From the IMG/VR virus record IMGVR_UViG_3300030333_006551, positions 1-64,000 of that record: a stretch of 64,000 nucleotides of DNA, one strand, 5' to 3'. Below, piece after piece: positions 1 to 64,000 of the stretch (positions within the stretch are counted from its first letter, which is position 1; every line of letters begins with the position of its first letter). This DNA comes from a virus. The position numbers and the translations under genes are program-made. The notes under the pieces were generated by a model. It made no database searches, was not told the DNA's origin, and saw only the letters and a list, made by a program, of their open reading frames with translations.

Positions 1-1
1 T

Positions 2-1507
2 GCTAATTCTGCCCCTGGGGCTGTATCTGTACTTCAGATGATTAATGAGGTAGGTGAACATGTCCGTGCTGGTAAGAATCGTAGAACTGCTCTTATGGGT
101 ATCCTTAATGTTACCCACCCTGATCTACTTGAGTTTTTGTCTGTAAAGTTAGATCAAGGACAACTCAATAACTTTAATATTTCTGTTGCGATTACCGATA
201 GGTTCTTGGAAGCAGTGGAGTTGGACGAGGAGTGGTACTTCTCCTTTAATAACAAGGAGTATCATTCATATGAGATGTTGCGTAACAATGATGAAATTAT
301 TTATGTCATTGGTTTAGATGAAGAGGACGCAACAGCCCGAGCAGAAAACTTTCACAAAAAAGACTGGAAAGATACTTTTGTTTGTCAGGGTCGTAAAGAC
401 ATTAAAGCCAGGGACTTATGGGATCTAATTTGGAAAAATTCCGTAGAATCTGGAGATCCTGGTATCTATAACATCGACTTGGCTAATAAATATACTAATG
501 TGTCGTATTTTGAAAGCCTTGATTCGACCAATCCTTGTGGGGAAATATCGCTCCCATCCTATGGAAACTGTTGCCTCGGTAATATTAATCTCAGCAATAT
601 GGTGCTTGATGACGGCACTGATGTTGATTGGAAGAGATTGGCTAAAACTGTTCGTACAGGGATTAGGTTTTTAGATAATGTTCTAACGGTCAACAATTTC
701 CCTACTGAGGAGTGTCGGACTGTCGCGCAGCGGTCCCGCAGAATTGGATTAGGTGTAACTGGTCTACATTACATGCTTATTAAACTGGGAATTAAGTACG
801 GTAGCGAAAAGTGCCTTGAGTTTTTAGACCGACTCTTTGCTACCATACGAGATGAGTCGTACAAAATGTCGATTTACCTCGCAAGGGACAAAGCCCCATT
901 CGCAGAGTTTGATTACAAAAAGTATCTAAATGAATCTTTTGCAAAAACCCTTCCTGCTCGTATCAGAATGCTTATCAAGCGATACGGGATTCGAAATGCT
1001 GTTATGCTTACTATCCCTCCTTGTGGTACTATCTCAATGCTCCACGGGGTTAGTTCTGGAATTGAGCCGATATTTGCTGCTATGTATAACAGGCGTTACC
1101 GCACTAACAATATTTGGAAGGAGCAATTAGTTGTCGATCCGTTATTCCAAGAGTTTTACGAAAAAGGAGTCCCGCTTGATAACTTTGTCGGAGCCTATGA
1201 TGTTGCGCCCGACGATCACATTAAAGTACAGGCGACGATTCAGAAGTACATCGACTCCTGCATTTCAAAAACAATCAACCTTCCCAGCACTGCGAAAGCT
1301 GAGGACTTTTCTCAAGCCGCTTTGGATTATGCTCCATACCTTAAAGGACTCACGGTTTATCGTGCTGGCTCGAAAGGTAATGAGCCTTTAGAGGCTATAC
1401 CCCTTACTCAAACCAATGTAGATAAATATATGAAGGGTAAGGATATAAAGTCGGAGGTACAGACTGGAGAAATGTGCTCACTTGCAGGCGGGGATTGTGG
1501 TGCTTAA
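2..1507 (+). CDS. nrdJ: Class II (B12-dependent) ribonucleotide reductase, 5' partial
   Basis: The frame is already open at base 2, upstream of the first in-window Met at base 38, so the true start lies outside the window. The product is the C-terminal 500 residues of a coenzyme B12-dependent ribonucleotide reductase, which makes deoxynucleotides for phage DNA synthesis in the cytoplasm. The NPCGE motif (about visible residue 189) is the class II form of the active-site loop, where class I enzymes have NLCxE. PPCGTIS follows in the barrel. The chain ends in CSLAGGDCGA, whose two cysteines fit the redox shuttle pair. The TAA is directly followed by the ATG of a ferredoxin gene, suggesting one operon. 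Function is well supported; di- or triphosphate preference cannot be read. Confidence 0.93.
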   Translation, partial: ANSAPGAVSVLQMINEVGEHVRAGKNRRTALMGILNVTHPDLLEFLSVKLDQGQLNNFNISVAITDRFLEAVELDEEWYFSFNNKEYHSYEMLRNNDEIIYVIGLDEEDATARAENFHKKDWKDTFVCQGRKDIKARDLWDLIWKNSVESGDPGIYNIDLANKYTNVSYFESLDSTNPCGEISLPSYGNCCLGNINLSNMVLDDGTDVDWKRLAKTVRTGIRFLDNVLTVNNFPTEECRTVAQRSRRIGLGVTGLHYMLIKLGIKYGSEKCLEFLDRLFATIRDESYKMSIYLARDKAPFAEFDYKKYLNESFAKTLPARIRMLIKRYGIRNAVMLTIPPCGTISMLHGVSSGIEPIFAAMYNRRYRTNNIWKEQLVVDPLFQEFYEKGVPLDNFVGAYDVAPDDHIKVQATIQKYIDSCISKTINLPSTAKAEDFSQAALDYAPYLKGLTVYRAGSKGNEPLEAIPLTQTNVDKYMKGKDIKSEVQTGEMCSLAGGDCGA

Positions 1508-1768
1508 ATGACATATGTAATACAGGAACCTTGCGTAGGGGTTAAAGATACAGCATGCGTAGAAGTTTGTCCAGTGGACTGCATCCACGAAGCTGAACCA
1601 AAAGAAGATACTTCTAATCTTCCGATGTTTATTCATCCCGAAGAATGCATCGACTGTGGTGCTTGTGAACCAGAATGTCCAGTAGATGCAATAAGGCAAG
1701 AAGATGAGTCGGAAGATAGATGGATCCAACTTAATGCTTTGTTGGCAGACGAGTATGATAACTCTTAG
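1508..1768 (+). CDS. Ferredoxin, FdxA-like 7Fe/8Fe type
   Basis: An 86-residue electron carrier. The N-terminal half has C-x7-C-x3-CP spacing ([17 protein letters not shown]), typical of the 3Fe-4S site of FdxA ferredoxins. The second half has [12 protein letters not shown], a classical 4Fe-4S motif. The gene starts on the base after the nrdJ stop, and its end overlaps the Fe-S carrier gene by 14 nt. It probably supplies electrons to a phage enzyme. The nearby reductase and the radical SAM proteins at 15.0 and 21.4 kb are candidates, but this is inference. Confidence 0.9.
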
Positions 1769-2066
1769 TAAAAAAGCACAAGCAGAAGTTAATAGGATTG
1801 TTACCGAACAAAATTTAGGTAGTGTTTTTCTTCGTGTAGGTGTTAAGGGTGGAGGGTGTAGTGGATTTTCATACACTTTAGGTTTTGATGATAATAAGAC
1901 AGAGTTAGATATGCAGTATGGCAATATAATATGCGATCCTAAATCTTTTTTGTATTTGAATGGTACAGAGGTTGATTTTGAGGAAAGCCTTATGGGTAGA
2001 GGGTTTAAATTTGAAAATCCTTCAGCGTCAAAAACCTGTGGTTGTGGGGAGTCATTTAGTGTATAA
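1755..2066 (+). CDS. A-type iron-sulfur cluster carrier (IscA/ErpA/HesB family)
   Basis: A 103-residue protein of the HesB/IscA family, which carries and delivers Fe-S clusters to apo-enzymes. The three ligand cysteines are present in the usual pattern, GGGCSGF in the middle and CGCGE at the C terminus, and the length is normal. I chose the ATG at 1755 (MITLSKKAQ) because family members start there; the frame is open back to 1704. It overlaps the ferredoxin gene and fits a small Fe-S module that could mature the ferredoxin or the radical SAM enzymes of this phage. Confidence 0.9.
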
Positions 2067-2166
2067 ACGAGACGATCAAGTAACACGGGACATTATAGTT
2101 TTAGCTTTACTGTATGCTACTTTAGGCTCACTACTTTTATATGGGTTGTTTGAGTGGTTAGGGTAA
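2059..2166 (+). CDS. Small single-span membrane protein
   Basis: A 35-residue frame starting with GTG inside the end of the Fe-S carrier gene (8-nt overlap). Its TAA shares one base with the next ATG (TAATG at 2164-2168), an arrangement typical of coupled phage genes. After a charged start (YKRDDQ) it has one hydrophobic stretch of about 20 residues (IIVLALLYATLGSLLLYGLF). No family recognised. The evidence is gene packing plus the membrane segment. Confidence 0.5.
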   Translation: MYKRDDQVTRDIIVLALLYATLGSLLLYGLFEWLG

Positions 2167-2609
2167 TGGGGTTCTTTCTCAGTTTGTTAACTGCCTGTCT
2201 ACCTCCAATGATGGAGCATACTTTTATGGTGGACTCTGCCATTGAGTGGGTAGCTGATGCGGAGGATAATATTTGCGGCTTAAGCGACCTAAGAATGATT
2301 CGCCAGCCTGGAGTGGTAGATTGGTTAGCTTTAATGAATGCCACATCAGAGATTAAAAAAATTAACAGAGAAGGTATTAAAAGGGACAGCCCTGAGGGTA
2401 TAATATTAATCACAAAAGCAGAAGAAAAATGTAGAATAGCTTGTGTGAAGCAGATGCGTAAAACTAAGGTAGATAGTATGTGGAAAAGGATAACACATCA
2501 AAGTAAGCTTCCTTGGGAGCAAACTGATGCTGTGATTGATATTATAAAGAACGAACAGAAGAAATCTGTATTATTTAAGTGGAAAGCTAAAGGAGCTATA
2601 ACTCCGTAA
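2166..2609 (+). CDS. Putative lipoprotein, unknown function
   Basis: A 147-residue protein starting at the ATG coupled to the preceding stop; a GTG 12 nt upstream is possible. The N terminus MGFFLSLLTAC looks like a short lipoprotein signal with Cys11 in the lipobox (LTAC). The rest is soluble and mixed-charge with a CRIAC pair in the middle. Not recognised. It ends the Fe-S operon and is followed by a 53-nt gap with a T-run. Confidence 0.55.
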   Translation: MGFFLSLLTACLPPMMEHTFMVDSAIEWVADAEDNICGLSDLRMIRQPGVVDWLALMNATSEIKKINREGIKRDSPEGIILITKAEEKCRIACVKQMRKTKVDSMWKRITHQSKLPWEQTDAVIDIIKNEQKKSVLFKWKAKGAITP

Positions 2610-2637
2610 AGAAACAATCTTTTTTTGCCTAACGTAG

Positions 2638-2653
2638 CCCCTATATAAAGGGG
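2638..2653 (+). promoter_or_regulatory. Possible promoter or operator palindrome TATATAAA
   Basis: CCCCTATATAAAGGGG is an almost perfect palindrome whose centre resembles a T4-type late -10 (TATAAATA). It lies 10 nt upstream of the ATG of a cysteine-rich gene, and its GGGG followed by AG also serves as the ribosome binding site. It could be a late promoter, an operator or a small hairpin masking the RBS. Confidence 0.35.
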
Positions 2654-2662
2654 AGAAATACT

Positions 2663-3547
2663 ATGGCAAACTTTTTCGGAACACAACAACCACAAGCTCC
2701 AGGGACATCCCCAGACCGTACCCCCGTTGACTCAAGATGCTATTGCACTGATGTTTGTAATAACGTTATTAGTATAAATGTCAATAAAAAACTACCTGAG
2801 GGTTCTTCAGCGGGTACAGGAGAGTTCACTCAAGCAGGGATGATTAGAAGCATTAAAGTAATGTTTAGTGTAAAGCAGTTTCGTGACTGTACTCTTTGGG
2901 CAGATATTGAGAATCCAGATCAGGAATGTTTTAATTCTTCTACAACAAATGCATCTTCTCCTTTAGGCACTCCTACTGGAGGAGGGATGAGAGAAGCTTC
3001 ATGTAATATTAGAAGCAGCGCCATCATTAAAAAAATCTTAGGTTTCACAGATACAGGAGTTTGTTCTGATATAGCTGAATGTGCAGACAATTTAGATATG
3101 ACTTGTGGTTCTACTGAGCTTGTAGGCCACTGCAAGCAGGAATGCAAAATAAGTATACGGTATGCAAGACCTACTTCTCAACCATTTGGAGAACCACAAA
3201 CTCCTCGCGCTGTAGAGTTTAGAAAAGAATGTGCTGGTAAAGATTCAGGTTGGAAAGATACTGCTGAACAAGCTGGTCTTACCTCAGAAAACGATCAAGG
3301 TATCATTGATATTTTAGAGGATAGTTCTTACTTTGATAACGATGATGTAGTTAACACACAATTTCCTGCTACTATACCTCATGGTACTACATTTGGTAAT
3401 GATTTGGCACAAGATTTAGTATCAGGCGGAAACGATGCATCGAAAGCAATTTGCGGTATGCTTAAGCAAATGCAAAAAGATTGCCAAACAACTGGGTATG
3501 ATCAAATTGAACTTTGCTGCAAGTGTGAAGAAGAGGAAATAGGATAA
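2663..3547 (+). CDS. Cysteine-rich protein, FFGT family member 1
   Basis: A 294-residue protein with 17 cysteines, many in CxC, CxxxC or CC groups, and a C-terminal cluster (LCCKCEEEE). It begins MANFFGT, and related starts occur at 24669 (MSNFFGT), 3547 (MVFFG) and 52159 (MGSTSFGT). No signal peptide or membrane segment. The rest is polar with Gly/Pro/Thr-rich stretches, which would suit a virion or extracellular protein stabilised by metal or disulfides; that is a guess. RBS GGGGAG. The stop is coupled to the next ATG (TAATG). Family not recognised. Confidence 0.8.
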   Translation: MANFFGTQQPQAPGTSPDRTPVDSRCYCTDVCNNVISINVNKKLPEGSSAGTGEFTQAGMIRSIKVMFSVKQFRDCTLWADIENPDQECFNSSTTNASSPLGTPTGGGMREASCNIRSSAIIKKILGFTDTGVCSDIAECADNLDMTCGSTELVGHCKQECKISIRYARPTSQPFGEPQTPRAVEFRKECAGKDSGWKDTAEQAGLTSENDQGIIDILEDSSYFDNDDVVNTQFPATIPHGTTFGNDLAQDLVSGGNDASKAICGMLKQMQKDCQTTGYDQIELCCKCEEEEIG

Positions 3548-4542
3548 TGGTTTTTTTCGGAGTGCATGGAGATGGGATCCCACCTGGGACAGGCACTGGT
3601 ACAAGAACATGTGAGTGTTTACAGAGATGTACGTTTTCATTTAAGATAACATTAGAAAGCACGAAAGGGATACAAAGGCGAGGCTTTGCAGGTAGATCTC
3701 GCGGTCAGGATCCAGGGGGCCCTCCAGGTGCTGGAAAGCCAAAAACAGACCACCTAGAAGATAGACGGACTGTTATTATTGATGTCAAAAAAAGAATAGA
3801 AGACTTCTGTGTCAATAAAGGAGAGGCTGACCAACTATTAGCACAACAAGGCCCAATTTCCTCCAAACTTCCTGAATGTTTAAAGAGTGCTGATGGTGAG
3901 GTTATTAATAGTTCTCGCGGTAGCGAATTTTCTTTATCCCGAGTGCTAGAGGGAAAAATTGAAAGGCTACGAAAGAAAGAATTTTCTTCTGAATGCTGCG
4001 CTCCTACCTTTGAAGGAGAGCGATTAAAATGCCTTACAGTTTGTAATGGTGTGATTCAATCTCAATCTGAAAATGTAAAATGCGTCGATGATTGTGCAAA
4101 ATTAAAACGAATAGAGAGAAGAAGAAGTGGCGCTATTTCACCTCAGGAAAATGATCCATTCAAAAAAGGCTATAATTGGTCTATCTGTGAAATGGAGCAA
4201 GAAGGAATTAGCCAACACACAAGAACCATTACTTGTACAAATACACATCAAGGTGATAATTTAACACCTCCTCCTGCGTCTCAGACTGATTCTGATTTGA
4301 TTGATGTGCTTGATATGGACGAGATGGATGGAGACGAGACTGAAGGCATGGACTGGATGGGTGACGAAATGACCTCTAGAAGAGATACAAAAAACTTTGG
4401 AAGGAAAGTTCGTAATGCATTGCGCTCAAGTGATTGCGATTCTAATTCCCCAAGTGGTAGGATAAAAAAAGCATTCTGCGCTACAATAGAGGAGTTGATG
4501 TCTGAGTGCGCTGTGTCTGATAAATGCTGCGATTGCTGCTAA
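3547..4542 (+). CDS. Cysteine-rich protein, FFGT family member 2
   Basis: A 331-residue protein with 20 cysteines: CECLQRC near the N terminus, a central CC, and KCCDCC as its last residues. The N terminus MVFFGVHGDG is a short version of the FFGT start. It contains a basic segment (residues 40-75) and a very acidic, Met-rich segment near residue 260 (DMDEMDGDETEGMDWMGDE). It is coupled to the preceding cysteine-rich gene by TAATG, so the pair is probably translated together. Function unknown. Confidence 0.78.
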   Translation: MVFFGVHGDGIPPGTGTGTRTCECLQRCTFSFKITLESTKGIQRRGFAGRSRGQDPGGPPGAGKPKTDHLEDRRTVIIDVKKRIEDFCVNKGEADQLLAQQGPISSKLPECLKSADGEVINSSRGSEFSLSRVLEGKIERLRKKEFSSECCAPTFEGERLKCLTVCNGVIQSQSENVKCVDDCAKLKRIERRRSGAISPQENDPFKKGYNWSICEMEQEGISQHTRTITCTNTHQGDNLTPPPASQTDSDLIDVLDMDEMDGDETEGMDWMGDEMTSRRDTKNFGRKVRNALRSSDCDSNSPSGRIKKAFCATIEELMSECAVSDKCCDCC

Positions 4543-4583
4543 GACTAATATTTAGTTACTATTATTATAGTAGAGGTATTATA

Positions 4584-5048
4584 ATGGCAAAATTCGACTA
4601 TTTATGTAAAGACTGTGGTGTTATTTGGGAGCGCGAGGCTCCTGTAGGGAAAGCTCCTAAAAAAACCAAATGCCCTAAAAAATGTGGTAAATTCGGTAAT
4701 AGGTATTATGGTTCACAACTGCCTAATTTTAACTGGGGGACCGATACTGATTTCCATACTGTGAGGGCTAGGAATAAAGAATACGATCTCAAGGGGATGA
4801 ATAAACAGGAAGCAGACAAATTCTTAAAGGATTCGATTGAAAGGTCAGAAAGAGCGATAAAGAAAGGATGGCAGCACTATTCTAGAGTAACCCCTAATGG
4901 CGAAGAATTCGTAAAGGAAGGCAAAGCTAGAAGGAGAACTGAGGAAGAATTCACAGATGCTATTAATAATGCTAAACAATTGACGAGAGACAACTATAAC
5001 AATGTGGGCCGAGATCCAGGTAAATTAGACTTCGATAAACCACAGTAG
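4584..5048 (+). CDS. Zinc-ribbon protein, FmdB-like N terminus
   Basis: A 154-residue protein starting at the ATG at 4584 behind an AGAGG site; the frame is open further upstream. Residues 4-35 (FDYLCKDCGVIWERE, then CPKKCGK) form a CxxC...CxxxC zinc ribbon like that of FmdB proteins. The rest is charged and helical. A second FmdB-like gene lies at 24107. Directly upstream of the helicase gene, so a DNA-linked role is possible but not shown. Confidence 0.7.
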   Translation: MAKFDYLCKDCGVIWEREAPVGKAPKKTKCPKKCGKFGNRYYGSQLPNFNWGTDTDFHTVRARNKEYDLKGMNKQEADKFLKDSIERSERAIKKGWQHYSRVTPNGEEFVKEGKARRRTEEEFTDAINNAKQLTRDNYNNVGRDPGKLDFDKPQ

Positions 5049-5050
5049 AA

Positions 5051-6352
5051 ATGAAATACGATTTTAGCGAGAATATCCAACGAGGTATTCTCTTCCTCTC
5101 CAAGTACAATAGAGATTTTTATCTTCAGATTGCCTCTCTAGTGAAGGAGGAATATTTTGAATTCCCGATTCATGGCAAACTTTTCTCAACCATTAGGATT
5201 CACTACGACAAGTATAGTAGTCTTCCTACTGATGATTTTCTGGTAGAAGAAGTTAAGAATGTTAAAGAAGGTAAGGAACAGCTTTCAGACTATGTTGATG
5301 AGTTACATTACATCAACAGCATGGATACCTCTTCTATTGATAATGTTGAGTTCTATCTGGACATAGTAGAATCTTTTGCTAGAAAAGAGGCTATGAAATC
5401 AGCCATTACTGAAAGTATTGGACTGATGAAGGATGATAAGATTGATGAGATTGAATCCGTAGTCAGAAAGGCGCTAACGGTTAACAGAAATGTTGATTAT
5501 GGACACCTATACTTTGATGGCATTAAAGAGAGGTTTGAGCGTATCTTTATGGAGGCTGAAGGTGAACGCTTTAGCTTGGTTTTTCCGACTCTAAATAGAG
5601 AACTAGAGGGTGGACTTAGCAGAAAAGAGTTAGCTATGGTAGTTGCTCCTCCAGGTGTGGGTAAATCCCTGTATCTTGTTAACCAAGGCGTCCAAGCGTT
5701 GATGGAGAATAAGAAGGTTCTTTACATCTCTCTCGAAATGAGTGAAGACAAAATTGCTCAAAGATTTGATTCTGTAACCACTCTTATCCAGCAGAGAAAC
5801 TTAAAAGAGAAGTACCATATCGTTAGTGAGAGGCTTCAAGTCTTTAAAGACGAGTTTCCCGAGAGTCGTTTGATTATCAAAGAATTCCCTACGGGCTTGG
5901 CAACTGTTAATGCGATACGATCTTTGATGGTTCAGCTAAAGAATTACGAAGACTTTGTACCTGATATTATCCTCTTAGATTATCTGGAGCTTATGCGACC
6001 TACACGCGAAGGATTAGCTGAGTATCAAGCACAACAAAGAATTAGTGAAGAGCTTCGGGGTTTAGCGGTTGAAAATAATATTCTGGTTTGGACTGCAACG
6101 CAAACTAACAGACAGGGAAGATCAGTAAAATTGATTACAGACGCGGAATTGGCTGATGCGTATGGTAAGATTCGTACTTGTGACTATGCCGTATCCTTAA
6201 ATCAAACAGAGGAAGAATTTGATGAAGGTAGGATGCGAGCTTATGTAATGAAATCCAGAAACGGCAAGCAAAGATTTGTTGTTCCTGTTAATATTGATTA
6301 CAGCATACTACGACTAACAGAAGGCGAAGATTATTTCGATGACGAAGAGTAA
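5051..6352 (+). CDS. Replicative DNA helicase, DnaB/gp41 type
   Basis: A 433-residue hexameric replicative helicase that would unwind the phage fork 5' to 3'. The first 150 residues are a DnaB-type helical N-terminal domain. The RecA-like motor has Walker A APPGVGKS at about residues 198-205, LYISLEMS (motif H1a/H2 region), Walker B DIILLDYLEL near residue 305, and a TQTNRQ sensor. Length is close to T4 gp41 and DnaB. The stop of the zinc-ribbon gene is 2 nt upstream; the end overlaps the metallopeptidase gene by 14 nt. Confidence 0.93.
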   Translation: MKYDFSENIQRGILFLSKYNRDFYLQIASLVKEEYFEFPIHGKLFSTIRIHYDKYSSLPTDDFLVEEVKNVKEGKEQLSDYVDELHYINSMDTSSIDNVEFYLDIVESFARKEAMKSAITESIGLMKDDKIDEIESVVRKALTVNRNVDYGHLYFDGIKERFERIFMEAEGERFSLVFPTLNRELEGGLSRKELAMVVAPPGVGKSLYLVNQGVQALMENKKVLYISLEMSEDKIAQRFDSVTTLIQQRNLKEKYHIVSERLQVFKDEFPESRLIIKEFPTGLATVNAIRSLMVQLKNYEDFVPDIILLDYLELMRPTREGLAEYQAQQRISEELRGLAVENNILVWTATQTNRQGRSVKLITDAELADAYGKIRTCDYAVSLNQTEEEFDEGRMRAYVMKSRNGKQRFVVPVNIDYSILRLTEGEDYFDDEE

Positions 6353-6725
6353 TCACATTTTTGATAAAATCAAAGATAACCCAAAGCTTCAAAAAGTTAA
6401 TGTAGGTTGGGCTACTTTTGATATTGTATTTAAGAAAGGTTTAAAATCAGGCTCTTCAAACTGTTGGGGAACCTGTGACTTTGATACCTATCAAATCCAC
6501 CTTGAAGATAAAATAGAATCCGCCCCCGCCCGAGAGACCCTCTTTCATGAGATATGTCATGCATATCTAGAGCTTTGTGGCATGGGTGGTGAAGGTGAGG
6601 GAGAAGATGAAGAATATGTGTATACTTCTAACGAGAGACTGACTATTACAGTCTCCCGAGCAATTATGATGTTTGCTCGACTAAACCCAGAATTATCAAA
6701 GGAGCTTTTATATGAGCAGGGCTGA
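6339..6725 (+). CDS. Putative zinc metallopeptidase (HExxH)
   Basis: A 128-residue protein with LFHEICHAYLELCG, an HExxH zinc site at His70, Glu71 and His74, preceded by beta strands as in the ImmA/IrrE and SprT-like minimal metallopeptidases. An acidic loop follows (GEGEGEDEE). Small phage proteins of this type are common but substrates are unknown. It overlaps the helicase and the UvsY-like genes, so it is part of the replication operon. Confidence 0.65.
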   Translation: MTKSNHIFDKIKDNPKLQKVNVGWATFDIVFKKGLKSGSSNCWGTCDFDTYQIHLEDKIESAPARETLFHEICHAYLELCGMGGEGEGEDEEYVYTSNERLTITVSRAIMMFARLNPELSKELLYEQG

Positions 6726-7161
6726 TGACTTACTTCTAGCGTATCAAGATTTGGATTGGGATCTGTTTGTAGACATTTCTGATTCTATCATAAAAATTAA
6801 CGACAGAGATATTGATAATGAGCTAATAAAACATGCAAGTCAGTTTTCGTACTATAGTGGACTTTGCGATCTAGCTAAAAAAGATGTTGAGCAATCTTCA
6901 CTAAGAGTTACTCAATTCGCATCTGAAACCAGGAAAGAGTACTCTATCCGCTGTAAAGCTGAGGGGAAGAAAGCTACTGCTAAAGATTTGGATGATTATG
7001 TTTTTTCTCATACTACCTACATAGAATTAAGCACTATTCTTAATGAGTCTATGCATAAACTTAACCTTTTGAAGAGTTTAGTTCAAGCGTTCATCCACAG
7101 AAAAGATATGCTTATTCAGCTTTCGGCCAATGGTCGAGCGGAAAAAAATATATATTCGTAA
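6712..7161 (+). CDS. UvsY-like recombination mediator (tentative)
   Basis: A 149-residue mostly helical protein. Size, the YYSGL segment, the C-terminal helix with HRKDMLIQL and the position directly before a gp32-like gene match the T4 UvsY pattern. UvsY loads UvsX recombinase on gp32-coated DNA. No catalytic motif exists in this family, so the call rests on length, order and weak similarity remembered from T4-like phages. An alternative is an unrelated helical accessory protein. Confidence 0.45.
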   Translation: MSRADDLLLAYQDLDWDLFVDISDSIIKINDRDIDNELIKHASQFSYYSGLCDLAKKDVEQSSLRVTQFASETRKEYSIRCKAEGKKATAKDLDDYVFSHTTYIELSTILNESMHKLNLLKSLVQAFIHRKDMLIQLSANGRAEKNIYS

Positions 7162-7181
7162 CAATAATTTAATTAACTGGG

Positions 7182-7187
7182 TATAAT
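7182..7187 (+). promoter_or_regulatory. -10 box of the gp32-like gene
   Basis: TATAAT in the gap between the UvsY-like gene and the ssDNA-binding gene. The ATG follows 42 nt later behind AGGAGA, so this mRNA has a normal leader. No clear -35 box is seen, which fits a phage-activated (middle-type) promoter. Confidence 0.5.
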
Positions 7188-7229
7188 AGCCTAACCAACA
7201 AACTGTCTACTACGACACAGGAGAAAACA

Positions 7230-7973
7230 ATGGCAATTGATTTAGATAAAATTAGAGCTATGCATGAGAAGCTATCCAACCCCACATCGGGAGGCTCTAG
7301 CGACTTTAGCAATAACTTCGTCCAACTTCAAGAGGGGACAACAGTTCTACGGATCCTACCTCCCAAGGAGGACGATCTGGACTTCTACGCGATGACAAAG
7401 ATTCACCGCGTACCTACTAGCGATGGGAATGTTAAGAACATTCATTGCCGTCAGGTTCATGGAGAGCAGTGCCCCATTTGTAACCTTTACTATTCTTTGT
7501 GGAAAGAGCCTACAAAGGATGAGAATTTGGCTCGACAAATTAAAGGTCGAGACCGCTACTACATGAATGTAGTTGAGCGCGAAACAGGTGATGTTAAGAT
7601 TCTTTCAGTAGGAATTATCCTCTTTAAGAAGATCATTGCTGCTATGTGTGATCCTGATTACGGTGATATTACCGATCTTAAGGATGGTCATGACTTTAAG
7701 ATTATTAAAGTTATGGAGGGCCAGTGGCCTAAGTACGACCAGTCTGCGCCTCGTCCTAAGCCTTCTGAAGCTGGCTCTGGGCAAGAGACTGCTGCGTGGA
7801 TGGAATCTCTTCATGATATTTACTCCCTTGTTAAGCTGGAGGATTATGAAGAACTAAAGCAGATCGCTGAAAGCATCAATCCGTTTTCTGCGGTAGAAAG
7901 ATCTGCTAACGATAATCATCAAACTTCAAATGACGCCTCTGATGATGATTATATGAAGAGGCTACAATCATGA
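7230..7973 (+). CDS. Single-stranded DNA-binding protein, T4 gp32 type
   Basis: A 247-residue ssDNA-binding protein. The N terminus is the self-interaction region; the core has a zinc site made from Cys73, His77, Cys81 and Cys84 (CRQVHGEQCPIC), like the His-Cys3 site of gp32; the OB-fold follows (FKIIKVMEGQWPKY). The tail is acidic and low-complexity (NDASDDDY), as expected for partner binding. Strong RBS and own -10 box, in line with high expression. Confidence 0.92.
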   Translation: MAIDLDKIRAMHEKLSNPTSGGSSDFSNNFVQLQEGTTVLRILPPKEDDLDFYAMTKIHRVPTSDGNVKNIHCRQVHGEQCPICNLYYSLWKEPTKDENLARQIKGRDRYYMNVVERETGDVKILSVGIILFKKIIAAMCDPDYGDITDLKDGHDFKIIKVMEGQWPKYDQSAPRPKPSEAGSGQETAAWMESLHDIYSLVKLEDYEELKQIAESINPFSAVERSANDNHQTSNDASDDDYMKRLQS

Positions 7974-8356
7974 AAAATACTATGTATATGATCAGTTTTG
8001 CAGCTATACTCGGAATGGGCTTAACTTCCTGTTCTATGGTCGAGGGCTTTTTAGGAGAAGGAACTACTGATTCTCCTGGAGGTTTCCTAGATACTCTGTG
8101 GGCTATGTTGAAGGGTTTCCTTCCTAGTCTAGCTGCATGGGAAGGGGTTGGATCTGTTTTTAGCCCAAGAAAGAGGCAACACTACTCTAATATGGTTATG
8201 GCAGTCGTTCCTCTAAATAAGAATGTTGAGTTTGGTGAAGCGATTAAGTCTCTAGGTTCTGGCTTAGGTCTTTCTCATTCCTCAGAGGCAACAAAAGCTA
8301 CTAATGATAAAGAAGTAGCTGATAACAAAAAAGAAGCACTTAAGGAGAAAGCGTGA
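7970..8356 (+). CDS. Putative lipoprotein
   Basis: A 128-residue protein with a lipoprotein signal (LGMGLTSC, Cys21). After the signal come a hydrophobic or amphipathic stretch (FLDTLWAMLKGFLPSLAAW) and a Lys/Glu-rich tail. Overlaps the gp32 stop by ATGA. Possible roles are an outer membrane lysis component or a superinfection factor; nothing decides between them. Confidence 0.65.
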   Translation: MKNTMYMISFAAILGMGLTSCSMVEGFLGEGTTDSPGGFLDTLWAMLKGFLPSLAAWEGVGSVFSPRKRQHYSNMVMAVVPLNKNVEFGEAIKSLGSGLGLSHSSEATKATNDKEVADNKKEALKEKA

Positions 8357-8577
8357 TGGAAGCAAAAGCTGAAGAATTTCTTAAAACTATGCTTACAGGA
8401 TACACCCAAAATGTGATGCAAGTTACTGACTACATTGCTAATACTGAGCAGCAACTCGAAGGAGCCAAAGCCCAGAAAGCAGATATGGAAGAGAAGGTCG
8501 CAGAGCTTGAAGAACTTTTAGGCATCGAAGAGGATGAGCAAGATTTAGAAGAAGAAACTAATGAAGATGAGGATTAA
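8353..8577 (+). CDS. Small acidic coiled-coil protein
   Basis: 74 residues: a heptad-like helix (residues 25-60, LEGAKAQKADMEEKVAELEE) followed by a strongly acidic tail (EEDEQDLEEETNEDED). Overlaps the lipoprotein gene by 4 nt and may work with it. No family recognised. Confidence 0.6.
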   Translation: MMEAKAEEFLKTMLTGYTQNVMQVTDYIANTEQQLEGAKAQKADMEEKVAELEELLGIEEDEQDLEEETNEDED

Positions 8578-8606
8578 TCTTTATTAATAAAGATTAATGG
8601 CTATAA

Positions 8607-8635
8607 TATAGGGAGCTTCGGCTCCCTATATTTTT
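8607..8635 (+). terminator. Rho-independent terminator with UUCG loop
   Basis: A 10-bp stem TATAGGGAGC/GCTCCCTATA closed by a stable C(UUCG)G tetraloop and followed by TTTTT. It ends the replication operon. A TATAAT (8602-8607) overlaps its left arm and could start the sugar operon whose first ATG is at 8639. Confidence 0.85.
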
Positions 8636-8638
8636 ATT

Positions 8639-9850
8639 ATGGATAGATTAAAGATACTTGTTGTTCCTGCTAATGATGGAGGGTGTGCTTATTACCGAGC
8701 ATGGGCTCCGTTTCAAAAGCTCCAAGAGTTGTATCCTCATTTGCTAGAAATGAGGTTTGATAAAAATCCCTTAGGGATCATAGAAGAAGGGGAAAAAGCA
8801 GGGCAGTGGAAAGAAGACTGGGACTTCGAGAATATGAAATGGGCAGATGTAGTGTTTGTTCATAACATTTGTAACTGGGGGGCGCAATACACAGGGAGAG
8901 TAATAGGCAAAGCAAAAGAGTTTGGTAAATTTGTTCATTATGATACTGATGATTTGTTAACCGAACTATATGACGGGCATAGGTTAAAGAAGGTATATGA
9001 AGAACAGGGACTGTCAGACATCACAAAATTTTACTACAATAATTCTGACCTTGTTACGGTTACGCAGATAAAGTTTGCTGAGAGAGTTAAAGAGTTTTGT
9101 AGTGGAATTCTTGCAGTAGTAAAGAACGCAATTGATTATAATTTAAATTGTTGGAATGTTCCAAAAGCACCCTCTCCTAGGAAAAGGTTTGTTAGAATTG
9201 GATGGGCTGGCGGAATTCATCACGAAGAGGACGTAAAAGAGTTTGCTGGAGTTCCTCATTTCGTAAACCAAAAAGTTGGGCGAGAGAATGTTAGCTGGGA
9301 CTTTTATGGAAGACCTCCCGTTCCCGAAGGCCAGAAAAAAGATTGGCAGCACGATGTTTGGGATAACTACGAGCGTATTTTGATGCGTGGGTTTAAAGGC
9401 GCTCGAAACTATAATATCTTTAATGCTCTTCCCGCAGATCATTACGGTGCTATCTACTCTCGTATGGATATTGCTATAGCACCCCTTCAAATGAACCCCT
9501 TTAATGATTCAAAATCTGAAATTAAAGTAGCTGAGTGTGGCCGATATTCCGTACCCTTGATCGCTTCAGATGTGGGATGTTACAACGAGACTATTCAGAA
9601 TGGCGTTACTGGATACCTTGTTAGCCCAGAAGCCCCTAAATCTGAATGGGTAAAAGTACTAACTAAAGTTATTAGAGATAAAAAGCATAGAATTAATATG
9701 GGACAAAATCTAAACAAACTTTCAGACATGTACTTCGATTTAAATAAGGTTGCTGTAAAAAGATTAGAATTGTACAGAGAATGCTTTAAAGTTAGAGAAT
9801 ATGACGAGCTATACAAAAAATTAGAAAATTATGAGCAAACCCTTTATTAA
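8639..9850 (+). CDS. Glycosyltransferase, GT-B fold (GT4-like)
   Basis: A 403-residue GT-B glycosyltransferase. The N-terminal half starts with KILVVPANDGGCAYYR, a sugar-acceptor domain start. The C-terminal half has the donor-site region KVAECGRYSVPLIASDVGC with the conserved Glu, then NGVTGYLV, as in GT4 enzymes. First gene of a sugar cluster reaching 24.7 kb. The donor sugar is unknown; it may decorate phage DNA, virion protein or host surface glycan. Confidence 0.85.
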   Translation: MDRLKILVVPANDGGCAYYRAWAPFQKLQELYPHLLEMRFDKNPLGIIEEGEKAGQWKEDWDFENMKWADVVFVHNICNWGAQYTGRVIGKAKEFGKFVHYDTDDLLTELYDGHRLKKVYEEQGLSDITKFYYNNSDLVTVTQIKFAERVKEFCSGILAVVKNAIDYNLNCWNVPKAPSPRKRFVRIGWAGGIHHEEDVKEFAGVPHFVNQKVGRENVSWDFYGRPPVPEGQKKDWQHDVWDNYERILMRGFKGARNYNIFNALPADHYGAIYSRMDIAIAPLQMNPFNDSKSEIKVAECGRYSVPLIASDVGCYNETIQNGVTGYLVSPEAPKSEWVKVLTKVIRDKKHRINMGQNLNKLSDMYFDLNKVAVKRLELYRECFKVREYDELYKKLENYEQTLY

Positions 9851-10625
9851 AATTCTTAGTGGTTGGTCGAACCCTGGAGGATCAACTACCGCTTTCATTA
9901 ATCTATGTAATATGTTTAATGATAATGGGATTGATTGTGTCTTTTATGGTCCCCATGCATGGCATATGGATAAGTGTCGTGCGCTGCCTTTAGATCAGGC
10001 AGGAGCAAATCCTGACGATAATGTTATTTTTCATTTTATAAATGTTGGGAATAAGTATCCTGTGAGGAAGATGGTGTATTCATGCCATGAGACAGATTTG
10101 AGGCCCGTTAAGGAGATCGTCCCTTTGGCTATTTATAACTTTATTCACTATGTCTCTGATTTCCAAAAAGATTGGCATGATGTGGATAAGTCTTCAGTGG
10201 TCATTCCGAATGTTCTTTCTGATCTAAAGAAGAAGTTATACAAGGATAGCAGTGTCGCTGGAGTAATAGGAAGTATAGACTCACATAAGAGACCCCATTT
10301 ATCAATCAAGAGGGCTTTAGAAGATGGGTTTAAAGAAGTGCATTTATACGGGGCTGTAACAGAGGTTGATTACTTTAAAAATGAAGTACAGCCCTTATTA
10401 AATGATAAAGTTGTGTGGAAAGAATACACAGAAGACAAGCAAGCTATGTATGATTCGCTTCATTCTGTATATCATTCTTCCAAGAGAGAAACCTTTAATT
10501 ATATTAAAGCAGAGTGTGAGCAAACGGGAACATCTTACTTAGGGTTAGACGAAAACGATCCTAACGCTACTTATATGGATAAGAAAGAAATCTTAGAATT
10601 ATGGAAGGAGGCATTGGAGCTATAA
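9831..10625 (+). CDS. Glycosyltransferase-like protein, short GT-B
   Basis: A 264-residue protein with ILSGWSNPGGSTTAF at the N terminus (glycine-rich acceptor loop), VVIPNVL in the middle and GVIGSIDSHKRPHLSI opening a second Rossmann-like half. This is the plan of a compact GT-B glycosyltransferase with a reduced C-terminal domain. Overlaps the previous glycosyltransferase gene by 20 nt. Confidence 0.65.
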   Translation: MSKPFIKILSGWSNPGGSTTAFINLCNMFNDNGIDCVFYGPHAWHMDKCRALPLDQAGANPDDNVIFHFINVGNKYPVRKMVYSCHETDLRPVKEIVPLAIYNFIHYVSDFQKDWHDVDKSSVVIPNVLSDLKKKLYKDSSVAGVIGSIDSHKRPHLSIKRALEDGFKEVHLYGAVTEVDYFKNEVQPLLNDKVVWKEYTEDKQAMYDSLHSVYHSSKRETFNYIKAECEQTGTSYLGLDENDPNATYMDKKEILELWKEALEL

Positions 10626-10626
10626 A

Positions 10627-11040
10627 ATGGATGACATCTACAGAAAATATTTACCTACTTTTTCAGAGCTAATTGATAGACTCTCTATTGTGCAATTAAA
10701 AGAAGTTTTTATTCCTGAGAATAAAGATGAGTATAAGATTGAAATAAATCAGATTATGCATGATATTGATCAACTACTTAACAAGCCATCACCTAAAAAG
10801 GTAGATGCTAAGTTTATAAGATCTTTGATTGTTCTCGCCCAAATGAATTTACATATATGGCACAATGAGGCAAATTACAGAAAAGGCATTGATGAAGGGA
10901 ATAATTTAGAACTTACCCACGGTTTAAACGGTATTAGAAATACAGCCAAAAATAAAATCCAGGAGCTTTTTGGAGGTCGCAAGGACTATAAGATTGATTG
11001 CCTTGCTGCTGACTTTAAGGACTGGGAGATTAGTTGGTGA
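10627..11040 (+). CDS. Conserved hypothetical protein in sugar cluster
   Basis: 137 residues, helical, with the start TFSELIDRLSIVQLKEVFIP, which I recall from phage proteins found beside nucleotide-sugar genes. No catalytic motif seen. Its TGA overlaps the GTG of the kinase gene (GTGA), suggesting coupled translation. Confidence 0.6.
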   Translation: MDDIYRKYLPTFSELIDRLSIVQLKEVFIPENKDEYKIEINQIMHDIDQLLNKPSPKKVDAKFIRSLIVLAQMNLHIWHNEANYRKGIDEGNNLELTHGLNGIRNTAKNKIQELFGGRKDYKIDCLAADFKDWEISW

Positions 11041-11774
11041 ATGTTCTTGTTATAGGTGAGACCTGTCAAGATAAGTTTTGCTACGGTGATTGTAGTCGGT
11101 TAGCGCCTGAAGCCCCTGTACCTGTATTTACGCTTATTTCTGAGTTAAACAACCCAGGAATGGCTATGCATGTGCAGAGAAACATTTTATCTCTAGGAGT
11201 TGATTGTCAGATTTTTACTAATAGTAATTGGAAGGATGTACAGAAGGTTAGGTATGTTGATGATCGCACTAATCAGATGTTTATCCGTATAGATAAAAAT
11301 GATGACAAAATTAAGAGAGGAAATGTTTCAGAGATTGATTATGATCAGTATGACGCTATTGTTGTTTCTGATTACGATAAAGGTTTTTTGACGGAAGATG
11401 ATTTAGATTATATCTTCCGTTGCCATCCTGTAACCTTTTTAGATACTAAGAAGGTATTAGGTTCTTGGGCTAGACGAGCTAAGTTCATAAAAATCAACTC
11501 GGTTGAGTATGAGAAATCAAAGCTATCTCTTGATGAAAATTACGATAAAAAACTGATTGTTACTACAGGAAAAAACGGTTGCAGGTATAATAACATAGAC
11601 TACCTTGTAGACCAAGTAGACATTAAAGATGTTTCTGGTGCTGGGGATACATTTTTAGCTGCTTTAGTTGTCGAATACTTAAGAACGCAAGACATAACTA
11701 AGGCTATAGTGTTCGCAAATGAATGCTCCACAAAGGTAGTCCAGAAACGAGGAGTAACAGTAGTAGATGAGTGA
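11037..11774 (+). CDS. PfkB-family sugar kinase, HldE kinase-domain-like
   Basis: A 246-residue kinase similar to the N-terminal (heptose 7-phosphate kinase) domain of HldE/RfaE. The N terminus (LVIGETCQDKFCYGDCSRL.PEAPVPVF) and the C-terminal PfkB signature DVSGAGDTFLAAL (about residues 197-209, catalytic Asp in GAGD) are present. I chose GTG at 11037 because it overlaps the previous stop; TTG at 11034 is the other choice. The matching nucleotidyltransferase half is encoded at 37988. Shorter than usual (about 320 residues), with a reduced lid region. Confidence 0.8.
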   Translation: MNVLVIGETCQDKFCYGDCSRLAPEAPVPVFTLISELNNPGMAMHVQRNILSLGVDCQIFTNSNWKDVQKVRYVDDRTNQMFIRIDKNDDKIKRGNVSEIDYDQYDAIVVSDYDKGFLTEDDLDYIFRCHPVTFLDTKKVLGSWARRAKFIKINSVEYEKSKLSLDENYDKKLIVTTGKNGCRYNNIDYLVDQVDIKDVSGAGDTFLAALVVEYLRTQDITKAIVFANECSTKVVQKRGVTVVDE

Positions 11775-12780
11775 AAAGATTTTAATTACAGGTGGTGCAG
11801 GCTATCTTGGCTCTGTTCTTGTTCAAAAGTTGATGGAGTCCAAGAAGTCGGCAAGACTTGCTTACCATGACCCAAAGTATAAGGAAAAAGTAGAAACACC
11901 TTCTTTCTATGTGTGGGATACGGTTACAGTTTATGACAACTTAATGTATAAGCAGACCCCTCTTACTAATTATTGCTATCGTGGAGACTTTCAGTTCGTT
12001 CAGGGTGATGTGAGAGATGAGGAAAAGCTGCTCCCTTTAGTTAAAGAGGCAGATGTAATTATTCCATTAGCTGCCATAGTAGGCTTCCCTGCTTGTGAAG
12101 CAGACAAGGAGTTAGCCACTGCGGTTAACACAGATCAGATTGAGTTTATACTAAAAAACAAAAAGCCTTCATGTAAAGTTATATATCCTAACACCAATAG
12201 TGGTTACGGTGTAGGAGAGGCAGGTGTACATTGCACTGAAGAGACACCCCTTAATCCAATTTCTCATTACGGTAAAACCAAGTGTGCCGCAGAAGATGCC
12301 GTAATTAAAGACGATCAGATTGCTTTTAGATTAGCTACTGTTTTTGGTGTATCACCTAGGATGAGGCTTGATTTACTTGTTAACGACTTTACCTACAAAG
12401 CCTACAAAGATGGATACTTAGTTTTATTTGAGTGGCATTTTAATAGGAATTACATTCATGTACAAGATGTTGCCTTAGCATTTATCTTTGCTATACAGAA
12501 CTATGAGTTCATGAAAGGTAACGCATATAACATTGGGCTCTCTGATGCTAATCTTACTAAGTTAGAGCTAACATACAAAATCAAGGAGCATTTCCCTGCA
12601 TTATCGGTCCAATGTGATTCCATTAAAGAGGATCCTGACAAGCGAGATTATATTGTATCCAATGAAAAAATAGAGTCATTGGGTTGGAGACCCTATTACA
12701 CCCTTGATGATGGTATTCGTGAGCTTAAGAAGTGTTTCACTATCTTAGGTCCCAGCTTGAACCAATATACGAACCTATGA
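11767..12780 (+). CDS. NAD-dependent sugar epimerase/dehydratase (extended SDR)
   Basis: A 337-residue nucleotide-sugar enzyme. GGAGYLG (residues 8-14) is the NAD-binding loop, and NTNSGYGVG plus SHYGKTK give the Ser/Tyr-x3-Lys catalytic set. RNYIHVQDVA is the usual substrate-side motif. Probably acts on a GDP-, ADP- or dTDP-sugar; the exact product is unclear. ATGA overlap with the next gene. Confidence 0.85.
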   Translation: MSEKILITGGAGYLGSVLVQKLMESKKSARLAYHDPKYKEKVETPSFYVWDTVTVYDNLMYKQTPLTNYCYRGDFQFVQGDVRDEEKLLPLVKEADVIIPLAAIVGFPACEADKELATAVNTDQIEFILKNKKPSCKVIYPNTNSGYGVGEAGVHCTEETPLNPISHYGKTKCAAEDAVIKDDQIAFRLATVFGVSPRMRLDLLVNDFTYKAYKDGYLVLFEWHFNRNYIHVQDVALAFIFAIQNYEFMKGNAYNIGLSDANLTKLELTYKIKEHFPALSVQCDSIKEDPDKRDYIVSNEKIESLGWRPYYTLDDGIRELKKCFTILGPSLNQYTNL

Positions 12781-13502
12781 CTGAAAAGATAGCAATACTT
12801 CTTCCAACAAGAGGTAGAACCAACTGGCTTAAGCGGTTCTGGGCTTCGGTTAATGAAACCGCAAGATACCCAGCCTATATTACAATGTATCTTTACATTG
12901 ATGAGGATGATTTACAGGGTTTAGCGGGAGCTAAATTTCTGTCCAATGCATATCCTAATAATGTGTTTTTTATGGTGGGTCCACGGATTCTAATGTCTGA
13001 AATGCCAAATAAGTTGTTTGAAATGACCTCCGATGAAAACATCATGTTTTTGGCGGGGGACGATCTTGTAATGAGAACTAGACATTGGGATCGTTTTGTT
13101 ATTGAAGCATTTGAAAAAATCCCAGACAGACTTGCTTTAGTTTATGGCGTTGATGGAGGTGAAACTCAACATCCTCCTGACTTTGCTACACATCCAATTA
13201 TTCACAGGAAATGGTTTGATGTGCTAGGGTATATTAATCCTCCATATTTCTCTTGCGACTATGCTGATACATGGTTAAATGATTTGGCAGATGCAGTAGG
13301 TAGAAAGTATTTACTTCCGATTTACAATGAACATATGCACTTCACACTAGGGAAGGCCGAATTTGATGACACATATCTTGACGGTCGAAAAAGGTTTGCT
13401 AAAGATAATGTTCCTCAGGTATTTGAAAATTTAAGAGACGCGAAAAAGAAAGACATAGAAAAAATTAAAACATATATACGGGAGTTTAAAGATGGCGAAT
13501 AA
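12777..13502 (+). CDS. Glycosyltransferase, GT-A fold
   Basis: A 241-residue GT-A type enzyme. It starts IAILLPTRGRTNWLKRF (nucleotide-sugar binding strand), and the metal-site region reads IMFLAGDDLVM (DD) at about residue 95. The start ATG at 12777 overlaps the epimerase stop (ATGA). Donor and acceptor unknown. Confidence 0.75.
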   Translation: MTEKIAILLPTRGRTNWLKRFWASVNETARYPAYITMYLYIDEDDLQGLAGAKFLSNAYPNNVFFMVGPRILMSEMPNKLFEMTSDENIMFLAGDDLVMRTRHWDRFVIEAFEKIPDRLALVYGVDGGETQHPPDFATHPIIHRKWFDVLGYINPPYFSCDYADTWLNDLADAVGRKYLLPIYNEHMHFTLGKAEFDDTYLDGRKRFAKDNVPQVFENLRDAKKKDIEKIKTYIREFKDGE

Positions 13503-14523
13503 GTTACTAGCGGTATACAACACTTGTGGTATATTTAAGAATCCAAGACAGTCGGTTGAGTATATTAGAAGCATTTCCAGCTTGTTAGAGCAAGATCTAG
13601 ATGGAGTCCAAGTGGTGATGTCTAGCTGCCTTAACGATGCAGAAACGCGGAACGCAGTTCGGGAGTATTTTGAGGAAAGTATCTCGTATAATTTTATTGA
13701 AGAGGTGTTACCTGTAAACGCCACATTTAACCACACTGTGTATCAATCAGTTAAAAGGTTTGGTGAGTTTGATAGTTATCTTTATATTGATTCTGGAATA
13801 AAACTTCCTAAGAAGAATATATTTAGTAATATGTATCAAACATTAAACTCTGGTCCGTATTCATTGGTCTCTACCTTGGTGGAGAATGATTTTGCTCCTA
13901 GACATTTAATTGATAAACTATTGAAAAGTGCTGACAATGTGAAGGCTATAAAAAAAGAGGCTAATACTTCTTTAGGTTTCCAAAAAGAAGACATTTTCTT
14001 AGAAGCTGTGGGGGATTCAGACGATACAAATGAGATAGTGATTCCCGTGGGGGAAGCGATTAATGGTCACTTTGAGTTATTCTCTAACGAATACTATAAA
14101 GCATATAATGAGAGGTTAGTTCCTGATATCTTTGCATCGTATTGTACTGAGTCTGTCTATTCTTTTATGTGTGCAGCACTAGGTAAGAACTGGGTTATTG
14201 ATCCTAGAAATATGTTAGAGCATCTAAAAAGTCTGGATGTTGCAAGTGCTGGCTTTGCACCTCATGGGCAGTTTCCATCACATGTAAAGCCTCACCAGCA
14301 TCTGTTTAGATCCCCAAAACCTATCGAGCAAATTTGCGAAGAGGGATACCCTTTAGGCTTTGGATATGAAGAGTGTAACGGTGTACTGATACATGATCCT
14401 GACCATTATGATGATAATGGGTTTTGTAGGAACGAAAACTTGCAAGAGTTTTTAAAGGATAACATGTTCTTAAAGAAGGAGCAGTTAGATTACGATAATA
14501 TTGAAAGTGAGTTCATCGAATGA
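13492..14523 (+). CDS. Glycosyltransferase-like protein, GT-A family
   Basis: A 343-residue protein beginning LLAVYNTCGIFKNP, with VVMSSCLND and SYLYIDSGIKLP, the latter at the place of the DxD region of GT-A enzymes. Overlaps its neighbours by 11 and 4 nt. Probably another transferase of the cluster; weaker call because the metal motif is only D.G. Confidence 0.55.
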   Translation: MANKLLAVYNTCGIFKNPRQSVEYIRSISSLLEQDLDGVQVVMSSCLNDAETRNAVREYFEESISYNFIEEVLPVNATFNHTVYQSVKRFGEFDSYLYIDSGIKLPKKNIFSNMYQTLNSGPYSLVSTLVENDFAPRHLIDKLLKSADNVKAIKKEANTSLGFQKEDIFLEAVGDSDDTNEIVIPVGEAINGHFELFSNEYYKAYNERLVPDIFASYCTESVYSFMCAALGKNWVIDPRNMLEHLKSLDVASAGFAPHGQFPSHVKPHQHLFRSPKPIEQICEEGYPLGFGYEECNGVLIHDPDHYDDNGFCRNENLQEFLKDNMFLKKEQLDYDNIESEFIE

Positions 14524-15041
14524 AGTGGAAGGTCTCTTCTGAAAAATTTAAAGATGTGCTTCTATTCAACCCTTCTGTAAGTTATGATTTCAGGGGTGAG
14601 ATATTTACAACCTACAAGGCTGGAGTTTACGAAAAACTGTTAGGTCAAGTTCATTTAGAAGATCCTTTTGTTGAAGATAAAATTTCAATCTCTAGGAAGA
14701 ATGTCCTGCGAGGGTTACATGGCGACCATGTAACCGATAAGTTAGTTCAATGCTTACATGGAGAGATTTATTTAGTTTTAGTTGATTGGCGGGAGGATTC
14801 TCCCACATACATGAAATGGGAATCTTTCCTACTTAACGATAAAAATAAGCTACAGGTTTTAATTCCAAAAGGTTTCTTAAATGGACATCTTTGCTTAAGT
14901 GAGAAATGTATTTTTTCTTATAAACAAACAAGCTATTATAAAGGTGCCGATAAACAGATAACCGCTGCTTGGGATGATCGAAACTTGGGTATTTTTTGGC
15001 CTATAAAAAATCCAATACTTTCAGAGAGAGATGCACTATGA
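14520..15041 (+). CDS. dTDP-4-dehydrorhamnose 3,5-epimerase-like cupin (RmlC family)
   Basis: 173 residues, the length of RmlC. It has the family core SRKNVLRGLHGD with the catalytic His67, then KLVQCLHGEIYLVLVDWR, and the IPKGFLNGHLCLSE strand. Epimerises a 4-keto-6-deoxy nucleotide sugar at C3 and/or C5. Overlaps both neighbours by 4 nt (ATGA). Confidence 0.85.
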   Translation: MKWKVSSEKFKDVLLFNPSVSYDFRGEIFTTYKAGVYEKLLGQVHLEDPFVEDKISISRKNVLRGLHGDHVTDKLVQCLHGEIYLVLVDWREDSPTYMKWESFLLNDKNKLQVLIPKGFLNGHLCLSEKCIFSYKQTSYYKGADKQITAAWDDRNLGIFWPIKNPILSERDAL

Positions 15042-16528
15042 AATCAGATTTAGATATACTACTTGTTCATCCTAATGCTTCTAATAAGATCTATCAAGAT
15101 CTCAGTAAAGACTTCTCTGCCATCGAGCCTCCTATTTGGGCTGCTATGATAGCTAAGTTCTTGCTTAATAAGGGGTACAAGGTAGACATTTTAGATTGCG
15201 AAGCTAACAGACTTAATGCAATTGAAGCTGGTAAAATTATCGGTGTTGCCAAGCCTCGCTTTGTGGGTGTAGTGGTTTACGGACAGCAACCCTCTGCTTC
15301 CACTCAGAATATGGTGGGCGCTATAGAGCTTATGAAGCAGGTTGACATGTACGGTATTCCAAGGATTTACTTAGGAGCCCACCCTTCTGCTTTGCCAAAA
15401 AAGACTCTTCTAGATGACAAAAGGGCTTTTGTTTGTGAGGGTGAAGGACCATACACTTTAGATGCTCTGTTACAAGTCGATATATTTAATGAGGAAGAAC
15501 TATCCACCGTTCCAGGGCTGTGGTATTATGATTTGGAAAACGAAGAGATTAAAAACACTAAACCTGCTCCATTAATTACCGACTTAGATAAAGAGCTTCC
15601 TGGATTGGCATGGGATCTTCTTCCCATGGACAAGTATAGAACTTCTAATTGGCATAGCTGGACAAATGAGTGTGATAATCAACCTTTTGCCGCAGTGTAC
15701 ACTAGTTTAGGTTGTCCATACAAATGCACTTTCTGTATGATAAATTCGCCTTTTGGAGGTTCTGGGTTTAGATACTGGAGTCCAGAGGTAATGATTAAAG
15801 AGTTTGATAAAATTGCAGAGATGGGCATTAAAAATGTAAAGATTGCTGATGAAATGTTTGTTCTAAATCCAAAGCATTTCATGGCGCTCTGTGAGCTTTT
15901 AATCGAACGAGATTACGGGTTTAATATTTGGTGTTATGCAAGGGTCGATACCGTAAAAGAGAAGTATCTTAAAACCATGAAGAAAGCAGGTATAAACTGG
16001 GTTGGATTGGGTATTGAGTCGGGAGATGTGGATGTCCGACAAGGTGTTGTTAAAGGTAAGTTCCAAGACTTAAATATTGTAGACATTGTAAACAAAATCC
16101 ATGATCACGGTATTAACATAGGTGCTAATTATATTTTCGGATTGCCCAATGATACAAAAGAAAGCATGCAAAACACTTTGGATCTAGCAATTGCTTTAAA
16201 CACCGATTGGGCAAACTTTTATTGCGCTATGGCTTATCCAGGGTCGAAGTTACATGAGGAGTTTTCCGCAAATAATCCAGAAGTCCTGCCAGAGCATAGT
16301 GATTATCCAGGATGGATAGGGTATTCTCAACATGCGTATGAAACATATAATTTGCCAACAGAAACCCTTACCCCAGGTGAAGTTCTTGCTTTTAGGGATG
16401 AGGCATTTATAAAATACTTCACTAACTCAGATTATGTTTCTCGCATGACTGATAAGTATGGAGCAACTTTTACTACCGAACTAGATCGGATGCTCTCCCA
16501 TACTTTAAAAAGAAAATTTATCGCTTAA
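15038..16528 (+). CDS. B12-binding radical SAM enzyme
   Basis: A 496-residue enzyme with an N-terminal cobalamin-binding Rossmann domain (ILLVHPNASN to about residue 180) and a radical SAM barrel with CPYKCTFC (cysteines near 226, 230 and 233). Such enzymes methylate or rearrange unactivated carbons of natural products, lipids and sugars. Start chosen at 15038 because of the ATGA overlap with the RmlC-like gene. A sugar- or lipid-modifying step is likely from context. Last gene before a 33-nt gap. Confidence 0.88.
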   Translation: MKSDLDILLVHPNASNKIYQDLSKDFSAIEPPIWAAMIAKFLLNKGYKVDILDCEANRLNAIEAGKIIGVAKPRFVGVVVYGQQPSASTQNMVGAIELMKQVDMYGIPRIYLGAHPSALPKKTLLDDKRAFVCEGEGPYTLDALLQVDIFNEEELSTVPGLWYYDLENEEIKNTKPAPLITDLDKELPGLAWDLLPMDKYRTSNWHSWTNECDNQPFAAVYTSLGCPYKCTFCMINSPFGGSGFRYWSPEVMIKEFDKIAEMGIKNVKIADEMFVLNPKHFMALCELLIERDYGFNIWCYARVDTVKEKYLKTMKKAGINWVGLGIESGDVDVRQGVVKGKFQDLNIVDIVNKIHDHGINIGANYIFGLPNDTKESMQNTLDLAIALNTDWANFYCAMAYPGSKLHEEFSANNPEVLPEHSDYPGWIGYSQHAYETYNLPTETLTPGEVLAFRDEAFIKYFTNSDYVSRMTDKYGATFTTELDRMLSHTLKRKFIA

Positions 16529-16561
16529 AATTTTCTCCCCTCTTCTTTTATATGTGACCCT

Positions 16562-17383
16562 ATGAGTGATTCTAAACGAAAAAAATGTAACATACTTACG
16601 CTTAATAAATATAAGCAAGAAAAAACTAATGCTGTCATGGTTACAGCGTATGATTTCCCACAAGCTCAACTAGCCCAGCAAGCTGGAGTCGATATGATTC
16701 TTGTAGGTGATTCGCTAGGCATGACAACTTTAGGTCATGAAAGCACTATACCAGTTACAATGGATGAAATGATTAGTCATTGTAAGGCTGTTAAGCGCGG
16801 TGCGGATAAAACTTTTCTCATAGGAGATATGCCTTTCCTTTCTTATCAAGCCTCGGATGAGGATGCTGTTAGAAATGCAGGTAGGTTTATTCAAGCGGGT
16901 ATGGATTGCATTAAACTTGAAGGCGTAGCCGAGAGTAGAATCAAAGCCATTTCAGACGCAGGCATTATGGTTATGGGTCACTTAGGTCTAACACCACAAA
17001 GTCAGGCCAAATTAGGTGGACATAGAGTTCAAGGTAAAACGAAAGAGTCCTTTCGTGAAATTTTAGATCAGGCTAGAAGAGTGCAGGAGGCGGGTTGCTC
17101 TTTCTTATTATTAGAAGCGATGCCTGTAGAACCAGCGAGAATGATCGCTGAAGAATTAGACATACCTGTTTATGGGATTGGAGCAGGTAATGAAACTGAT
17201 GGTCAGCTTGTAATCCTGCACGATTTAATTGGTATGTTTTTTGAGTTCAAGCCTAGGTTTGCCAAGAGATATTGCGAAGCAGGTAAATTAATTAGAGAAG
17301 CTTTGGAGGATTATTGCTCTGAAGTTAGGGATGGCTCTTTCCCAAGTGAAGAGCACTTTTATGCACCTTTGGAGGATTTTTAA
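16562..17383 (+). CDS. panB: Ketopantoate hydroxymethyltransferase (PanB)
   Basis: A 273-residue PanB, which transfers a one-carbon unit from methylene-tetrahydrofolate to alpha-ketoisovalerate to make ketopantoate, the first step to pantothenate and CoA. The active-site pieces are all present: VGDSLGM (Asp50) and GDMPFLSY (Asp89), the metal ligands; KLEG (Lys118, Glu120); HLGLTPQS; LEAMP (Glu185); GIGAG. Full length, so probably active. Very unusual in a phage and placed in a sugar cluster directly before a TPP enzyme with no gap. It may serve CoA supply or have been recruited to build a branched sugar side chain. Confidence 0.9.
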   Translation: MSDSKRKKCNILTLNKYKQEKTNAVMVTAYDFPQAQLAQQAGVDMILVGDSLGMTTLGHESTIPVTMDEMISHCKAVKRGADKTFLIGDMPFLSYQASDEDAVRNAGRFIQAGMDCIKLEGVAESRIKAISDAGIMVMGHLGLTPQSQAKLGGHRVQGKTKESFREILDQARRVQEAGCSFLLLEAMPVEPARMIAEELDIPVYGIGAGNETDGQLVILHDLIGMFFEFKPRFAKRYCEAGKLIREALEDYCSEVRDGSFPSEEHFYAPLEDF

Positions 17384-19279
17384 GTGGAGCAAAAACTTTC
17401 GGATTATGTAATTAACTACCTTGGTGATCTGGGTATCGAGGATATTTTTCTTGTTTATGGAGCAGCGAATGGAGATCTTGTTGACGCATTTGTTAGGGCC
17501 GAAAAGACACGCTATGTTGCGGTAATGCATGAGCAAGGTGGTGGATTTGCTGCCGAAGGGTACGCAAAAATCTCTGGAAAGCCTGGAGTAGTTATCGTAA
17601 CAAGTGGACCAGGAGGTCAGAACCTCGTTACCTCTATGGGTAATTGCTTCTATGATTCCGTGCCTTGTGTGTTTATTACAGGTCAGATTAACTCTAAGTT
17701 CCTTCGCCCTTCCGAAGAAATCCGACAGATTGGATTCCAGGAAACAGACATGGTAGCTATTGCAGAGCCTGTCACTAAGTATGCGAAGATGATTACAGAG
17801 CCTGAAGAGATTAGATATGAGCTAGAGAAAGCTATTCACTTAGCCACTACTGGTCGCCCAGGACCCGTACATCTAGACATTCCTCTAAATATACAAAAGG
17901 CTATGGTTGATCCTGATAAGCTTATTGGGTTCAGTACACAGACTAACAACTCATATAATGAAGAAGTTATTCTTAAGCAAATAGATACCTACTTAGACGA
18001 TCTAGTCACTAGTGAGCGTCCTTGCTTGATGATAGGTAATGGGGTTCGTCTAGCAGGTGCTGAGAATGACATTCTGGACTTAGGGCGTAAGCTCAAGATT
18101 CCCGTATTTCCTACTTGGAACGCTCTCGATATTATTTGTTCTGACTACGAGTATTATGGTGGTAGAATCGGGACCTATGGTGGTGCTGGAAGAAACTTTG
18201 GAATCCAAAATACCGATTTACTATTAGCTATCGGTAGTCGGATTTCAGGGCGAATTACGGGCGGTAACATTCATAGCTTTGCTAGAGAAGCTAAGAAGTA
18301 TATGGTTGATGTAGACGAACCCGCGCTACAACCACACTTACAACAAGTGCCTTTTGATGAGTGTATTTTATCTGATGCCAAGCTGTTTATTAAACTGTTA
18401 ATGGATAGGATTGATGAGAGAAATATTACTATTCCTAATTTCGATTGGTGGGTTGATAAGGTTAAAGAGTGGAAAGTAAAGTACGACCCTGTAACTTCTG
18501 ATATGTTCGATGAGAGTGATATTGTTCACCCTTATGCTTTTATGCGTATTCTCTCAGAGGAGATGAACTCGGACGATATTCTTGCAGCAGATTGTGGGGG
18601 TAACATTGTAGTAACCAATCATGCTTTTGAAACTAAGACGGGTCAGAGGTATTTTACTAATAACGGCAACTCTCCTATGGGCTTCTCCTTTGCAGGAGCT
18701 ATGGGCGCATGGTTTGCTTCCGATAAAAAGCAAAATGTCGTTTGTGTTATTGGTGACGGTGGAATGAACATGAACATTCAGGAACTTCAAACTCTGAAAA
18801 ATTATGGAGTTAAGTTAAAGACGATTGTACTTAATAACAACATCTACGGGATCACTAAAGCTTACCAGGAAGTTAACTTTGAAGGTAGAAGCGAAGCCTG
18901 TGGGCCTAAGGGTTATAACCCTCCCGATTTTGTAAAAATTGCTAAAGCTTATGATATTGAGACTATCGAGATCAAAGAAGGTAAGTACGACAAAGTAAGA
19001 CACCAGATTAGAGAGCTTTTAGCAGCAGATGGGCCTGTTGTTTGTGATGTTAACTGCTTTGAATATCACACTTATGAGCCTAAGATTGTTGGGTGGGACA
19101 CGCCTATTGAAGATATGTATCCTTGGCTTCCAAGAGAAGAGTTCTTAGCCAACATGTATATTAAACCTTTGGAGTGTTCTGTTAATAGAGATGTATCTAA
19201 GAAACCTTCTGGATCCTCTGGTTTAGTTGAGAAGAAAGAAGAGAAGCATTCTGCTTTTGCGGAGTCGAACATTGCCTAA
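17384..19279 (+). CDS. TPP-dependent enzyme, acetolactate synthase (IlvB)-like
   Basis: A 631-residue protein with the three-domain plan of acetolactate synthase. MHEQGGGFAAEGYA contains the cofactor-activating Glu; VTSGPGGQN follows; the C-terminal TPP/Mg motif is IGDGGMNMN...NNNIYG. It starts with GTG on the base after the panB stop. The tail YEPKIVGWDTPIEDMYPWLP is not typical of biosynthetic IlvB but resembles TPP enzymes of O-antigen clusters, so a carboligase in branched-sugar synthesis is an alternative to acetolactate formation. Confidence 0.85.
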   Translation: MEQKLSDYVINYLGDLGIEDIFLVYGAANGDLVDAFVRAEKTRYVAVMHEQGGGFAAEGYAKISGKPGVVIVTSGPGGQNLVTSMGNCFYDSVPCVFITGQINSKFLRPSEEIRQIGFQETDMVAIAEPVTKYAKMITEPEEIRYELEKAIHLATTGRPGPVHLDIPLNIQKAMVDPDKLIGFSTQTNNSYNEEVILKQIDTYLDDLVTSERPCLMIGNGVRLAGAENDILDLGRKLKIPVFPTWNALDIICSDYEYYGGRIGTYGGAGRNFGIQNTDLLLAIGSRISGRITGGNIHSFAREAKKYMVDVDEPALQPHLQQVPFDECILSDAKLFIKLLMDRIDERNITIPNFDWWVDKVKEWKVKYDPVTSDMFDESDIVHPYAFMRILSEEMNSDDILAADCGGNIVVTNHAFETKTGQRYFTNNGNSPMGFSFAGAMGAWFASDKKQNVVCVIGDGGMNMNIQELQTLKNYGVKLKTIVLNNNIYGITKAYQEVNFEGRSEACGPKGYNPPDFVKIAKAYDIETIEIKEGKYDKVRHQIRELLAADGPVVCDVNCFEYHTYEPKIVGWDTPIEDMYPWLPREEFLANMYIKPLECSVNRDVSKKPSGSSGLVEKKEEKHSAFAESNIA

Positions 19280-20519
19280 CATTGATCCTAAATTTCTAAA
19301 GACTTTTGCACAAGAGGTGCAAAAGAATAGTGCCACGCTTAGAGGTTCTTTATATCGAACAGGAAAGGTACTTGATAATAAAGCAAATGTTTTATTTGAT
19401 AGTCTTAACGAATTATCCATTGTTCCTCCTGCCAAGGTAGGTATGTCTGTTGAGAATGCTATGAACCTACAAGACGCGGGACTTAATCTAAAATTTTACG
19501 GTTATTATCAAAGTTTGCTTACTTGGGTTATAGATGCTTATAAACTGGTAGATTCTATGCGTTCTTTAAAGTTATCTACTTTGGAGAACAAACCATTACC
19601 TATAATGATAGATAAGCTTTTAATGGAGGGAAAAGAAAGAGATTACGGGGACAAAAAGATATCTCTAATTGTTCCCTCCCGTGAGAGATTAGAACTATTA
19701 CTTCATTTTCTATACACAGCCTGTAAAAGAGCTAAGAGCATAAAAAATATTGAAATTATTTTGGTGGTGGACCATGATGATCATTCTGGTTTAGACACTA
19801 CTCCTTTACATGAGGTTCACAAAACCAACGGTTTAGCGTATCATGATTTTGTGGATGCATCTTGTGTAACTTATCGAGATAGGATTGAGTCCTTTTTAAA
19901 GAATACCTCTTATGGGGATTGTGTTAAGATTATTGATCGCGCTAGTTCTTCACAAAATAACAACGAGGAGTGTTATAACTTTGGTGCTAGTCATGCAACA
20001 GGGGATTTAATTTGGGCGTTGGGTGATGACTGCGAGATTCTAAATAATGACTGGGATGATACTATTCTAAAGCATTCTATGGAGTTTGAAGAGAGATTAA
20101 ATTACCTCTTCGGAGGCTCTGAATCAGACTGTGCTTATTATATAAAAGTAAGTGATGGCAGTCATGAAGGTGACTCTGGGAAAGCTTTGTCTGTCTGCGC
20201 TTTTCCTGTAATATCAAGAAGCAGCTATGACAAATTAGGTTTCTTAGCTTTGAGAGAATTTTATTGCTGGCTGGCTGATTTTGCACTCTATGAAGTCTAC
20301 TCTAACTCTAAGATACCTCGTATTTTTAATCTTTCTTCTGAAATCCAGGTAGCACATTACTCCCACCTCAGCACAATAGAAGAGAATAAAAGAGGCGAAG
20401 ATGACATAAATAGGAAGATAAACTTATATACTATGAATGCTGGATCTATGCAATATAAAGAGTTCATAGAAACAAGATTAGCTGTGCATGTCGCGGCTTT
20501 AGATGAAGGTGTAGAATGA
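19272..20519 (+). CDS. Glycosyltransferase, family 2-like with N-terminal helical extension
   Basis: About 415 residues. The first 130 are helical; then comes a GT-A domain: ISLIVPSRERLELLL, EIILVVDHDDH, and GDLIWALGDDCEIL with the DD metal site. The start is uncertain: the frame is open upstream, no ATG is usable, and TTG at 19272 (overlapping the TPP gene by 8 nt) or TTG at 19227 are the options. Confidence 0.75.
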   Translation: MPNIDPKFLKTFAQEVQKNSATLRGSLYRTGKVLDNKANVLFDSLNELSIVPPAKVGMSVENAMNLQDAGLNLKFYGYYQSLLTWVIDAYKLVDSMRSLKLSTLENKPLPIMIDKLLMEGKERDYGDKKISLIVPSRERLELLLHFLYTACKRAKSIKNIEIILVVDHDDHSGLDTTPLHEVHKTNGLAYHDFVDASCVTYRDRIESFLKNTSYGDCVKIIDRASSSQNNNEECYNFGASHATGDLIWALGDDCEILNNDWDDTILKHSMEFEERLNYLFGGSESDCAYYIKVSDGSHEGDSGKALSVCAFPVISRSSYDKLGFLALREFYCWLADFALYEVYSNSKIPRIFNLSSEIQVAHYSHLSTIEENKRGEDDINRKINLYTMNAGSMQYKEFIETRLAVHVAALDEGVE

Positions 20520-21442
20520 ATAAATTAAAACTATATGTGTATCCTAATGCTAAGGATCATGTTCATGATCAGGATCCCAAGTATATTAACTGTGTTCCGT
20601 TAAGTAAGAAAGGGTTAGAAGATCATTGTGAGTTAGTTGGGCCTGAAGAAGCTGACTACTTTTATATGGGTCAGTTTGCTGATGTGAACAATCGACCTAA
20701 CCCTGATGAGTTTCAGTATTTTGAGGGGAACGAAGAGAGGCACATAGTTGATCTTGAGGGAGAAGGAGGTATTCTTATTCCTGAGTGGTTGCATGGATCA
20801 ATCATAACCACCAACGGTCCTTTGAAGGAATATTCTCACATAAAAAAGCTGTTTGTTCGTCCTACTTTCTCACATCTCCTGCTGGACATAGTGAATGGTG
20901 AGCCTGAGCATTTCGAGATCCCAGAGGAAAGATCCTTTGGTTTTAAAGGACTACCTAATCATGCAGTACGGTATTTGTTGTTTAATTCTTTATACCAAAC
21001 GCAGAAACATTGGCATCTTCCAGTACATATTTACCCTAACAATGTTTGGGGTGGGCCTATGGTCGAAGGTTCGGATCTAAGGAAAGAATACACAAAGTTA
21101 ATGACCGACCACATATTTTCATTATGTCCTAGAGGGATAGGCATTGATAGTGTTAGAGTTATAGAGACTTGTTACTTTAATAGAGTGCCTATTATAATTA
21201 CAGATAAAGATTATTTCTTAGTGGGTGAGCATAAGGTTAATGTAGATGATTTTGCTTACAAGGTTTTAGTTCCTGATTTGTCAGAGCAAAATCTAATAGA
21301 TCAATTAACAGAGATATACGATAAGCCCAAGGAAGAAATAGAAGAAAAGTCAAATAATGCGAGGAAGTATTTTGATACGGTAATTAGAGATTACTTCGCA
21401 GACCCTACAAAAGAATTTATTGATTGGTTACATGGCAAGTAA
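20516..21442 (+). CDS. Exostosin-like glycosyltransferase (GT47)
   Basis: 308 residues. KLYVYPN opens the protein, and FSLCPRGIGIDSVRVIE with FNRVPIIITDKDY forms the exostosin donor-site signature, where a Glu contacts the nucleotide sugar. GT47 enzymes are best known from eukaryotes but occur in large DNA viruses and some phages. ATGA overlap with the preceding gene. Confidence 0.8.
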   Translation: MNKLKLYVYPNAKDHVHDQDPKYINCVPLSKKGLEDHCELVGPEEADYFYMGQFADVNNRPNPDEFQYFEGNEERHIVDLEGEGGILIPEWLHGSIITTNGPLKEYSHIKKLFVRPTFSHLLLDIVNGEPEHFEIPEERSFGFKGLPNHAVRYLLFNSLYQTQKHWHLPVHIYPNNVWGGPMVEGSDLRKEYTKLMTDHIFSLCPRGIGIDSVRVIETCYFNRVPIIITDKDYFLVGEHKVNVDDFAYKVLVPDLSEQNLIDQLTEIYDKPKEEIEEKSNNARKYFDTVIRDYFADPTKEFIDWLHGK

Positions 21443-22625
21443 AATATTTAATCCCAAAGCTAAGATATTAGCTAATGCTGATAGGGTACTTGATTTCTTC
21501 GAGCACGGTGTAGCCGCACCTATCCTGGTAGAAATTGATCCAAGTAATGCTTGCAACCATGGTTGCTATTTCTGTATCTCCTCATACATTCACCTTCCTG
21601 AATCAGTAGATTTGAAAACATTCGACAGGTCTATCATGACTAGGGATGTTCTGTTAGATGTCTGTAGAGATTTAATTGATCTGAACACTAGAGCTATCAA
21701 TTGGACAGGAGGTGGAGAGCCTACAATTAACCCTGCATTAAAAGAAGCAATCGAGTTTGTAGGTGAAACCTCAGATATTAAGATGGGAATATTTACCAAC
21801 GGAACCTTGTTGGATAAGTATGACCTTTTTGATACTTTTGTGGATCACATGACATGGGTTCGTTTTTCAGTTGATGCTGGAAGAGAAGAAACTTATAATT
21901 CGGTACGCAGAGTTAAAGGGGGACAAAACTGGAAGAAGATGCTAAGTAATCTTTCCAAACTAATTAAAACTAACAACGAAAAGGGTAAGAAGATTGATAT
22001 AGGTGTTGGTTTCGTTATCACTCCCGACACATACACAGAAATAGTAGACTTTGCTAAGGTTTTCGCTGAGTACGATGTTGATTACTGCCAATTTAAGCCT
22101 GAGATCGTTAATAGGGAACGCGAAGACGGTCAACAAAGGGAACAGGAGTTTTGGTATAATGAGGTAGAGCCTCTTCTTGAAGAAGCCAAGAGCATTCTAG
22201 GAAGTAAGTTTCAAATCAATGGGTATAAGCTTTCTGATTTAGAAGAAGATCCTGATCTTTATGGTAGAAGTTATGAAAAATGTTTGGGATCACAAATTCA
22301 GCCCTGTGTCGGAGCAGATGGTCATGTTTATGTTTGTACCAATCATAGAGGTTATGAAGAGTATAGTTATGGATCATTATATGAAAAATCTTTTCTTGAT
22401 ATCTGGGGGGATATGCAAAAGCGTCGAGAAGTTATGCATCGAATTGAAGAGGAAGAGTGTTTCTCTAATTGCACTCAATTGTGTAAACCTCATGAAAGCA
22501 ATAAAGCAATGTGGAAGTTGTACAATGAGTACAACGAAAGTGAAGATAAAGAAGTATACAAAAAGGATCTCCTTCAGTTAGGAGATATTCAGAAAAAGGA
22601 GATTACTCATCCTGAGTTTATTTAA
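21432..22625 (+). CDS. Radical SAM enzyme with SPASM-like C terminus
   Basis: A 397-residue radical SAM protein with CNHGCYFC (Cys41, Cys45, Cys48), TGGGEPTINP (SAM-binding GGE) and a cysteine-rich tail (KCLGSQIQPCVGADGHVYVC, CFSNCTQLC) fitting SPASM-type auxiliary cluster binding. Such enzymes modify peptides or sugars. Start ATG at 21432 overlaps the GT47 gene; an in-frame ATG lies 12 nt upstream. It precedes the ColD-like gene and could act on the same sugar. Confidence 0.87.
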   Translation: MASKIFNPKAKILANADRVLDFFEHGVAAPILVEIDPSNACNHGCYFCISSYIHLPESVDLKTFDRSIMTRDVLLDVCRDLIDLNTRAINWTGGGEPTINPALKEAIEFVGETSDIKMGIFTNGTLLDKYDLFDTFVDHMTWVRFSVDAGREETYNSVRRVKGGQNWKKMLSNLSKLIKTNNEKGKKIDIGVGFVITPDTYTEIVDFAKVFAEYDVDYCQFKPEIVNREREDGQQREQEFWYNEVEPLLEEAKSILGSKFQINGYKLSDLEEDPDLYGRSYEKCLGSQIQPCVGADGHVYVCTNHRGYEEYSYGSLYEKSFLDIWGDMQKRREVMHRIEEEECFSNCTQLCKPHESNKAMWKLYNEYNESEDKEVYKKDLLQLGDIQKKEITHPEFI

Positions 22626-22627
22626 TT

Positions 22628-23767
22628 ATGAAAAAAAGAATTGAATTTGGCGAATTAAGAATAGGCACAGAAGCAAAGATGAATCTTTTGGACTGTGTAT
22701 CCAAGGATTGGGCATCATCAGGGCCTAAAGTTAGAAAGTTTGAAGAGAAATGGGGCAAACTATTTAACTACAAGTACAACAAAGCTCTTAGCTCAGGCAC
22801 CGACGCAGTAATGAACTTAGTTAGCTCGCTGTATGAGTTTGGTGCAAAGCGAGGAGACGAGGTTATAGTTCCCGCTCTAAGTTTTATTGCAACTGCAAAT
22901 GCTGTTTCGATGGCTGGTTTTACTCCTGTTTTCGTAGATATCAAGAGAGACACTTTGAATATTGATCCTGATAAGATCGAAGCAGCCATTACACCTAAAA
23001 CCAAGGCAGTCTTAGTTGTTCACACAATGGGCGTTCCTTGTGAAATGGATAAAATTAAAGAGATAACAGATAAGCATGACCTAATGTTATTTGAAGATTG
23101 TTGTGAAGCTCACGGTGCCCAATACAATGATAACTACATTGGCACTTTTGGTGATGGGGCTGCATTTAGTTATTATGTGGCTCACTTAATTTGTTGTGGT
23201 GAGGGAGGTATGGTGTCTACCAATAATAAGGAGGTAGCTGAGGCTGTACATTCTACTCGCACTCATGGCAGAAAGAATGGGGATCTTTATTTCTCATTCG
23301 ATAGAATAGGCTACAACTCCAAGATGAATGACTTAGAAGCATCTCTAGGTTTAGAAGGAGTTGGTCAGTTTTGGCAGACATACCGAATTCGTAAGACACA
23401 TCTCTTTTATCTTCTTAAGGAAACTGCAAAATATCGTGAGTTCGCATACTTTAATGAACAGCCAGATGGCACAGATGTATGCCCTCATGGGTTTAGTGTA
23501 GTTCTAAAGGATGAAAAGTATAACATTAACCGTCTATGTGAGGTTTTAGATAATCATGATATTCATTGGAAGCGTAATTTTGGATCAACTCCAACACAAC
23601 ACAAGGCGTATGAATTTATGGGCCACAAGCTTGGAGATTTTCCTGAGTCAGAGTATGTTGGTACAAACGGAATCCATGTAGGGGTACACCAGTATCTAAG
23701 CATGGAGGATTTAGAAAGAATGGCAGCAGCCTTCTCTGAATTTTTTGAGGAATTAAATGAAGCCTGA
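22628..23767 (+). CDS. DegT/DnrJ/EryC1 PLP enzyme with His in place of Lys (ColD-like)
   Basis: A 379-residue fold-type I PLP enzyme. SSGTDAVMN, EDCCEAHGA (PLP-binding Asp157) and a GEGGM loop are typical of DegT sugar enzymes. At the usual Schiff-base lysine the sequence reads FSYYVAHLICCGEGG, so His186 replaces Lys. The same change marks sugar 3-dehydratases such as ColD and the CDP-hexulose 3-dehydrase E1, which make 3-deoxy sugars instead of amino sugars. A 3-deoxysugar product is therefore likelier. Ferredoxin supply from 1508 would suit the E1 type, though that is inference. Confidence 0.85.
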   Translation: MKKRIEFGELRIGTEAKMNLLDCVSKDWASSGPKVRKFEEKWGKLFNYKYNKALSSGTDAVMNLVSSLYEFGAKRGDEVIVPALSFIATANAVSMAGFTPVFVDIKRDTLNIDPDKIEAAITPKTKAVLVVHTMGVPCEMDKIKEITDKHDLMLFEDCCEAHGAQYNDNYIGTFGDGAAFSYYVAHLICCGEGGMVSTNNKEVAEAVHSTRTHGRKNGDLYFSFDRIGYNSKMNDLEASLGLEGVGQFWQTYRIRKTHLFYLLKETAKYREFAYFNEQPDGTDVCPHGFSVVLKDEKYNINRLCEVLDNHDIHWKRNFGSTPTQHKAYEFMGHKLGDFPESEYVGTNGIHVGVHQYLSMEDLERMAAAFSEFFEELNEA

Positions 23768-24104
23768 ATACCATAAGAAAGGATGGGGTTATGAGCTTTG
23801 GATCCATAACGATGATAAATACTGTGGAAAGCTTTTGTTTTTTGAGAAGGGTAAGAAGTGTTCATACCATTACCACAAGATAAAGGTGGAAACATTCTAT
23901 CTCCAATCAGGTAAGATGCTTATTAAGTATGGAAACATTGATGACATTGATGTTGCTTTTGAAAAGCTATTAACTCCAGGCGATGTATTCGAAATTCCCA
24001 GAGGGAGACGGCATCAGATGATTGCGTTGGAAGACAGTGAGTTATTTGAGTTCTCAACACAGCATTTTGAGGATGACAGCTATAGAGCAGTAAAAGGAGA
24101 TTAA
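23757..24104 (+). CDS. Cupin-domain protein
   Basis: 115 residues with both cupin motifs: CSYHYHKIKVETFYLQSG and TPGDVFEIPRGRRHQMIA. Similar to sugar isomerase-like cupins (mannose-6-phosphate isomerase type II or D-lyxose isomerase). The metal ligands His-His-Glu-His are visible. Overlaps the DegT gene by 11 nt; probably isomerises or senses a sugar phosphate. Confidence 0.8.
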   Translation: MKPEYHKKGWGYELWIHNDDKYCGKLLFFEKGKKCSYHYHKIKVETFYLQSGKMLIKYGNIDDIDVAFEKLLTPGDVFEIPRGRRHQMIALEDSELFEFSTQHFEDDSYRAVKGD

Positions 24105-24106
24105 TT

Positions 24107-24325
24107 ATGCCCGTATACAATTGGCATTGTAAAAGATGTGACATGGTTTTTGAGATATTCCAGACTATGACTGAGAGGGACGAAGAGCCTCCTACCCATT
24201 GTCCTGAATGTGATCCTGACATACTAGAAGAGGAGGGAACTCTTCATCAGGTACATTTTAGTGGGAGTCTTCCGAAGTTTAAAATTACTGGAGAAGGGGC
24301 TTACTACCCTGATCGAATGCAATGA
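24107..24325 (+). CDS. FmdB-type zinc-ribbon protein
   Basis: 72 residues. YNWHCKRCDMVFE and THCPECD form the CxxC...CxxC ribbon of FmdB family proteins. The tail (KFKITGEGAYYPDRMQ) has the usual FmdB C-terminal Tyr motif. Stop overlaps the next ATG (ATGA). Role unknown. Confidence 0.8.
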   Translation: MPVYNWHCKRCDMVFEIFQTMTERDEEPPTHCPECDPDILEEEGTLHQVHFSGSLPKFKITGEGAYYPDRMQ

Positions 24326-24663
24326 TTGATTTAGATGACCCGCCCCCGCCGTGGAGAGCGGCAATAAAAGAATCACAAAAATCACAACACCGATTTAAAA
24401 TCGGGGCAGCCATAGCAAAGGGTAACAAGGTGTTAGTTAAAGCTCATAACACCAGAAAGACGCATCCCGTGTATGGGTCTGGAGAATATAATACTCTTCA
24501 TGCTGAGAGTCATGCTATTTATAAGGCAATTAGATCTGGGATTGATCTAGTTGGGACCACTATATACATTTACAGGCACAACAACAACTTAGCCAAGCCT
24601 TGTCCGTGTTGTATGGGTTTAATTCATAAGCATGGTATTAAAAAAATAGTATATAGTGGGTAA
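24322..24663 (+). CDS. Cytidine/dCMP deaminase family protein
   Basis: 113 residues with zinc motifs LHAESHAIY (HAE) and KPCPCCMGLI (PCxxC). Length is short for dCMP deaminase and there is no allosteric insert, so a cytidine or guanine deaminase-type activity is possible. A second, more typical dCMP deaminase is at 31615. Confidence 0.8.
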   Translation: MIDLDDPPPPWRAAIKESQKSQHRFKIGAAIAKGNKVLVKAHNTRKTHPVYGSGEYNTLHAESHAIYKAIRSGIDLVGTTIYIYRHNNNLAKPCPCCMGLIHKHGIKKIVYSG

Positions 24664-24668
24664 TAATT

Positions 24669-25229
24669 ATGAGTAACTTTTTTGGAACGGGAGCCGCAGC
24701 AACGAGCGAGTTTTTTCCTCCTGACGATAGACTTCTCTATGGGTCTTGCTGCAAAAAAACTGATATTCGTGTTACAGCAGACACTAATCCAGATGGGGAA
24801 GGAGGAGAAGGACCAGAAGTTCATTACTCTTGGGTTGCCAGGGTGTCATGTTCTTGCTATATGGATTTTTATGTAGACACGACCATGCATCGAGTGTATC
24901 GTGACACCAAAACTTGCCCTAAAGACATAGGGAGTAGAGGTTTAAGTCGATCCACTGCTAACGAAAGTACTTTTTATTATAGAAAGACAACTTACGATCA
25001 TTGTTGCTATGGGTGTACTTCTCCTGAATTTCGTATTCTGCCTCATAACCCCAATGTTGCAGGTGAGCCTCTTCCGTCCTGTGAATGTGAAAGATTACAT
25101 GTGGCAGAAGAGGAAGGAACTGTAATAGAGCCTTGGAGAGGCTTAGATGATGTAGAAAGCACCTGTGAGTCGATAGTTGAGGGGGTTGCCTCCCGTGCTG
25201 TCGCTGGAGCATCATGTTCCGATTGTTGA
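24669..25229 (+). CDS. Cysteine-rich protein, FFGT family member 3
   Basis: 186 residues, 13 cysteines in pairs (CC, CSC, CC, CEC, and CSDC at the C terminus). Starts MSNFFGTGAA, nearly the same as the gene at 2663. Predicted beta-rich with no signal or membrane segment. It stands alone between the sugar cluster and uvsX. Function unknown. Confidence 0.78.
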   Translation: MSNFFGTGAAATSEFFPPDDRLLYGSCCKKTDIRVTADTNPDGEGGEGPEVHYSWVARVSCSCYMDFYVDTTMHRVYRDTKTCPKDIGSRGLSRSTANESTFYYRKTTYDHCCYGCTSPEFRILPHNPNVAGEPLPSCECERLHVAEEEGTVIEPWRGLDDVESTCESIVEGVASRAVAGASCSDC

Positions 25230-25291
25230 TTGATATCCGCAAAAGTCAAATCATTTAGGTAATATACAGAGGACTAAATAAGTCAAATGTC

Positions 25292-25297
25292 TATAAT
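25292..25297 (+). promoter_or_regulatory. -10 box of uvsX-like gene
   Basis: TATAAT five bases before the ATG at 25303, so the transcript would start at or just beside the start codon. No RBS is present between. AAGTCAAAT (25270-25278) and AAAAGTCAAAT (25241-25251), copies of a motif repeated at 40.6-41.4 kb, lie just upstream in place of a -35 box. Confidence 0.6.
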
Positions 25298-25302
25298 AGT
25301 AC

Positions 25303-26289
25303 ATGGATCAAGCTGTACTTAAAAGACTAAAAAACGCTGGCTTACTGTCGGAACAAGTCCCCGATCTGGGGTTCGTATCTACTGGGAACTACGCTCTCAA
25401 TAAGATCATCTCAGGAGATTACACTAAGGGCATCCCGATTGGGATGATTACTCAATTCCATGGTGAGTCTTCTACAGCAAAGACTGTTTTTGCTACGCAC
25501 ATTTTAAAAGAAGCTCAGGTTAAGGGTTATTATTCTATCCTTGTTGATAGTGAGAATGCATACAACTCAGAGTTTGCACAAAGTTTAGGTATAGATCCTA
25601 AGAAATTAATCTACTCTGCACCAGAGACCCTAGAGGATAGTTTTCAAGTTCTTGAAGATACTATTCTGGCTATTAGGGAGACTGACCCTGATACGCCTAT
25701 TGTTGCTGCATATGATAGTATTGCTGTGTCTCCTTCTAAAGCTGAGTATGAGGCTGATAGTTATGAAGGGAATAATATGCAGGGAGCAGTAAGGGCAAAG
25801 GCTACGGGTGCTTGTCTTAGAAAGATTAACCCTTTGTTGCGTAAGCATAAGGTTGCTTTGGTTGTAATTAACCAAATTAGGAATAAAGTTGGAGTAATGT
25901 ACGGTAATCCTGAGACGATGGCAGCAGGAGGTAAGTCTTTAGAGTATTACCTAGGAGTTAATCTTAAGTGCGTGTCTAACAAGACCAGCGATCTCATAAA
26001 GGATGATAACAAGAATGTTATTGGCATTATGGGTAGAGTTAAGAACACAAAGAACAAATGCTCAATCCCATTCAAGGAGTGCGAATTTGAGCTTGTATAT
26101 GATAAGGGCTTGAACCCCTATGCAGGGTCGCTCAAGCTGCTAGAGGCTGATGGCCTCATCTCCCGTTCGGGAGCTTGGTACTCTGTAGTAGGCACAGACA
26201 AGAAATTCCAGTCTAAGGACTTTCAAGATCTGTTGCAAGCCGAAGATTCACAAGAGTTTGCGCCGATACGAAAATTATTTCAAAATTAA
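25303..26289 (+). CDS. uvsX: RecA-family recombinase, UvsX-like
   Basis: A 328-residue strand-exchange protein for recombination-dependent replication and repair. Walker A is HGESSTAKT (Gly54-Thr61), followed by YYSILVDSENAY, IVAAYDSIAV (Walker B) and the loop with VVINQIRNKVGVMYG, as in RecA and UvsX. Slightly shorter than T4 UvsX. It lacks a visible Shine-Dalgarno, in keeping with the leaderless layout. Confidence 0.92.
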   Translation: MDQAVLKRLKNAGLLSEQVPDLGFVSTGNYALNKIISGDYTKGIPIGMITQFHGESSTAKTVFATHILKEAQVKGYYSILVDSENAYNSEFAQSLGIDPKKLIYSAPETLEDSFQVLEDTILAIRETDPDTPIVAAYDSIAVSPSKAEYEADSYEGNNMQGAVRAKATGACLRKINPLLRKHKVALVVINQIRNKVGVMYGNPETMAAGGKSLEYYLGVNLKCVSNKTSDLIKDDNKNVIGIMGRVKNTKNKCSIPFKECEFELVYDKGLNPYAGSLKLLEADGLISRSGAWYSVVGTDKKFQSKDFQDLLQAEDSQEFAPIRKLFQN

Positions 26290-26290
26290 C

Positions 26291-26319
26291 TTGAAACTAC
26301 ATAGTTAATCCCCTATAAT
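26291..26319 (+). promoter_or_regulatory. Sigma70-type promoter, leaderless layout
   Basis: TTGAAA (26291-26296), 17 bp, TATAAT (26314-26319), then 6 bases to the ATG at 26326. The expected start site is the A of the start codon. Located just after the uvsX stop. Confidence 0.8.
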
Positions 26320-26325
26320 ATTGCG

Positions 26326-26553
26326 ATGGAAAAAAACAACACATTCGATTTCTTCACCAGCCTGATAGATCAGGCATTCAACAAGGCGTTCGGTAAGGAC
26401 GAGCTTATTGAGGAGCCTGAAACCCAAGACCTCCCTTATAGTAGCATTGAAGAGTATACCCAGCAGACGGGTAAACGATTCAGACTTACTAAAGAGGAGA
26501 AAACTTTGGGTCTGACTAGAGAAGAAGCCTTTTATTTACGATTTAAAAACTAG
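26326..26553 (+). CDS. Small hypothetical protein
   Basis: 75 residues, charged, with EEPETQDLPYSSIEEYTQQTGKR cut short here to its gist: an acidic middle and a LTREEAFYLRF end. Made from a predicted leaderless mRNA (TATAAT 6 nt before ATG, no RBS). Not recognised. Confidence 0.6.
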   Translation: MEKNNTFDFFTSLIDQAFNKAFGKDELIEEPETQDLPYSSIEEYTQQTGKRFRLTKEEKTLGLTREEAFYLRFKN

Positions 26554-26564
26554 GAGATTTATTT

Positions 26565-27335
26565 ATGTACGGAGTTATTACTAAAGAAACTATGCCTTCT
26601 GTCTTTTCTACCACTAGGTCGGATCGACTTTCGGACAAATACTCATTCATTCCCACTACCCGCATCCTTGATGTTCTCTCTGAGGAAGGTTGGGTTCCTA
26701 CTTCTGCTCAACAGGTTTCCAGCCGAACAGATGAGGAGCGTCAACACGCAAAGCACCTGATTCGTCTCAGGCATGAGGATACTGCTGTTTGGGATGGTGA
26801 AGGTAAGGTTGGGGATACATTCCCTGAACTTGTGCTGTTCAACTCCCATAATGGAAGGGCTAACTATCAGCTTAGGTTCGGCCTTTACCGTATGATCTGC
26901 TCTAATGGCATGGTTGTGGGTACTGAGCATCTTGCACCTATTCGGATTCGCCACATGGGTTACTCTGACGATCAAGTTGTTGATGCGTCTAAGAAGTTCA
27001 TTGAGTCTGCCGAGCGCATTCTTGATGTGGTTGATGATTGGAAAGGTATTCAGATGGACAAGAAGCAGGTCGCTAGTTTCGGTCTTGATGCTGCAAAGTT
27101 GCGTTTCGAGAACCCTGATGAGATGACAGTTAATAGTGTTCTTCAAACGCGCAGAATGGAGGATGCTGAAGACAACCTTTGGACTGTCTTCAACAGGGCA
27201 CAGGAAAACCTGATCCGTGGAGGATTTATGGTTAATGGCGGTAGACGGTCCTCTAGGACGATTACTTCTATCGACAAAAACCTTGAGATTAATACTGAAT
27301 TGTGGGATTTAGCCTCCAATTACTCTAAAAATTGA
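26565..27335 (+). CDS. DUF932-type phage/plasmid protein
   Basis: 256 residues resembling the DUF932 family (phage/plasmid-like proteins often encoded near recombination genes). Features are a SSRTDEERQHAKHLIRLR segment, ELVLFNSHNGRANYQLRFGLYR (the family core, here split by position 95-115) and CSNGMVV. Function unknown. RBS AGGAG. A strong terminator follows directly. Confidence 0.75.
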   Translation: MYGVITKETMPSVFSTTRSDRLSDKYSFIPTTRILDVLSEEGWVPTSAQQVSSRTDEERQHAKHLIRLRHEDTAVWDGEGKVGDTFPELVLFNSHNGRANYQLRFGLYRMICSNGMVVGTEHLAPIRIRHMGYSDDQVVDASKKFIESAERILDVVDDWKGIQMDKKQVASFGLDAAKLRFENPDEMTVNSVLQTRRMEDAEDNLWTVFNRAQENLIRGGFMVNGGRRSSRTITSIDKNLEINTELWDLASNYSKN

Positions 27336-27342
27336 AGTACCA

Positions 27343-27381
27343 ACCGTCCAAGATACCTAAATATCTTGGACGGTGTTTTTT
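27343..27381 (+). terminator. Rho-independent terminator
   Basis: Perfect 12-bp stem ACCGTCCAAGAT/ATCTTGGACGGT with an 8-nt loop, followed by GTTTTTT. It ends the uvsX-DUF932 unit. The T-run touches the ATG at 27382. Confidence 0.92.
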
Positions 27382-27711
27382 ATGGACAACGACTCGCAGT
27401 TTAGAAAACCAGTATTTGTTGATGTTGAGGGCCTGTATCTTACTCAGGCTCAATTACAGTTCTTCCTCAATAGAAGAAAGGGGTACGAGCATATTAAGAA
27501 AAATTCGCCACAGTTTAAGGAATACTTTTCAAAGTGTTTAATTTATAACTTTGTGTGGGATTTAATGGAGTCAGATCCTAGTGTTGCTCAATTGTGTTGG
27601 GATGTAAAATCTGAAACTGTAGTTTTAAAGTTCCCTCATAATGGTATTATTATGAGGGAATTGTCTAGGAATGATTTGTTAGGCCCCATAAATATTATCG
27701 AAGATAATTAA
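27382..27711 (+). CDS. Hypothetical protein
   Basis: 109 residues; ATG at 27382 abuts the terminator T-run (GTG at 27373 would lie in the hairpin, so it is unlikely). Contains YLTQAQLQFFLNRRKGYEHI and an aromatic core. Not recognised. Confidence 0.6.
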   Translation: MDNDSQFRKPVFVDVEGLYLTQAQLQFFLNRRKGYEHIKKNSPQFKEYFSKCLIYNFVWDLMESDPSVAQLCWDVKSETVVLKFPHNGIIMRELSRNDLLGPINIIEDN

Positions 27712-27712
27712 T

Positions 27713-27949
27713 ATGAATTACCTAAAGTATTTTGTTTTTTATACGCTAGAGCTTATAGGCGCAACTCTTAACTTTCTAGCCTCTATTTTTTGCCTGTATC
27801 CTAAACTAGAATTAGGTATGGCTTTTTTAATTAAAATGGAAGGAGTTAGGGTCTATAAACAGAATGTATCTCGGGCAGAAAAAAGAGAGGAGTATGCTAA
27901 TGAGGCAGAAGATCTCTTGAGAGAGGCTAAAAGGTTATCTAATGAGTAA
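27713..27949 (+). CDS. Small membrane protein
   Basis: 78 residues: two adjoining hydrophobic stretches (YFVFYTLELIGATLNFLASI and FCLYPKLELGMAFLI), then a charged helical tail ending EAKRLSNE. Overlaps the next gene by 8 nt. Unknown role. Confidence 0.6.
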   Translation: MNYLKYFVFYTLELIGATLNFLASIFCLYPKLELGMAFLIKMEGVRVYKQNVSRAEKREEYANEAEDLLREAKRLSNE

Positions 27950-28136
27950 ATCATATAAATTCAGAGGAGAGGTCAATCATTCCTTTTCTAAGAAAAAGAA
28001 AAAAGTAAATGTAAAAGAAAGAGTGGAAGATGTTACAAAAAAAGAGAACAATAACAGCGATCTAGACGATTTTGATCGTTATTCAGAATGGGAAGATGAT
28101 GGAGATTTTGAAAAGTTCACAAGAAAAAAGTGGTAG
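27942..28136 (+). CDS. Small basic/acidic hypothetical protein
   Basis: 64 residues. The first half is very basic (SKKKKKVNVKER), the second acidic (DLDDFDRYSEWEDDGDFE). Overlaps both neighbours. No family recognised. Confidence 0.5.
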   Translation: MSKSYKFRGEVNHSFSKKKKKVNVKERVEDVTKKENNNSDLDDFDRYSEWEDDGDFEKFTRKKW

Positions 28137-28284
28137 TCCAGAGTTTACTTTGGACTGGTTTAAGTTATTTCCTTGGGAGGTAACTAATAAAGATTTCGAA
28201 GAAATTTTAACATATTATGTAGATAAAAGGATAAAGGATGCCAAAAGAGTATCAGCTAAAGCGCGGAGTTCTAGACGCAAATAG
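28096..28284 (+). CDS. Small hypothetical protein
   Basis: 62 residues from ATG 28096 (another ATG at 28099); the frame is open upstream but covered by the previous gene. FTLDWFKLFPWEVTNKDFEE suggests a folded domain; the tail is basic (KDAKRVSAKARSSRRK). Unknown. Confidence 0.5.
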   Translation: MMEILKSSQEKSGSPEFTLDWFKLFPWEVTNKDFEEILTYYVDKRIKDAKRVSAKARSSRRK

Positions 28285-28573
28285 ACTACAAAAACACGCT
28301 AAAAAGATTATTGATGACGCTACTGAGGATAGAACATTAGCCTTAGAAGCGTACCGCTATTTTAAAGAGATGGTGGATGAAAACCCACAAGATTCTGTTG
28401 CAAAATCACAGATGGTGGATTGTTTAAAACTGGCACAAACCTCAAAAGCAAATATTGTTAAAGTTATGGATTTGGTTGTTAAGATAGACTCAATGAAAGA
28501 GAAGGAACAAGGGTCAAAAACTTCCATGGCTAATGTGTTTAGTCACTTAGAAAACTTATCAAAAAATGACTGA
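28238..28573 (+). CDS. Helical hypothetical protein, possible small terminase-like
   Basis: 111 helical residues. The central part (ALEAYRYFKEMVDENP...VDCLKLAQTSKANIVK) has the heptad pattern of the coiled core of T4-type small terminase gp16. It is far from the large terminase at 59.7 kb, so this is only a possibility. Overlaps its neighbours by 47 and 8 nt. Confidence 0.4.
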   Translation: MPKEYQLKRGVLDANRLQKHAKKIIDDATEDRTLALEAYRYFKEMVDENPQDSVAKSQMVDCLKLAQTSKANIVKVMDLVVKIDSMKEKEQGSKTSMANVFSHLENLSKND

Positions 28574-29891
28574 TAGTTATAAAATTTACTGCAAAGAATT
28601 AGACGAGATTGTTTCTGTTAAGATCTTAGCCCCTGAAGAGGAGATTCTTTTATACGAGGAAACGAAACAAAAGTTCCTATCTAGCCCCAACTCCATAAAA
28701 GTTATGGATTACAAAAAATCCATAGTAGATCTGTTCATGTTAGATTTAGAGACTTTTTATATTGGGGAAGATGATTATAAGAAGGCTGGGGTGTATGAAG
28801 ACCTTATTTCCGCTCTATATACAACTATAGTGGAGGCTTATCCTCATTTCGAGTTTGAGTTCATCTGTTTCGACATTAATGCCAATTTTGCTATCAATAA
28901 CGCAAATGAGTTATTTAAAAAATATATAGGAAAAACACATATTGACCAGCGACCACAAGTGGGAAACGAAAAAACATACCCTTTATCAACTCTGTCCGAC
29001 ATTCAAAGGATAGAAAAGCACCTAATAAGCTCTGTTATTGGGCAGGAAGAGGCTATAGAAGGTATTATGAGTTCGCTTAAGTTGTTGGCTACGGGTTTGG
29101 ATACTTTTAGTTCTTACTTTTTTATCGGACCTACAGGTGTCGGCAAAACCAAATTAGCTAAAGCGTTGGGTGAGAAGTATAGTGGTAACTTTTACAAGAT
29201 TAACTGTGGGGAGTTCGCTTCTTCACATGATTACGCTAAGTTAATTGGGGCTCCTCCAGGTTATGTTGGTCATACAGAGACTAGTATTTTAGCTGAAAAA
29301 GCTGATGTATCGAACAAGTGGATCTTCCTCTTTGATGAGATAGAGAAAGCACATCCCAAATTTTATGATTTCTTATTGTCCCTTTTGGATGATGGTACTG
29401 TAACGGATAATATGGGAAAGGTGCTTGATTTTTCTAAGTCTATTTTTATCTTTACATCCAACCAAGGCTTGAATGATACTAAGATAAATAAAATGCTTGT
29501 AGGCTTTGATAAGTCGCCTGTAGACTATGAACAGAGCAAGGATCAAGTATTAGAGTCCGTTAAGAAGAATTTTAATCCAGAATTCTTAAACCGTATTGAC
29601 CATTTCATTTTCTTTAACCAATTGTCGCAAGATAACTTACGAGAAATAGCCAAAATGGAGCTTAAAGACATCCCAATTCGGAAAACTAAATCTCTTCTTG
29701 ACTATATAATTACGAATGGATATTCAAAAGAATATGGAGCGAGAAATATAAATAGATTTATTCGTAACAATGTTTCTGTTAAGGTAGCAGATGCTATTCT
29801 AGAGAAGAGGGTCCCTGAAAAGGATGGGAATCTTTATTCATCAAAGATCGTGGATAACGAACTTATTATCATAAAAACTAAGGAATTTTAA
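28566..29891 (+). CDS. ClpA/ClpB-like AAA+ protein (single D2-type module)
   Basis: 441 residues. After a 150-residue unique N-terminal region comes one AAA+ module of the ClpA/ClpB D2 type: Walker A GPTGVGKTKLAKAL (about 188-201), GAPPGYVGH pore-loop region, Walker B WIFLFDEIEKAHP (near 252-264), a sensor FIFTSNQG, and NPEFLNRID with YGARNINR (sensor 2). Full Clp proteins carry two modules and an IGL/ClpP loop; the latter is not seen here. Probably an unfoldase or remodelling factor, in the cytoplasm or for head assembly. Confidence 0.85.
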   Translation: MTDSYKIYCKELDEIVSVKILAPEEEILLYEETKQKFLSSPNSIKVMDYKKSIVDLFMLDLETFYIGEDDYKKAGVYEDLISALYTTIVEAYPHFEFEFICFDINANFAINNANELFKKYIGKTHIDQRPQVGNEKTYPLSTLSDIQRIEKHLISSVIGQEEAIEGIMSSLKLLATGLDTFSSYFFIGPTGVGKTKLAKALGEKYSGNFYKINCGEFASSHDYAKLIGAPPGYVGHTETSILAEKADVSNKWIFLFDEIEKAHPKFYDFLLSLLDDGTVTDNMGKVLDFSKSIFIFTSNQGLNDTKINKMLVGFDKSPVDYEQSKDQVLESVKKNFNPEFLNRIDHFIFFNQLSQDNLREIAKMELKDIPIRKTKSLLDYIITNGYSKEYGARNINRFIRNNVSVKVADAILEKRVPEKDGNLYSSKIVDNELIIIKTKEF

Positions 29892-29892
29892 A

Positions 29893-30051
29893 ATGGGTGG
29901 AAGATCAAGAAGATTAAGAAACGCAGCAAGGAAAGCAGGAAAGCCTGTAGCTAAAGGCCGAGCCATGATAGAGGTTGGCGTTGCTGATGCTCCTGTAGTC
30001 GCTAAGGCAAAGAAAGCTACCAAAAAGAAGAAAGCTACCAAAAAGAGCTAG
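29893..30051 (+). CDS. Short histone-like basic protein
   Basis: 52 residues starting 1 nt after the AAA+ stop. N-terminal GGRSRRLRNAARKAGKPVAKG, C-terminal tandem Lys/Ala repeat (KKATKKKKATKKS). Such tails bind nucleic acid. It could condense DNA or be packaged. Confidence 0.6.
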   Translation: MGGRSRRLRNAARKAGKPVAKGRAMIEVGVADAPVVAKAKKATKKKKATKKS

Positions 30052-30080
30052 TTTCTTTATTACTTTTCGGGGTATAGGCA

Positions 30081-30086
30081 TATAAT
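30081..30086 (+). promoter_or_regulatory. -10 box of tRNA/RNA cluster
   Basis: TATAAT about 100 nt upstream of the first tRNA. No good -35. A transcript from about 30093 would carry the long hairpin at 30133-30183 and then tRNA-Ile. Confidence 0.5.
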
Positions 30087-30132
30087 ATCTTGCACGGGGC
30101 AACTCAGCCTTGGCAATCGTTCTTTAACATTA

Positions 30133-30183
30133 AGAAGAGGGAGTGCTTCAATGATCTTGCATACAACCAGCACTCCCTCTTCT
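30133..30183 (+). ncRNA. Perfect 15-bp hairpin upstream of tRNA-Ile
   Basis: AGAAGAGGGAGTGCT pairs fully with AGCACTCCCTCTTCT across a 21-nt loop. No T-run follows (ACTTCGG), so it is not a usual terminator. It may be a processing site or a small stable RNA; it ends 6 nt before the tRNA. Confidence 0.5.
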
Positions 30184-30188
30184 ACTTC

Positions 30189-30266
30189 GGGCAAGTAGCT
30201 CAGACAGGTTAGAGCGCGGTTCTTATAAAGCTGAGGTCGCTGGTTCAAGTCCAGCCTTGCCTACCA
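30189..30266 (+). tRNA. tRNA-Ile (anticodon TAT)
   Basis: Full cloverleaf: acceptor GGGCAAG/CTTGCCT, D-stem GCTC/GAGC, loop CTTATAA with anticodon TAT (reads ATA), 5-nt variable region, T-stem GCTGG/CCAGC, encoded CCA. The anticodon stem has two wobble pairs. It would help with ATA codons of this AT-rich genome. Confidence 0.85.
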
Positions 30267-30271
30267 GATAC

Positions 30272-30320
30272 GCTAAGATTAGCTGATCGTGAGAGAGGCT
30301 GTCAGAACCGAAATCTTAGC
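30272..30320 (+). ncRNA. Structured RNA element between tRNAs
   Basis: 9-bp stem GCTAAGATT/AATCTTAGC enclosing about 31 nt with an inner CTGA...TCAG pairing. It lies directly between tRNA-Ile and a terminator. It recalls the small stable RNAs C and D of the T4 tRNA cluster by position only. Confidence 0.45.
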
Positions 30321-30322
30321 AG

Positions 30323-30371
30323 GGAGGGGCTACGCGGGGTCTTTCGGGACTCTGCGCCCCTCCATTTTATT
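30323..30371 (+). terminator. Strong terminator hairpin
   Basis: GGAGGGGC/GCCCCTCC outer stem with an inner GGGTC/GACTC hairpin and a TTTCGG loop, followed by ATTTTATTT. Ends the first part of the tRNA transcript. Confidence 0.7.
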
Positions 30372-30409
30372 TCATAGAAAAAAATAACTAAAACGAAGTA
30401 AGGAAGGAA

Positions 30410-30485
30410 TCCCCGATAGCTCAGTTGGTAGAGCATTTGGCTGTTAACCAAAGGGTCCTAGGTTCGAGTCCTAGTCGGGGAGCCA
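30410..30485 (+). tRNA. tRNA-Asn (anticodon GTT)
   Basis: Perfect cloverleaf: acceptor TCCCCGA/TCGGGGA, D-stem GCTC/GAGC, anticodon stem TTTGG/CCAAA with loop CTGTTAA (GTT), T-stem CTAGG/CCTAG, discriminator G and CCA. Confidence 0.95.
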
Positions 30486-30493
30486 AATTAATT

Positions 30494-30748
30494 ATGTATG
30501 AGTGGAAAATCAGAGTCGCTAAAAGTTTGCGTGAGTTAGAAAAACTGGTAGAAGAGGTTCAATCCGAAGGATGGACTATTGAGAAGATTGATGTAAAAAG
30601 TGTTTGCGTAGTAGCTTACAGAACTAAGAGATGTAAAAATAAGCTATTATTGGAGCAACAGGATGAAGGATACATTGATCCTGCCGATAAAACATACCCT
30701 GCTGGGTTTGAGTGGGATCGTGGGGATTACGGGCAACAAAGTCTATAG
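30494..30748 (+). CDS. Small hypothetical protein between tRNAs
   Basis: 84 residues; ATG 30494 lies 8 nt after tRNA-Asn (the longer frame would run through the tRNA). LREL EKLVEEVQ helix, then WTIEKIDVKSVCVVAYR strands. Not recognised. Confidence 0.6.
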   Translation: MYEWKIRVAKSLRELEKLVEEVQSEGWTIEKIDVKSVCVVAYRTKRCKNKLLLEQQDEGYIDPADKTYPAGFEWDRGDYGQQSL

Positions 30749-30795
30749 TGCATAGTTACATTTTTAGAAATAGAAAAAGACTAGGTGCTATCTAT

Positions 30796-30872
30796 GGGAC
30801 GATAGCCCAATCGGCAGAGGCAACAGACTTAAAATCTGTCAAGTGTGGGTTCGAGTCCCACTCGTCCTACCA
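30796..30872 (+). tRNA. tRNA-Leu (anticodon TAA), short variable arm
   Basis: Acceptor GGGACGA/TCGTCCT, anticodon stem ACAGA/TCTGT, loop CTTAAAA giving anticodon TAA, T-stem GTGGG/CCCAC, CCA encoded. The variable region is only CAAGT, whereas bacterial leucine tRNAs usually have a long arm. Confidence 0.85.
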
Positions 30873-30878
30873 AATACA

Positions 30879-31085
30879 ATGCAAGAATACCAACAATTAC
30901 TGTTTGATTTCGCTGTAGAACCTCCTGTAAGGTTTCATATACAGAGATCTAAAAACGCACCCATTGAAATTTGGGAGTATACTGATATCCTTGGAGCAGT
31001 TGAGCGAGGAAAGTATGTGATACTCACTTTAAAGGATAAGAGTTCCTTTATTCCAAGGTCCTGGGTAGTAAAAGTTGAGCAGTAG
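30879..31085 (+). CDS. Small hypothetical protein
   Basis: 68 residues; the ATG is 6 nt after tRNA-Leu. Beta-rich (EIWEYTDILGAVERGKYVIL) with a C-terminal FIPRSWVVKVEQ. Not recognised. Confidence 0.55.
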   Translation: MQEYQQLLFDFAVEPPVRFHIQRSKNAPIEIWEYTDILGAVERGKYVILTLKDKSSFIPRSWVVKVEQ

Positions 31086-31098
31086 TAAATTCTCGTAA

Positions 31099-31175
31099 GC
31101 TCCCGTAGCATAACAGGATAATGCAACGGACTTCTAATCCGTAGATTTCAGGTTCGAATCCTGACGGGAGTACCA
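31099..31175 (+). tRNA. tRNA-Arg (anticodon TCT)
   Basis: Acceptor GCTCCCG/CGGGAGT, D-stem GCAT/ATGC, anticodon stem ACGGA/TCCGT with loop CTTCTAA (TCT, reads AGA), T-stem TCAGG/CCTGA, CCA encoded. Confidence 0.93.
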
Positions 31176-31176
31176 C

Positions 31177-31182
31177 TATAAT
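31177..31182 (+). promoter_or_regulatory. -10 box for structured RNA
   Basis: TATAAT 5 nt upstream of the 12-bp stem at 31188; predicted start at about 31189. No clear -35. Confidence 0.45.
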
Positions 31183-31187
31183 AGACG

Positions 31188-31268
31188 GAAGCCCCGCAAC
31201 ATGAGGAAAAGTTCTTTCCCCCAGAACTAGTACCCGTTCACAACATAACGCTATGCTTGCGGGGCTTC
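31188..31268 (+). ncRNA. 81-nt structured RNA of unknown class
   Basis: A perfect 12-bp closing stem, GAAGCCCCGCAA/TTGCGGGGCTTC, encloses 57 nt with an internal hairpin AGTTCT-TTCCCCC-AGAACT and an unpaired ACCCGTTCACAACATAACG segment. TATAAT sits 5 nt before its 5' edge and another TATAAT 3 nt after its 3' edge. It has no tRNA arms. It is either a small RNA or a leader/attenuator element of the nuclease gene. Confidence 0.6.
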
Positions 31269-31271
31269 ACT

Positions 31272-31277
31272 TATAAT
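31272..31277 (+). promoter_or_regulatory. -10 box of nuclease gene
   Basis: TATAAT followed by 9 nt to the ATG at 31287; only a very short leader and no RBS. A shifted TATATA lies 3 nt nearer. Confidence 0.45.
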
Positions 31278-31286
31278 ATATAAATT

Positions 31287-31628
31287 ATGTACGAATATAA
31301 AATAAAAACGATAGATCACCTTGTTGATGGTGATACCTTTGATTGTACCGTGGACCTTGGATTTAATATCTCACATAAAATCAGGGTGAGGATGTACGGA
31401 ATTAATACTCCAGAAAGCAGAACTAGGGATCTGGAAGAGAAGGCTAGAGGTCTAGCAAGTAAGAAGAGACTCAGCGAATTGCTTGATGACCCAGAGCTTG
31501 TACTGAAGACTGCTAAAAAGGGTAAGTATGGAAGATACCTTGGCATTGTCTATTCTAGTGAGCATAACATTAACTCCCAAATGATCGAAGAAGGTCACGC
31601 AGTAGAGTATTACGGTGGAAAGAGATAA
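31287..31628 (+). CDS. Staphylococcal nuclease-like (SNase) protein
   Basis: 113 residues with the SNase OB-fold pattern: DHLVDGDTFDCTVDLGF, VRMYGINTPESR (catalytic Arg and Asp/Glu region) and KGKYGRYLGIVY (second catalytic Arg). Cleaves DNA or RNA with Ca2+. Phage versions are often of similar length. Its end overlaps the dCMP deaminase gene. Confidence 0.88.
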   Translation: MYEYKIKTIDHLVDGDTFDCTVDLGFNISHKIRVRMYGINTPESRTRDLEEKARGLASKKRLSELLDDPELVLKTAKKGKYGRYLGIVYSSEHNINSQMIEEGHAVEYYGGKR

Positions 31629-32034
31629 GCTAGATAAAACTTACATGAACATGGCGAGGGAGTTGGCAAAGCTCTCACATGCTCAAAGAAGGAAAGTAGG
31701 TTGTTTGATTGTAAAGGATACACATATCATATCAGAGGGCTTGAATGGAACTCCTAGGGGTTTTGATAATAGTTGCGAATATGTTGACCATGTGGACCAC
31801 TACTACACCAAGCCAGAGGTCTTACACGCAGAATCAAATGCCATTACGAAACTTGCTCGCTCTACTAATTCATCCGAAGGCGCAACACTATATGTTACTT
31901 GTTGCCCTTGTTTTGATTGTGCAAAACTCATTATTCAATCAGGTATAGAGAGAGTCGTGTACGATGAACCGTACAGTAAAGGTGATGGTCTTACCTTATT
32001 AAAAAAAGCTGGAGTTAAGGTTGAAAAATTATGA
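31615..32034 (+). CDS. dCMP deaminase
   Basis: 139 residues. VLHAESNAI (HAE) and CCPCFDCAKLI (PCxxC) are the zinc site, and AQRRKVGCLIVK and NGTPRGFDNSCE match T4 Cd-type dCMP deaminases. Makes dUMP for dTTP synthesis. Starts with GTG at 31615 overlapping the nuclease end. Confidence 0.9.
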   Translation: MERDKLDKTYMNMARELAKLSHAQRRKVGCLIVKDTHIISEGLNGTPRGFDNSCEYVDHVDHYYTKPEVLHAESNAITKLARSTNSSEGATLYVTCCPCFDCAKLIIQSGIERVVYDEPYSKGDGLTLLKKAGVKVEKL

Positions 32035-32405
32035 TGAATAGTTCAGTAGAATCCACAAAAATGTATGTTAGTGGCCCGATTACTGGTAATAGCACTTGTG
32101 AAAAAGATTTTGAAGATGCTACTAAAAGTTTATCGTCCGAAGGATATGATGTAGTGAACCCGATGCTTATTTGCCCTCCTGAAAAACTCAAGTTCGATCA
32201 CCAAAGGGAACAGGCGGAGAATCGCGGTAATTGGAACTATTATATGCGTGAAGCTATTAAAAAACTAGTCATATGTGACGAAATTTATATGTTGCGCGGA
32301 TGGGCAAGTAGTAAAGGGGCAGTTTTAGAGAGACACATAGCACAAGAACTTAACATGCCTGTAAGATATCAAGAAGCAGAAGAATTAAAGAAGTTAAATG
32401 GTTAA
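32031..32405 (+). CDS. DUF4406-like / nucleoside 2-deoxyribosyltransferase-fold protein
   Basis: 124 residues. MYVSGPITGN at the N terminus, NWNYYMREAI and LRGWASSKGAVLE in the second half form the DUF4406 pattern, a relative of nucleoside deoxyribosyltransferases. Probably acts on nucleotides, beside the deaminase gene. Confidence 0.75.
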   Translation: MMNSSVESTKMYVSGPITGNSTCEKDFEDATKSLSSEGYDVVNPMLICPPEKLKFDHQREQAENRGNWNYYMREAIKKLVICDEIYMLRGWASSKGAVLERHIAQELNMPVRYQEAEELKKLNG

Positions 32406-32562
32406 GAAACAACAAAATAAGCAACCTTATGAGCATTGGCTTGGTTGGTTTCATAAACAAGCTGATGCAGTAGAGTTCGCCAAAAAGCATGGAGGTTCCG
32501 TAGTCTGGAGAAAAAGACAGCGTAACAAATGGAAGCATTGGGCTGTCGTGGAGTTTAAATAA
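32398..32562 (+). CDS. Small basic hypothetical protein
   Basis: 54 residues, Trp/Lys/Gln-rich (YEHWLGWFHKQADAVEFAKK, then VVWRKRQRNKWKHW). It looks like a small folded domain. Overlaps its neighbours by 8 and 1 nt (TAATG). Confidence 0.6.
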   Translation: MVKKQQNKQPYEHWLGWFHKQADAVEFAKKHGGSVVWRKRQRNKWKHWAVVEFK

Positions 32563-32936
32563 TGACGAAAGTATTAAAAACAATTTTTGGTCTGACCGTA
32601 ATAGCCTGTATGATGATGCTTATGATGAGCATGGACAGGCCAGTAATCAAGAAGCTAGGCACATACAGAGGGGATCATTTCCCAGGTTTTGCAGAGTTTC
32701 GGGTGCAAGAGATTGAGTGGGATGATTATGGTGATCTTATGCTTATGGGAGAGCCTTACGATGTCCTCCTCAATGTAAACTACATCACCAAAGCATATCG
32801 TTTCGAGGATGCTAAGGAGACGGACTACTCTACTCTTATCTTCACCGAGTATAGTGAGAAGCCCATCCTTCTTCGTCAAGAGTACAAGGATGTTGTTAGT
32901 TCAATCAGGCGTGGAATGGAGGCCCAAGTTAAATGA
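32562..32936 (+). CDS. Membrane-anchored hypothetical protein
   Basis: 124 residues. N-terminal membrane anchor or signal (IFGLTVIACMMMLMMSM), then a beta-rich periplasm-type domain (LGTYRGDHFPGFAEFRV). Possibly secreted. ATGA overlap with the next gene. Confidence 0.6.
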   Translation: MTKVLKTIFGLTVIACMMMLMMSMDRPVIKKLGTYRGDHFPGFAEFRVQEIEWDDYGDLMLMGEPYDVLLNVNYITKAYRFEDAKETDYSTLIFTEYSEKPILLRQEYKDVVSSIRRGMEAQVK

Positions 32937-33112
32937 GCAGTAATTATAAGTTTAATATTGGAGTCTTGATTGGTGCTTTTCTTTTTGCGGCTCTGCTCTT
33001 GTGCAGTAGTTGTATCTTTGTTAGAGTTGTGAAGCCTACTGAGCAGCCTGCTCCTTGTTGTGAAGAAGAACTCCCTCCCTTGAGTCCCTTTGATCTTATC
33101 TCCGAGGAGTAA
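32933..33112 (+). CDS. Small lipoprotein
   Basis: 59 residues: signal with lipobox-like LLLC24 or CSSC27, then a short Pro/Glu-rich tail (PAPCCEEELPPLSPF). Size and type are like an outer-membrane o-spanin or an immunity lipoprotein. ATGA overlap with the preceding stop. Confidence 0.6.
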   Translation: MSSNYKFNIGVLIGAFLFAALLLCSSCIFVRVVKPTEQPAPCCEEELPPLSPFDLISEE

Positions 33113-33115
33113 ATA

Positions 33116-33241
33116 ATGAAGATTGAAATTGAAAGTAAGAAAATGCAGTTTCTGCTTGGCCTGTTTTTAGGTTGCGGAGCTATGAGTTATGGAATCATGT
33201 TTGTTACTTATGTTTTATGGTTTTTGGGAATGATTGACTGA
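33116..33241 (+). CDS. Tiny single-span membrane protein
   Basis: 41 residues: KIEIESKKMQ then a hydrophobic helix (FLLGLFLGCGAMSYGIMFV). Coupled to the next gene by TGATG. With the lipoprotein before it, it could form a small membrane pair. Confidence 0.55.
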   Translation: MKIEIESKKMQFLLGLFLGCGAMSYGIMFVTYVLWFLGMID

Positions 33242-33438
33242 TGGAAGATCTTAAGAAGAAAAGAGAAGAACTGGAAAAGAAGTATCGTCGTATGTTCGAC
33301 GCTCACTCATCTAAGTATAGTAAGCATATTGCTAGTGAGGGAGAGTATAGGGACTCTGCACAAAAGATAAAGGATCTTTATAAGGAGCTTTACGAAGTCG
33401 CTCTACAGTTGGGAGATCCCCTTCCATATTGGGTGTAA
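33241..33438 (+). CDS. Small coiled-coil protein
   Basis: 65 residues, almost wholly helical and charged (EDLKKKREELEKKYRRMF). TAATG coupling to the next gene. Function unknown. Confidence 0.55.
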   Translation: MEDLKKKREELEKKYRRMFDAHSSKYSKHIASEGEYRDSAQKIKDLYKELYEVALQLGDPLPYWV

Positions 33439-33668
33439 TGGCACAGCAATATTGGCTTCACGATTGCGCTTGCGAAATGTTACAGGTAAAAGAACTGCCT
33501 ATAGCCTTGCGTAATCATCTTGATGATATAGAGTGGTATGCTAGTTCAATGTTAGGCTCTATACAGTCACGGCAAGTAGTCGCTACTATATTAGCACAGT
33601 ATGTGATGACTCAACGACTGGAAAGAAAAGTCAAATTATTGGAGGATAAAATTAATGAAACAGAGTAA
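33438..33668 (+). CDS. Small hypothetical protein
   Basis: 76 residues from the ATG at 33438 that shares a base with the previous stop. Contains WLHDCACEML and a C-terminal helix LERKVKLLEDKINE. Not recognised. Confidence 0.55.
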   Translation: MAQQYWLHDCACEMLQVKELPIALRNHLDDIEWYASSMLGSIQSRQVVATILAQYVMTQRLERKVKLLEDKINETE

Positions 33669-33969
33669 TAAGTTTGCAGATATTGCAGATAGTGTAGCAC
33701 ATACAGTATATGTAAAACAGGAAGCGTATGGTGATTCATTTGGAAAGAGTGGCGAATGCCTCAGACAGATGTACCCAGATGGGATTCAGTCCGAACAATA
33801 CGATGATCTCCTCACTATTACGAGGATTCTTGATAAACTGTTTAGGATTGCCAATAATCCTACTGCTTTTGATGAAAATCCCTATCGAGATATTGTTGGA
33901 TATGGATTATTAGGTATGAATCGGCACTATAATAAAAGTGACCAGTTAATGGAGGAATATAATGACTAA
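33655..33969 (+). CDS. Conserved phage hypothetical protein
   Basis: 104 residues. MYPDGIQSEQYDDLLTITR with ILDKLFRIA and DENPYRDIVGYGLLG is a pattern I recall from many phage proteins of unknown function, sometimes linked to nucleotide modification. All-helical. Confidence 0.7.
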   Translation: MKQSNKFADIADSVAHTVYVKQEAYGDSFGKSGECLRQMYPDGIQSEQYDDLLTITRILDKLFRIANNPTAFDENPYRDIVGYGLLGMNRHYNKSDQLMEEYND

Positions 33970-34183
33970 AGAAGAAGCAAAAGATCTTATTGATCGGATT
34001 GATGAGATGGGTATTATGAACCCAGCATATTACAAACTTGGTTTGAATGATGAGCCTAATAAGCTACGGTTTATGGATGACTATGCCAAGCAAGCACAAT
34101 GGATTACTGATGCCTATGCAGCCTTATCGTCTTATTGGAATAGTAGTGCAGCAAAGCCTTCGAAATCCACTAAGACAAACTAG
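33962..34183 (+). CDS. Small hypothetical protein
   Basis: 73 residues; helical (EEAKDLIDRIDEMG) with a Ser/Lys tail (AAKPSKSTKTN). Converges with, and overlaps by 4 nt, the minus-strand basic gene. Confidence 0.55.
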   Translation: MTKEEAKDLIDRIDEMGIMNPAYYKLGLNDEPNKLRFMDDYAKQAQWITDAYAALSSYWNSSAAKPSKSTKTN

Positions 34184-34590
34184 CAGTTCCACTTACGGAG
34201 TGCTTTATTAATACGAGAGTCGGGATTATTGGCAGTTTTCGCACCAGTAAGCCTTCTCTTCATGCCACCCATCCGAGCGCAGAAGGACTTTCTGCGCTTG
34301 GCTTTTTTACTACCTTTCTTTAGTTTAGAAGGCTTGGTAGTAACAGCCATGCTTAATTTAGAACCGGGATTAGCTTTTCTATAAGATGCAATACCTTTTT
34401 TATTCAACCCGCCTTCTGGGTTTTTTCCTGCCTTTCTCTGCCATGCTGGTGATTTTTCTACAAGGAGGTTAAACACTCTTTCGAGGTATGTTCCTTCTTT
34501 TATGCATGATCCGGGTGAGTAAGGAACTGACCCAGGTTTAGGTTTGTAGCCTCTCCAACAGCGAGATTTTTTCTTTTTTTTGTTTGCCAT
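34180..34590 (-). CDS. Basic DUF6321-like protein
   Basis: 136 residues, strongly basic, encoded against its neighbours. AWQRKAGKNPEGGLNKKG, ANPGSKLSMAVTTKP, RRKSFCARMGGM and the ending ALRKWNC are the DUF6321 pattern of phage proteins. RBS AGAGG in a short leader after TATATAAT. Basic, cysteine-tipped: DNA binding or virion role is likely but unproven. Confidence 0.75.
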   Translation of the reverse strand: MANKKKKKSRCWRGYKPKPGSVPYSPGSCIKEGTYLERVFNLLVEKSPAWQRKAGKNPEGGLNKKGIASYRKANPGSKLSMAVTTKPSKLKKGSKKAKRRKSFCARMGGMKRRLTGAKTANNPDSRINKALRKWNC

Positions 34591-34612
34591 TTGTGACCTC
34601 TTCTGTTATTAT
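34584..34612 (+). promoter_or_regulatory. Sigma70-type promoter, leaderless layout
   Basis: TTGCCA (34584-34589), 17 bp, TATTAT (34607-34612), 6 bases to ATG 34619. The -35 box overlaps the start codon of the divergent minus-strand gene, so the two genes likely compete or are co-regulated. Confidence 0.75.
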
Positions 34613-34618
34613 ATAGGC

Positions 34619-35119
34619 ATGAACATTTTCGTACTCGACAATAATCCCTCTATCGCAGCCTCCATGCATTGTGATAAACATGTTCCCAAGATGATTCTTG
34701 AGACAGCCCAGATGCTGTCCACGGCTCACCATGTTTATGATACACCACAAGCTCCTCTTGTCTACAAAAAAGCGCATCTAAATCACCCCTGTACCGTCTG
34801 GATTCGTGAATCAAAAGCTAACTACGGCTGGGCTTGGACCTTGTACCATGAGCTTCTGGTTGAGTTTAGGAAGCGTCGAGGCAAGTATCACAAGTCTGGG
34901 GAGCTTATTCATGACCTTGCCCACACGCCCTCTGAGATGCCCAACATAGGCCCCACGCCCTTTGCCCAAGCCATGCCTGACGAGTACAAGCAAGAGGACG
35001 CTGTGGAGGCTTACAGGGCCTACTACATGGGCGATAAGGCTGTCTTTGCCAAGTGGGAGTGGCCCACAGCCAAGACTCCCTACTGGTGGAAAAATTCTGA
35101 AGTTTCACTTGCATCTTAA
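34619..35119 (+). CDS. Conserved phage protein, often named pyrimidine-dimer glycosylase-like
   Basis: 166 residues. MNIFVLDNNPSIAASMHCDK with HVPKMILETAQMLSTAH, LNHPCTVWIRES and NIGPTPFAQAMPDEYK match a widespread phage family sometimes annotated as pyrimidine dimer DNA glycosylase. The true activity is uncertain. The only close upstream signal is the -10 box 6 nt away, with no RBS. Confidence 0.8.
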   Translation: MNIFVLDNNPSIAASMHCDKHVPKMILETAQMLSTAHHVYDTPQAPLVYKKAHLNHPCTVWIRESKANYGWAWTLYHELLVEFRKRRGKYHKSGELIHDLAHTPSEMPNIGPTPFAQAMPDEYKQEDAVEAYRAYYMGDKAVFAKWEWPTAKTPYWWKNSEVSLAS

Positions 35120-35136
35120 GGATCCTGTGGTATAAT
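35109..35136 (+). promoter_or_regulatory. Sigma70 promoter with extended -10, leaderless layout
   Basis: TTGCAT (35109-35114), 16 bp, TGGTATAAT (-10 at 35131-35136), 6 bases to ATG 35143. Confidence 0.82.
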
Positions 35137-35142
35137 AGGCGC

Positions 35143-35331
35143 ATGACGAAAACGAACGAGCAAATGCTGAGAGAGAAGTGGCCTGATAGGGCCAAGAAGG
35201 CAGCTAACGGCAGTCGCAAGGAGGCTATATACCTCATGTGCATCAACTGTATTGGCTCCTCTCAAGAGGCAAGAAAGTGCGAAAGCGTCGAATGTTTCCT
35301 TCACCCCTACAGACCTGGGAGTAACCGATGA
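35143..35331 (+). CDS. Small Cys-rich zinc-finger-like protein
   Basis: 62 residues. CINCIGSSQEARKCESVEC followed by FLHPYRPG is a known phage motif (CxxC...C...C, HPYR). Probably binds zinc. First gene of a long small-gene operon; predicted leaderless start. Confidence 0.7.
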   Translation: MTKTNEQMLREKWPDRAKKAANGSRKEAIYLMCINCIGSSQEARKCESVECFLHPYRPGSNR

Positions 35332-35507
35332 AAAAGTACATGGTTCTAGTTCCTGAAGTACATGTCTCTTACCGAGAGGTGGAGGCAGAAAACGAGGCGG
35401 ATGCCATAGAGTTAGCTATGGGAAATATCGTCAGTACAGAAGTTGATTTTAGTTATTCTTACACCTTAGAAAATGATATCGAAGTTCAGGAGCGAACCGA
35501 TGAGTAA
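35328..35507 (+). CDS. Small hypothetical protein, paralogue of 36573
   Basis: 59 residues. MKKYMVLVPEVHVSYREVEA aligns along its whole length with the 59-residue protein at 36573 (MKKYEVCVPEVHNSYRIVEA), including DAIELAMG/EAIELGMG and YTLEN/HTLEE. Beta-alpha-beta small domain. ATGA overlap with previous stop. Confidence 0.65.
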   Translation: MKKYMVLVPEVHVSYREVEAENEADAIELAMGNIVSTEVDFSYSYTLENDIEVQERTDE

Positions 35508-35691
35508 AGAAATCACCAAATCTTTGTACGAGAAAGCATCCTGCTGGATGGCAGACTTTGAGGACTCGTCTCTTTTAGAGGAGAATATGCCCAAAGAAGA
35601 TGTTGAGCAATTTCTTCTAGACGAAGCGTTCGACATCATGTACCAACTTTATCTCATCTACCAAGAGGAGGAGGATCAGAGCGATGACTAA
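35500..35691 (+). CDS. Small acidic protein, tandem paralogue A
   Basis: 63 residues from ATG 35500. ITKSLYEKASCWM and the helical LLDEAFDIMYQLYLIYQ match the next gene's ITKELHAKAMAWM and LVEEAADILFELNQCYN. Unknown function. Confidence 0.6.
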   Translation: MSKEITKSLYEKASCWMADFEDSSLLEENMPKEDVEQFLLDEAFDIMYQLYLIYQEEEDQSDD

Positions 35692-35899
35692 AAAGTTAGA
35701 AGAGAAGATTATCACTAAAGAACTCCATGCCAAAGCCATGGCATGGATGCAACAGGAAAGGCTAAGGGGAGTCGAGCAAGTACCCGATGCTTGGCTTGTG
35801 GAGGAAGCTGCTGATATTCTGTTTGAGTTGAATCAATGCTATAATGGAGCCATGAGCAGTTTTGTATACGACGAAGAGACAGGAGAGGTTTATTACTAA
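35684..35899 (+). CDS. Small acidic protein, tandem paralogue B
   Basis: 71 residues, paralogous to the preceding gene (see there), with an extra tail ending FVYDEETGEVYY. Overlaps by 8 nt upstream and one base downstream (TAATG). Confidence 0.6.
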   Translation: MTKKLEEKIITKELHAKAMAWMQQERLRGVEQVPDAWLVEEAADILFELNQCYNGAMSSFVYDEETGEVYY

Positions 35900-36327
35900 T
35901 GAGTAAACTTAGGAATGGAAAGCTGAATCATGGTGATCGTGTTGAGATCTACCGCAACCTTCACAACGATACCTTCTCTATTCGCAGAAACGGTAAGGTA
36001 GTAAAACACCTTGCGAACTGGCAGAGAATCTTCCTGAAAGATGTTAAGTTCGCTGTGCAACCTGCTGGTAGAGAAAAAGTGCGTCGAGAAGGAAAGAAGA
36101 ATGTTCACGCATTTATTAGAGGGACTTACCTCGCTCCTTCGACCTTCCCGCACACTACCTCTGAGTTCAAAGCTAAGTGTACTGAGTGGGTTACTTACAA
36201 CCCGTACCAGAACGATCATTTTACCGCTACAGTTACTGACCCTGAAACCACTTTTACCAGTTACCAAGATGTGCATGAGGCCAAGTTGGTAACTCTTACC
36301 TACGGATATGTTTATGCCGCACTCTAA
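35899..36327 (+). CDS. Conserved phage hypothetical protein
   Basis: 142 residues. SKLRNGKLNHGDRVEIYRNL, RREGKKNVHAFIRGTY and a beta-rich remainder form a family I recall from many phages of Gram-negative bacteria; function unknown. Beta-barrel-like prediction. Confidence 0.7.
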   Translation: MSKLRNGKLNHGDRVEIYRNLHNDTFSIRRNGKVVKHLANWQRIFLKDVKFAVQPAGREKVRREGKKNVHAFIRGTYLAPSTFPHTTSEFKAKCTEWVTYNPYQNDHFTATVTDPETTFTSYQDVHEAKLVTLTYGYVYAAL

Positions 36328-36586
36328 ATTACCCCTAGACCAAAGAGCTACCCAGATCCATGAAAGGATGGGATTTCATTGGGACGCTCTGTGTAATGCT
36401 GCTTCTGAGTTGTACGCATTAGAAGAACACTATGATCTGCGTGAGGACTCTATCCAGATGATAGAAGAGACTTACAACAGTATGTATGAGCAACTTCAAA
36501 ACTTGAAGTACGATATTGATGACGCTGAGAACTGGATGTTCAATGGCTACAGCCTACAGGAGATTGATGAAGATGAAGAAGTATGA
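36308..36586 (+). CDS. Small hypothetical protein
   Basis: 92 residues, helical (LCNAASELYALEEHYDLRED), acidic C terminus. ATG 36314 is an alternative start. Overlaps its neighbours. Confidence 0.55.
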   Translation: MFMPHSKLPLDQRATQIHERMGFHWDALCNAASELYALEEHYDLREDSIQMIEETYNSMYEQLQNLKYDIDDAENWMFNGYSLQEIDEDEEV

Positions 36587-36752
36587 AGTATGTGTTCCCG
36601 AAGTTCACAATTCTTACAGGATTGTAGAAGCTAACTCTGAGGAGGAAGCTATTGAGCTTGGAATGGGAATGGACGATCATTTCTTTGAGTATTCTCACAC
36701 TTTAGAAGAAAATGTTACAGCACAGGAGATTAGTGAAGATGAAGATCAATAA
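36573..36752 (+). CDS. Small hypothetical protein, paralogue of 35328
   Basis: 59 residues; starts at ATG 36573 inside the end of the previous gene. Same length and pattern as the gene at 35328, with an acidic end (ISEDEDQ). Confidence 0.65.
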   Translation: MKKYEVCVPEVHNSYRIVEANSEEEAIELGMGMDDHFFEYSHTLEENVTAQEISEDEDQ

Positions 36753-37119
36753 TTGTATTCAACTCTTAGATGAGTGGAGTGGGGGAGGTCAAGCTGATGC
36801 TGAGTGGCACGCTAAACAAATCATGGAAAAGTATATCTTCAAGTATACTGAGTGTGGTTGTGTTTTTGATGCTGACGATGATGGAGTGACTGTGTGTGGC
36901 TATGCAGAAGGCTCTGACGCTGATCTCGCTCCTTATTACTTGAAGTGGGGCTTCACTATTGAGGAATTCAATGAAGCTCTCAATGAGGCAGACATTGATG
37001 GAGTAGAGGAATGGGAACGAGTAAACCAATGGGATGATGAAGATGATCTTGCAGAGGTCATGGGATACGAGGGACAAAAAGAGAACTACGAGGACCACAA
37101 AGATAAGGATGGAATGTAA
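36739..37119 (+). CDS. Acidic hypothetical protein
   Basis: 126 residues, very acidic. KINNCIQLLDEW, FKYTECGCVFDADDDGV and LKWGFTIEEFNEALNEAD are the visible parts. A DNA-mimic role is conceivable because of charge only. Confidence 0.55.
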   Translation: MKINNCIQLLDEWSGGGQADAEWHAKQIMEKYIFKYTECGCVFDADDDGVTVCGYAEGSDADLAPYYLKWGFTIEEFNEALNEADIDGVEEWERVNQWDDEDDLAEVMGYEGQKENYEDHKDKDGM

Positions 37120-37379
37120 TGGATACTGAATTATCAAAATACAAGAAGGCGTTAGAGCTATTCACAGAGGATCTGAAGCATTTAGGTGAGGTAGATCATA
37201 GTCTTTCTGTATTCCTTACTGATGAGACTGAGTGCTTTGATGACTGCCCAGAGATTGATAAGGCTAGAACTTTAATTCAAGAAGCATACGAGATTATTGA
37301 GGATTACCAAAAACTACAACTCTTATGGGTTGAGGATCAAACTTTATGGGTTGAGGAACAAACTAAAGATGAACATTAA
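37119..37379 (+). CDS. Small acidic protein with C-terminal LWVE repeat
   Basis: 86 residues, helical. The end carries a tandem repeat LLWVEDQT/LWVEEQT from a nearly exact DNA duplication at 37319-37362. Shares one base with the previous stop (TAATG). Confidence 0.5.
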   Translation: MDTELSKYKKALELFTEDLKHLGEVDHSLSVFLTDETECFDDCPEIDKARTLIQEAYEIIEDYQKLQLLWVEDQTLWVEEQTKDEH

Positions 37380-37704
37380 CGAAAACAAGTGGATTGAAAA
37401 CCATACCGAGGATACTATGGATTTTTACAACATGAGAAAACCGATGATTGACGAAACACTATTTAACACAGAGCGTTACGATGTTTTGCGTGAAAAAATG
37501 GTAGATGAGCTTATGGAAGATCAGATGGCTATGCCTACTCACACTCTTCTGTCCATGCTGGAGGAATTCGTTTGGGATATGTTTCACAATATGGATGACG
37601 ATCAGTTGCAGGATATGTTTGATAACTTGAAGCAAGATGAAGTGGACCCTGATGGGATTACAGATATGTTTGAACCTACAGTAGTGGAGGATAAGACGGA
37701 ATGA
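37369..37704 (+). CDS. Acidic hypothetical protein
   Basis: 111 residues, Met- and Asp-rich (DMFHNMDDDQLQDMFDNL). Start ATG 37369 chosen because the upstream part overlaps the previous gene. Unknown. Confidence 0.5.
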   Translation: MNINENKWIENHTEDTMDFYNMRKPMIDETLFNTERYDVLREKMVDELMEDQMAMPTHTLLSMLEEFVWDMFHNMDDDQLQDMFDNLKQDEVDPDGITDMFEPTVVEDKTE

Positions 37705-37991
37705 ACATCTTTGTAGATATAGATGAAACAATATGTTTTTATGAGGGAGAAAGATCTTATCCTGATGCAACTCCTTGGTACGAAAGCATAGCTAAAATAA
37801 ATAAATTATATGATGAAGGGCATCATATTGTCTATTGGACTGCAAGAGGATCAGCAACAGGAGTTGATTGGAAGGATCTTACTGAAAAGCAACTCTCTGA
37901 CTGGGGAGTAAAACACCATGAACTTCGTATGGGGAAACCCTCCTATGATCTTCTCATTTGTGATAAAACAGATAGAATAGAAAACTTATGA
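37701..37991 (+). CDS. Short HAD-superfamily protein
   Basis: 96 residues. MNIFVDIDETICF holds the nucleophile DxD (Asp6, Asp8), HHIVYWTARG the second motif, GKPSYDLLICDK the end of the core. Small HAD proteins like this occur in capsule and LPS loci. It overlaps the heptose-type nucleotidyltransferase gene, so it may dephosphorylate a sugar phosphate in the same pathway. Confidence 0.75.
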   Translation: MNIFVDIDETICFYEGERSYPDATPWYESIAKINKLYDEGHHIVYWTARGSATGVDWKDLTEKQLSDWGVKHHELRMGKPSYDLLICDKTDRIENL

Positions 37992-38383
37992 AAAAGGTCT
38001 GGGTTAACGGTTGCTTTGATGTCCTACATCGTGGACACATCGAGCTATTTAGATTTGCTAGTGTGTTGGGCGATGAGCTAATGGTAGGTCTTGATTCTGA
38101 CTCTAAGGTTACGCAAGACAAGGGAGAGGGTAGGCCCATAAACATTCTTAGTGATAGAATATTTATGCTACGAGCTATTAAATATATTGATGCAGTTACT
38201 TACTTCGATTCAGCAATTGACCTAGAAAGAGCCATTAAGTATTATTCCCCAGATATTATGGTTGTAGGATCAGATTGGAAAGGTAAGACAATTGTAGGGG
38301 AACAATATGCTAAGAAGGTAGTGTTCTTTGATAGAGTGGGAGACTACTCCACAACTAATATTATAAATGGAGCTAGTAACTAA
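37988..38383 (+). CDS. Nucleotidyltransferase, HldE C-domain/RfaE2-like
   Basis: 131 residues. VNGCFDVLHRGHIEL (HxGH, His14-His17), GLDSDSKV, RIFMLRAIKYID, PDIMVVGSDWKGKTIVG and the final DYSTTNII agree with the adenylyltransferase half of HldE (ADP-heptose synthesis); glycerol-3-phosphate cytidylyltransferase is the alternative. The kinase half is at 11037. Together they would rebuild HldE from two genes. Confidence 0.82.
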   Translation: MKKVWVNGCFDVLHRGHIELFRFASVLGDELMVGLDSDSKVTQDKGEGRPINILSDRIFMLRAIKYIDAVTYFDSAIDLERAIKYYSPDIMVVGSDWKGKTIVGEQYAKKVVFFDRVGDYSTTNIINGASN

Positions 38384-38385
38384 TC

Positions 38386-38604
38386 ATGATCTGTCATGTA
38401 ACTCTCCTAGATATGAGTATGGGACTTATTATACTAGCCAGCATCATGCTCATCACTAACATAGTTACGGTATACTTTACTTTCACTACATGGTATAGTA
38501 GAAATGACGGGAATTCACGCAAGAGAGAAATACCCGTTTACTACAATGAACAAGGTAAACTAACTATAGATGATAAGGAGATAAATAAGGATGCAGATAT
38601 TTAG
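38386..38604 (+). CDS. Small membrane protein
   Basis: 72 residues with one hydrophobic span (GLIILASIMLITNIVTVYF) and a charged tail. ATG 38413 is an alternative start. Followed by two lipoprotein genes. Confidence 0.55.
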   Translation: MICHVTLLDMSMGLIILASIMLITNIVTVYFTFTTWYSRNDGNSRKREIPVYYNEQGKLTIDDKEINKDADI

Positions 38605-38833
38605 ATACTTAGTTATCTTCTTCTGGTTAGAAGCAATTATAGTATTATCTCTAGGATGCACCGCGCCTAGAGAGCGTAGAGGTGATTGGATGGAGCATTT
38701 AAACTCCAAAAAATTTACTTATAATCCTCCTATGATCCATTGGGATAGAAACAATTACTACTCTCATGAGGAGTTAAGGGCGATCTGGAAAATAAAAATG
38801 GATAGAATTCTTGAGTCTTACTCGGAGGAGTAG
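38591..38833 (+). CDS. Putative lipoprotein
   Basis: 80 residues; signal with lipobox LSLGC23, mature part short and charged (APRERRGDWMEHLNSK). Overlaps the previous gene by 14 nt. Confidence 0.6.
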   Translation: MQIFRYLVIFFWLEAIIVLSLGCTAPRERRGDWMEHLNSKKFTYNPPMIHWDRNNYYSHEELRAIWKIKMDRILESYSEE

Positions 38834-38844
38834 CTAAATATAGT

Positions 38845-39336
38845 ATGCGATGGGTATTAGTACATTTTTTAGCTTTTGTTGTCATAACACAATTCTTGAT
38901 GGGATGCACAACTCCTACCAAGGCTCTTAACTTTCTCACTCCTGATCGAATTGGGATAGGAAGAACAAAGGGCGTTATGTCTATGGAAGGTTTCTCTCAT
39001 GGACATTATAGTGGTGGTTATGAAGATGGATGGCATCATGGAGAAGAATGGGGAGAAACATGGTCTCGTAGTGAGTTTTCAGGAGAGTCTGAAGCTGATA
39101 TGATTTGGTTTGAGTGGGATTTCCCCCAATGGGAAGAGCCTAACGACTATGACCTTTATTTGCGCGAGAGAGTTAGGACACTTAGCTTAGAAAAAGACCT
39201 AATAATTGCAGAGAGGCAGTTAGAGAAAAGAGATAAAGCAATAGATAAAACCATTAACAGAATAGATAACATTCTCGACTGTACTCCAGCAGAGAGGGAA
39301 GCTGAAGGTATGTGGCCTAAGAAGCTAACGGAGTAA
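38845..39336 (+). CDS. Putative lipoprotein with coiled-coil end
   Basis: 163 residues: lipobox FLMGC21, a His/Gly/Trp-rich middle (GHYSGGYEDGWHHGEEWGE) and a C-terminal helix (LIIAERQLEKRDKAID). Could span the periplasm or act in lysis. CTAAATA (38835-38841) just upstream may be a late -10. Confidence 0.6.
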   Translation: MRWVLVHFLAFVVITQFLMGCTTPTKALNFLTPDRIGIGRTKGVMSMEGFSHGHYSGGYEDGWHHGEEWGETWSRSEFSGESEADMIWFEWDFPQWEEPNDYDLYLRERVRTLSLEKDLIIAERQLEKRDKAIDKTINRIDNILDCTPAEREAEGMWPKKLTE

Positions 39337-39340
39337 AATA

Positions 39341-39961
39341 ATGGTAGATCCTAGTACAAGAGTTCAGTTTGGTCAATCAGATAGAGATCTTGGAGATAAG
39401 ATATGTTACAAGATTCTAACTTTTCAAGGTAAGTATAAGCAAGAGGTAATTTCTGTATCACCAAATGGATATACCAAGTACAACCTAGTATTTACAGACT
39501 TAAAATTTGTGTGGGAGTGTACATGCTTAACTCCAGAGGAGCGGGATGAGATGAGAAATCGGTATAGAACAAATCTTGTTCCTCTTCCACCAACAACTGG
39601 ACCTACTGCACAACCCGCTGGAGAGAACTATTGGCAGCAGAGAGAGTTCTCTTATGTTATGGAGATTGAGCCTACTGATGTTTTCTGTGATCCTAATCGC
39701 CGCGCTGACTTCCTCTCGCCATGTGAAGGTAAAATAGAGTGTAGTTTGCCTGATAAAACTATGGAACTTCCTGGAATGTGTGAAGGTAAGAACTGCGTAG
39801 ACAGGCACATTCCTATAACTTTGGGAACTATGTTTTTTAGATGTAACTGTAGAGACAGGGTAATTGATGTTGCGAGAGAACTTCGTAGAGATAACTCATG
39901 TCCTAAAGGCTTTAATGATGGTTCTGATTTAGAGTGTAAAGCTCCAGAAGACAGTAAGTAA
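39341..39961 (+). CDS. Cysteine-rich protein, virion-type family
   Basis: 206 residues. ECTCLTPEERD, CDPNRR, CEGKIECSLP, CEGKNCVD and FRCNCRDR show paired cysteines. The start VDPSTRVQFGQS loosely resembles the FFGT starts. Resembles the proteins at 49715 and 52159 in having a beta-rich first half ending in CxC. Unknown function. Confidence 0.65.
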   Translation: MVDPSTRVQFGQSDRDLGDKICYKILTFQGKYKQEVISVSPNGYTKYNLVFTDLKFVWECTCLTPEERDEMRNRYRTNLVPLPPTTGPTAQPAGENYWQQREFSYVMEIEPTDVFCDPNRRADFLSPCEGKIECSLPDKTMELPGMCEGKNCVDRHIPITLGTMFFRCNCRDRVIDVARELRRDNSCPKGFNDGSDLECKAPEDSK

Positions 39962-39975
39962 TTTTCACTTTGTCC

Positions 39976-40004
39976 TTGCTTTCGTAGAGCATCTATGGTA
40001 TAAT
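39976..40004 (+). promoter_or_regulatory. Sigma70 promoter with extended -10
   Basis: TTGCTT (39976-39981), 17 bp, TGGTATAAT (-10 at 39999-40004). Unlike the leaderless set, 56 nt follow before the ATG at 40061, including a small CCTGAAATCAGG hairpin. Confidence 0.82.
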
Positions 40005-40060
40005 AGTGCCTGAAATCAGGAAATCACCCGAATACACAAATAACTTTCCGCGCATAATAT

Positions 40061-40627
40061 ATGACCACAATCACTAGCGATCAATGGGATCTCATTGAAA
40101 AGAAGTACGGTAGACTCATTAGTAAGATCTGCCATAACATTACAGGCGATATTGCAATTGCCAATTACGACGATAACCTTCAAGACCTAAGACTAGCAGC
40201 TATGGAAGCAGTTAATGGCTTTGCAAGAAAAGAAGGATTAGAGTTCGATGAGTTTTGGGATACAGAAGGTTTTAATAAGTATCTCAAGACTTGCCTCTGG
40301 AACTTGAAGAACAAGAAAGGAGCCAATATCACGAAGAAGTATCCTGTAACCAAGAACACGGTGGATATTAATAAATTCGCGGAGATCTTGATAGACGAGA
40401 GACAAGATACTAGTGGTATTGATCTAGGTATATCTATCGACCAGATTGCTTATAAGTTTACAGATAGACAAAAGATAGTAGTAGATGCAATCACTAAGGA
40501 TCCAACACTACTAAAGCCTAATGGTAAGGTAAACATCAAGAAACTATCTGAACAACTGAATCTTACATGGTTAGAGATCAGAAAAGAGATTGTTTCCCTA
40601 TCTGAGATCCTCCAAAATAAACTATAG
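40061..40627 (+). CDS. Sigma-70-like factor, candidate late sigma (gp55-like)
   Basis: 188 residues, the length of T4 gp55. Residues 30-95 look like sigma region 2: DDNLQDLRLAAMEAVNGF, then FNKYLKTCLWNLKNKKG (core- and -10-binding helices). The C-terminal 60 residues (FTDRQKIVVDAI...KLSEQLNLTWLEIRKEI) look like a region 4 helix-turn-helix. It may direct RNA polymerase to phage late promoters. Own strong promoter with a leader. Confidence 0.6.
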   Translation: MTTITSDQWDLIEKKYGRLISKICHNITGDIAIANYDDNLQDLRLAAMEAVNGFARKEGLEFDEFWDTEGFNKYLKTCLWNLKNKKGANITKKYPVTKNTVDINKFAEILIDERQDTSGIDLGISIDQIAYKFTDRQKIVVDAITKDPTLLKPNGKVNIKKLSEQLNLTWLEIRKEIVSLSEILQNKL

Positions 40628-40670
40628 GTCATAAAGGACCAAAGGTAAAAGTCAAATTAGAGAACCAAAT

Positions 40671-41024
40671 ATGATGTATTTTATATACGATGAGAACTAC
40701 TTAGATGAGAATGATGACTTCAATTATGTGATGTCCCCATGCTTCGAGAGCTTTGAGAAAGCAGCTAGTTATGGTATACGCCAAGCAATAAGAACAGACA
40801 AGAAGATAGTCACACTCATAACAGACCAAGGTATGATAATTACCTTCTGGAACCCACACCTAGAAGACCCACAAGAACCTGGACATAAGATGGGTACTAT
40901 CAATCATACCTTTAAGGAGTACCTACCCAAATGGTATAAAAGTTATAAGAAAAAGGAACAATTGAAGGATAAAATAGATCCTACTGATATTCCCGATGTC
41001 TGTCCTGAATTTGATGTAGATTAA
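40671..41024 (+). CDS. Hypothetical protein
   Basis: 117 residues; ATG 40671 or 40674. Beta-alpha start (MYFIYDENYLDENDDF), KKIVTLITDQGMIITFW in the middle, and a basic then acidic tail. 12 nt after a GTCAAATTA repeat. Not recognised. Confidence 0.6.
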   Translation: MMYFIYDENYLDENDDFNYVMSPCFESFEKAASYGIRQAIRTDKKIVTLITDQGMIITFWNPHLEDPQEPGHKMGTINHTFKEYLPKWYKSYKKKEQLKDKIDPTDIPDVCPEFDVD

Positions 41025-41145
41025 ATAAAAGGTACGATTTATTTAGAATCAATACATAAAAGTCAAATTACACATAGCATATATTATATAATATAAGTAT
41101 AGTGTATTGTTTTTGCTTTACCCAAACACACAAAATAATCTCAGT

Positions 41146-41340
41146 ATGTCCGATATAAAAGTCAAATTAGAATTTAGTTGGAACTTTAATAAGCGCGATT
41201 GGAACGCTAAATTAAAACATTTCAATGAGTTTAAAGCAGAGTTAGAGAATAAGTCTGACTATGATCCTGTTAGTATGTTCTTCTTTCTTAATGATATGGT
41301 GTACCCTGAGCTAGAGCATATAGATGTAACACCCACTTAA
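41146..41340 (+). CDS. Small hypothetical protein
   Basis: 64 residues from ATG 41146 (SDIKVKLEFSWNFNKRDW). The AAAAGTCAAATT repeat encodes KVKL here. A TATAAT at 41087-41092 upstream could be its promoter. Last plus-strand gene before the minus-strand module. Confidence 0.5.
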   Translation: MSDIKVKLEFSWNFNKRDWNAKLKHFNEFKAELENKSDYDPVSMFFFLNDMVYPELEHIDVTPT

Positions 41341-41466
41341 GAAAAGTCAAATTAATACATACTTACATACAACTAACATATAAGAAAAGTCAAATTGATG
41401 TGAAATTATATCACCGATGGCCTATCATATAGTGGCAATGATCTGATAAGATCATGGTTATCTCCT

Positions 41467-41500
41467 AAGCACAATCATTTTATTTTAAATGATTGTGCTT
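41467..41500 (+). terminator. Symmetrical hairpin, probable bidirectional terminator
   Basis: 14-bp perfect stem AAGCACAATCATTT/AAATGATTGTGCTT with a 6-nt loop. It lies in the 448-nt gap that separates plus-strand genes from the minus-strand module. Another short hairpin ATGATCT-GATA-AGATCAT lies just upstream (41438-41455). Confidence 0.6.
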
Positions 41501-41520
41501 ATTTATGTGTACACTCTGAC

Positions 41521-41590
41521 TATAATAAGATCCCAAAGCTACCCTCTACCTAAGGCATCATTCTCAATTTAGAGAGTGGTGTCTTTTTTT
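41521..41590 (+). ncRNA. Candidate small RNA with own -10 and terminator
   Basis: TATAAT (41521-41526), then about 57 nt ending in a 12-bp stem (GGCATCATTCTC/GAGAGTGGTGTC, with G-U pairs) and TTTTTTT (41584-41590). No reading frame. This looks like a free-standing small RNA gene of about 58 nt; -35 is not clear. Confidence 0.5.
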
Positions 41591-41729
41591 ATCTCATTCT
41601 CAAATAATCTGATTTGCTCTAAACCATTGTCCCTACGGACTTTAGTTAGAACTTGCATTTACCATATATTTTATCATGCCAAGTTTAGATAATCAAGAAC
41701 AAAGTCCGATTTATTTAGAACCCGTTGTC

Positions 41730-41776
41730 GTAAGTCCTTGTCGATTCTACACTTATGGCGGGACGGGCCGCCCCGC
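41730..41776 (-). repeat. Unit-boundary hairpin repeat, copy 1
   Basis: On the minus strand: GC-rich hairpin GCGGG...CCCGC followed by TAAGTG-TAGAATCGACAAG-GACTTA. It lies 13 nt after the stop of the zinc-ribbon gene at 41789, at the 3' end of the gp88-like unit. Confidence 0.8.
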
Positions 41777-41788
41777 GAAGGGGGAAAA

Positions 41789-41986
41789 TCAAGTCTTTTC
41801 TGGGTTTTTTCTAATGGGGGAGCATTGTTCGTCACAATCGTCACACCAGTAGGAATCCAATCTTTGCAGCCAAGAGGCTTTGTCCTCAAATCCGACTTCA
41901 TCGCGAGCACCGAGGGCATTCATAGGGAGGAACATGCTCCACTCTTGGCTCACATTCTCCCCGTTACACTTTTCACATATCCACAT
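41789..41986 (-). CDS. Small zinc-ribbon protein
   Basis: 65 residues: CEKCNGENVSQEW near the N terminus and CDDCDEQC near the end. Start set at 41986 because an AGGGGG site lies just before it, right after the stop of the gp88-like gene. Confidence 0.65.
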   Translation of the reverse strand: MWICEKCNGENVSQEWSMFLPMNALGARDEVGFEDKASWLQRLDSYWCDDCDEQCSPIRKNPEKT

Positions 41987-41994
41987 GATTCCCC

Positions 41995-42636
41995 CTAGTG
42001 AGATAGGAACTTGACGGTCTTTTGAGTGGTCCAGCATAGCGCACAGTCAGCACAGCTCTTGACCTTTCCAGTTTGCTCAGGGCAAACAAAGTGCTCACCC
42101 TCAAAGGATTCATCCGCAGCGAATAGGTGGTCCGCAGCATACGCTTTGTTCCGAGAGAATCGGATCACACAACGCTCAGAGAATCGGTTGTTGATGAGCC
42201 AGATGCGCTCACCGATGATGCTATCCTCTTCTCTAGCCGTATAGCCAAAGAGAGCCAGCTTGGGATATTCAAGTAGCATCTCTTCCCAGAACTTCACATA
42301 GTCCACAGAAAAGAAATCACCTAGAACATGCAGACGGATCACGATACCGTCCTTGTGCTTTTCCATGAGCTTATCTATCTCACGATGCAGAAAGAGGTCG
42401 ATGTTCTGGATCTTATAACGGTGTGCGAATGGCATGTTATCACCGTAGCAGTCGTTCCAATGATGGCAGGACTCGGGGCAAGTTGTCCTCTCTTCTAGGG
42501 TGAGAGAATATAGACGCTTCCCTGCCCACTTACCACGGGTAATGCGGAATCCTAGCTTTTTGTTGTTTGATCCAGGCTTGAGGAGACCAGTCCTAGGGTC
42601 CCGCAAGCTCTTCTGATATCGGCTCTTAGTCTTCAT
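41995..42636 (-). CDS. GP88-family phage protein
   Basis: 213 residues. TCPESCHHWNDCYG with FAHRYKIQNIDLFL is the Cys-rich core of the phage GP88 family, which has a radical-SAM-like look but unknown activity. A second cysteine group (CPEQTGKVKSCADCALC) is at the C terminus. ATG 42645 lies inside the -10 box, so translation must start at 42636; the mRNA is predicted leaderless. Confidence 0.75.
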   Translation of the reverse strand: MKTKSRYQKSLRDPRTGLLKPGSNNKKLGFRITRGKWAGKRLYSLTLEERTTCPESCHHWNDCYGDNMPFAHRYKIQNIDLFLHREIDKLMEKHKDGIVIRLHVLGDFFSVDYVKFWEEMLLEYPKLALFGYTAREEDSIIGERIWLINNRFSERCVIRFSRNKAYAADHLFAADESFEGEHFVCPEQTGKVKSCADCALCWTTQKTVKFLSH

Positions 42637-42643
42637 GGCGTAC

Positions 42644-42672
42644 ATTATATCAGGTCATCAGGGGTATTGCAA
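42644..42672 (-). promoter_or_regulatory. Sigma70 promoter, leaderless layout
   Basis: Minus strand: TTGCAA (42672-42667), 17 bp, TGATATAAT (-10 at 42649-42644), 7 bases to ATG 42636. Confidence 0.85.
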
Positions 42673-42697
42673 CACAAAACAGGAAAAACTTTTCGCC

Positions 42698-42760
42698 GTA
42701 AGTGCTTGTGGATTCTACACTTACACGCGAACGCGCCGCCGCGCAAATGCGATTTGCAAG
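42698..42760 (-). repeat. Unit-boundary hairpin repeat, copy 2
   Basis: Minus strand: GCAAATCGCATTTGC hairpin, a GCGCGGCGGCGCG block, then GTAAGTG-TAGAATCCACAAG-CACTTAC, a perfect 7-bp stem. It starts 7 nt after the 3' CCA of the tmRNA-like RNA and lies upstream of the gp88-like promoter. Confidence 0.82.
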
Positions 42761-42767
42761 GATAAAA

Positions 42768-42848
42768 TGGTGGAGGTGCAGGGAATCGAACCCTGGTCCG
42801 AACGAGTGCCGTGTAGGCTCTAGCCCGTCGAAACTCCTTTACACCCCC
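42768..42848 (-). ncRNA. tmRNA tRNA-like-domain RNA without tag region
   Basis: 81 nt. Acceptor stem GGGGGTG/CACCTCC with a G3-U70 wobble, discriminator A and encoded CCA: the alanyl-tRNA synthetase identity set. No D-stem; instead GTTTCGACGGG, the conserved 5' motif of tmRNA. Before the T-arm (CAGGG-TTCGATT-CCCTG) stands TTCGGAC, the conserved 3' tmRNA motif. The P2 helix (GGGCTAGAGCC/GGCACTCGTTC, two mismatches) is closed by a 5-nt loop TACAC where a normal tmRNA has about 300 nt with pseudoknots and tag frame. Confidence 0.8.
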
Positions 42849-42904
42849 AAGGTAGGGTGGGCTAGATGTCGCCACCTAGCCAACTGGCCCGAGTTCAGAA
42901 CTCT

Positions 42905-43195
42905 TGCACCATCACCCCGAAGGGCGGGAGGCCACACTCAGCGGAGTGTTTCCGTTTACCATCTCTTTATAGGTGTGGCCTCCCTGCCTGTTCCCGAAGG
43001 CTACTCGCTTTCTTTTACTTCGTCCCTGATCAAAGGGCGAAGGTGGGGAGGGGGCTAGGCATAAAGTTTGCGATCACCCCTCTCCGAAGGTGGGGAAGGG
43101 GATAGGCTTCTATGGTTTGCATCACCCCTCCCCGAAGGTGGGGAGAGGTAGCAAGACGGTAAACCGCACTTTTACATGCTACCCCTCCCCGATCA
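42905..43195 (-). repeat. Non-coding region with tandem hairpin units
   Basis: The 348-nt gap between the gene at 43197 and the tmRNA-like RNA has no gene. It holds repeated hairpins seen on the plus strand as ATCACCCCTCTCCGAAGG-TGGGGAAGGGG (43073), ATCACCCCTCCCCGAAGG-TGGGGAGAGG (43122), and weaker copies near 42908 and 43030. Also GAGGCCACAC...GTGTGGCCTC (42929-42983). All would be in the transcript that leads to the tmRNA-like RNA. Confidence 0.7.
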
Positions 43196-43196
43196 C

Positions 43197-43418
43197 TCAG
43201 CTAACCCCTTGGGTAGCCTTGTGGGCAGCCGTAGCTCCCTGATGCCTACCTGTCCACTCATCGGTGGGAAGAAGGCGACGAAGAGACTTGTAAGCCTCAA
43301 GCGCATGGTCAGACTCGTAAGAGCCCTGCTTCCAGAGGTCAGCGAACAGTTCGCCAACTTGAACGGAAAGACCTTGAATTTTGGCCTCCGTGGTGTTGTA
43401 CTCAAAAGATGAGCGCAT
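43197..43418 (-). CDS. Small hypothetical protein
   Basis: 73 residues from ATG 43418 behind AGAGGA. Helical (IQGLSVQVGELFADLWKQG), Thr/Ala/His-rich end. The mRNA has a leader of about 65 nt with a CACAG...CTGTG hairpin, unlike most units here. Confidence 0.6.
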   Translation of the reverse strand: MRSSFEYNTTEAKIQGLSVQVGELFADLWKQGSYESDHALEAYKSLRRLLPTDEWTGRHQGATAAHKATQGVS

Positions 43419-43488
43419 AGTGAAATCCTCTTGCAAGAGAGAAACTGAAGTGGGAGTAACTAACACAGACTCCCGATCTGTGAGCCCT

Positions 43489-43517
43489 ATTATACCACGG
43501 GCTAGGTGGATTGTCCA
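43489..43517 (-). promoter_or_regulatory. Sigma70 promoter with normal leader
   Basis: Minus strand: TGGACA (43517-43512), 17 bp, TGGTATAAT (-10 at 43494-43489). Probably drives the 73-residue gene, the hairpin region and the tmRNA-like RNA as one transcript. Confidence 0.8.
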
Positions 43518-43527
43518 GCGAAAAACG

Positions 43528-43836
43528 CTAGAAATAATACTCATCGGTTCCCATCCCAGCAGAGCCTAGGGCGTCATCATCAGCCCACTCATTGTCCCAC
43601 GGGTCAGACTCAGGCTCCTCCTCACCTCCGAAAACCTCATCTTGGCAGGACTGGCACATACCAGAGATCTGGTACTCCTTGCGGGACACATCATCCCTAA
43701 AGGATGTTGCAATGATGCCTTGGGCATCACAGGTTACACATGTGCCCTCACGGACACAGGTGGCACGGTCCTTGCCGTTGAAGATGATTTCAGAGAGGAG
43801 GGCGTCGATCTGCGGTGCTTTGTATGTCGGTTCCAT
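43528..43836 (-). CDS. Zinc-finger-like acidic protein
   Basis: 102 residues. CVREGTCVTCDAQG and MCQSCQDEVF form two Cys pairs around a beta hairpin, a likely zinc ribbon. The C-terminal third is acidic (EEEPESDPWDNEWADDD). Predicted leaderless start at 43836. Confidence 0.65.
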   Translation of the reverse strand: MEPTYKAPQIDALLSEIIFNGKDRATCVREGTCVTCDAQGIIATSFRDDVSRKEYQISGMCQSCQDEVFGGEEEPESDPWDNEWADDDALGSAGMGTDEYYF

Positions 43837-43843
43837 GGAGACC

Positions 43844-43871
43844 ATTATACCAGAACACAGGGGCGGATCAA
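43844..43871 (-). promoter_or_regulatory. Sigma70 promoter, leaderless layout
   Basis: Minus strand: TTGATC (43871-43866), 16 bp, TGGTATAAT (-10 at 43849-43844), 7 bases to ATG 43836. Confidence 0.83.
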
Positions 43872-43896
43872 GAGAAATTTTGAGAAACTTTTTGGC

Positions 43897-43950
43897 CTAA
43901 GTCCTTGTCGATTCTACACTTACGGAGGTTGCCGCCGTCGCCCAATCGGC
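43897..43950 (-). repeat. Unit-boundary hairpin repeat, copy 3
   Basis: Minus strand: GGGCGACGGCGGCAACC block then GTAAGTG-TAGAATCGACAAG-GACTTAG. It lies 27 nt after the end of the 27-residue membrane peptide gene, before the next promoter. Confidence 0.8.
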
Positions 43951-43976
43951 CAATAGAGGCCAACTGAGGGGGGTTA

Positions 43977-44060
43977 TTAGCTGATTCGAGCGTCTAACCA
44001 CATGAAAAGGAGCCCCATGCAGTAGACGAAGAGGATGAACCAGTAGGGACCTTCAAGCAT
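43977..44060 (-). CDS. 27-residue membrane peptide
   Basis: MLEGPYWFILFVYCMGLLFM and WLDARIS: one hydrophobic span. Overlaps the end of the winged-helix-like gene by 8 nt. Short; supported by the overlap and the membrane character. Confidence 0.4.
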   Translation of the reverse strand: MLEGPYWFILFVYCMGLLFMWLDARIS

Positions 44061-44382
44061 TTCCGCGCATCTCTCTACCTTCTTCGGTGAGGGAGAACTT
44101 GAACTCCTCATCCTCGTCACACCAAGACATCTGCATAATGCCATCGTCCACCAGTTGAGAGAGGGTGAGGTCGATCTGGTGACTACCTGCCCTCTCTGTA
44201 ACTTCAGAGAGAAGCTGCTGAGAGCCTTCAGGGAAATCACGCAGAGCCATACGAGCAGCCCATTCGGAAAGCTCTCCAAGCTGGCCCGTGTAGGGCTGGC
44301 CCTCGATGTTCCACTTCTTCATCTCATCCGTGACGGGAGGATGATCGGGGATGGTGATGTATTCAGGTGTTTCAGGAAACAT
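44053..44382 (-). CDS. Possible winged-helix protein
   Basis: 109 residues. LLSEVTERAGSHQIDLTLSQ, then LVDDGIMQMSW and FSLTEEGREM look like helix, recognition helix and wing of a MarR/PadR-type domain. RBS GGAGGAG. May regulate transcription; inference only. Confidence 0.5.
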   Translation of the reverse strand: MFPETPEYITIPDHPPVTDEMKKWNIEGQPYTGQLGELSEWAARMALRDFPEGSQQLLSEVTERAGSHQIDLTLSQLVDDGIMQMSWCDEDEEFKFSLTEEGREMRGNA

Positions 44383-44572
44383 AGGGAGGCTCCTCCATGT
44401 ATGAGAATTCTTTTTTGAGTTCGATCAGTTCGACAGCCTCAGCCACCTCAGCAGCGCAGAAGCCATCCCAGTACATCTCTGTCGCCAGAGGGCCATGCTC
44501 CACCATGTCGATACCAATCGACTGGCAGATGCGTTGAAACTCAGAGAGCTTCATTTCGAGGAAAGTATCCAT
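44372..44572 (-). CDS. Small hypothetical protein
   Basis: 66 residues; start 44572 shares a base with the previous stop (TGATG) and has GGAG upstream; ATG 44587 is possible. Helical, with CAAEVAEAVELIELKKEF. Confidence 0.55.
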   Translation of the reverse strand: MDTFLEMKLSEFQRICQSIGIDMVEHGPLATEMYWDGFCAAEVAEAVELIELKKEFSYMEEPPYVS

Positions 44573-44763
44573 CAGGAAAGACTCCATTCAGGGGTTGCGT
44601 TGTTTGCGTCAGCTTCCAGCTTCTCAGCCAGCTCCTCAGCGTAAAAGGTTTCGAGGTACTGCCTAGCCACCTTCTCAGGGTCAGGGCAGGGGAGGTTATT
44701 GTGATTGGTGGAAGTAAGGACACCGCAGAGATGCCAAGCGAACACATTGTCCGACAGTTCCAT
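44572..44763 (-). CDS. Small hypothetical protein
   Basis: 63 residues from ATG 44763 (ATG 44811 gives 79 residues but overlaps the gene before). ELSDNVFAWHLCGV then PEKVARQYLETFYAEELAEK. Unknown. Confidence 0.5.
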   Translation of the reverse strand: MELSDNVFAWHLCGVLTSTNHNNLPCPDPEKVARQYLETFYAEELAEKLEADANNATPEWSLS

Positions 44764-44780
44764 AGCGAGATTGAAGTAGC

Positions 44781-44924
44781 TCAAGCTACGACCTCGAAAG
44801 GGATGTCCCACACTCCGATAAGACCACGGAAGTAGGAGAGGAAGGAGGTAAGCTCAGACGCATCGCAGCGCACAAGCTCGTCACCCGTGTAGGGATTCTT
44901 GAGGAGGTATTGAGTTGCTTTCAT
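44781..44924 (-). CDS. 47-residue hypothetical protein
   Basis: MKATQYLLKNPYTGDELVRC start, then LTSFLSYFRGLIGVWDIPFE. First gene of the 44924-43977 operon. Its ATG is 7 nt after the -10 box with no RBS. Confidence 0.6.
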   Translation of the reverse strand: MKATQYLLKNPYTGDELVRCDASELTSFLSYFRGLIGVWDIPFEVVA

Positions 44925-44931
44925 GGTGTCC

Positions 44932-44959
44932 ATTATATCAGGTTTTTGGGAAATGTCCA
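44932..44959 (-). promoter_or_regulatory. Sigma70 promoter, leaderless layout
   Basis: Minus strand: TGGACA (44959-44954), 16 bp, TGATATAAT (-10 at 44937-44932), 7 bases to ATG 44924. Confidence 0.83.
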
Positions 44960-44973
44960 GAACTTTCTGGGAT

Positions 44974-45099
44974 TTATTTGCTCGCGTCGTAGCAGGGCTG
45001 GCAGATGAGGAGAGCCCACACTAGGCTATCGACCATGTGGGAGAGGGGGAATCGTCGGTCACAGCAGATACAGCGGACCATGTTGTCTTTGTCGCTCAT
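44974..45099 (-). CDS. 41-residue zinc-finger peptide
   Basis: MSDKDNMVRCICCDRRFPLS with CQPC near the end: a CxCC...CxxC zinc knuckle. ATG 45099. No strong promoter box; a TATACA lies 3 nt upstream. Confidence 0.55.
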   Translation of the reverse strand: MSDKDNMVRCICCDRRFPLSHMVDSLVWALLICQPCYDASK

Positions 45100-45611
45100 A
45101 CATGTATAAGGGGCAAAACTCGGCAAACCGAAGGTGATTTCTCTGATTTCTTTTGGGTAATCCTAAGGTTTTTTTCGACCTAAGTGCTTGTCGATTCTAC
45201 ACTTACAGCGGGAGCTGCCGCCCCGCAAAATGCGGCTGTCAACAAAAAAACCCCTCGTTCGCAACCTTTTCTTTCCATGGATAAGTGCGTAGAAAAGAAG
45301 CGGGGCGAACCAGGGGCGAGAGGAAAAGGGAGAGAGAGGGACAGGGCTTAATGTATTACCTGCAAGGCTCCATGTTACTGGTTCTGATCACCTACGACAA
45401 ACGGCTATTGCCTTGACCATACCTCACGGATTTCCGCATCGGGTTCTGGCCTGTCTGCACTAGAGAGCAACAAAACTCTTATTATGCGACCCGCATCAGG
45501 ATGCCTCCCGATGCCTCTCCGAATTTCCAACCCCCTGAGAAGGATATCACTCCTCAGAGGCGCTCTGGGCCTAATGTCTATTTATACTCGCCCAGACGAG
45601 TGCCTAGCGTC
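45100..45611. other. 512-nt region without a gene
   Basis: No reading frame with support on either strand. It holds repeat copy 4 (45180-45240). On the minus strand it also has a T4-late-type TATAAATA (45585-45578) inside the loop of a CTGGGC/GCCCAG hairpin, and a CTGAG...CTCAG hairpin (about 45534-45556). It could be the 3' trailer of the 45830 unit or an RNA gene. Confidence 0.5.
45180..45240 (-). repeat. Unit-boundary hairpin repeat, copy 4
   Basis: Minus strand: CCGCATTTTGCGG hairpin, GCGGGGCGGCAGCTCCCGC hairpin, then GTAAGTG-TAGAATCGACAAG-CACTTAG. It lies in the long gap between the units starting at 45830 and 45099. Confidence 0.82.
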
Positions 45612-45830
45612 CTAGGCAGTTAGGTAACGGTGATTACCCTTCGCCACATACTGGCGAGAACGCTTGTACTTGCGGTTCCAAGCGGACTTGGCTCCAGCAA
45701 GGGTGCCAACGAAGCTGTTGCTCCGTGTCGAGAGGTCGAAGATGGTGTAGACAGCGTTGCTGTCCGAACCAACCCGAACCATGACCGCGCTCTGGTTTGA
45801 GCGCACGATAGAAGTGATGTTGTTGAGCAT
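45612..45830 (-). CDS. Small hypothetical protein
   Basis: 72 residues. NNITSIVRSNQSAVMVRVGS and a basic end (RKYKRSRQYVAKGNHRYL). Start behind AGGAGAG in a normal leader. Beta-rich, basic; nucleic-acid binding possible. Confidence 0.6.
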   Translation of the reverse strand: MLNNITSIVRSNQSAVMVRVGSDSNAVYTIFDLSTRSNSFVGTLAGAKSAWNRKYKRSRQYVAKGNHRYLTA

Positions 45831-45868
45831 TTGCTCTCCTAGTAAGGGGTTTCGTTGAATGAGGGGCC

Positions 45869-45897
45869 ATTATACCATGACCCCCCATGAAGGTCAA
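45869..45897 (-). promoter_or_regulatory. Sigma70 promoter with normal leader
   Basis: Minus strand: TTGACC (45897-45892), 17 bp, TGGTATAAT (-10 at 45874-45869); the ATG at 45830 is 38 nt on behind a good RBS. Confidence 0.87.
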
Positions 45898-46286
45898 GCC
45901 TCAAGTGCGAGAAAAACATCTTCCTCGCTGATTTCCTTTCCGCTTGCAATATCCGAAGTGAGAGTAGACAAGGCAGCACGAAGCGCAGCCTTACGAGCCT
46001 TAGACACAGCGATCACCTTCTCAGCGTTAGCCTTCGCATTCTCAATAGATGCGATACGGGCCTCCGCCTTGGCGATGCGGGTGTCGAAGTTCTGCGGACC
46101 CTTAGAGAATCCTTTACGAGCCATAAGCTCGACCTTCTCAACCTCCTTGATCTCCTGAAGGAGAGGGGTGAGAAGCGGGTTAGATTTGGCCTCAGTCTCG
46201 GCCTGTTTGGCTTGCAGCTTGGCAAGCCGCGCCTCTGTCTCAGCGATAAGCTGATCGGGCGTTTTGCGTTTACGGGTTTCGTTCAT
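45894..46286 (-). CDS. Coiled-coil hypothetical protein
   Basis: 130 residues of almost pure helix, Ala/Lys/Glu-rich (IAETEARLAKLQAKQAETEA; then IAKAEARIASIENAKANAEK). ATG 46286, leaderless prediction. Its end overlaps the promoter of the next unit. Confidence 0.65.
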   Translation of the reverse strand: MNETRKRKTPDQLIAETEARLAKLQAKQAETEAKSNPLLTPLLQEIKEVEKVELMARKGFSKGPQNFDTRIAKAEARIASIENAKANAEKVIAVSKARKAALRAALSTLTSDIASGKEISEEDVFLALEA

Positions 46287-46293
46287 GTGGAGC

Positions 46294-46321
46294 ATTATAT
46301 CATAATCTGGAACGAGATCAA
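46294..46321 (-). promoter_or_regulatory. Sigma70 promoter, leaderless layout
   Basis: Minus strand: TTGATC (46321-46316), 16 bp, TGATATAAT (-10 at 46299-46294), 7 bases to ATG 46286. Confidence 0.83.
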
Positions 46322-46346
46322 GACCTAATCCAAAGAAATATCGGTC

Positions 46347-46410
46347 CTAACCCCTTGTGGATTCTACACTTACGGCCAGCCGCGCCGCCCACCCAAATGC
46401 GACATGCAAG
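46347..46410 (-). repeat. Unit-boundary hairpin repeat, copy 5
   Basis: Minus strand: GCATGTCGCATTT, a GGGCGGCGCGGCTGGCC block, then GTAAGTG-TAGAATCCACAAG-GGGTTAG. Loop fully conserved, right arm diverged. 70 nt after the gene ending at 46480. Confidence 0.78.
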
Positions 46411-46479
46411 AAAAAAAGGGGAGAGGATTGATGAAAGGTAGAGCCAGTAGCCTAACCTGAGGCCCCCTCCCCCCGAATG

Positions 46480-46803
46480 CTATGCCTCCATCGTGTTCCA
46501 CTCATCGTGGAGGTGGGAGTTCACGCAGATATCACGCTCGATACCTAGGCCCATGGGGAGACTGAGAGACTGAAGCTCAGAGAGGCTGAAGTAGCCCCAC
46601 TCTGCGCCACCGAAGCCCAGATCCACACGACCGAAGAAGAGCCAATCGCCCTCTGCATTCTCGGAGCCTTCGTAGACTTCCCAAGTGCCCACACCTACAG
46701 GGTTGAAGAACTTGACCACGATCTCTTTCTGATCGGTGGGGATGTCTTCGGTGGAGTAGAGAGGGGGAAGAGCCTTCTTGATTTTGTCTGTGAGTAGTTG
46801 CAT
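46480..46803 (-). CDS. Hypothetical protein
   Basis: 107 residues from ATG 46803, which shares a base with the previous stop (TAATG). Beta-rich (EIVVKFFNPVGVGTWEVYEG, DWLFFGRVDLGFGGAEWGYF). Looks like a small folded domain; not recognised. Confidence 0.6.
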   Translation of the reverse strand: MQLLTDKIKKALPPLYSTEDIPTDQKEIVVKFFNPVGVGTWEVYEGSENAEGDWLFFGRVDLGFGGAEWGYFSLSELQSLSLPMGLGIERDICVNSHLHDEWNTMEA

Positions 46804-46895
46804 TAGAGAATACCTATAAGGGTGAGAATTGCGCCACTTGTGATGGCAAGAAAGAAAATTGCGCCTTCGATGGCGTCTCGTCTTGATCGGGTCAT
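46803..46895 (-). CDS. 30-residue membrane peptide
   Basis: MTRSRRDAIEGAIFFLAITS and GAILTLIGIL: basic N terminus plus one span. Linked to both neighbours by TAATG overlaps. Confidence 0.55.
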   Translation of the reverse strand: MTRSRRDAIEGAIFFLAITSGAILTLIGIL

Positions 46896-47104
46896 TATCC
46901 GCGCTCCTTGTCGTTCCAGAAGTCTGCCCAGATCTCGCGCTCTTCACGCGCAAGCTCATCGCTGAGGTGCTGATACCAATCATCGTAGTCAGCATCTCCC
47001 ATCTCGGACTCGTCAGCCATGGCCTCTAGGACTTCGCGCTCCTCACGCACATCGTCCACCATGTCTCCTAGGATCTCGTTCCATTCTGTGCTGTGCTTGA
47101 TCAT
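46895..47104 (-). CDS. Small acidic protein
   Basis: 69 residues, strongly acidic and helical (MVDDVREEREVLEAMADESE). Leaderless prediction. Acid-rich shape could mimic nucleic acid; unproven. Confidence 0.6.
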   Translation of the reverse strand: MIKHSTEWNEILGDMVDDVREEREVLEAMADESEMGDADYDDWYQHLSDELAREEREIWADFWNDKERG

Positions 47105-47110
47105 GGGTGT

Positions 47111-47139
47111 ATTATACCTTGTTTGGAGTCAGTCTGCAA
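47111..47139 (-). promoter_or_regulatory. Sigma70 promoter, leaderless layout
   Basis: Minus strand: TTGCAG (47139-47134), 17 bp, TATAAT (47116-47111), 6 bases to ATG 47104. No TG extension here. Confidence 0.82.
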
Positions 47140-47368
47140 GAAATTTCTTGCGAATTTGGATAGCTCCACGGTGGTCCTGCCACTCACGCAGCAGTTCGTT
47201 CACCGTGATATCTTTGTCGAAGTGGATATCTTCCCAGACTCCACCTTCCACCTGCATTATCTCATGAGCAGAGGCTAGAGCCCCTGCATAGGTCATATGG
47301 AGGGTCTGAACCAGAACACCTTCATAGTCCTCACGAAGCTCAACAGTGTAGATTTCTCTGTTTTCCAT
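47129..47368 (-). CDS. Small hypothetical protein
   Basis: 79 residues. ENREIYTVELREDYEGVLVQ, then ASAHEIMQVEG and ITVNELLREWQDHR: alpha-beta. First gene of the module; leaderless prediction. Confidence 0.6.
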   Translation of the reverse strand: MENREIYTVELREDYEGVLVQTLHMTYAGALASAHEIMQVEGGVWEDIHFDKDITVNELLREWQDHRGAIQIRKKFLAD

Positions 47369-47374
47369 GCGTGT

Positions 47375-47403
47375 ATTATATCAGGACTAGGCCCTAGAGG
47401 CAA
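47375..47403 (-). promoter_or_regulatory. Sigma70 promoter, leaderless layout
   Basis: Minus strand: TTGCCT (47403-47398), 17 bp, TGATATAAT (-10 at 47380-47375), 6 bases to ATG 47368. Confidence 0.83.
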
Positions 47404-47540
47404 GTACAAAGCATGATTTATATTGAGACATCCTAAGCACTAGGAATACCCAATGTTTGGCGGAGGATTTCGCAAAGGACTATAGGATTCCCCATTTGCG
47501 CCACCCGTATACATCGTACAAGTATTTCTAAGTTAACACT

Positions 47541-47614
47541 AAAAAAATTTTCAAAAAAAATTTTCAAAAAAATTGGACTTAGTTTTTGGGACTCCTAATT
47601 TGTTGGGACTCCTA
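47541..47614 (+). repeat. A-tract repeats and TTGGGACTCCTA direct repeat
   Basis: Two and a half copies of AAAAAAATTTTC (47541-47576), then TTGGGACTCCTA twice (47586-47597, 47603-47614), a 17-bp period. They fill the divergent gap between the minus module and the virion genes. Possibly a bent promoter, operator or replication start. Confidence 0.6.
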
Positions 47615-47623
47615 TATAACTAT

Positions 47624-47998
47624 ATGAAAGCATACGAAAAAATTTATAGGTTTTTAACGGAAGACACCCCATCTAAAACTGAGGTTTCTGTTAAGAAGGC
47701 TTTAGGTTGGAAAACAAGACCTGAAGATGATCCCAACATCGATCCAGGTACAAAAAGAGTTAGAATTCGAAAACGCAAGAAACAAAGACTTGGATCTATT
47801 CTAGCTACGGGGGGCGTAAAAAGACTTGCAAGAAAGGCTAAGAGTTCAGTTTACACTGATACTGAAGCAGAAGCAGTAGAGCACATGCTTAAACATAAAA
47901 AGGAACAAGGAAAAAAACGAAAGGCAGAAAAAGCAGAGGCTTTCGCGCGAACGAAAGCATTTACGTCTGGATCTTATCCACAACAAAGAGGTAAGTAA
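47624..47998 (+). CDS. Putative internal head protein with capsid-targeting N terminus (1)
   Basis: 124 residues from ATG 47624. MKAYEKIYRFLTED is the shared N-terminal signal with LTE cleavage site; the rest is very basic (VRIRKRKKQRLGS, KKRKAEKAEAF). The frame is open upstream but the signal marks the start. TATATA 5 nt before ATG suggests a very short leader. See the finding on the family. Inferred to be packed in the head and cut by the prohead protease. Confidence 0.7.
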   Translation: MKAYEKIYRFLTEDTPSKTEVSVKKALGWKTRPEDDPNIDPGTKRVRIRKRKKQRLGSILATGGVKRLARKAKSSVYTDTEAEAVEHMLKHKKEQGKKRKAEKAEAFARTKAFTSGSYPQQRGK

Positions 47999-48390
47999 TG
48001 AACGCATACGAAAGAATTTATACATTGTTAACAGAAGCTAAAAGCCCAGCTTCTCATGGCGCAGATGTCTTTCATAAGAAGCTAGGTAATGCTGGTCCTG
48101 GAGAGACCAAAAGAGCCGAGGCTGCTCTTAAAGCCAGCAAGGAAGCAACGGAGCGAAGAAGAAAAAGACAGGAAGCAGTTAAGTTTAAAAGAGGTCAAAA
48201 GATCTTTGGAAAGTACAAAGGATTTGTTCCTGGCACACCTGAAAGTAGACCTACTGCTGCATCAGAACCAACGAAACCTCGTATTAAGGGAGGGCATCAA
48301 GATTGGAGTTATAAAACCACTACGACCAAAGGTGGGGAAAAAATTAAGTGGAAGAGGCTTGGAAATAGTGGTCAATGGATTAGAGCATGA
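47998..48390 (+). CDS. Putative internal head protein with capsid-targeting N terminus (2)
   Basis: 130 residues. MNAYERIYTLLTEAK start; basic mature part (ERRRKRQEAVKFKRGQKIF) and a Trp-containing end (HQDWSYKTTTTKGGEKIKW). Shares a base with the preceding stop (TAATG) and overlaps the next gene. Confidence 0.7.
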   Translation: MNAYERIYTLLTEAKSPASHGADVFHKKLGNAGPGETKRAEAALKASKEATERRRKRQEAVKFKRGQKIFGKYKGFVPGTPESRPTAASEPTKPRIKGGHQDWSYKTTTTKGGEKIKWKRLGNSGQWIRA

Positions 48391-48665
48391 TGAACGCATA
48401 CGAAAGAATTTATAGTCTATTAACAGAAGAAGGCAGGTCCAACCCACAACTAGACTATATTCTCAAGTCTAAAGAAAATGTAATGAGTGGAGCTACTAGA
48501 GCATTCCGTAGAGGAGCCACACAAGCTAAGAAGACAGGTAAAGGCAACAGAGGAGAGGATAAAATTCTTAATGTTCCTAGAACCTTTAAAGCAATGTTAA
48601 GAAGAGGTCGTAAGGCTAGACAACAAGGTAAGATGAGAAAATTTGTAAAGGATGTAACACCATAA
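48387..48665 (+). CDS. Putative internal head protein with capsid-targeting N terminus (3)
   Basis: 92 residues. MMNAYERIYSLLTEEG; ATG 48390 is an alternative start. Contains SGATRAFRRG, shared with SGATRAYKRA of the protein at 54389, so the mature parts are also partly related. Basic end. Confidence 0.7.
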   Translation: MMNAYERIYSLLTEEGRSNPQLDYILKSKENVMSGATRAFRRGATQAKKTGKGNRGEDKILNVPRTFKAMLRRGRKARQQGKMRKFVKDVTP

Positions 48666-49231
48666 TGAATACATACAAAAAAATTCGCGGCCTCCTAACG
48701 GAGGCGCAAAACATTCCTAGGAGAGGATTTGTGCAACAGCATCGTGATGACACAAGAGGAAAGGGTCAACCAAAAGGAGCTTTCTCTGTGCAAATGGCGA
48801 AAGATGATATGGCTGTTGACGCTGAAAAGGATGCGCTAAAGAAGCAGGATAGAATGAGAAACTTTATTTCTAAGTTGGGTAGCGCGATGTTCAGAACAAA
48901 AAGAAGAGCACACTTGCAAAAAATGAAGGCTGCTGGTATTGCTGATGCTAAGGAGAGTAATATGAAAGGATACGAGAGATTATATGAGATGATTCTTGGA
49001 GAAGGTAAAATGCAATCACGCGATTACGCTGGTCATGAGGGAAGAATGAAGGGTCATATGGCTAGAATCCAAAATGATCCTAGATTTGAAGAGCCTGATC
49101 CTAAAGCAAAAGCCCGAGGTGCAAAGGGTGCCCAAAAAACAAATAAGAAAGGTAAAAGCCAAAGTCGTGGATCGAATCCTCAAGAATATGGCGATTTTGG
49201 TGGTGAAACTAGAGGGGAAACACGAAGGTAA
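48665..49231 (+). CDS. Putative internal head protein with two targeting signals (4)
   Basis: 188 residues. MNTYKKIRGLLTEAQ at the N terminus and a second signal, MKGYERLYEMILGEGK, at residues 100-115. The internal ATG (48963) has a strong AAGGAGAG 4-5 nt upstream, so a second protein of 89 residues can be made from the same frame. Both halves are basic. Looks like two ancestral genes fused in frame. Confidence 0.7.
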   Translation: MNTYKKIRGLLTEAQNIPRRGFVQQHRDDTRGKGQPKGAFSVQMAKDDMAVDAEKDALKKQDRMRNFISKLGSAMFRTKRRAHLQKMKAAGIADAKESNMKGYERLYEMILGEGKMQSRDYAGHEGRMKGHMARIQNDPRFEEPDPKAKARGAKGAQKTNKKGKSQSRGSNPQEYGDFGGETRGETRR

Positions 49232-49713
49232 TGAAAAACCTTTTAATAGTCTCAACTTTGCTTTTTCTAACTAGTTGTAGCACTATTAAACATGCTATCG
49301 GCGGTGCTGTAGGAGGGGGAGCAGTTGCTGCGTTTATTCCTGAACCTGCGGCTGTAGCTGCTGGTGCTGCTGGAGGCGTGATGGTGACAGAGCTTATTAT
49401 GCCTTCACAAAGTCCTGCTGCTGTAGTTGCTCAAGTAGCAGGTGCAGGTCCTGTACAAGGGACTACTGCTTCTACTTTACACGAAACAGGCGGACTGATT
49501 AAAACAATAGGCTATTGGTATTTAATCCTCTTTGTATTCTTACCTCTCTTTAGTAAGAAAGGTCGGACTTGGTTTAAGAAGTTTGGTTCTATTCATAATA
49601 CTGTATCACAAGCTGATATTGATGCGCGAGACGATGAACAAGATAAAGTTATGAAAGAGAATATAAAGCGTATCGAAGCTTTAGAAGAACTTGCCAAAAA
49701 AATGAGGGGTTAA
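49231..49713 (+). CDS. Lipoprotein with internal membrane segments
   Basis: 160 residues. Lipobox FLTSC16, a Gly/Ala-rich hydrophobic region (residues 23-57), a second span (IGYWYLILFVFLPLF) and a charged coiled-coil end. Could be a lysis or injection-related membrane protein. Confidence 0.6.
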   Translation: MKNLLIVSTLLFLTSCSTIKHAIGGAVGGGAVAAFIPEPAAVAAGAAGGVMVTELIMPSQSPAAVVAQVAGAGPVQGTTASTLHETGGLIKTIGYWYLILFVFLPLFSKKGRTWFKKFGSIHNTVSQADIDARDDEQDKVMKENIKRIEALEELAKKMRG

Positions 49714-49714
49714 A

Positions 49715-50185
49715 ATGCGCTCTACTTGGCGAGAAACTATTGAACCTAGATTTAATCCTTGTTATCAAAAAGTGGATTCTCAAGCCTGTGCTATTGTATC
49801 TATTTACACTCAAATTATTAACGGTTTAGTTGTTCAAGGAACTGAAATTACTGTTGAAGTTCATAGAGAAGGGAAGTGTACTTGTGAAGGTCCCGAGAGA
49901 AGTGATTTATCCCCTGGATTACCTTTAGATGCTCCATCAAGAACAAAATTGGCCGAATGGTGTTTTTCTTGGACTGATGTTAAAAAGAATGGACAATTTT
50001 GTTCTTGTCCTGATAACTGTAAGGGTGAGTTTCCTATGTCTACCTGGAGTGATACCGTAAGAATTGCGGGTCTTGTGGGAAAAACTTTTGCTGATGTTGA
50101 TAGTACTGGAATAGTGTCTGGTTGGGTTGAGAAACTAGCCAAATTATCTATACCAACTCTCATATGTTGTGAGAACCCCTTATAA
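49715..50185 (+). CDS. Cysteine-rich protein, virion-type family
   Basis: 156 residues. CYQKVDSQAC, CTCEGPERS, CSCPDNC and a final ICCENPL. Beta-rich first half with HREGKCTC, comparable to VWECTCL in 39341 and HQECYC in 52159. RBS GGGG. A GC hairpin GGCCCTACGGGC follows the gene. Confidence 0.65.
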   Translation: MRSTWRETIEPRFNPCYQKVDSQACAIVSIYTQIINGLVVQGTEITVEVHREGKCTCEGPERSDLSPGLPLDAPSRTKLAEWCFSWTDVKKNGQFCSCPDNCKGEFPMSTWSDTVRIAGLVGKTFADVDSTGIVSGWVEKLAKLSIPTLICCENPL

Positions 50186-50287
50186 CTAAGGGACTATTAA
50201 AAAAATCGGCGGCCCTACGGGCTATGTAAATGTAAAAATAATACGACTGTAATATATCAAGGAAACATATATACAGTAGGTTAGATT

Positions 50288-50449
50288 ATGAACGAAGTTA
50301 GAAAACAACGCACCCTTCCTTTGGCATGGCTTAAAAAAATTACTTGGCCTGAGGATCAGACGGATATTAAGAGAGCTTTTGGTAGTGCAGAATCCGTTGT
50401 ATGGCATGCTATTTATGAATGGCATCCTAGAAGAGCGTCAGGAGGCTGA
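50288..50449 (+). CDS. Small basic hypothetical protein
   Basis: 53 residues. NEVRKQRTLPLAWLKKITWP, VVWHAIYEWHPRRASGG. AGGTTAG is the only upstream RBS-like piece. Unknown. Confidence 0.5.
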   Translation: MNEVRKQRTLPLAWLKKITWPEDQTDIKRAFGSAESVVWHAIYEWHPRRASGG

Positions 50450-50484
50450 GGGGGCAATTAACCCCTCCAGTTGGAGGAACATTT

Positions 50485-52137
50485 ATGAGTTGGGGAAATG
50501 TAAACGAGAACGCACCTTGGGGCAGTGAAAAGCAAACTACAAGCCCAAATTGGGGTAGTGAAACCGAATCTTTAGGGTGGATTGCAGCAGATGAGCCAGC
50601 CCCAGATAGAACAACAGCTAAAAAATGGTGTTGTTATAAGCATGGTAGATGGGTTGTTGTAGGGTGTGGTCCTGGCATGGGTTGTGGGGGTCCAGGGCCT
50701 ACGGAAGTTAAGTGGGATGAAAGTTGGTACTGTAAAGAGTGCATCCCCAGCGATAATTGCGAATGTGTACATCGTAGTAAAAGTGCTTGCGAAGCTGCCT
50801 GTAAGGAGGAAGATGATGATAGAACACGAATTCCTGATCCTTGGTATGGTGGAGGTTATAGTCCAGACAACTATGAGGATTGGAATTTAGGCTATTGTAT
50901 TCCTTTTAGATGTATGTCCTTAAATGGCGGAACTAATGGGGAAGGATTTAATCCATTTGGAATACATCGCGGTGAGGGGATAGAAGATCTTGAAGCTCAA
51001 CGACAGCATTTGGAAAATCAGATGACAGTTTTACGAGCTTTAATGAGACCAGAAAGCCAGATGAATGAGAGGCCATGCAATCAAGGTTGGCCCAATAGAC
51101 CTCCTGGACAAGGTGTTAATGGAGAGGGCGGTCCTTGTTCCCCTAATGGTTATTATGGTGTGAGAGGCGATCCTGGTCCCGTAGATCCTGGATTAAACCT
51201 GAATGGTACAGCGCATGGCTGCTTACAGATTAGACAACCTTATTGGTTTGATGCTCAAAAGTTTTATGCAAAAAAAATCGGAGCGCCTACAGACTCTCAA
51301 AGGCTAAATGGACCTCCTTCTTGTCCTCAAAGGTATGATTATCCTGATCCTGAAGAAACTAACGGTCGGCCTGAAGGTTATGCGTTTATAGAAGCTTATG
51401 AAATTAGTTGTGGTAAACTATGGAGTGGGGCGTATAAAGATATAAGTCCTAATGCAACCGCAGCGCAGCTTAGATTTGCAATTCCCCCTGGAACATTTCA
51501 TATGCCTTATACTAATCCGAATATTGGCTCCTATAGAAATAGAACCATTCAAGTCCAAAATTGGAATCAAAGGCATGAAAGTTGTGATTTTGTCCCAGGA
51601 CCCTTAGATGCTGCTTGGGTTAATCCTAGAACAGGTAAGGATGGAGATCAATACCCTGTTCCTGAGTATAATGATAATACATACAATGATAAAAAACATT
51701 GGTCTTTCAAAGCAGGTATGGGAGAATGGAGTAAACAGTGCGCTTGTGATTATAGTTTCTGGATTGCTGGTTTATACATGATGGAGTGGGAAGGCGAAGG
51801 GGTTCATCGAGGCATTTCCTATTGGTGGAGTGATCCTGGTAAATTTTCGCCTTCGGATATTGTTAGATATCACCATTTAGGTGGGACGGATGCTAGAAAA
51901 GGCCAACCTTCAGCGGGATGGAACTCTATCGGAAAAGGGAATGATGATTGGCATCAGTGGCAAGCTCTACTACAATACGAAGAAGAAAAATGTGGCGAAG
52001 CTGATCTTACTAGTGATTCTTGGAAAGCTTGCGCGGACGCAGCTAAAGCACAATACTTTGGTAATAGTAGAAGTGAGGATCTTCCTCGGACTCAAGGGGA
52101 GAACTACGGTTCTCTATATAGACCTCACCACCACTAA
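50485..52137 (+). CDS. Large Cys/Trp-rich protein, possible lysozyme-like virion enzyme
   Basis: 550 residues. The N-terminal 110 residues are Cys-rich (WCCYKHGRW, CKECIPSDNCEC, ACEAACKEE), beginning with repeats of WGSE. The middle has ALMRPESQMN, then TAHGCLQIRQPYW, and later DIVRYHHLGG, an order that recalls the Glu, GxxQI and YxxG pieces of SLT/goose-type lysozymes. No signal peptide. A virion-borne cell-wall enzyme is possible; the match is weak. Confidence 0.55.
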   Translation: MSWGNVNENAPWGSEKQTTSPNWGSETESLGWIAADEPAPDRTTAKKWCCYKHGRWVVVGCGPGMGCGGPGPTEVKWDESWYCKECIPSDNCECVHRSKSACEAACKEEDDDRTRIPDPWYGGGYSPDNYEDWNLGYCIPFRCMSLNGGTNGEGFNPFGIHRGEGIEDLEAQRQHLENQMTVLRALMRPESQMNERPCNQGWPNRPPGQGVNGEGGPCSPNGYYGVRGDPGPVDPGLNLNGTAHGCLQIRQPYWFDAQKFYAKKIGAPTDSQRLNGPPSCPQRYDYPDPEETNGRPEGYAFIEAYEISCGKLWSGAYKDISPNATAAQLRFAIPPGTFHMPYTNPNIGSYRNRTIQVQNWNQRHESCDFVPGPLDAAWVNPRTGKDGDQYPVPEYNDNTYNDKKHWSFKAGMGEWSKQCACDYSFWIAGLYMMEWEGEGVHRGISYWWSDPGKFSPSDIVRYHHLGGTDARKGQPSAGWNSIGKGNDDWHQWQALLQYEEEKCGEADLTSDSWKACADAAKAQYFGNSRSEDLPRTQGENYGSLYRPHHH

Positions 52138-52158
52138 ATAAACATAAGGAGATATTTC

Positions 52159-52866
52159 ATGGGATCAACAAGTTTTGGAACTGCTGCTACAACACAAACT
52201 ATGGTTTGTTTTGAAGATAGGTATTGGGAAGGAAGCTGGGAAATTCAACGGCAGTCAGTAATAGATAGAAGAGGTCGAAATGTTATATGGACATACGAGA
52301 TGAAGCTTGAAGGAACATTTCATCAAGAATGTTATTGCGTACCTGGAGATGAGGCAGAGAATCCACAACCACCTAAATGGAAAGATAAAGATGTTTATAA
52401 TGACGTTACAGACGTAGAGTTTGAAGAAGGTTCAAATGAAACTGATCCTTTTGAGGTGGGAACATTAACAACTGCGAAAGGTGAAATACGTTTCCGTCCC
52501 GCTGGTTATCCTAAGCGTAAGGGTGATTGCATTGTACTTCCTGAAAATCCCTATGTTGGCGCTCCAAGAAGAAAAAATTGCAATTGTTTTAAAGATCAAC
52601 GCTGGAATTTCAGGTGGGTGTTTCAAATCGACGAAAATCCAGAAGACCGCTCTCTCCACCGTAGTACTTCAGAACGCGCCAAAAGAAGAATACAGATAAA
52701 AGTTTATGAAGCCAGTAGGGAGGGAGCTGCTGATCTTAGCTCTGAAGCTGCTGATGCTAATGATGATCCTTTTAACCACCCTAATAATGGTGGAAGTTTT
52801 TCTGACCCTAACAGTAATTTCTTAGGTTGTAGCTGTACCGAATTTGTTGATGTTTTCGGAGTTTAG
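52159..52866 (+). CDS. Cysteine-rich protein, FFGT-like start
   Basis: 235 residues. MGSTSFGTAATTQ start; CYCVPGDE, NCNCFKDQRW and a C-terminal CSCTEF. Beta-rich with many charged residues. Preceded by CTAAATAAAC (late -10 candidate at 52134) and AAGGAG. Confidence 0.7.
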   Translation: MGSTSFGTAATTQTMVCFEDRYWEGSWEIQRQSVIDRRGRNVIWTYEMKLEGTFHQECYCVPGDEAENPQPPKWKDKDVYNDVTDVEFEEGSNETDPFEVGTLTTAKGEIRFRPAGYPKRKGDCIVLPENPYVGAPRRKNCNCFKDQRWNFRWVFQIDENPEDRSLHRSTSERAKRRIQIKVYEASREGAADLSSEAADANDDPFNHPNNGGSFSDPNSNFLGCSCTEFVDVFGV

Positions 52867-52868
52867 AC

Positions 52869-53204
52869 ATGAGTGACTATGTAGTTTTGCAATTTCAAGG
52901 TGGTGGTCCAAGTGAAGCCACAATGATTGATGTTACAGATGCCTATCCTGGTGTAGGTGAGAAAAAAGGCGATAGAATCTCAGAGAAGAGCAATAAACAT
53001 AGACCTTATTCGAATTGGTTAAGTGGCAGATATGAAGGAGGAGCGCAACCCAAAGACATTTTTGGATCGGACTGGAATTCTAATACTTATGAGTATGAGC
53101 AAGGCCCTACAATTTATATTGTAGTTGCAGGAGAAAAAAACAGTAGAAGACGTAGGTTTACTAGAATCAAGGGAACAGGTAGTCATAATCCAAGAGGTAA
53201 TTAA
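52869..53204 (+). CDS. Hypothetical structural-type protein
   Basis: 111 residues, beta-rich, Gly/Asn/Ser-rich, no cysteine: YVVLQFQGGGPSEATMIDVT, then RRRRFTRIKGTGSHNPRGN. Directly after the cysteine-rich gene. Not recognised. Confidence 0.55.
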   Translation: MSDYVVLQFQGGGPSEATMIDVTDAYPGVGEKKGDRISEKSNKHRPYSNWLSGRYEGGAQPKDIFGSDWNSNTYEYEQGPTIYIVVAGEKNSRRRRFTRIKGTGSHNPRGN

Positions 53205-53280
53205 ATTTATAAGTAACAATATTTAGAGCTTGCCTAAATATATTGGTAGGGTGCTTAGAGAAAATTAAATAGGTGTTATT

Positions 53281-53667
53281 ATGGTAGACAAACCAATGGT
53301 TGACAATAAAGGGTATATAGATGTTCAATCTGCTCTCAAATTAAAAGAAGCAGAGGGACGAGTAGAAGTTGATAAGTTAAATGCAGAATCAGATGCTAAA
53401 TTTAGAGAACTATTAATTCGTGAAAGTGCAAAGGAAACAGCTTCAAAACACTTAGCAAAATTTGCAGGGTTTTATTTAACTTTCCTAGTTTGCACATTTA
53501 TTTTTTCAATACAATTTGTTCCCGAAACTAGTATCGCAGTTGTTGCTGGTTTAATTACGCTTGTCGTGACTAATTTATCGACCATTCTTAAAGGAATTGT
53601 TGAGAATGGCGATAAAAACGAAGAAGAGCTTCATGAAGAAGCCAAGAAAAGAGGATATATGAAATGA
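53281..53667 (+). CDS. Two-span membrane protein, holin-like possible
   Basis: 128 residues: charged helix (residues 1-55), two spans (FAGFYLTFLVCTFIFSIQF and IAVVAGLITLVVTNLSTIL), charged tail. The plan fits holins, but an unusually long N-terminal helix is present. Overlaps the next membrane gene by 4 nt. Confidence 0.55.
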   Translation: MVDKPMVDNKGYIDVQSALKLKEAEGRVEVDKLNAESDAKFRELLIRESAKETASKHLAKFAGFYLTFLVCTFIFSIQFVPETSIAVVAGLITLVVTNLSTILKGIVENGDKNEEELHEEAKKRGYMK

Positions 53668-53864
53668 ATTGGTTTTGGGGATTTTGGTTTAAAGATAAAT
53701 TTAGAACACCATTTTCTGTTTATAAAATGAGCTTTGCAGAACTTATTATTTTAGCAGGTATGTTTTTCGGTGTGGGTTATGCTTTAACACTCGGTGTGCA
53801 GAAGTTATTAGACTTACGCACATCTTTTAAAGGAACTGCTGTTGAGGCAGTAGAAGGAGAATAA
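53664..53864 (+). CDS. Small membrane protein
   Basis: 66 residues: aromatic start (NWFWGFWFKDKF) and one span (LIILAGMFFGVGYALTLGV). Possible partner of the preceding protein, e.g. in lysis. Confidence 0.55.
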   Translation: MNWFWGFWFKDKFRTPFSVYKMSFAELIILAGMFFGVGYALTLGVQKLLDLRTSFKGTAVEAVEGE

Positions 53865-53865
53865 T

Positions 53866-54081
53866 ATGAATTGGCAAAATAAATTATACAAGAGTTTAAC
53901 TGAGACTCGTGCTAGGTACGGTGGTATGGTCGGATACTCAGGTGGCGGTGGCAGCAATAAGCCTGGAGTAATCATGAGTATTGAGACCGATAAGGATGGA
54001 AACAAGTTTGTAGTTAAAAAAGATAAAGAAGGAAATGTAGTTAGTAGAAAACCAGCAAAATCATTACCTAAAAAGAAATAA
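53866..54081 (+). CDS. Putative internal head protein with capsid-targeting N terminus (5)
   Basis: 71 residues. MNWQNKLYKSLTETRARYGG: signal with LTE site. Mature part Gly/Lys-rich with GYSGGGGSNKPG and a KPAKSLPKKK tail. Separated from the first group by the cysteine-rich genes. Confidence 0.6.
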   Translation: MNWQNKLYKSLTETRARYGGMVGYSGGGGSNKPGVIMSIETDKDGNKFVVKKDKEGNVVSRKPAKSLPKKK

Positions 54082-54087
54082 ATTGTG

Positions 54088-54240
54088 ATGCATTGGGAAC
54101 AAAAAATACTTGAAAACATTTTAGATGTAGCTACTAGTAAAAAACCGATAAAAAGATCAAGAGGTTCTATTCGTGACAAGCTATCTCCTACTATGCAAAA
54201 AGTATGGGATAAGGCACAAGCTCGTAAAAAAAATAAATGA
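54088..54240 (+). CDS. Putative internal head protein with capsid-targeting N terminus (6)
   Basis: 50 residues. MHWEQKILENILDVATSKKP: ILE site; the rest is basic (IKRSRGSIRDKLS; KAQARKKNK). ATGA overlap with the next gene. Confidence 0.55.
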   Translation: MHWEQKILENILDVATSKKPIKRSRGSIRDKLSPTMQKVWDKAQARKKNK

Positions 54241-54392
54241 AATGGCAACAAAAACTTCTTGAGAGAGTAAAAAATCCCTGGGCTATATGTACAGACTCTG
54301 TTGAGAAAACGGCTGGACCAGGAAGAAAAACCTGGTCAAAAGCCGCAAAATCTCGTTATGAGAGATGTGTTAAAAAAGTGAAAGCAAAATGA
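54237..54392 (+). CDS. Putative internal head protein with capsid-targeting N terminus (7)
   Basis: 51 residues. MKWQQKLLERVKNPWAICTD: LLE site. The remainder (KTWSKAAKSRYERCVKKVK) resembles small phage proteins ending in YxxCVKxVKK. Overlaps both neighbours (ATGA). Confidence 0.55.
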   Translation: MKWQQKLLERVKNPWAICTDSVEKTAGPGRKTWSKAAKSRYERCVKKVKAK

Positions 54393-54721
54393 ATTGGAAA
54401 GATAGATTATTAACTGAGATTACAAAAGCGGAAGAACAGCCAGAAAGAAAAATGTCAGGAGCTACACGCGCATATAAGAGAGCTTTTTCTAAATCTTGGA
54501 AACAAGGAGGGAAAGCAGGAAAACTTGTTTACAAGGCAGGCGAGGGAGAAAAGTCAGGAAGCTATATAGGAAAATTGCATGCCGCTACTATGCGAACGGT
54601 GGCTGACAGATTAAGAGCACAATCAACAAAAAATTTAGACACTGCGATTAAATTGAGACCTCTTATACCTCAATCAAGAACAAGACAGCAAATAAGATCA
54701 AGAGATGTTAAGTTACGATAA
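54389..54721 (+). CDS. Putative internal head protein with capsid-targeting N terminus (8)
   Basis: 110 residues. MNWKDRLLTEITKAEEQPER: LTE site. SGATRAYKRAFSKSWKQGG is related to the protein at 48387. Basic throughout. Confidence 0.6.
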   Translation: MNWKDRLLTEITKAEEQPERKMSGATRAYKRAFSKSWKQGGKAGKLVYKAGEGEKSGSYIGKLHAATMRTVADRLRAQSTKNLDTAIKLRPLIPQSRTRQQIRSRDVKLR

Positions 54722-54743
54722 TAGTTGGAGTCAGGACAATAAT

Positions 54744-54845
54744 ATGCCAATAAGAATGCGAATAGAGATTGCTTTATCTGATTTAATAAACAATTGTATT
54801 TCATTAGAAAAGAAGCTAAAAGAAGAAGGCTTCATTACTAAATAA
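54744..54845 (+). CDS. 33-residue hypothetical peptide
   Basis: MPIRMRIEIALSDLINNCIS then LEKKLKEEGFITK, amphipathic helix. AGGA 8 nt upstream; a longer form from ATG 54705 overlaps the gene before. Short, so modest support. Confidence 0.4.
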   Translation: MPIRMRIEIALSDLINNCISLEKKLKEEGFITK

Positions 54846-54992
54846 AATAGAGGATTATTATGAAACTAAAAAGATTTATGATTCCCCGAGTAGCCAATTG
54901 CTGAAAGGGAGCATAGTTGTTTAGTTAAACAATAATTTATATTAGTTTTTGTCTATTTTAACGCCTAAATAAAATAGATATGGAGATAACAC

Positions 54993-55859
54993 ATGACTAG
55001 CACAAAGACAGCAGCACCATTTTATAAAGCATGGCCTGGAGGAGTAGATCAGACAACGCAGTCTCTTGCGACTTCTGGTGATACTTCGGGTCTTGGGGAT
55101 CTTTCTGGTCCTTGGTTTATTGAGACACAATCATTAAATTATAACTACTTACGAGTTCCTATTGGAAGTGTATCTTCTATGTCAGTAGGATTAAGCAGCA
55201 TAACTATGGAAGGAAAAATTGATAAAACTGTCCTTCTTATTATTGCTGATTGTAACTACACCGCAGTAAGCAGTAATACCTTTTTTGCAACTTCAAGCTT
55301 CCAGCAAGCGCAAGATTTTATTGTGCAATCCGTGAGTGCAGACGCTAACGGGGAAACATACGGAAGTTCACTAGCTGTGGGTGCTTTTGGTCCCAGGGGT
55401 CGTGTAATTACAGACCATCCATACTACTCAAGAAAGCCTTATGTGGAGGGTAGGGATATTATACAAACTCAAAGTTCTAGAGGAGCAATGAATTTTGTAG
55501 CCGTTTCTGTTTCCTCAAATAACGGAGTTTCAATCCCTGTTATTTTAAATGAGTATCAGTCACTAGAGGATCTTATGACGCCTGAACATGCACATTCTTG
55601 GAACACTATGATGGGCGCAAAAGGCACTCTTCTTGGTGTTGAATCACAACCTCAACTTGGTCTCAAGTTTGGTGGATATAGTGTACAGTTAGATACAATT
55701 GACGATGTTCGTGTTACAACAGATGAAATTGGAAGATTATTTAAAGATGGGCACTTAACAGATGGCGCAGGTAGACCAGCAGGTACTGAACATCATGGCG
55801 CTGGAATGCATAATGTTTCGGTTAATATGTATGATTATACACATCACAACTGGACATAA
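54993..55859 (+). CDS. Tandem structural paralogue 1
   Basis: 288 residues. SGPWFIETQSLNYNYLRVP, FATSSFQQAQDFIVQSVSAD, ETYGS and the ending THHNWT are shared with the three genes that follow. Beta-rich, Ser/Thr-rich, no membrane segment. Probably a virion surface protein (decoration, collar or fibre); four copies suggest a hetero-oligomer or antigenic variety. CTAAATAAAA (54963) and GGAG upstream. Confidence 0.75.
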   Translation: MTSTKTAAPFYKAWPGGVDQTTQSLATSGDTSGLGDLSGPWFIETQSLNYNYLRVPIGSVSSMSVGLSSITMEGKIDKTVLLIIADCNYTAVSSNTFFATSSFQQAQDFIVQSVSADANGETYGSSLAVGAFGPRGRVITDHPYYSRKPYVEGRDIIQTQSSRGAMNFVAVSVSSNNGVSIPVILNEYQSLEDLMTPEHAHSWNTMMGAKGTLLGVESQPQLGLKFGGYSVQLDTIDDVRVTTDEIGRLFKDGHLTDGAGRPAGTEHHGAGMHNVSVNMYDYTHHNWT

Positions 55860-55923
55860 TAATTTACACAAAATAAAGCTAGACAACACTAGATATATTA
55901 GGAGAACAATTTAGGAGACTTTC

Positions 55924-56766
55924 ATGGTATCACCACTAATTAGAACCTCAGCCCCTACAAACGCCACTGGAGCAGGTTTATTTATGAGTTCGGGCATTGG
56001 ACCTGTTTCTGGTGTTTCTGGCGTTGGAGCATTTTCAGGTCCTTTCCTTATTAAGGAGCAATCATTAAACTATGATTATGTTAGAGTTCCTTATGGTTAC
56101 TTAAGTAGCGTTGTTTTAAGTTTAAGCGGTTCAACCTGGACAGCAACTAATACAGGTTCTGTTCTTATGATTAGAGCTACCGCAAATGTAAATACAAGAA
56201 AAAGCTATGAGTGGTTTGAGACATCATCTTTTGTCCAAGGACAAAGATTCTCTATAGAAGCTGCAAGTGCGGATTCTCAAGGGAACACTTATTGTAACCA
56301 AACTCCATCCGATTGTGGGTTATCAGTGTTCTCCAGCACTTATGGTCCTGTTGGTAGAGTTTATACTAGCCAAAAATACTATAAGAGAGAGCCTTGGATT
56401 GAAGGGCAACACGAAGAATATGATGATACTGTTGTAGGTTATAATTATCAAGCTTACAATGATAATGAAGGCGTTCCTGTAGTAGGGAGTGTGAGAAATC
56501 CTGTAGATGCAGAATTTGTTTGGGGAGATTTTAAATCCACTTTTGCTACGGATACCATTGATGGAGAGTCAGGGTATACAGCACAGATGTGGACAGAAAT
56601 TGCATCTAAAACAGGCCCTTATTCCTACGGTCAGGATCTTGTAGATGATGTAATTTTAGGAACAGATGCAATTGGCGATGCTTTAAATTTAGGTGGATTG
56701 TTTTCTCAAACAGGTGAACAAGTCGCATTATTCAATTATCGTTGGTTACGACACGATTGGACTTAA
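55924..56766 (+). CDS. Tandem structural paralogue 2
   Basis: 280 residues. GPVSGVSGVGAFSGPFLIKE, YVRVPYG, WFETSSFVQGQRFSIEAASA and RHDWT at the end. Closer in the N terminus to copies 3 and 4 (GPVSGVS) than to copy 1. Confidence 0.75.
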   Translation: MVSPLIRTSAPTNATGAGLFMSSGIGPVSGVSGVGAFSGPFLIKEQSLNYDYVRVPYGYLSSVVLSLSGSTWTATNTGSVLMIRATANVNTRKSYEWFETSSFVQGQRFSIEAASADSQGNTYCNQTPSDCGLSVFSSTYGPVGRVYTSQKYYKREPWIEGQHEEYDDTVVGYNYQAYNDNEGVPVVGSVRNPVDAEFVWGDFKSTFATDTIDGESGYTAQMWTEIASKTGPYSYGQDLVDDVILGTDAIGDALNLGGLFSQTGEQVALFNYRWLRHDWT

Positions 56767-56778
56767 TAGGAGATTTAT

Positions 56779-57888
56779 ATGGCAACATTAGTTAGAACAC
56801 CTGTAGCAAAAAAAATAAACGCAGCGTTTTCCCCTGGATTTTTAACTTTTTCCAGTACAGGACCTGTCTCTGGTGTTTCTGCTGTTGGGTATTTTTCTGG
56901 TCCACACTATGTTGAGACACAAACTTTAGAGATTTCCTACAAAAGAGTACCACGATTTAAATTTGATCATGAAACTTTAAATTTAAGTTCAGTTACACTT
57001 TCTCCTCATTACTTGGGTACACATTTGTTACTAAAAATCAGACCCAGAGTAACAAAAGAAAAAGTTTATGATTGGTATGAAACTTCTTCTTATACACAGC
57101 CACAAAGATTTACGGTTTATTCAGTAAGTGCAGATGATCAGAGTGGTCAAACTTATGGAACTCCAGCCGCTGGGACACTTTCTGTTAAAGGAGATATATT
57201 AACAACTCAGCCTTGGTATTTTAGAAGACCATGGACAACTAAAGATGATACTGATAGTGCAACTTGGACAACTAACGGGGTCGTAACTCCCCAGAGATAT
57301 GCAGAAGCATTAAGACCCCATCCAAACCATCCAGGGTATACAGGACTTCCTGGAGTTACAAGTCCAGGCTACGCACTCCAAGCATTTAGCTATAGACCTT
57401 TTGCTAATGATATGACAACCGATTGCTATAAAGATGCTTTAATTGGTCCTGAGTACCCTAACTCTACGCATCCACCATTCTTTGATGTTGTCGGTTTAAC
57501 TAATGTTAATTTTTGGCATACTATTGCGGGTGAAACATTAGGAGACTCCGAAGTTCAAACCACATACGGCACTCCTACCAGGTCTGGGGATGACACATGT
57601 CTTCCTCCAGGTCAGATGGGGCCAACTTTTAGAGCGAATGCTATTGTAGATAACCATATGCTTGGTAATAAATTAGGAGCCTACAGTAGTGAACAAGATA
57701 ACACGGCAGATGTACAAATACTAGTTGACGGTATTGCTGATATTATTGCAAAACAATGGAATGATGGTTCTGTAGCTTTTGAATCTAATTACTTTGTTGG
57801 TCCTTTGTTACAACAACCTTACACTGGGCGTTGGCAAAGTTTAACAAATACTGAATATAGTAAATCAAGACATTATTGGGGTAATTAA
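56779..57888 (+). CDS. Tandem structural paralogue 3
   Basis: 369 residues, the longest copy, with an insertion after residue 165 (Pro/His/Gly-rich, e.g. HPNHPGYTGLPG). Shared core: GPVSGVSAVGYFSGPHYVET, YETSSYTQPQRFTVYSVSAD, YGTPAAGTLSVKG; ends RHYWGN. The variable insert could be the exposed part. Confidence 0.75.
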   Translation: MATLVRTPVAKKINAAFSPGFLTFSSTGPVSGVSAVGYFSGPHYVETQTLEISYKRVPRFKFDHETLNLSSVTLSPHYLGTHLLLKIRPRVTKEKVYDWYETSSYTQPQRFTVYSVSADDQSGQTYGTPAAGTLSVKGDILTTQPWYFRRPWTTKDDTDSATWTTNGVVTPQRYAEALRPHPNHPGYTGLPGVTSPGYALQAFSYRPFANDMTTDCYKDALIGPEYPNSTHPPFFDVVGLTNVNFWHTIAGETLGDSEVQTTYGTPTRSGDDTCLPPGQMGPTFRANAIVDNHMLGNKLGAYSSEQDNTADVQILVDGIADIIAKQWNDGSVAFESNYFVGPLLQQPYTGRWQSLTNTEYSKSRHYWGN

Positions 57889-57891
57889 ATT

Positions 57892-58878
57892 ATGGCAACA
57901 GTAGTAACAAGTCCCGTATCAAAAAAAATAAACACAGCGTTTTCACCTGGATATTTAAGTTTTTCTAGTACTGGTCCAGTATCAGGTGTTTCTAGTGTTG
58001 GGTATTTTTCTGGTCCACACTATGTAGAAACTCAAACATTGACATTTGCATATAAGCGAGTTCCTTACTTTAGATTAGTGGAAGGAAATGTAAGTCTAAG
58101 TAGTATGAATTCTGAGTTAGATTGGATGAACACCGTACTTCTTATTCAACTTGACAAGGTTCTCGTAACAAAAGAAAAGGTATACGACTGGTACGAAACT
58201 TCCTCATATATTCAACCCCAAAGATTTACACTATATTCTGTAAGTGCAGATGAAACGGGTCAAACTTATGGAACTCCAGCCGCTGGAACGATGAGTGTTC
58301 AAGGCATAGTTGATACCACACAACCTTATTATTACAGAAGACTTTGGGATGATAGCATTGATAATGAATCTGATATGGGTACTTTCCCCTTAATGGTAGA
58401 ATCTGGGGCGTTTGGAGGGTCACTAGAAGCCTATCAGGGTGATGGATATAATTACCTTATGGCAAATCACCTTAACTGTGGAGTTAGTGCATCACCCGAG
58501 CATCCAATGGATTGGATCAATATAAATGAGCCTCAATTTCGACATTCTATAACCCAATCACAAGGAAATATTAGCTTATTAGCTGCTAGTAACAAATGGA
58601 CTGGACATAGAAATTGCTTTGGAGATCATTTCCCTAACGGTGGATATATTCCTACAAATATAGGAATAACTACCGTTCTTGGTTTGAAACCAGGAACATA
58701 TTCCTCGGATCAAGATGACCCAGGGGATGTTCAGGTTTTAGTTGACAGTATCGGACAACAAATATCTGTTGATATAAGTCAAGGTGGTAATAGCATTGTT
58801 AGATTTGTCAGATCACCTGATGCATTAGGGGTTTGTAACCCTGAGTATGTTCCTGGAAGACATTACTGGGGTAACTAA
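57892..58878 (+). CDS. Tandem structural paralogue 4
   Basis: 328 residues, nearly identical to copy 3 over the first 45 residues (SPVSKKINTAFSPGYLSFSS) and to residue 150 in pattern; ends RHYWGN. The middle (residues 165-270) differs completely from copy 3, as expected for exchanged receptor or surface loops. Confidence 0.75.
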   Translation: MATVVTSPVSKKINTAFSPGYLSFSSTGPVSGVSSVGYFSGPHYVETQTLTFAYKRVPYFRLVEGNVSLSSMNSELDWMNTVLLIQLDKVLVTKEKVYDWYETSSYIQPQRFTLYSVSADETGQTYGTPAAGTMSVQGIVDTTQPYYYRRLWDDSIDNESDMGTFPLMVESGAFGGSLEAYQGDGYNYLMANHLNCGVSASPEHPMDWININEPQFRHSITQSQGNISLLAASNKWTGHRNCFGDHFPNGGYIPTNIGITTVLGLKPGTYSSDQDDPGDVQVLVDSIGQQISVDISQGGNSIVRFVRSPDALGVCNPEYVPGRHYWGN

Positions 58879-59035
58879 ACTGCGGCGAAGACTTCCCAGG
58901 AATAAAGATCCTCGGTACTGGGAAAAGCGTAATGCTTTTACGAAAAAACTCAAGCGAATTAGGATTGCTGAGTCGAAGAGAAAGTTAGGTAAGCACTTAA
59001 ATAGAGACAGGAAGCCTACCTTCTGTCATTTTTAG
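58847..59035 (+). CDS. Small basic protein (tentative)
   Basis: 62 residues, very basic (TKLRRRLPRNKDPRYWEKRN, then KKLKRIRIAESKRKLGKH). Overlaps paralogue 4 by 32 nt and the convergent glycosyltransferase by 39 nt. Composition fits a real DNA-binding or head protein, but there is no good RBS and no targeting signal. Confidence 0.4.
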   Translation: MFLEDITGVTKLRRRLPRNKDPRYWEKRNAFTKKLKRIRIAESKRKLGKHLNRDRKPTFCHF

Positions 59036-59686
59036 AAATGCTGCTCTATTTTGATGCCAAGAATCTCGCCCTGCTAACTCTCCTCTAGATTGATGTAGAA
59101 CTGTAATAGGTACAGTATAGTTTCTTAATCCTCTATTATGGGCTTTGTATGTGTATAAAATATCATAAAAATCCCATTCACCTATAAATCTTTTTGGTTT
59201 TTGTAACCCTATTAACTTTAGTGTTTTTGCAGTTGCTACCAGAAATAATCCATCCATAACAACTGCTTGCCCGTAATTACCATAAAAAGTGGCATCAGCG
59301 GAGGATATATCTTCCCCATGTAGTACATAACCAGTGTGTCTATGTTGTTGCCACAAAGATTGATCCCACCACACAGCGGTTTGTCCTAGTGTTTTTGTCC
59401 CTGCAACACCTAAAAAGCCAGTTTTGGGGTTTTTTAGGTTACTTTCGATTATCTCTTTAAATACTTGAGGACTTGTTGTTATTTTTATATCATCATGACA
59501 GAGTATAATAATATCAGAAGGATCAAGTTTCTCACTATGTAGCGCATTATCATATGCAGCAAAGATAGAGTCTTCGCCCACTAAGATTTTTACCTTTGTA
59601 TCAATACTAGATAAATAGGAGACTAATTCTTTTGTAGTGTCTGTTAAGTCACTAGATCTAGTACAAATAAAGGCGTAATACTGCAT
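58997..59686 (-). CDS. Glycosyltransferase, GT-A family, divergent from terminase
   Basis: 229 residues. YYAFICTRSSDLTD start; DPSDIIILCHDDIKI holds the metal-binding HDD at about residue 65; WDQSLWQQHRHTGYV and VMDGLFLVATAKTL follow, and FIGEWDFYDILYTYKAH, as in small GT2-like enzymes. Its start codon overlaps that of terminase on the other strand. TATTAT 5 nt upstream suggests a leaderless mRNA. Lone minus-strand gene in the virion region. Confidence 0.75.
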   Translation of the reverse strand: MQYYAFICTRSSDLTDTTKELVSYLSSIDTKVKILVGEDSIFAAYDNALHSEKLDPSDIIILCHDDIKITTSPQVFKEIIESNLKNPKTGFLGVAGTKTLGQTAVWWDQSLWQQHRHTGYVLHGEDISSADATFYGNYGQAVVMDGLFLVATAKTLKLIGLQKPKRFIGEWDFYDILYTYKAHNRGLRNYTVPITVLHQSRGELAGRDSWHQNRAAFLKMTEGRLPVSI

Positions 59687-61244
59687 GTCATATAATAGAA
59701 GCGAAGAAGAACTTTTACTAGAGGAATTTAATAAATGTAAAGAAGACCCCATTTATTTTATTTGTAACTATATAAAAGTTACACACCCTGTTCGTGGTTT
59801 AGTTCCTTTTGAATTATATCCATTCCAAAAGTTAATTTTACAGAATATAGAAAAACACAGATTTAATATTTTAAGAAAGTTTAGACAGGCAGGATGCACT
59901 ACTATTTCGGCTGCCTACTCTTTATGGATGGCAACCTTTCAGACACACAAATCAATTGTTATTTTGTCGGTAGGTGATACGGAATCCACAGAGGTTCTTG
60001 ATCGAATAAAGATTATGTATGAAGAGCTTCCTTTATTTTTACAAGCAGGAATTGTAGAAAGTAATAAACACACTTTAAAATTAAAGACACATTCAATAAT
60101 TAAGTCGAGGCCCTCAGGCAAACAGTCAGGACGATCACTTGCGGGATCGTTCTTGGTTATTGATGAAGCGGCATTCATTGAAAATATTGATTCTATTTGG
60201 GCTGCTGTGTACCCAATTATTTCAACGGGTGGAAGGGCCTTTGTTCTGTCTACAGTTAATGGCGTAGGTAATTGGTATTATGAAACATATAATGATGCCA
60301 TGGCAAAACGCAACTCATTCAATGCTATTGACATTAATTGGAAGCAACACCCTGAATATAGTCGAATTTTAGGGTATGACCATTTGTATGAAGCTATGGA
60401 GCGTCGGGATCCTCCTATGAATATTGATGATTGGGAGAAAGTCACACGATCAAATATGCCATTAAAAAAATGGCTGCAAGAGTATGAATGTGAGTTTTTA
60501 GGAACAGGAGATACATTTATTGAAGGTAGTATTCTTACATCATTACGAGATAATGTAAGCGAAGATTACTATAGAAAATATAACAACCGTATGCGTATCT
60601 GGCAGGATCCAGATCCTTCTTATGAGTACATTATAGGGGTTGATACCGCTTTAGGTCGAGAATTAGATTATTCAGCATTTCAAATTATGAATACTTATAA
60701 TGGCGAAGTTGTAGCTGAATTCTATAGTAATAAAACTCCAATCAATGAATTTTCAAAAATTTTAGCAACAGAAGGCATGCAATATAATACAGCGTTAATG
60801 GTTATAGAAAGAAATACCATAGGAAACAATGTTATTGATTGGCTATATAATCAATATGAGTATGAAAATCTATGGCATGACGAAAAAGGCCATCCAGGAT
60901 TTCAAGTAACTCTTAAAAATAGGGACCAGATTCTTGCTGAATTAGAAGAAGCCATCCGAACTAACATGATTAAAATTAACTCAGAAAGAACCCTAAAAGA
61001 GCTTAACTCTTTTGTACTAACTGAATCAGGTAAAGTTGCTGCTGAAAAAAATAGCCATGATGATCTAATTATGAGTTTAGCTTTAGCTGTTCATGGACTA
61101 AATATATATGTAGAACATTCGCATGTTGAATTTAGAAGAGAAAAACCGTTTAAAAAAGATCCCTTATTCCCTTCTAGTGGAAAAGGTAAATTTAGAACCT
61201 TTAATGGTATGACAGAGGAAGATATAAAATGGCTGATAAGCTAG
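59685..61244 (+). CDS. Terminase large subunit, gp17 type
   Basis: 519 residues. The ATPase half has RKFRQAGCTTISAAYSLW (Walker A-like) and SFLVIDEAAF (Walker B); STVNGVGNWY is the coupling motif. The nuclease half has IIGVDTALGRELDYSA (Asp), LMVIERNTIG (Glu) and NSHDDLIMSLAL (Asp pair). It pumps DNA into the head and cuts it. A little shorter than T4 gp17 (610). Confidence 0.95.
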   Translation: MSYNRSEEELLLEEFNKCKEDPIYFICNYIKVTHPVRGLVPFELYPFQKLILQNIEKHRFNILRKFRQAGCTTISAAYSLWMATFQTHKSIVILSVGDTESTEVLDRIKIMYEELPLFLQAGIVESNKHTLKLKTHSIIKSRPSGKQSGRSLAGSFLVIDEAAFIENIDSIWAAVYPIISTGGRAFVLSTVNGVGNWYYETYNDAMAKRNSFNAIDINWKQHPEYSRILGYDHLYEAMERRDPPMNIDDWEKVTRSNMPLKKWLQEYECEFLGTGDTFIEGSILTSLRDNVSEDYYRKYNNRMRIWQDPDPSYEYIIGVDTALGRELDYSAFQIMNTYNGEVVAEFYSNKTPINEFSKILATEGMQYNTALMVIERNTIGNNVIDWLYNQYEYENLWHDEKGHPGFQVTLKNRDQILAELEEAIRTNMIKINSERTLKELNSFVLTESGKVAAEKNSHDDLIMSLALAVHGLNIYVEHSHVEFRREKPFKKDPLFPSSGKGKFRTFNGMTEEDIKWLIS

Positions 61245-62998
61245 AAGAAGAACAACTTAATGAAACTGTAGGTGAAACCACATTTGATGTAGGTTCTGGG
61301 CGTGTAGGACCATATTTTTATCCTAGAGGATTTCTTGGGAAGTTTTTCGCAAGATTTTTTGCTACAAGAGCCCAGCCTGCTGTTGTAAAAGAACTTGAAT
61401 ATGACAAACCTTCAGCATCTAAAGGTGATACAATTATACATGATGCACCTGGACTTAAGCCACAACCTGGGGTGCCACTTGCAATCAGTAGGGCTACACC
61501 TGTATCACAAGAGGCAGAGTTAAACCGTAAAAAACGATATAAATCATATGAAAGTATGGATGAGTACCCTGAAGTAGGGTCAGCATTCGACATTTATGCT
61601 GATGATTGTACGCAAAGAAACACCAAAAATGAACGCTGGTCAATTAAATCGGATAGTCCTGAGGTAGTCCAGGAAGTAATGGAGTTATTTGATAGAATTA
61701 GACTAGATCGAGTGTATTGGGATGTTACCCGTAATGCGGTAAAATTTGGTGATTGCTTTTTAGAAACTATTGTGGATGAAAATAACTACACCGCAGGAGT
61801 TCAAAGAGTTAAAATTCTTAATCCTAATTTTATTGTAAGAGTAGAAGATAAATACGGCTATTTAAATAATTTTCTCCAAGAGATCCCAGAGAAATCTAGT
61901 TGGGAGGGTATGGTAAATAATTCGTATGAGTCTCAAAAAACCCAAAAATATATTGAGCTTGATAAGAACCAGATTGTTCATTTTAGATTATTTACTTCTG
62001 ATCCTAAATTTTATCCATACGGCAAATCTATAGCGTCTATGGCAATCCAAACCTTTAAGTCTCTTAAATTAATGGAAGATGCTATGCTTATTTACCGATT
62101 AGCACGGGCACCTGAAAGGCGAATTTTCTACATTGATGTAGGAAACTTACCCTCTGGTAAAGCAGAAATGTTTATTGAACGAGTTAAGGAGAAATTCAAA
62201 AAAGAAAAATACTTTAACCGTGGAGGCTTAGATGAGCGTTATAACCCATTAAGCGCAGATGAAGATTTCTTTGTTCCAGTAAAAGGGAATAACCAAGGAA
62301 CAAAAATTGAGACCCTACCTGGAGCGCAGAATTTGGGGGAAACTGGTGATGTTCAGTATTTCCGTGATAAGCTCTTAGCAGCCCTTAAAATACCTAAAGA
62401 TTTCGTTGTTGAAAAAGATAAGTCTCCTGAGCGAAAAGCTAATCTTTCTCAGTTAGATGTTAAATTTGCTAGAACAATTTCTAGAATTCAACATGCGATG
62501 GAATTGGGACTAGAGCAGATCGCTAGAACTCATTTAGGGTTTAAAGGATTTCCAGATAGCCTTGTTAAAGACCTTAGAATAGAATTACCTGATCCTTCTG
62601 ATATGTTTACTAAGAGGAAGTTGGAAATTGATGAAGCCAAACTTAGAATTATTCAAGGAGTAACTTCCACTGGTTTATTTCCTAAAGAGCATATCTATAA
62701 AGAATACTATGATATGAGTGAGGGAGAAATTAAATGGATCAAAAATCAGCTAAAACAAGAAGCAAAAGAAATGGCTGAACAGCAGGAAGAGATGAATACA
62801 ATTTCTCCTGGCGCAGGTGATCTCAATCAAGGGAACCAGCCAGCAGCAGTACAAAATACGCAACCTATGGCTGGTCCATCGGAAGATAAGATAGATTTGT
62901 CATCTATAAAAAAACGTCTAATCACTGAGAAAGGCGTAGACAGTGCAGAGGTAAAAACCATAAATCGCATCATAAAAAGATTAAACCAAAATAAGTGA
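61229..62998 (+). CDS. Portal vertex protein, gp20 type
   Basis: 589 residues. Portal core: EVGSAFDIYADDCTQRN, QIVHFRLFTSDPKFYPYGKS, RLARAPERRIFYIDVGNLP, KFKKEKYFN, and VEKDKSPERKANLSQLDVKF, typical of T4-type portals. The 12-subunit ring is the DNA gate and nucleates the prohead. Overlaps terminase by 16 nt; in T4 sheath and tube genes lie between the two. Confidence 0.93.
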   Translation: MADKLEEEQLNETVGETTFDVGSGRVGPYFYPRGFLGKFFARFFATRAQPAVVKELEYDKPSASKGDTIIHDAPGLKPQPGVPLAISRATPVSQEAELNRKKRYKSYESMDEYPEVGSAFDIYADDCTQRNTKNERWSIKSDSPEVVQEVMELFDRIRLDRVYWDVTRNAVKFGDCFLETIVDENNYTAGVQRVKILNPNFIVRVEDKYGYLNNFLQEIPEKSSWEGMVNNSYESQKTQKYIELDKNQIVHFRLFTSDPKFYPYGKSIASMAIQTFKSLKLMEDAMLIYRLARAPERRIFYIDVGNLPSGKAEMFIERVKEKFKKEKYFNRGGLDERYNPLSADEDFFVPVKGNNQGTKIETLPGAQNLGETGDVQYFRDKLLAALKIPKDFVVEKDKSPERKANLSQLDVKFARTISRIQHAMELGLEQIARTHLGFKGFPDSLVKDLRIELPDPSDMFTKRKLEIDEAKLRIIQGVTSTGLFPKEHIYKEYYDMSEGEIKWIKNQLKQEAKEMAEQQEEMNTISPGAGDLNQGNQPAAVQNTQPMAGPSEDKIDLSSIKKRLITEKGVDSAEVKTINRIIKRLNQNK

Positions 62999-63007
62999 TT
63001 TTTTCTG

Positions 63008-63015
63008 GTTTAAAT
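63008..63015 (+). promoter_or_regulatory. Candidate late -10 (GTTTAAATAAG)
   Basis: TTTAAATA, near the T4 late consensus TATAAATA, 41 nt upstream of the ATG at 63057; an alternative TATATAAC lies at 63021-63028. Both in the short gap after the portal gene. Confidence 0.35.
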
Positions 63016-63056
63016 AAGCATATATAACATAGTGCTTTACATTAAGGAAATTAATT

Positions 63057-64000
63057 ATGTTTGACCATATTTTTGAAAATCGCAATAAGAAGCTCGTTAA
63101 TATACTAAAGATAGCTGATTATTTAGGCAGATCTCTTAGAGAGAATATTGAAGTATTCTCTATTAACGACTCCACTCAGGAAGCTATCTTTATCACGGAA
63201 AGTGACAAAATCGTAAAAGGTAATTACGATTTCTCTCAGGGCATCTCTCTGCAAAACATTATAATTGAAGATTCAGATGTCTTCCTTGATGAAGAGCAGT
63301 TCGATACTTTTGTATCCTCAAAGGTTTCTAATTTTATTCAGAATATTTATGAAGAAGATTTCGCAGATGCAGATGATTCTTTTGATAATATTCTTAGCCT
63401 TTGGGAAAATAGAGCGAAATTCTTTAAAGTAAGAAATAATCTTCTTGAAAAAACTGCAAAGTTACATGAAAGACAAGGGATTATTCGTTCTGACAGCTAC
63501 CAAAAGCTAGTTGAGGTTGCTCCTTTAGTTGTTGAATTTTTAGCAGAAAATAGAGAAGCTATAGAAAGTATTCCTGAGGTTAGAAATTCAATTATTTTAT
63601 CAAACACTATATCTAAAGCCTTCGATTGCCCTAGAATTGAGTACGATAATTTACAAGAACAGCAAAGTTATGTTGTTGATGAAGGGCATCAAAAAAGTAT
63701 TTATGAGATGATTTGCAGTCAGGAGCTTGTTCGTAAAGAGTTGTACGAAACAAAGCAAAATTTCGCCTCAATCTGGGTTAATGAGGAAAAGATTTCGAAC
63801 TTAGCAGGGTGTATTTTTGATCCAAATGAAGAGACAATCGAAAAACATCTTGTAGAGGCCATAGAGCAGGTTCCATATTTGGCCTTAGCATCTAAAAAAG
63901 AGCTTAGAACTGTGATAATGAATAGTTTAGAGCTTAGAGAATCCTCTTTAGTTTCTAAAAAGGATCTAAACAGCTTTGTTTCTTACCTTTTTGAAGCTAA
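63057..64000 (+). CDS. Hypothetical head-region protein, 3' partial
   Basis: The frame is open for 314 codons to the right edge, so the end is missing. It starts MFDHIFENRNKKLVNILKIA behind AAGGAA. Long, acidic, helical, one possible zinc-free core; no protease or capsid motif seen. By position after the portal it could be a prohead core or scaffold-type protein, but T4 counterparts there (gp67, gp68) are much shorter. Confidence 0.7.
   Translation, partial: MFDHIFENRNKKLVNILKIADYLGRSLRENIEVFSINDSTQEAIFITESDKIVKGNYDFSQGISLQNIIIEDSDVFLDEEQFDTFVSSKVSNFIQNIYEEDFADADDSFDNILSLWENRAKFFKVRNNLLEKTAKLHERQGIIRSDSYQKLVEVAPLVVEFLAENREAIESIPEVRNSIILSNTISKAFDCPRIEYDNLQEQQSYVVDEGHQKSIYEMICSQELVRKELYETKQNFASIWVNEEKISNLAGCIFDPNEETIEKHLVEAIEQVPYLALASKKELRTVIMNSLELRESSLVSKKDLNSFVSYLFEA

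What the first reader, a model, noticed from the sequence alone, without database searches (positions are those of the whole stretch)
42768..42848. Phage-encoded RNA that looks like a tmRNA tRNA-like domain without the tag-coding part
Seen on the minus strand: acceptor stem GGGGGTG/CACCTCC with a G3-U70 pair, discriminator A, CCA; no D-stem but GTTTCGACGGG; TTCGGAC directly before a normal T-arm. These are tmRNA hallmarks, and G3-U70 is the alanyl-tRNA synthetase identity element. Only 11 bp of an imperfect P2 helix with a 5-nt loop TACAC lies where tmRNA has its pseudoknots and reading frame. An RNA like this could be charged with alanine, bind SmpB and enter stalled ribosomes, yet it cannot tag. 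It may act as a decoy that blocks host trans-translation, or as a rescue factor that only adds Ala. I know of no described natural RNA of this type.
Basis: partly seen in the sequence, partly recalled or inferred. Interest (0 to 1): 0.92.

Follow-up and report, generated by a model that had tools for sequence, protein, structure and literature searches.

The report
Phage tmRNA reduced to its tRNA-like half
This phage carries an 81-letter RNA gene that is a bacterial ribosome-rescue RNA stripped of its message part; one such phage RNA and inhibition by a similar molecule were already reported, but more than a hundred different ones in unrelated phages show that this is a widespread, selected RNA, probably used to jam the host's ribosome rescue.

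Summary
Window 42768-42848 (-) matches Rfam tmRNA end to end (63.6 bits, E 1.7e-22) with 308 model positions missing; it is not a tRNA and no second tmRNA lies in the 129,906-base phage. New here is breadth. Pattern scans of IMG/VR gave 115 distinct TLD-only RNAs in 153 loci, in 54 groups without mutual DNA similarity. Their length is capped (no insert of 36-66 nt between the conserved blocks), G3-U70 is kept (147/153 viral versus 4/89 bacterial-genome pattern loci), and P2 covaries strongly (score 0.701; shuffled 0.137; slid at most 0.10). Six cultured Streptomyces phages carry it unannotated. None of 34 phage records encodes SmpB, so host SmpB would be used. Best mechanism: alanylated decoy that captures SmpB and dead-ends trans-translation. 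Rival: untemplated alanine addition or tagless rescue, suggested by the kept G3-U70. Expression and activity are untested. New member of a known kind.

The parts
42768..42848 (-). TLD-only tmRNA gene, 81 nt including encoded CCA
   Evidence: Rfam RF00023 63.6 bits E 1.7e-22, full model 1-374 with 308 deleted; own model R1 52.4 bits E 3e-9
42842..42848 (-). Acceptor stem 5' strand GGGGGTG; G3 at 42846
   Evidence: sequence; P1 paired in 100% of cells of 95 relatives
42772..42778 (-). Acceptor stem 3' strand CACCTCC; U70 equivalent at 42774; discriminator A 42771, CCA 42768-42770
   Evidence: G-U at this pair in 94/95
42828..42841 (-). D-loop analogue TAAAGGAGTTTCGA (no D-stem); GG plus TTCGAC is the tmRNA hallmark
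   Evidence: GG upstream of TTCGAC in 113/115 relatives
42799..42827 (-). Short closed P2 hairpin, 10 of 12 positions paired, loop TACAC, in place of pseudoknots and tag frame
   Evidence: P2 covariation; three double compensatory changes against relative L006
42779..42795 (-). T-arm CAGGG-TTCGATT-CCCTG
   Evidence: T-stem paired in 100% of cells of relatives
41995..42645 (-). Downstream neighbour gene, GP88-like (PF17338, phrog_2554), 216 aa; keeps company with the TLD-only RNA in this phage lineage
   Evidence: retrieved by this protein, 5 of 10 loci carry a TLD-only RNA nearby

Best explanation
It is a phage-borne TLD-only tmRNA. Shown by sequence comparison: it is homologous to tmRNA, lost the message part, and is maintained by selection as a structured RNA in many phages. 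Inferred: it is transcribed and cut out like a tRNA, charged with alanine by host AlaRS through G3-U70, bound by host SmpB and EF-Tu, and delivered to ribosomes stalled without a codon. There it competes with host tmRNA for SmpB and for stalled ribosomes; because it has no resume codon it cannot tag or finish the rescue. The phage thus damps host trans-translation during infection. That this spares phage proteins from tagging, or disarms a host stress or defence response, is my guess.
For: Homology: Rfam tmRNA E 1.7e-22; 33 of 34 TLD-bearing phage records exceed the Rfam cut-off with a 66-85 nt element and have no second full-length tmRNA. Breadth: 115 distinct sequences with G3-U70 in 153 loci, 54 nucleotide-linked groups. 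Size cap: pattern with a 36-66 nt insert finds 0, with 5-35 nt finds 13. Features not asked for by the search pattern: a paired acceptor stem with G3-U70 in 147/153 viral loci versus 4/89 pattern matches in bacterial genomes; P2 pairs at 110-114 of 115 in the first four inner positions with nearly every standard pair type, 6.03 of 7 pairs versus 2.99 +/- 0.24 when strands are swapped; covariation 0.701 versus 0.137 shuffled and at most 0.10 slid. tRNA-like expression context: same-strand tRNA within 100 nt in 19/153 loci versus 2.6% of random positions, some 0-10 nt apart. No phage SmpB in 34 records, SmpB found in 10 of 14 control genomes. Precedent: a similar molecule strongly inhibits tmRNA. 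A truncated tmRNA without the pseudoknot ring, with SmpB and EF-Tu, binds the stalled ribosome in a crystal structure (PMC8363625).
Against: No transcription, charging or binding data for any of these RNAs. In the precedent inhibition did not need charging, so pure SmpB titration does not explain why G3-U70 is so well kept. Some phages need host ribosome rescue (lambda immP22 infects 10,000-fold less without it, PMC2862035), so a phage that blocks rescue is not an obvious winner. Riptide has a full tmRNA as well as a degenerate TLD-only copy. Three relatives have discriminator U instead of A, which may weaken charging.
Confidence: 0.6

Rival explanations
1. Untemplated alanine addition or tagless rescue: Ala-TLD with host SmpB accepts the nascent chain of a stalled ribosome, adding one or several alanines without a message; the chain is then released by another factor or leaves as peptidyl-TLD. 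The RNA works rather than blocks.
For: G3-U70 is kept in 115 of 119 extracted sequences and 94/95 aligned ones although charging is not needed for inhibition in the precedent. SmpB with a TLD fragment makes polyalanine without mRNA in vitro (PMC3929946). Tag-less mitochondrial tmRNA persists together with SmpB, suggesting a useful tag-free role (PMC11915505).
Against: A reference title listed in PMC2862035 says minimal translation of the tag region is required for ribosome release. No product has been looked for. Discriminator U in three relatives.
Confidence: 0.22
2. Other tRNA-like role not involving SmpB, for example titrating AlaRS or EF-Tu, or marking a processing point in the phage transcript.
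For: Acceptor, T-arm and G3-U70 alone would suit AlaRS or EF-Tu binding; it often sits in tRNA arrays.
Against: The D-loop analogue (GG plus TTCGAC), which contacts SmpB in ribosome structures, is kept: GG in 113/115, though TTCGAC itself was demanded by the search. Sequences found through the GP88 neighbour instead keep the same block with few changes.
Confidence: 0.13
3. Leftover: an attachment site (attP) from integration into host ssrA, or a decaying tmRNA.
For: Many temperate phages carry the last 30-45 nt of a tRNA or tmRNA gene as attP, e.g. the 3' match beside an integrase in Mycobacterium phage Validus.
Against: Both halves of P1 and P2 are present and closed by a short loop; strong compensatory change in P2, including three double changes against L006, whose ClpA-like protein is 97% identical. 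An attP needs only the 3' part.
Confidence: 0.03

Closest known systems
Mycobacterium phage DS6A TLD-only tmRNA (Mao et al. 2009, RNA Biol 6:355; described in PMC4131195 and PMC11915505)
   Same: Phage-borne tmRNA consisting of little more than the TLD; a similar molecule strongly inhibits tmRNA.
   Different: Listed there as the single phage case. DS6A's record is not in the collections here, so the sequences could not be aligned. The window phage is a T4-like myovirus of unknown host and its RNA has a 12-position P2.
Mitochondrial tmRNA of jakobids and oomycetes (Rfam RF02544) and two CDS-less plastid tmRNAs
   Same: tmRNA homologues without tag reading frame (PMC11915505).
   Different: Organellar; mitochondrial genes are usually permuted; partner SmpB is nuclear-encoded. 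The phage gene is unpermuted, one piece, and its genome has no SmpB.
Full-length phage tmRNAs (e.g. Streptomyces phage Riptide, Mycobacterium phage Bxz1, Methylophilales phage Melnitz)
   Same: Same TLD, often in tRNA clusters.
   Different: They have the message domain (Riptide 269 nt, 92.9 bits) and can tag.
Engineered TLD fragments used for SmpB co-crystals and in vitro polyalanine synthesis (reviewed in PMC3929946)
   Same: Acceptor stem, D-loop analogue and T-arm without the message domain.
   Different: Made in the laboratory; here nature made much the same truncation.

Membership tests
tmRNA (RF00023) homologue | Covariance-model score above the curated cut-off | tested here: met
   63.6 bits against 47, E 1.7e-22
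tmRNA (RF00023) homologue | TLD: 7-bp acceptor, no D-stem with GG/TTCGAC, T-arm, A73-CCA | tested here: met
tmRNA (RF00023) homologue | G3-U70 alanine identity pair | tested here: met
   42846/42774; 94/95 relatives
tmRNA able to tag (canonical) | Message domain with resume codon, tag frame and stop; pseudoknots | tested here: not met
   308 model positions absent; 5-nt loop closes P2; no second tmRNA in the record
tmRNA able to tag (canonical) | Second RNA piece (two-piece, permuted form) | tested here: not met
   RF04321 reaches only 20.6 bits (cut-off 47), on the T-arm and acceptor alone; gene is in unpermuted order
TLD-only tmRNA (DS6A type) | Only TLD plus short P2, in a phage genome | tested here: met
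   DS6A sequence itself not available
TLD-only tmRNA (DS6A type) | Inhibits host trans-translation | not testable with these tools
   known only for a similar molecule, from literature
ordinary tRNA | D-stem, anticodon arm, tRNA model score | tested here: not met
   no RF00005 match and no ARAGORN call at this place
attP of an ssrA-integrating phage | Only the 3' end of tmRNA kept, next to an integrase | tested here: not met
   both strands of P1 and P2 present; downstream gene is GP88-like; integrase not searched in the other half of the genome

The most novel reading that the evidence does not exclude
A widespread phage RNA class that, charged with alanine and carried by host SmpB, adds alanine to stalled nascent chains without any message, so that phages replace host tagging by a template-free C-terminal alanine mark or release of their own.
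Probability: 0.15. Interest if true: 0.92.

Novelty: new member of a known kind. Interest (0 to 1): 0.68.

Why it matters
The papers found describe TLD-only phage tmRNA as a single case (DS6A). Here it is a common, fast-evolving but structure-constrained phage RNA, so phages appear to target (or borrow) ribosome rescue as a general strategy. Six cultured Streptomyces phages carry it unannotated, which makes the question directly testable in a laboratory host. It also offers natural minimal TLDs for work on SmpB and a reason to rescan phage genomes, because ARAGORN, widely used for phage annotation, missed this one.

Tried and rejected
Ordinary tRNA. Permuted two-piece tmRNA. Att site. Coding sequence: over the 115 relatives each frame is open in only 57-63. 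Association with phage SmpB: none in 34 records. Leader pairing with the acceptor 5' strand, conspicuous in the window lineage (CCACCC...GGGGGTG): not a family feature, 8/152 versus 3.9% in shuffles. MAFFT alignment of unequal D-loops misaligned P1, so a gap-free subset and a structure model were used instead. The window's terminase finds no close cultured relative (at best about 35% identity) and psbA is absent, so the host stays unknown; the relative L006 lies in a Prochlorococcus single-cell assembly (L203), which could be co-sorting. DS6A could not be fetched. A conserved hairpin loop upstream of the RNA was found elsewhere only in L006.

Full report
WHAT IS THERE. The minus strand of 42768-42848 reads GGGGGTG TAAAGGAG TTTCGAC GGGCTAGAGCC TACAC GGCACTCGTTC GGAC CAGGG TTCGATT CCCTG CACCTCC A CCA. 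cmscan against all Rfam families gives tmRNA RF00023 over the full model, 63.6 bits (cut-off 47), E 1.7e-22, with a 308-position gap between the two P2 strands. No tRNA model reaches its cut-off and ARAGORN finds nothing at this place. The whole 129,906-base virus record has this one tmRNA match only.

IT IS NOT ALONE. They gave, with the window and a few bacterial-genome and cultured-phage loci, 153 loci and 115 distinct sequences with G3-U70, nearly all 60-81 nt without the last four letters, with a main mode at 76-79 and a minor one at 60-65. A pattern with a 36-66 nt gap gave none, so the short P2 region is a real size class and not the tail of full tmRNAs. After masking the RNA, the loci fall into 54 groups without DNA similarity of 200 nt or more; protein links join most of them loosely (19 components).

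WHY IT IS NOT CHANCE. The patterns did not ask for an acceptor stem, for the 3-70 pair, or for P2. Yet 147 of 153 viral pattern loci have the acceptor stem with G3-U70, against 4 of 89 pattern matches in 84,980 bacterial and archaeal genomes (two Acidimicrobiales bins, the Prochlorococcus single-cell contig that is the L006 phage, and a locus with the same RNA as viral contig L043). P2 pairs at 110-114 of 115 in its first four inner positions with nearly every standard pair type; among 30 diverged P2s 6.03 of 7 pairs form, 2.99 +/- 0.24 when 5' and 3' strands are swapped between sequences, maximum 3.83 in 2000 trials. On a model-fitted alignment of 95 matches (two of them weak, one a tRNA) the covariation score is 0.701 against 0.137 shuffled and at most 0.10 with strands slid; this alignment leans towards the structure, the strand-swap test does not. 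The nearest relative, L006, shows it in small: by my reading of the alignment, P2 of window and L006 differ by three double compensatory changes (A-U to G-C, G-C to A-U, G-C to U-A) and one change at the mismatch, besides the loop, while P1 and T-arm are identical and a ClpA-like protein of the two phages is 97% identical. Conservation of TTCGAC itself proves nothing, since it was demanded. Loci found independently, through the neighbouring GP88 protein, also carry TLD-only RNAs in 5 of 10 cases, with letters that the patterns would have missed.

EXPRESSION CONTEXT. In 19 of 153 loci a same-strand tRNA lies within 100 nt (2.6% for random positions), sometimes 0-10 nt away (L019, L026, L039, L069, L108). 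This suggests co-transcription and processing like a tRNA. In the window the RNA stands alone in an untranslated, strongly structured stretch (42764-43200, z -5.3). No expression data were available.

CULTURED PHAGES. Complete TLD-only RNAs, unannotated, lie in the tRNA regions of Streptomyces phages LuckySocke, GiJojo, Alone3, pSt2308, BRock and Shaeky (Alone3 only by the R1 model and below the Rfam cut-off; in GiJojo a hypothetical protein is annotated over it). Riptide has a full tmRNA at 94862-95130 (92.9 bits) and a degenerate TLD-only copy near 83298-83377. Other cultured hits were full-length or permuted tmRNAs or short 3' matches such as attP.

HOW IT PROBABLY WORKS. From established knowledge (PMC8363625): the third G.U pair makes tmRNA an alanine acceptor, EF-Tu brings alanyl-tmRNA with SmpB into stalled ribosomes, and the message domain is needed only afterwards; a truncated tmRNA with SmpB and EF-Tu was crystallised on the ribosome. 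The phage RNA keeps what is needed for these first steps and lacks the later part. None of 34 TLD-bearing phage records encodes SmpB, so the host's would be used. The closest experiment is by Mao et al. 2009, read here only through PMC4131195 and PMC11915505: a molecule similar to the DS6A RNA, chargeable or not, strongly inhibits tmRNA, perhaps by titrating SmpB. I therefore rank an anti-trans-translation decoy first (0.6). But charging is dispensable in that assay, whereas G3-U70 is kept here almost without exception. That is the main reason to keep the rival, alanine addition or tagless rescue, at 0.22; SmpB with a TLD fragment makes polyalanine without mRNA (PMC3929946). Three relatives with discriminator U (L264, L268, L270) argue the other way.

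NOVELTY. The kind is known: one phage (DS6A), mitochondria, two plastid genes. Among the papers searched none reports the breadth found here. The 2025 tmRNA database counts 79 phage tmRNAs and mentions DS6A as its only such phage form. Hence 'new member of a known kind', with raised interest for the breadth, the covariation, the kept alanine identity and the cultured examples.

Noticed in passing
window 45526-45601 (-): Pistol self-cleaving ribozyme (Rfam RF02679, 69.6 bits) 2.7 kb upstream of the TLD-only RNA on the same strand; Pistol also occurs within about 0.7-2.3 kb of it, on the same strand, in relatives L006, L264, L266 and L270.
   Followed up: partly
window 41729-41800, 42697-42768, 43896-43967, 45179-45250, 46346-46417: Five copies of a 72-nt repeat with the conserved core TAAGTCCTTGTCGATTCTACACTTA and a GC-rich flank, about 1.0-1.3 kb apart, mostly upstream of minus-strand genes; one copy abuts the CCA end of the RNA. 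Purpose unknown.
   Followed up: no
window 42850-43200 (-): Array of GC-rich hairpins (GGGGAGGGG type) directly upstream of the RNA, z -5.3; the hairpin near 42925-42985 has an about 34-nt loop almost identical in L006 and found nowhere else in IMG/VR by exact pattern.
   Followed up: partly
window 28566-29891 (+): ClpA/ClpB-type AAA+ protein reduced to its second ATPase domain plus a new N-terminus; homologues (42-97% identity) in five other phages that carry the TLD-only RNA (G001, G005, G013, G033, G034). A link to handling of ssrA-tagged proteins is only a thought.
   Followed up: partly
window 17384-19279 (+): Acetolactate-synthase-like TPP enzyme (631 aa) in a phage genome, below the equivalog cut-off.
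   Followed up: no
Streptomyces phage Riptide PV654398.1 83298-83377 and 94862-95130: One phage with both a full-length tmRNA and a degenerate TLD-only copy.
   Followed up: partly
L264 4282-4364, L268 2791-2873, L270 4297-4379: TLD-only RNAs with discriminator U instead of A and TATCGAC instead of TTTCGAC, which may alter alanylation and SmpB binding.
   Followed up: no
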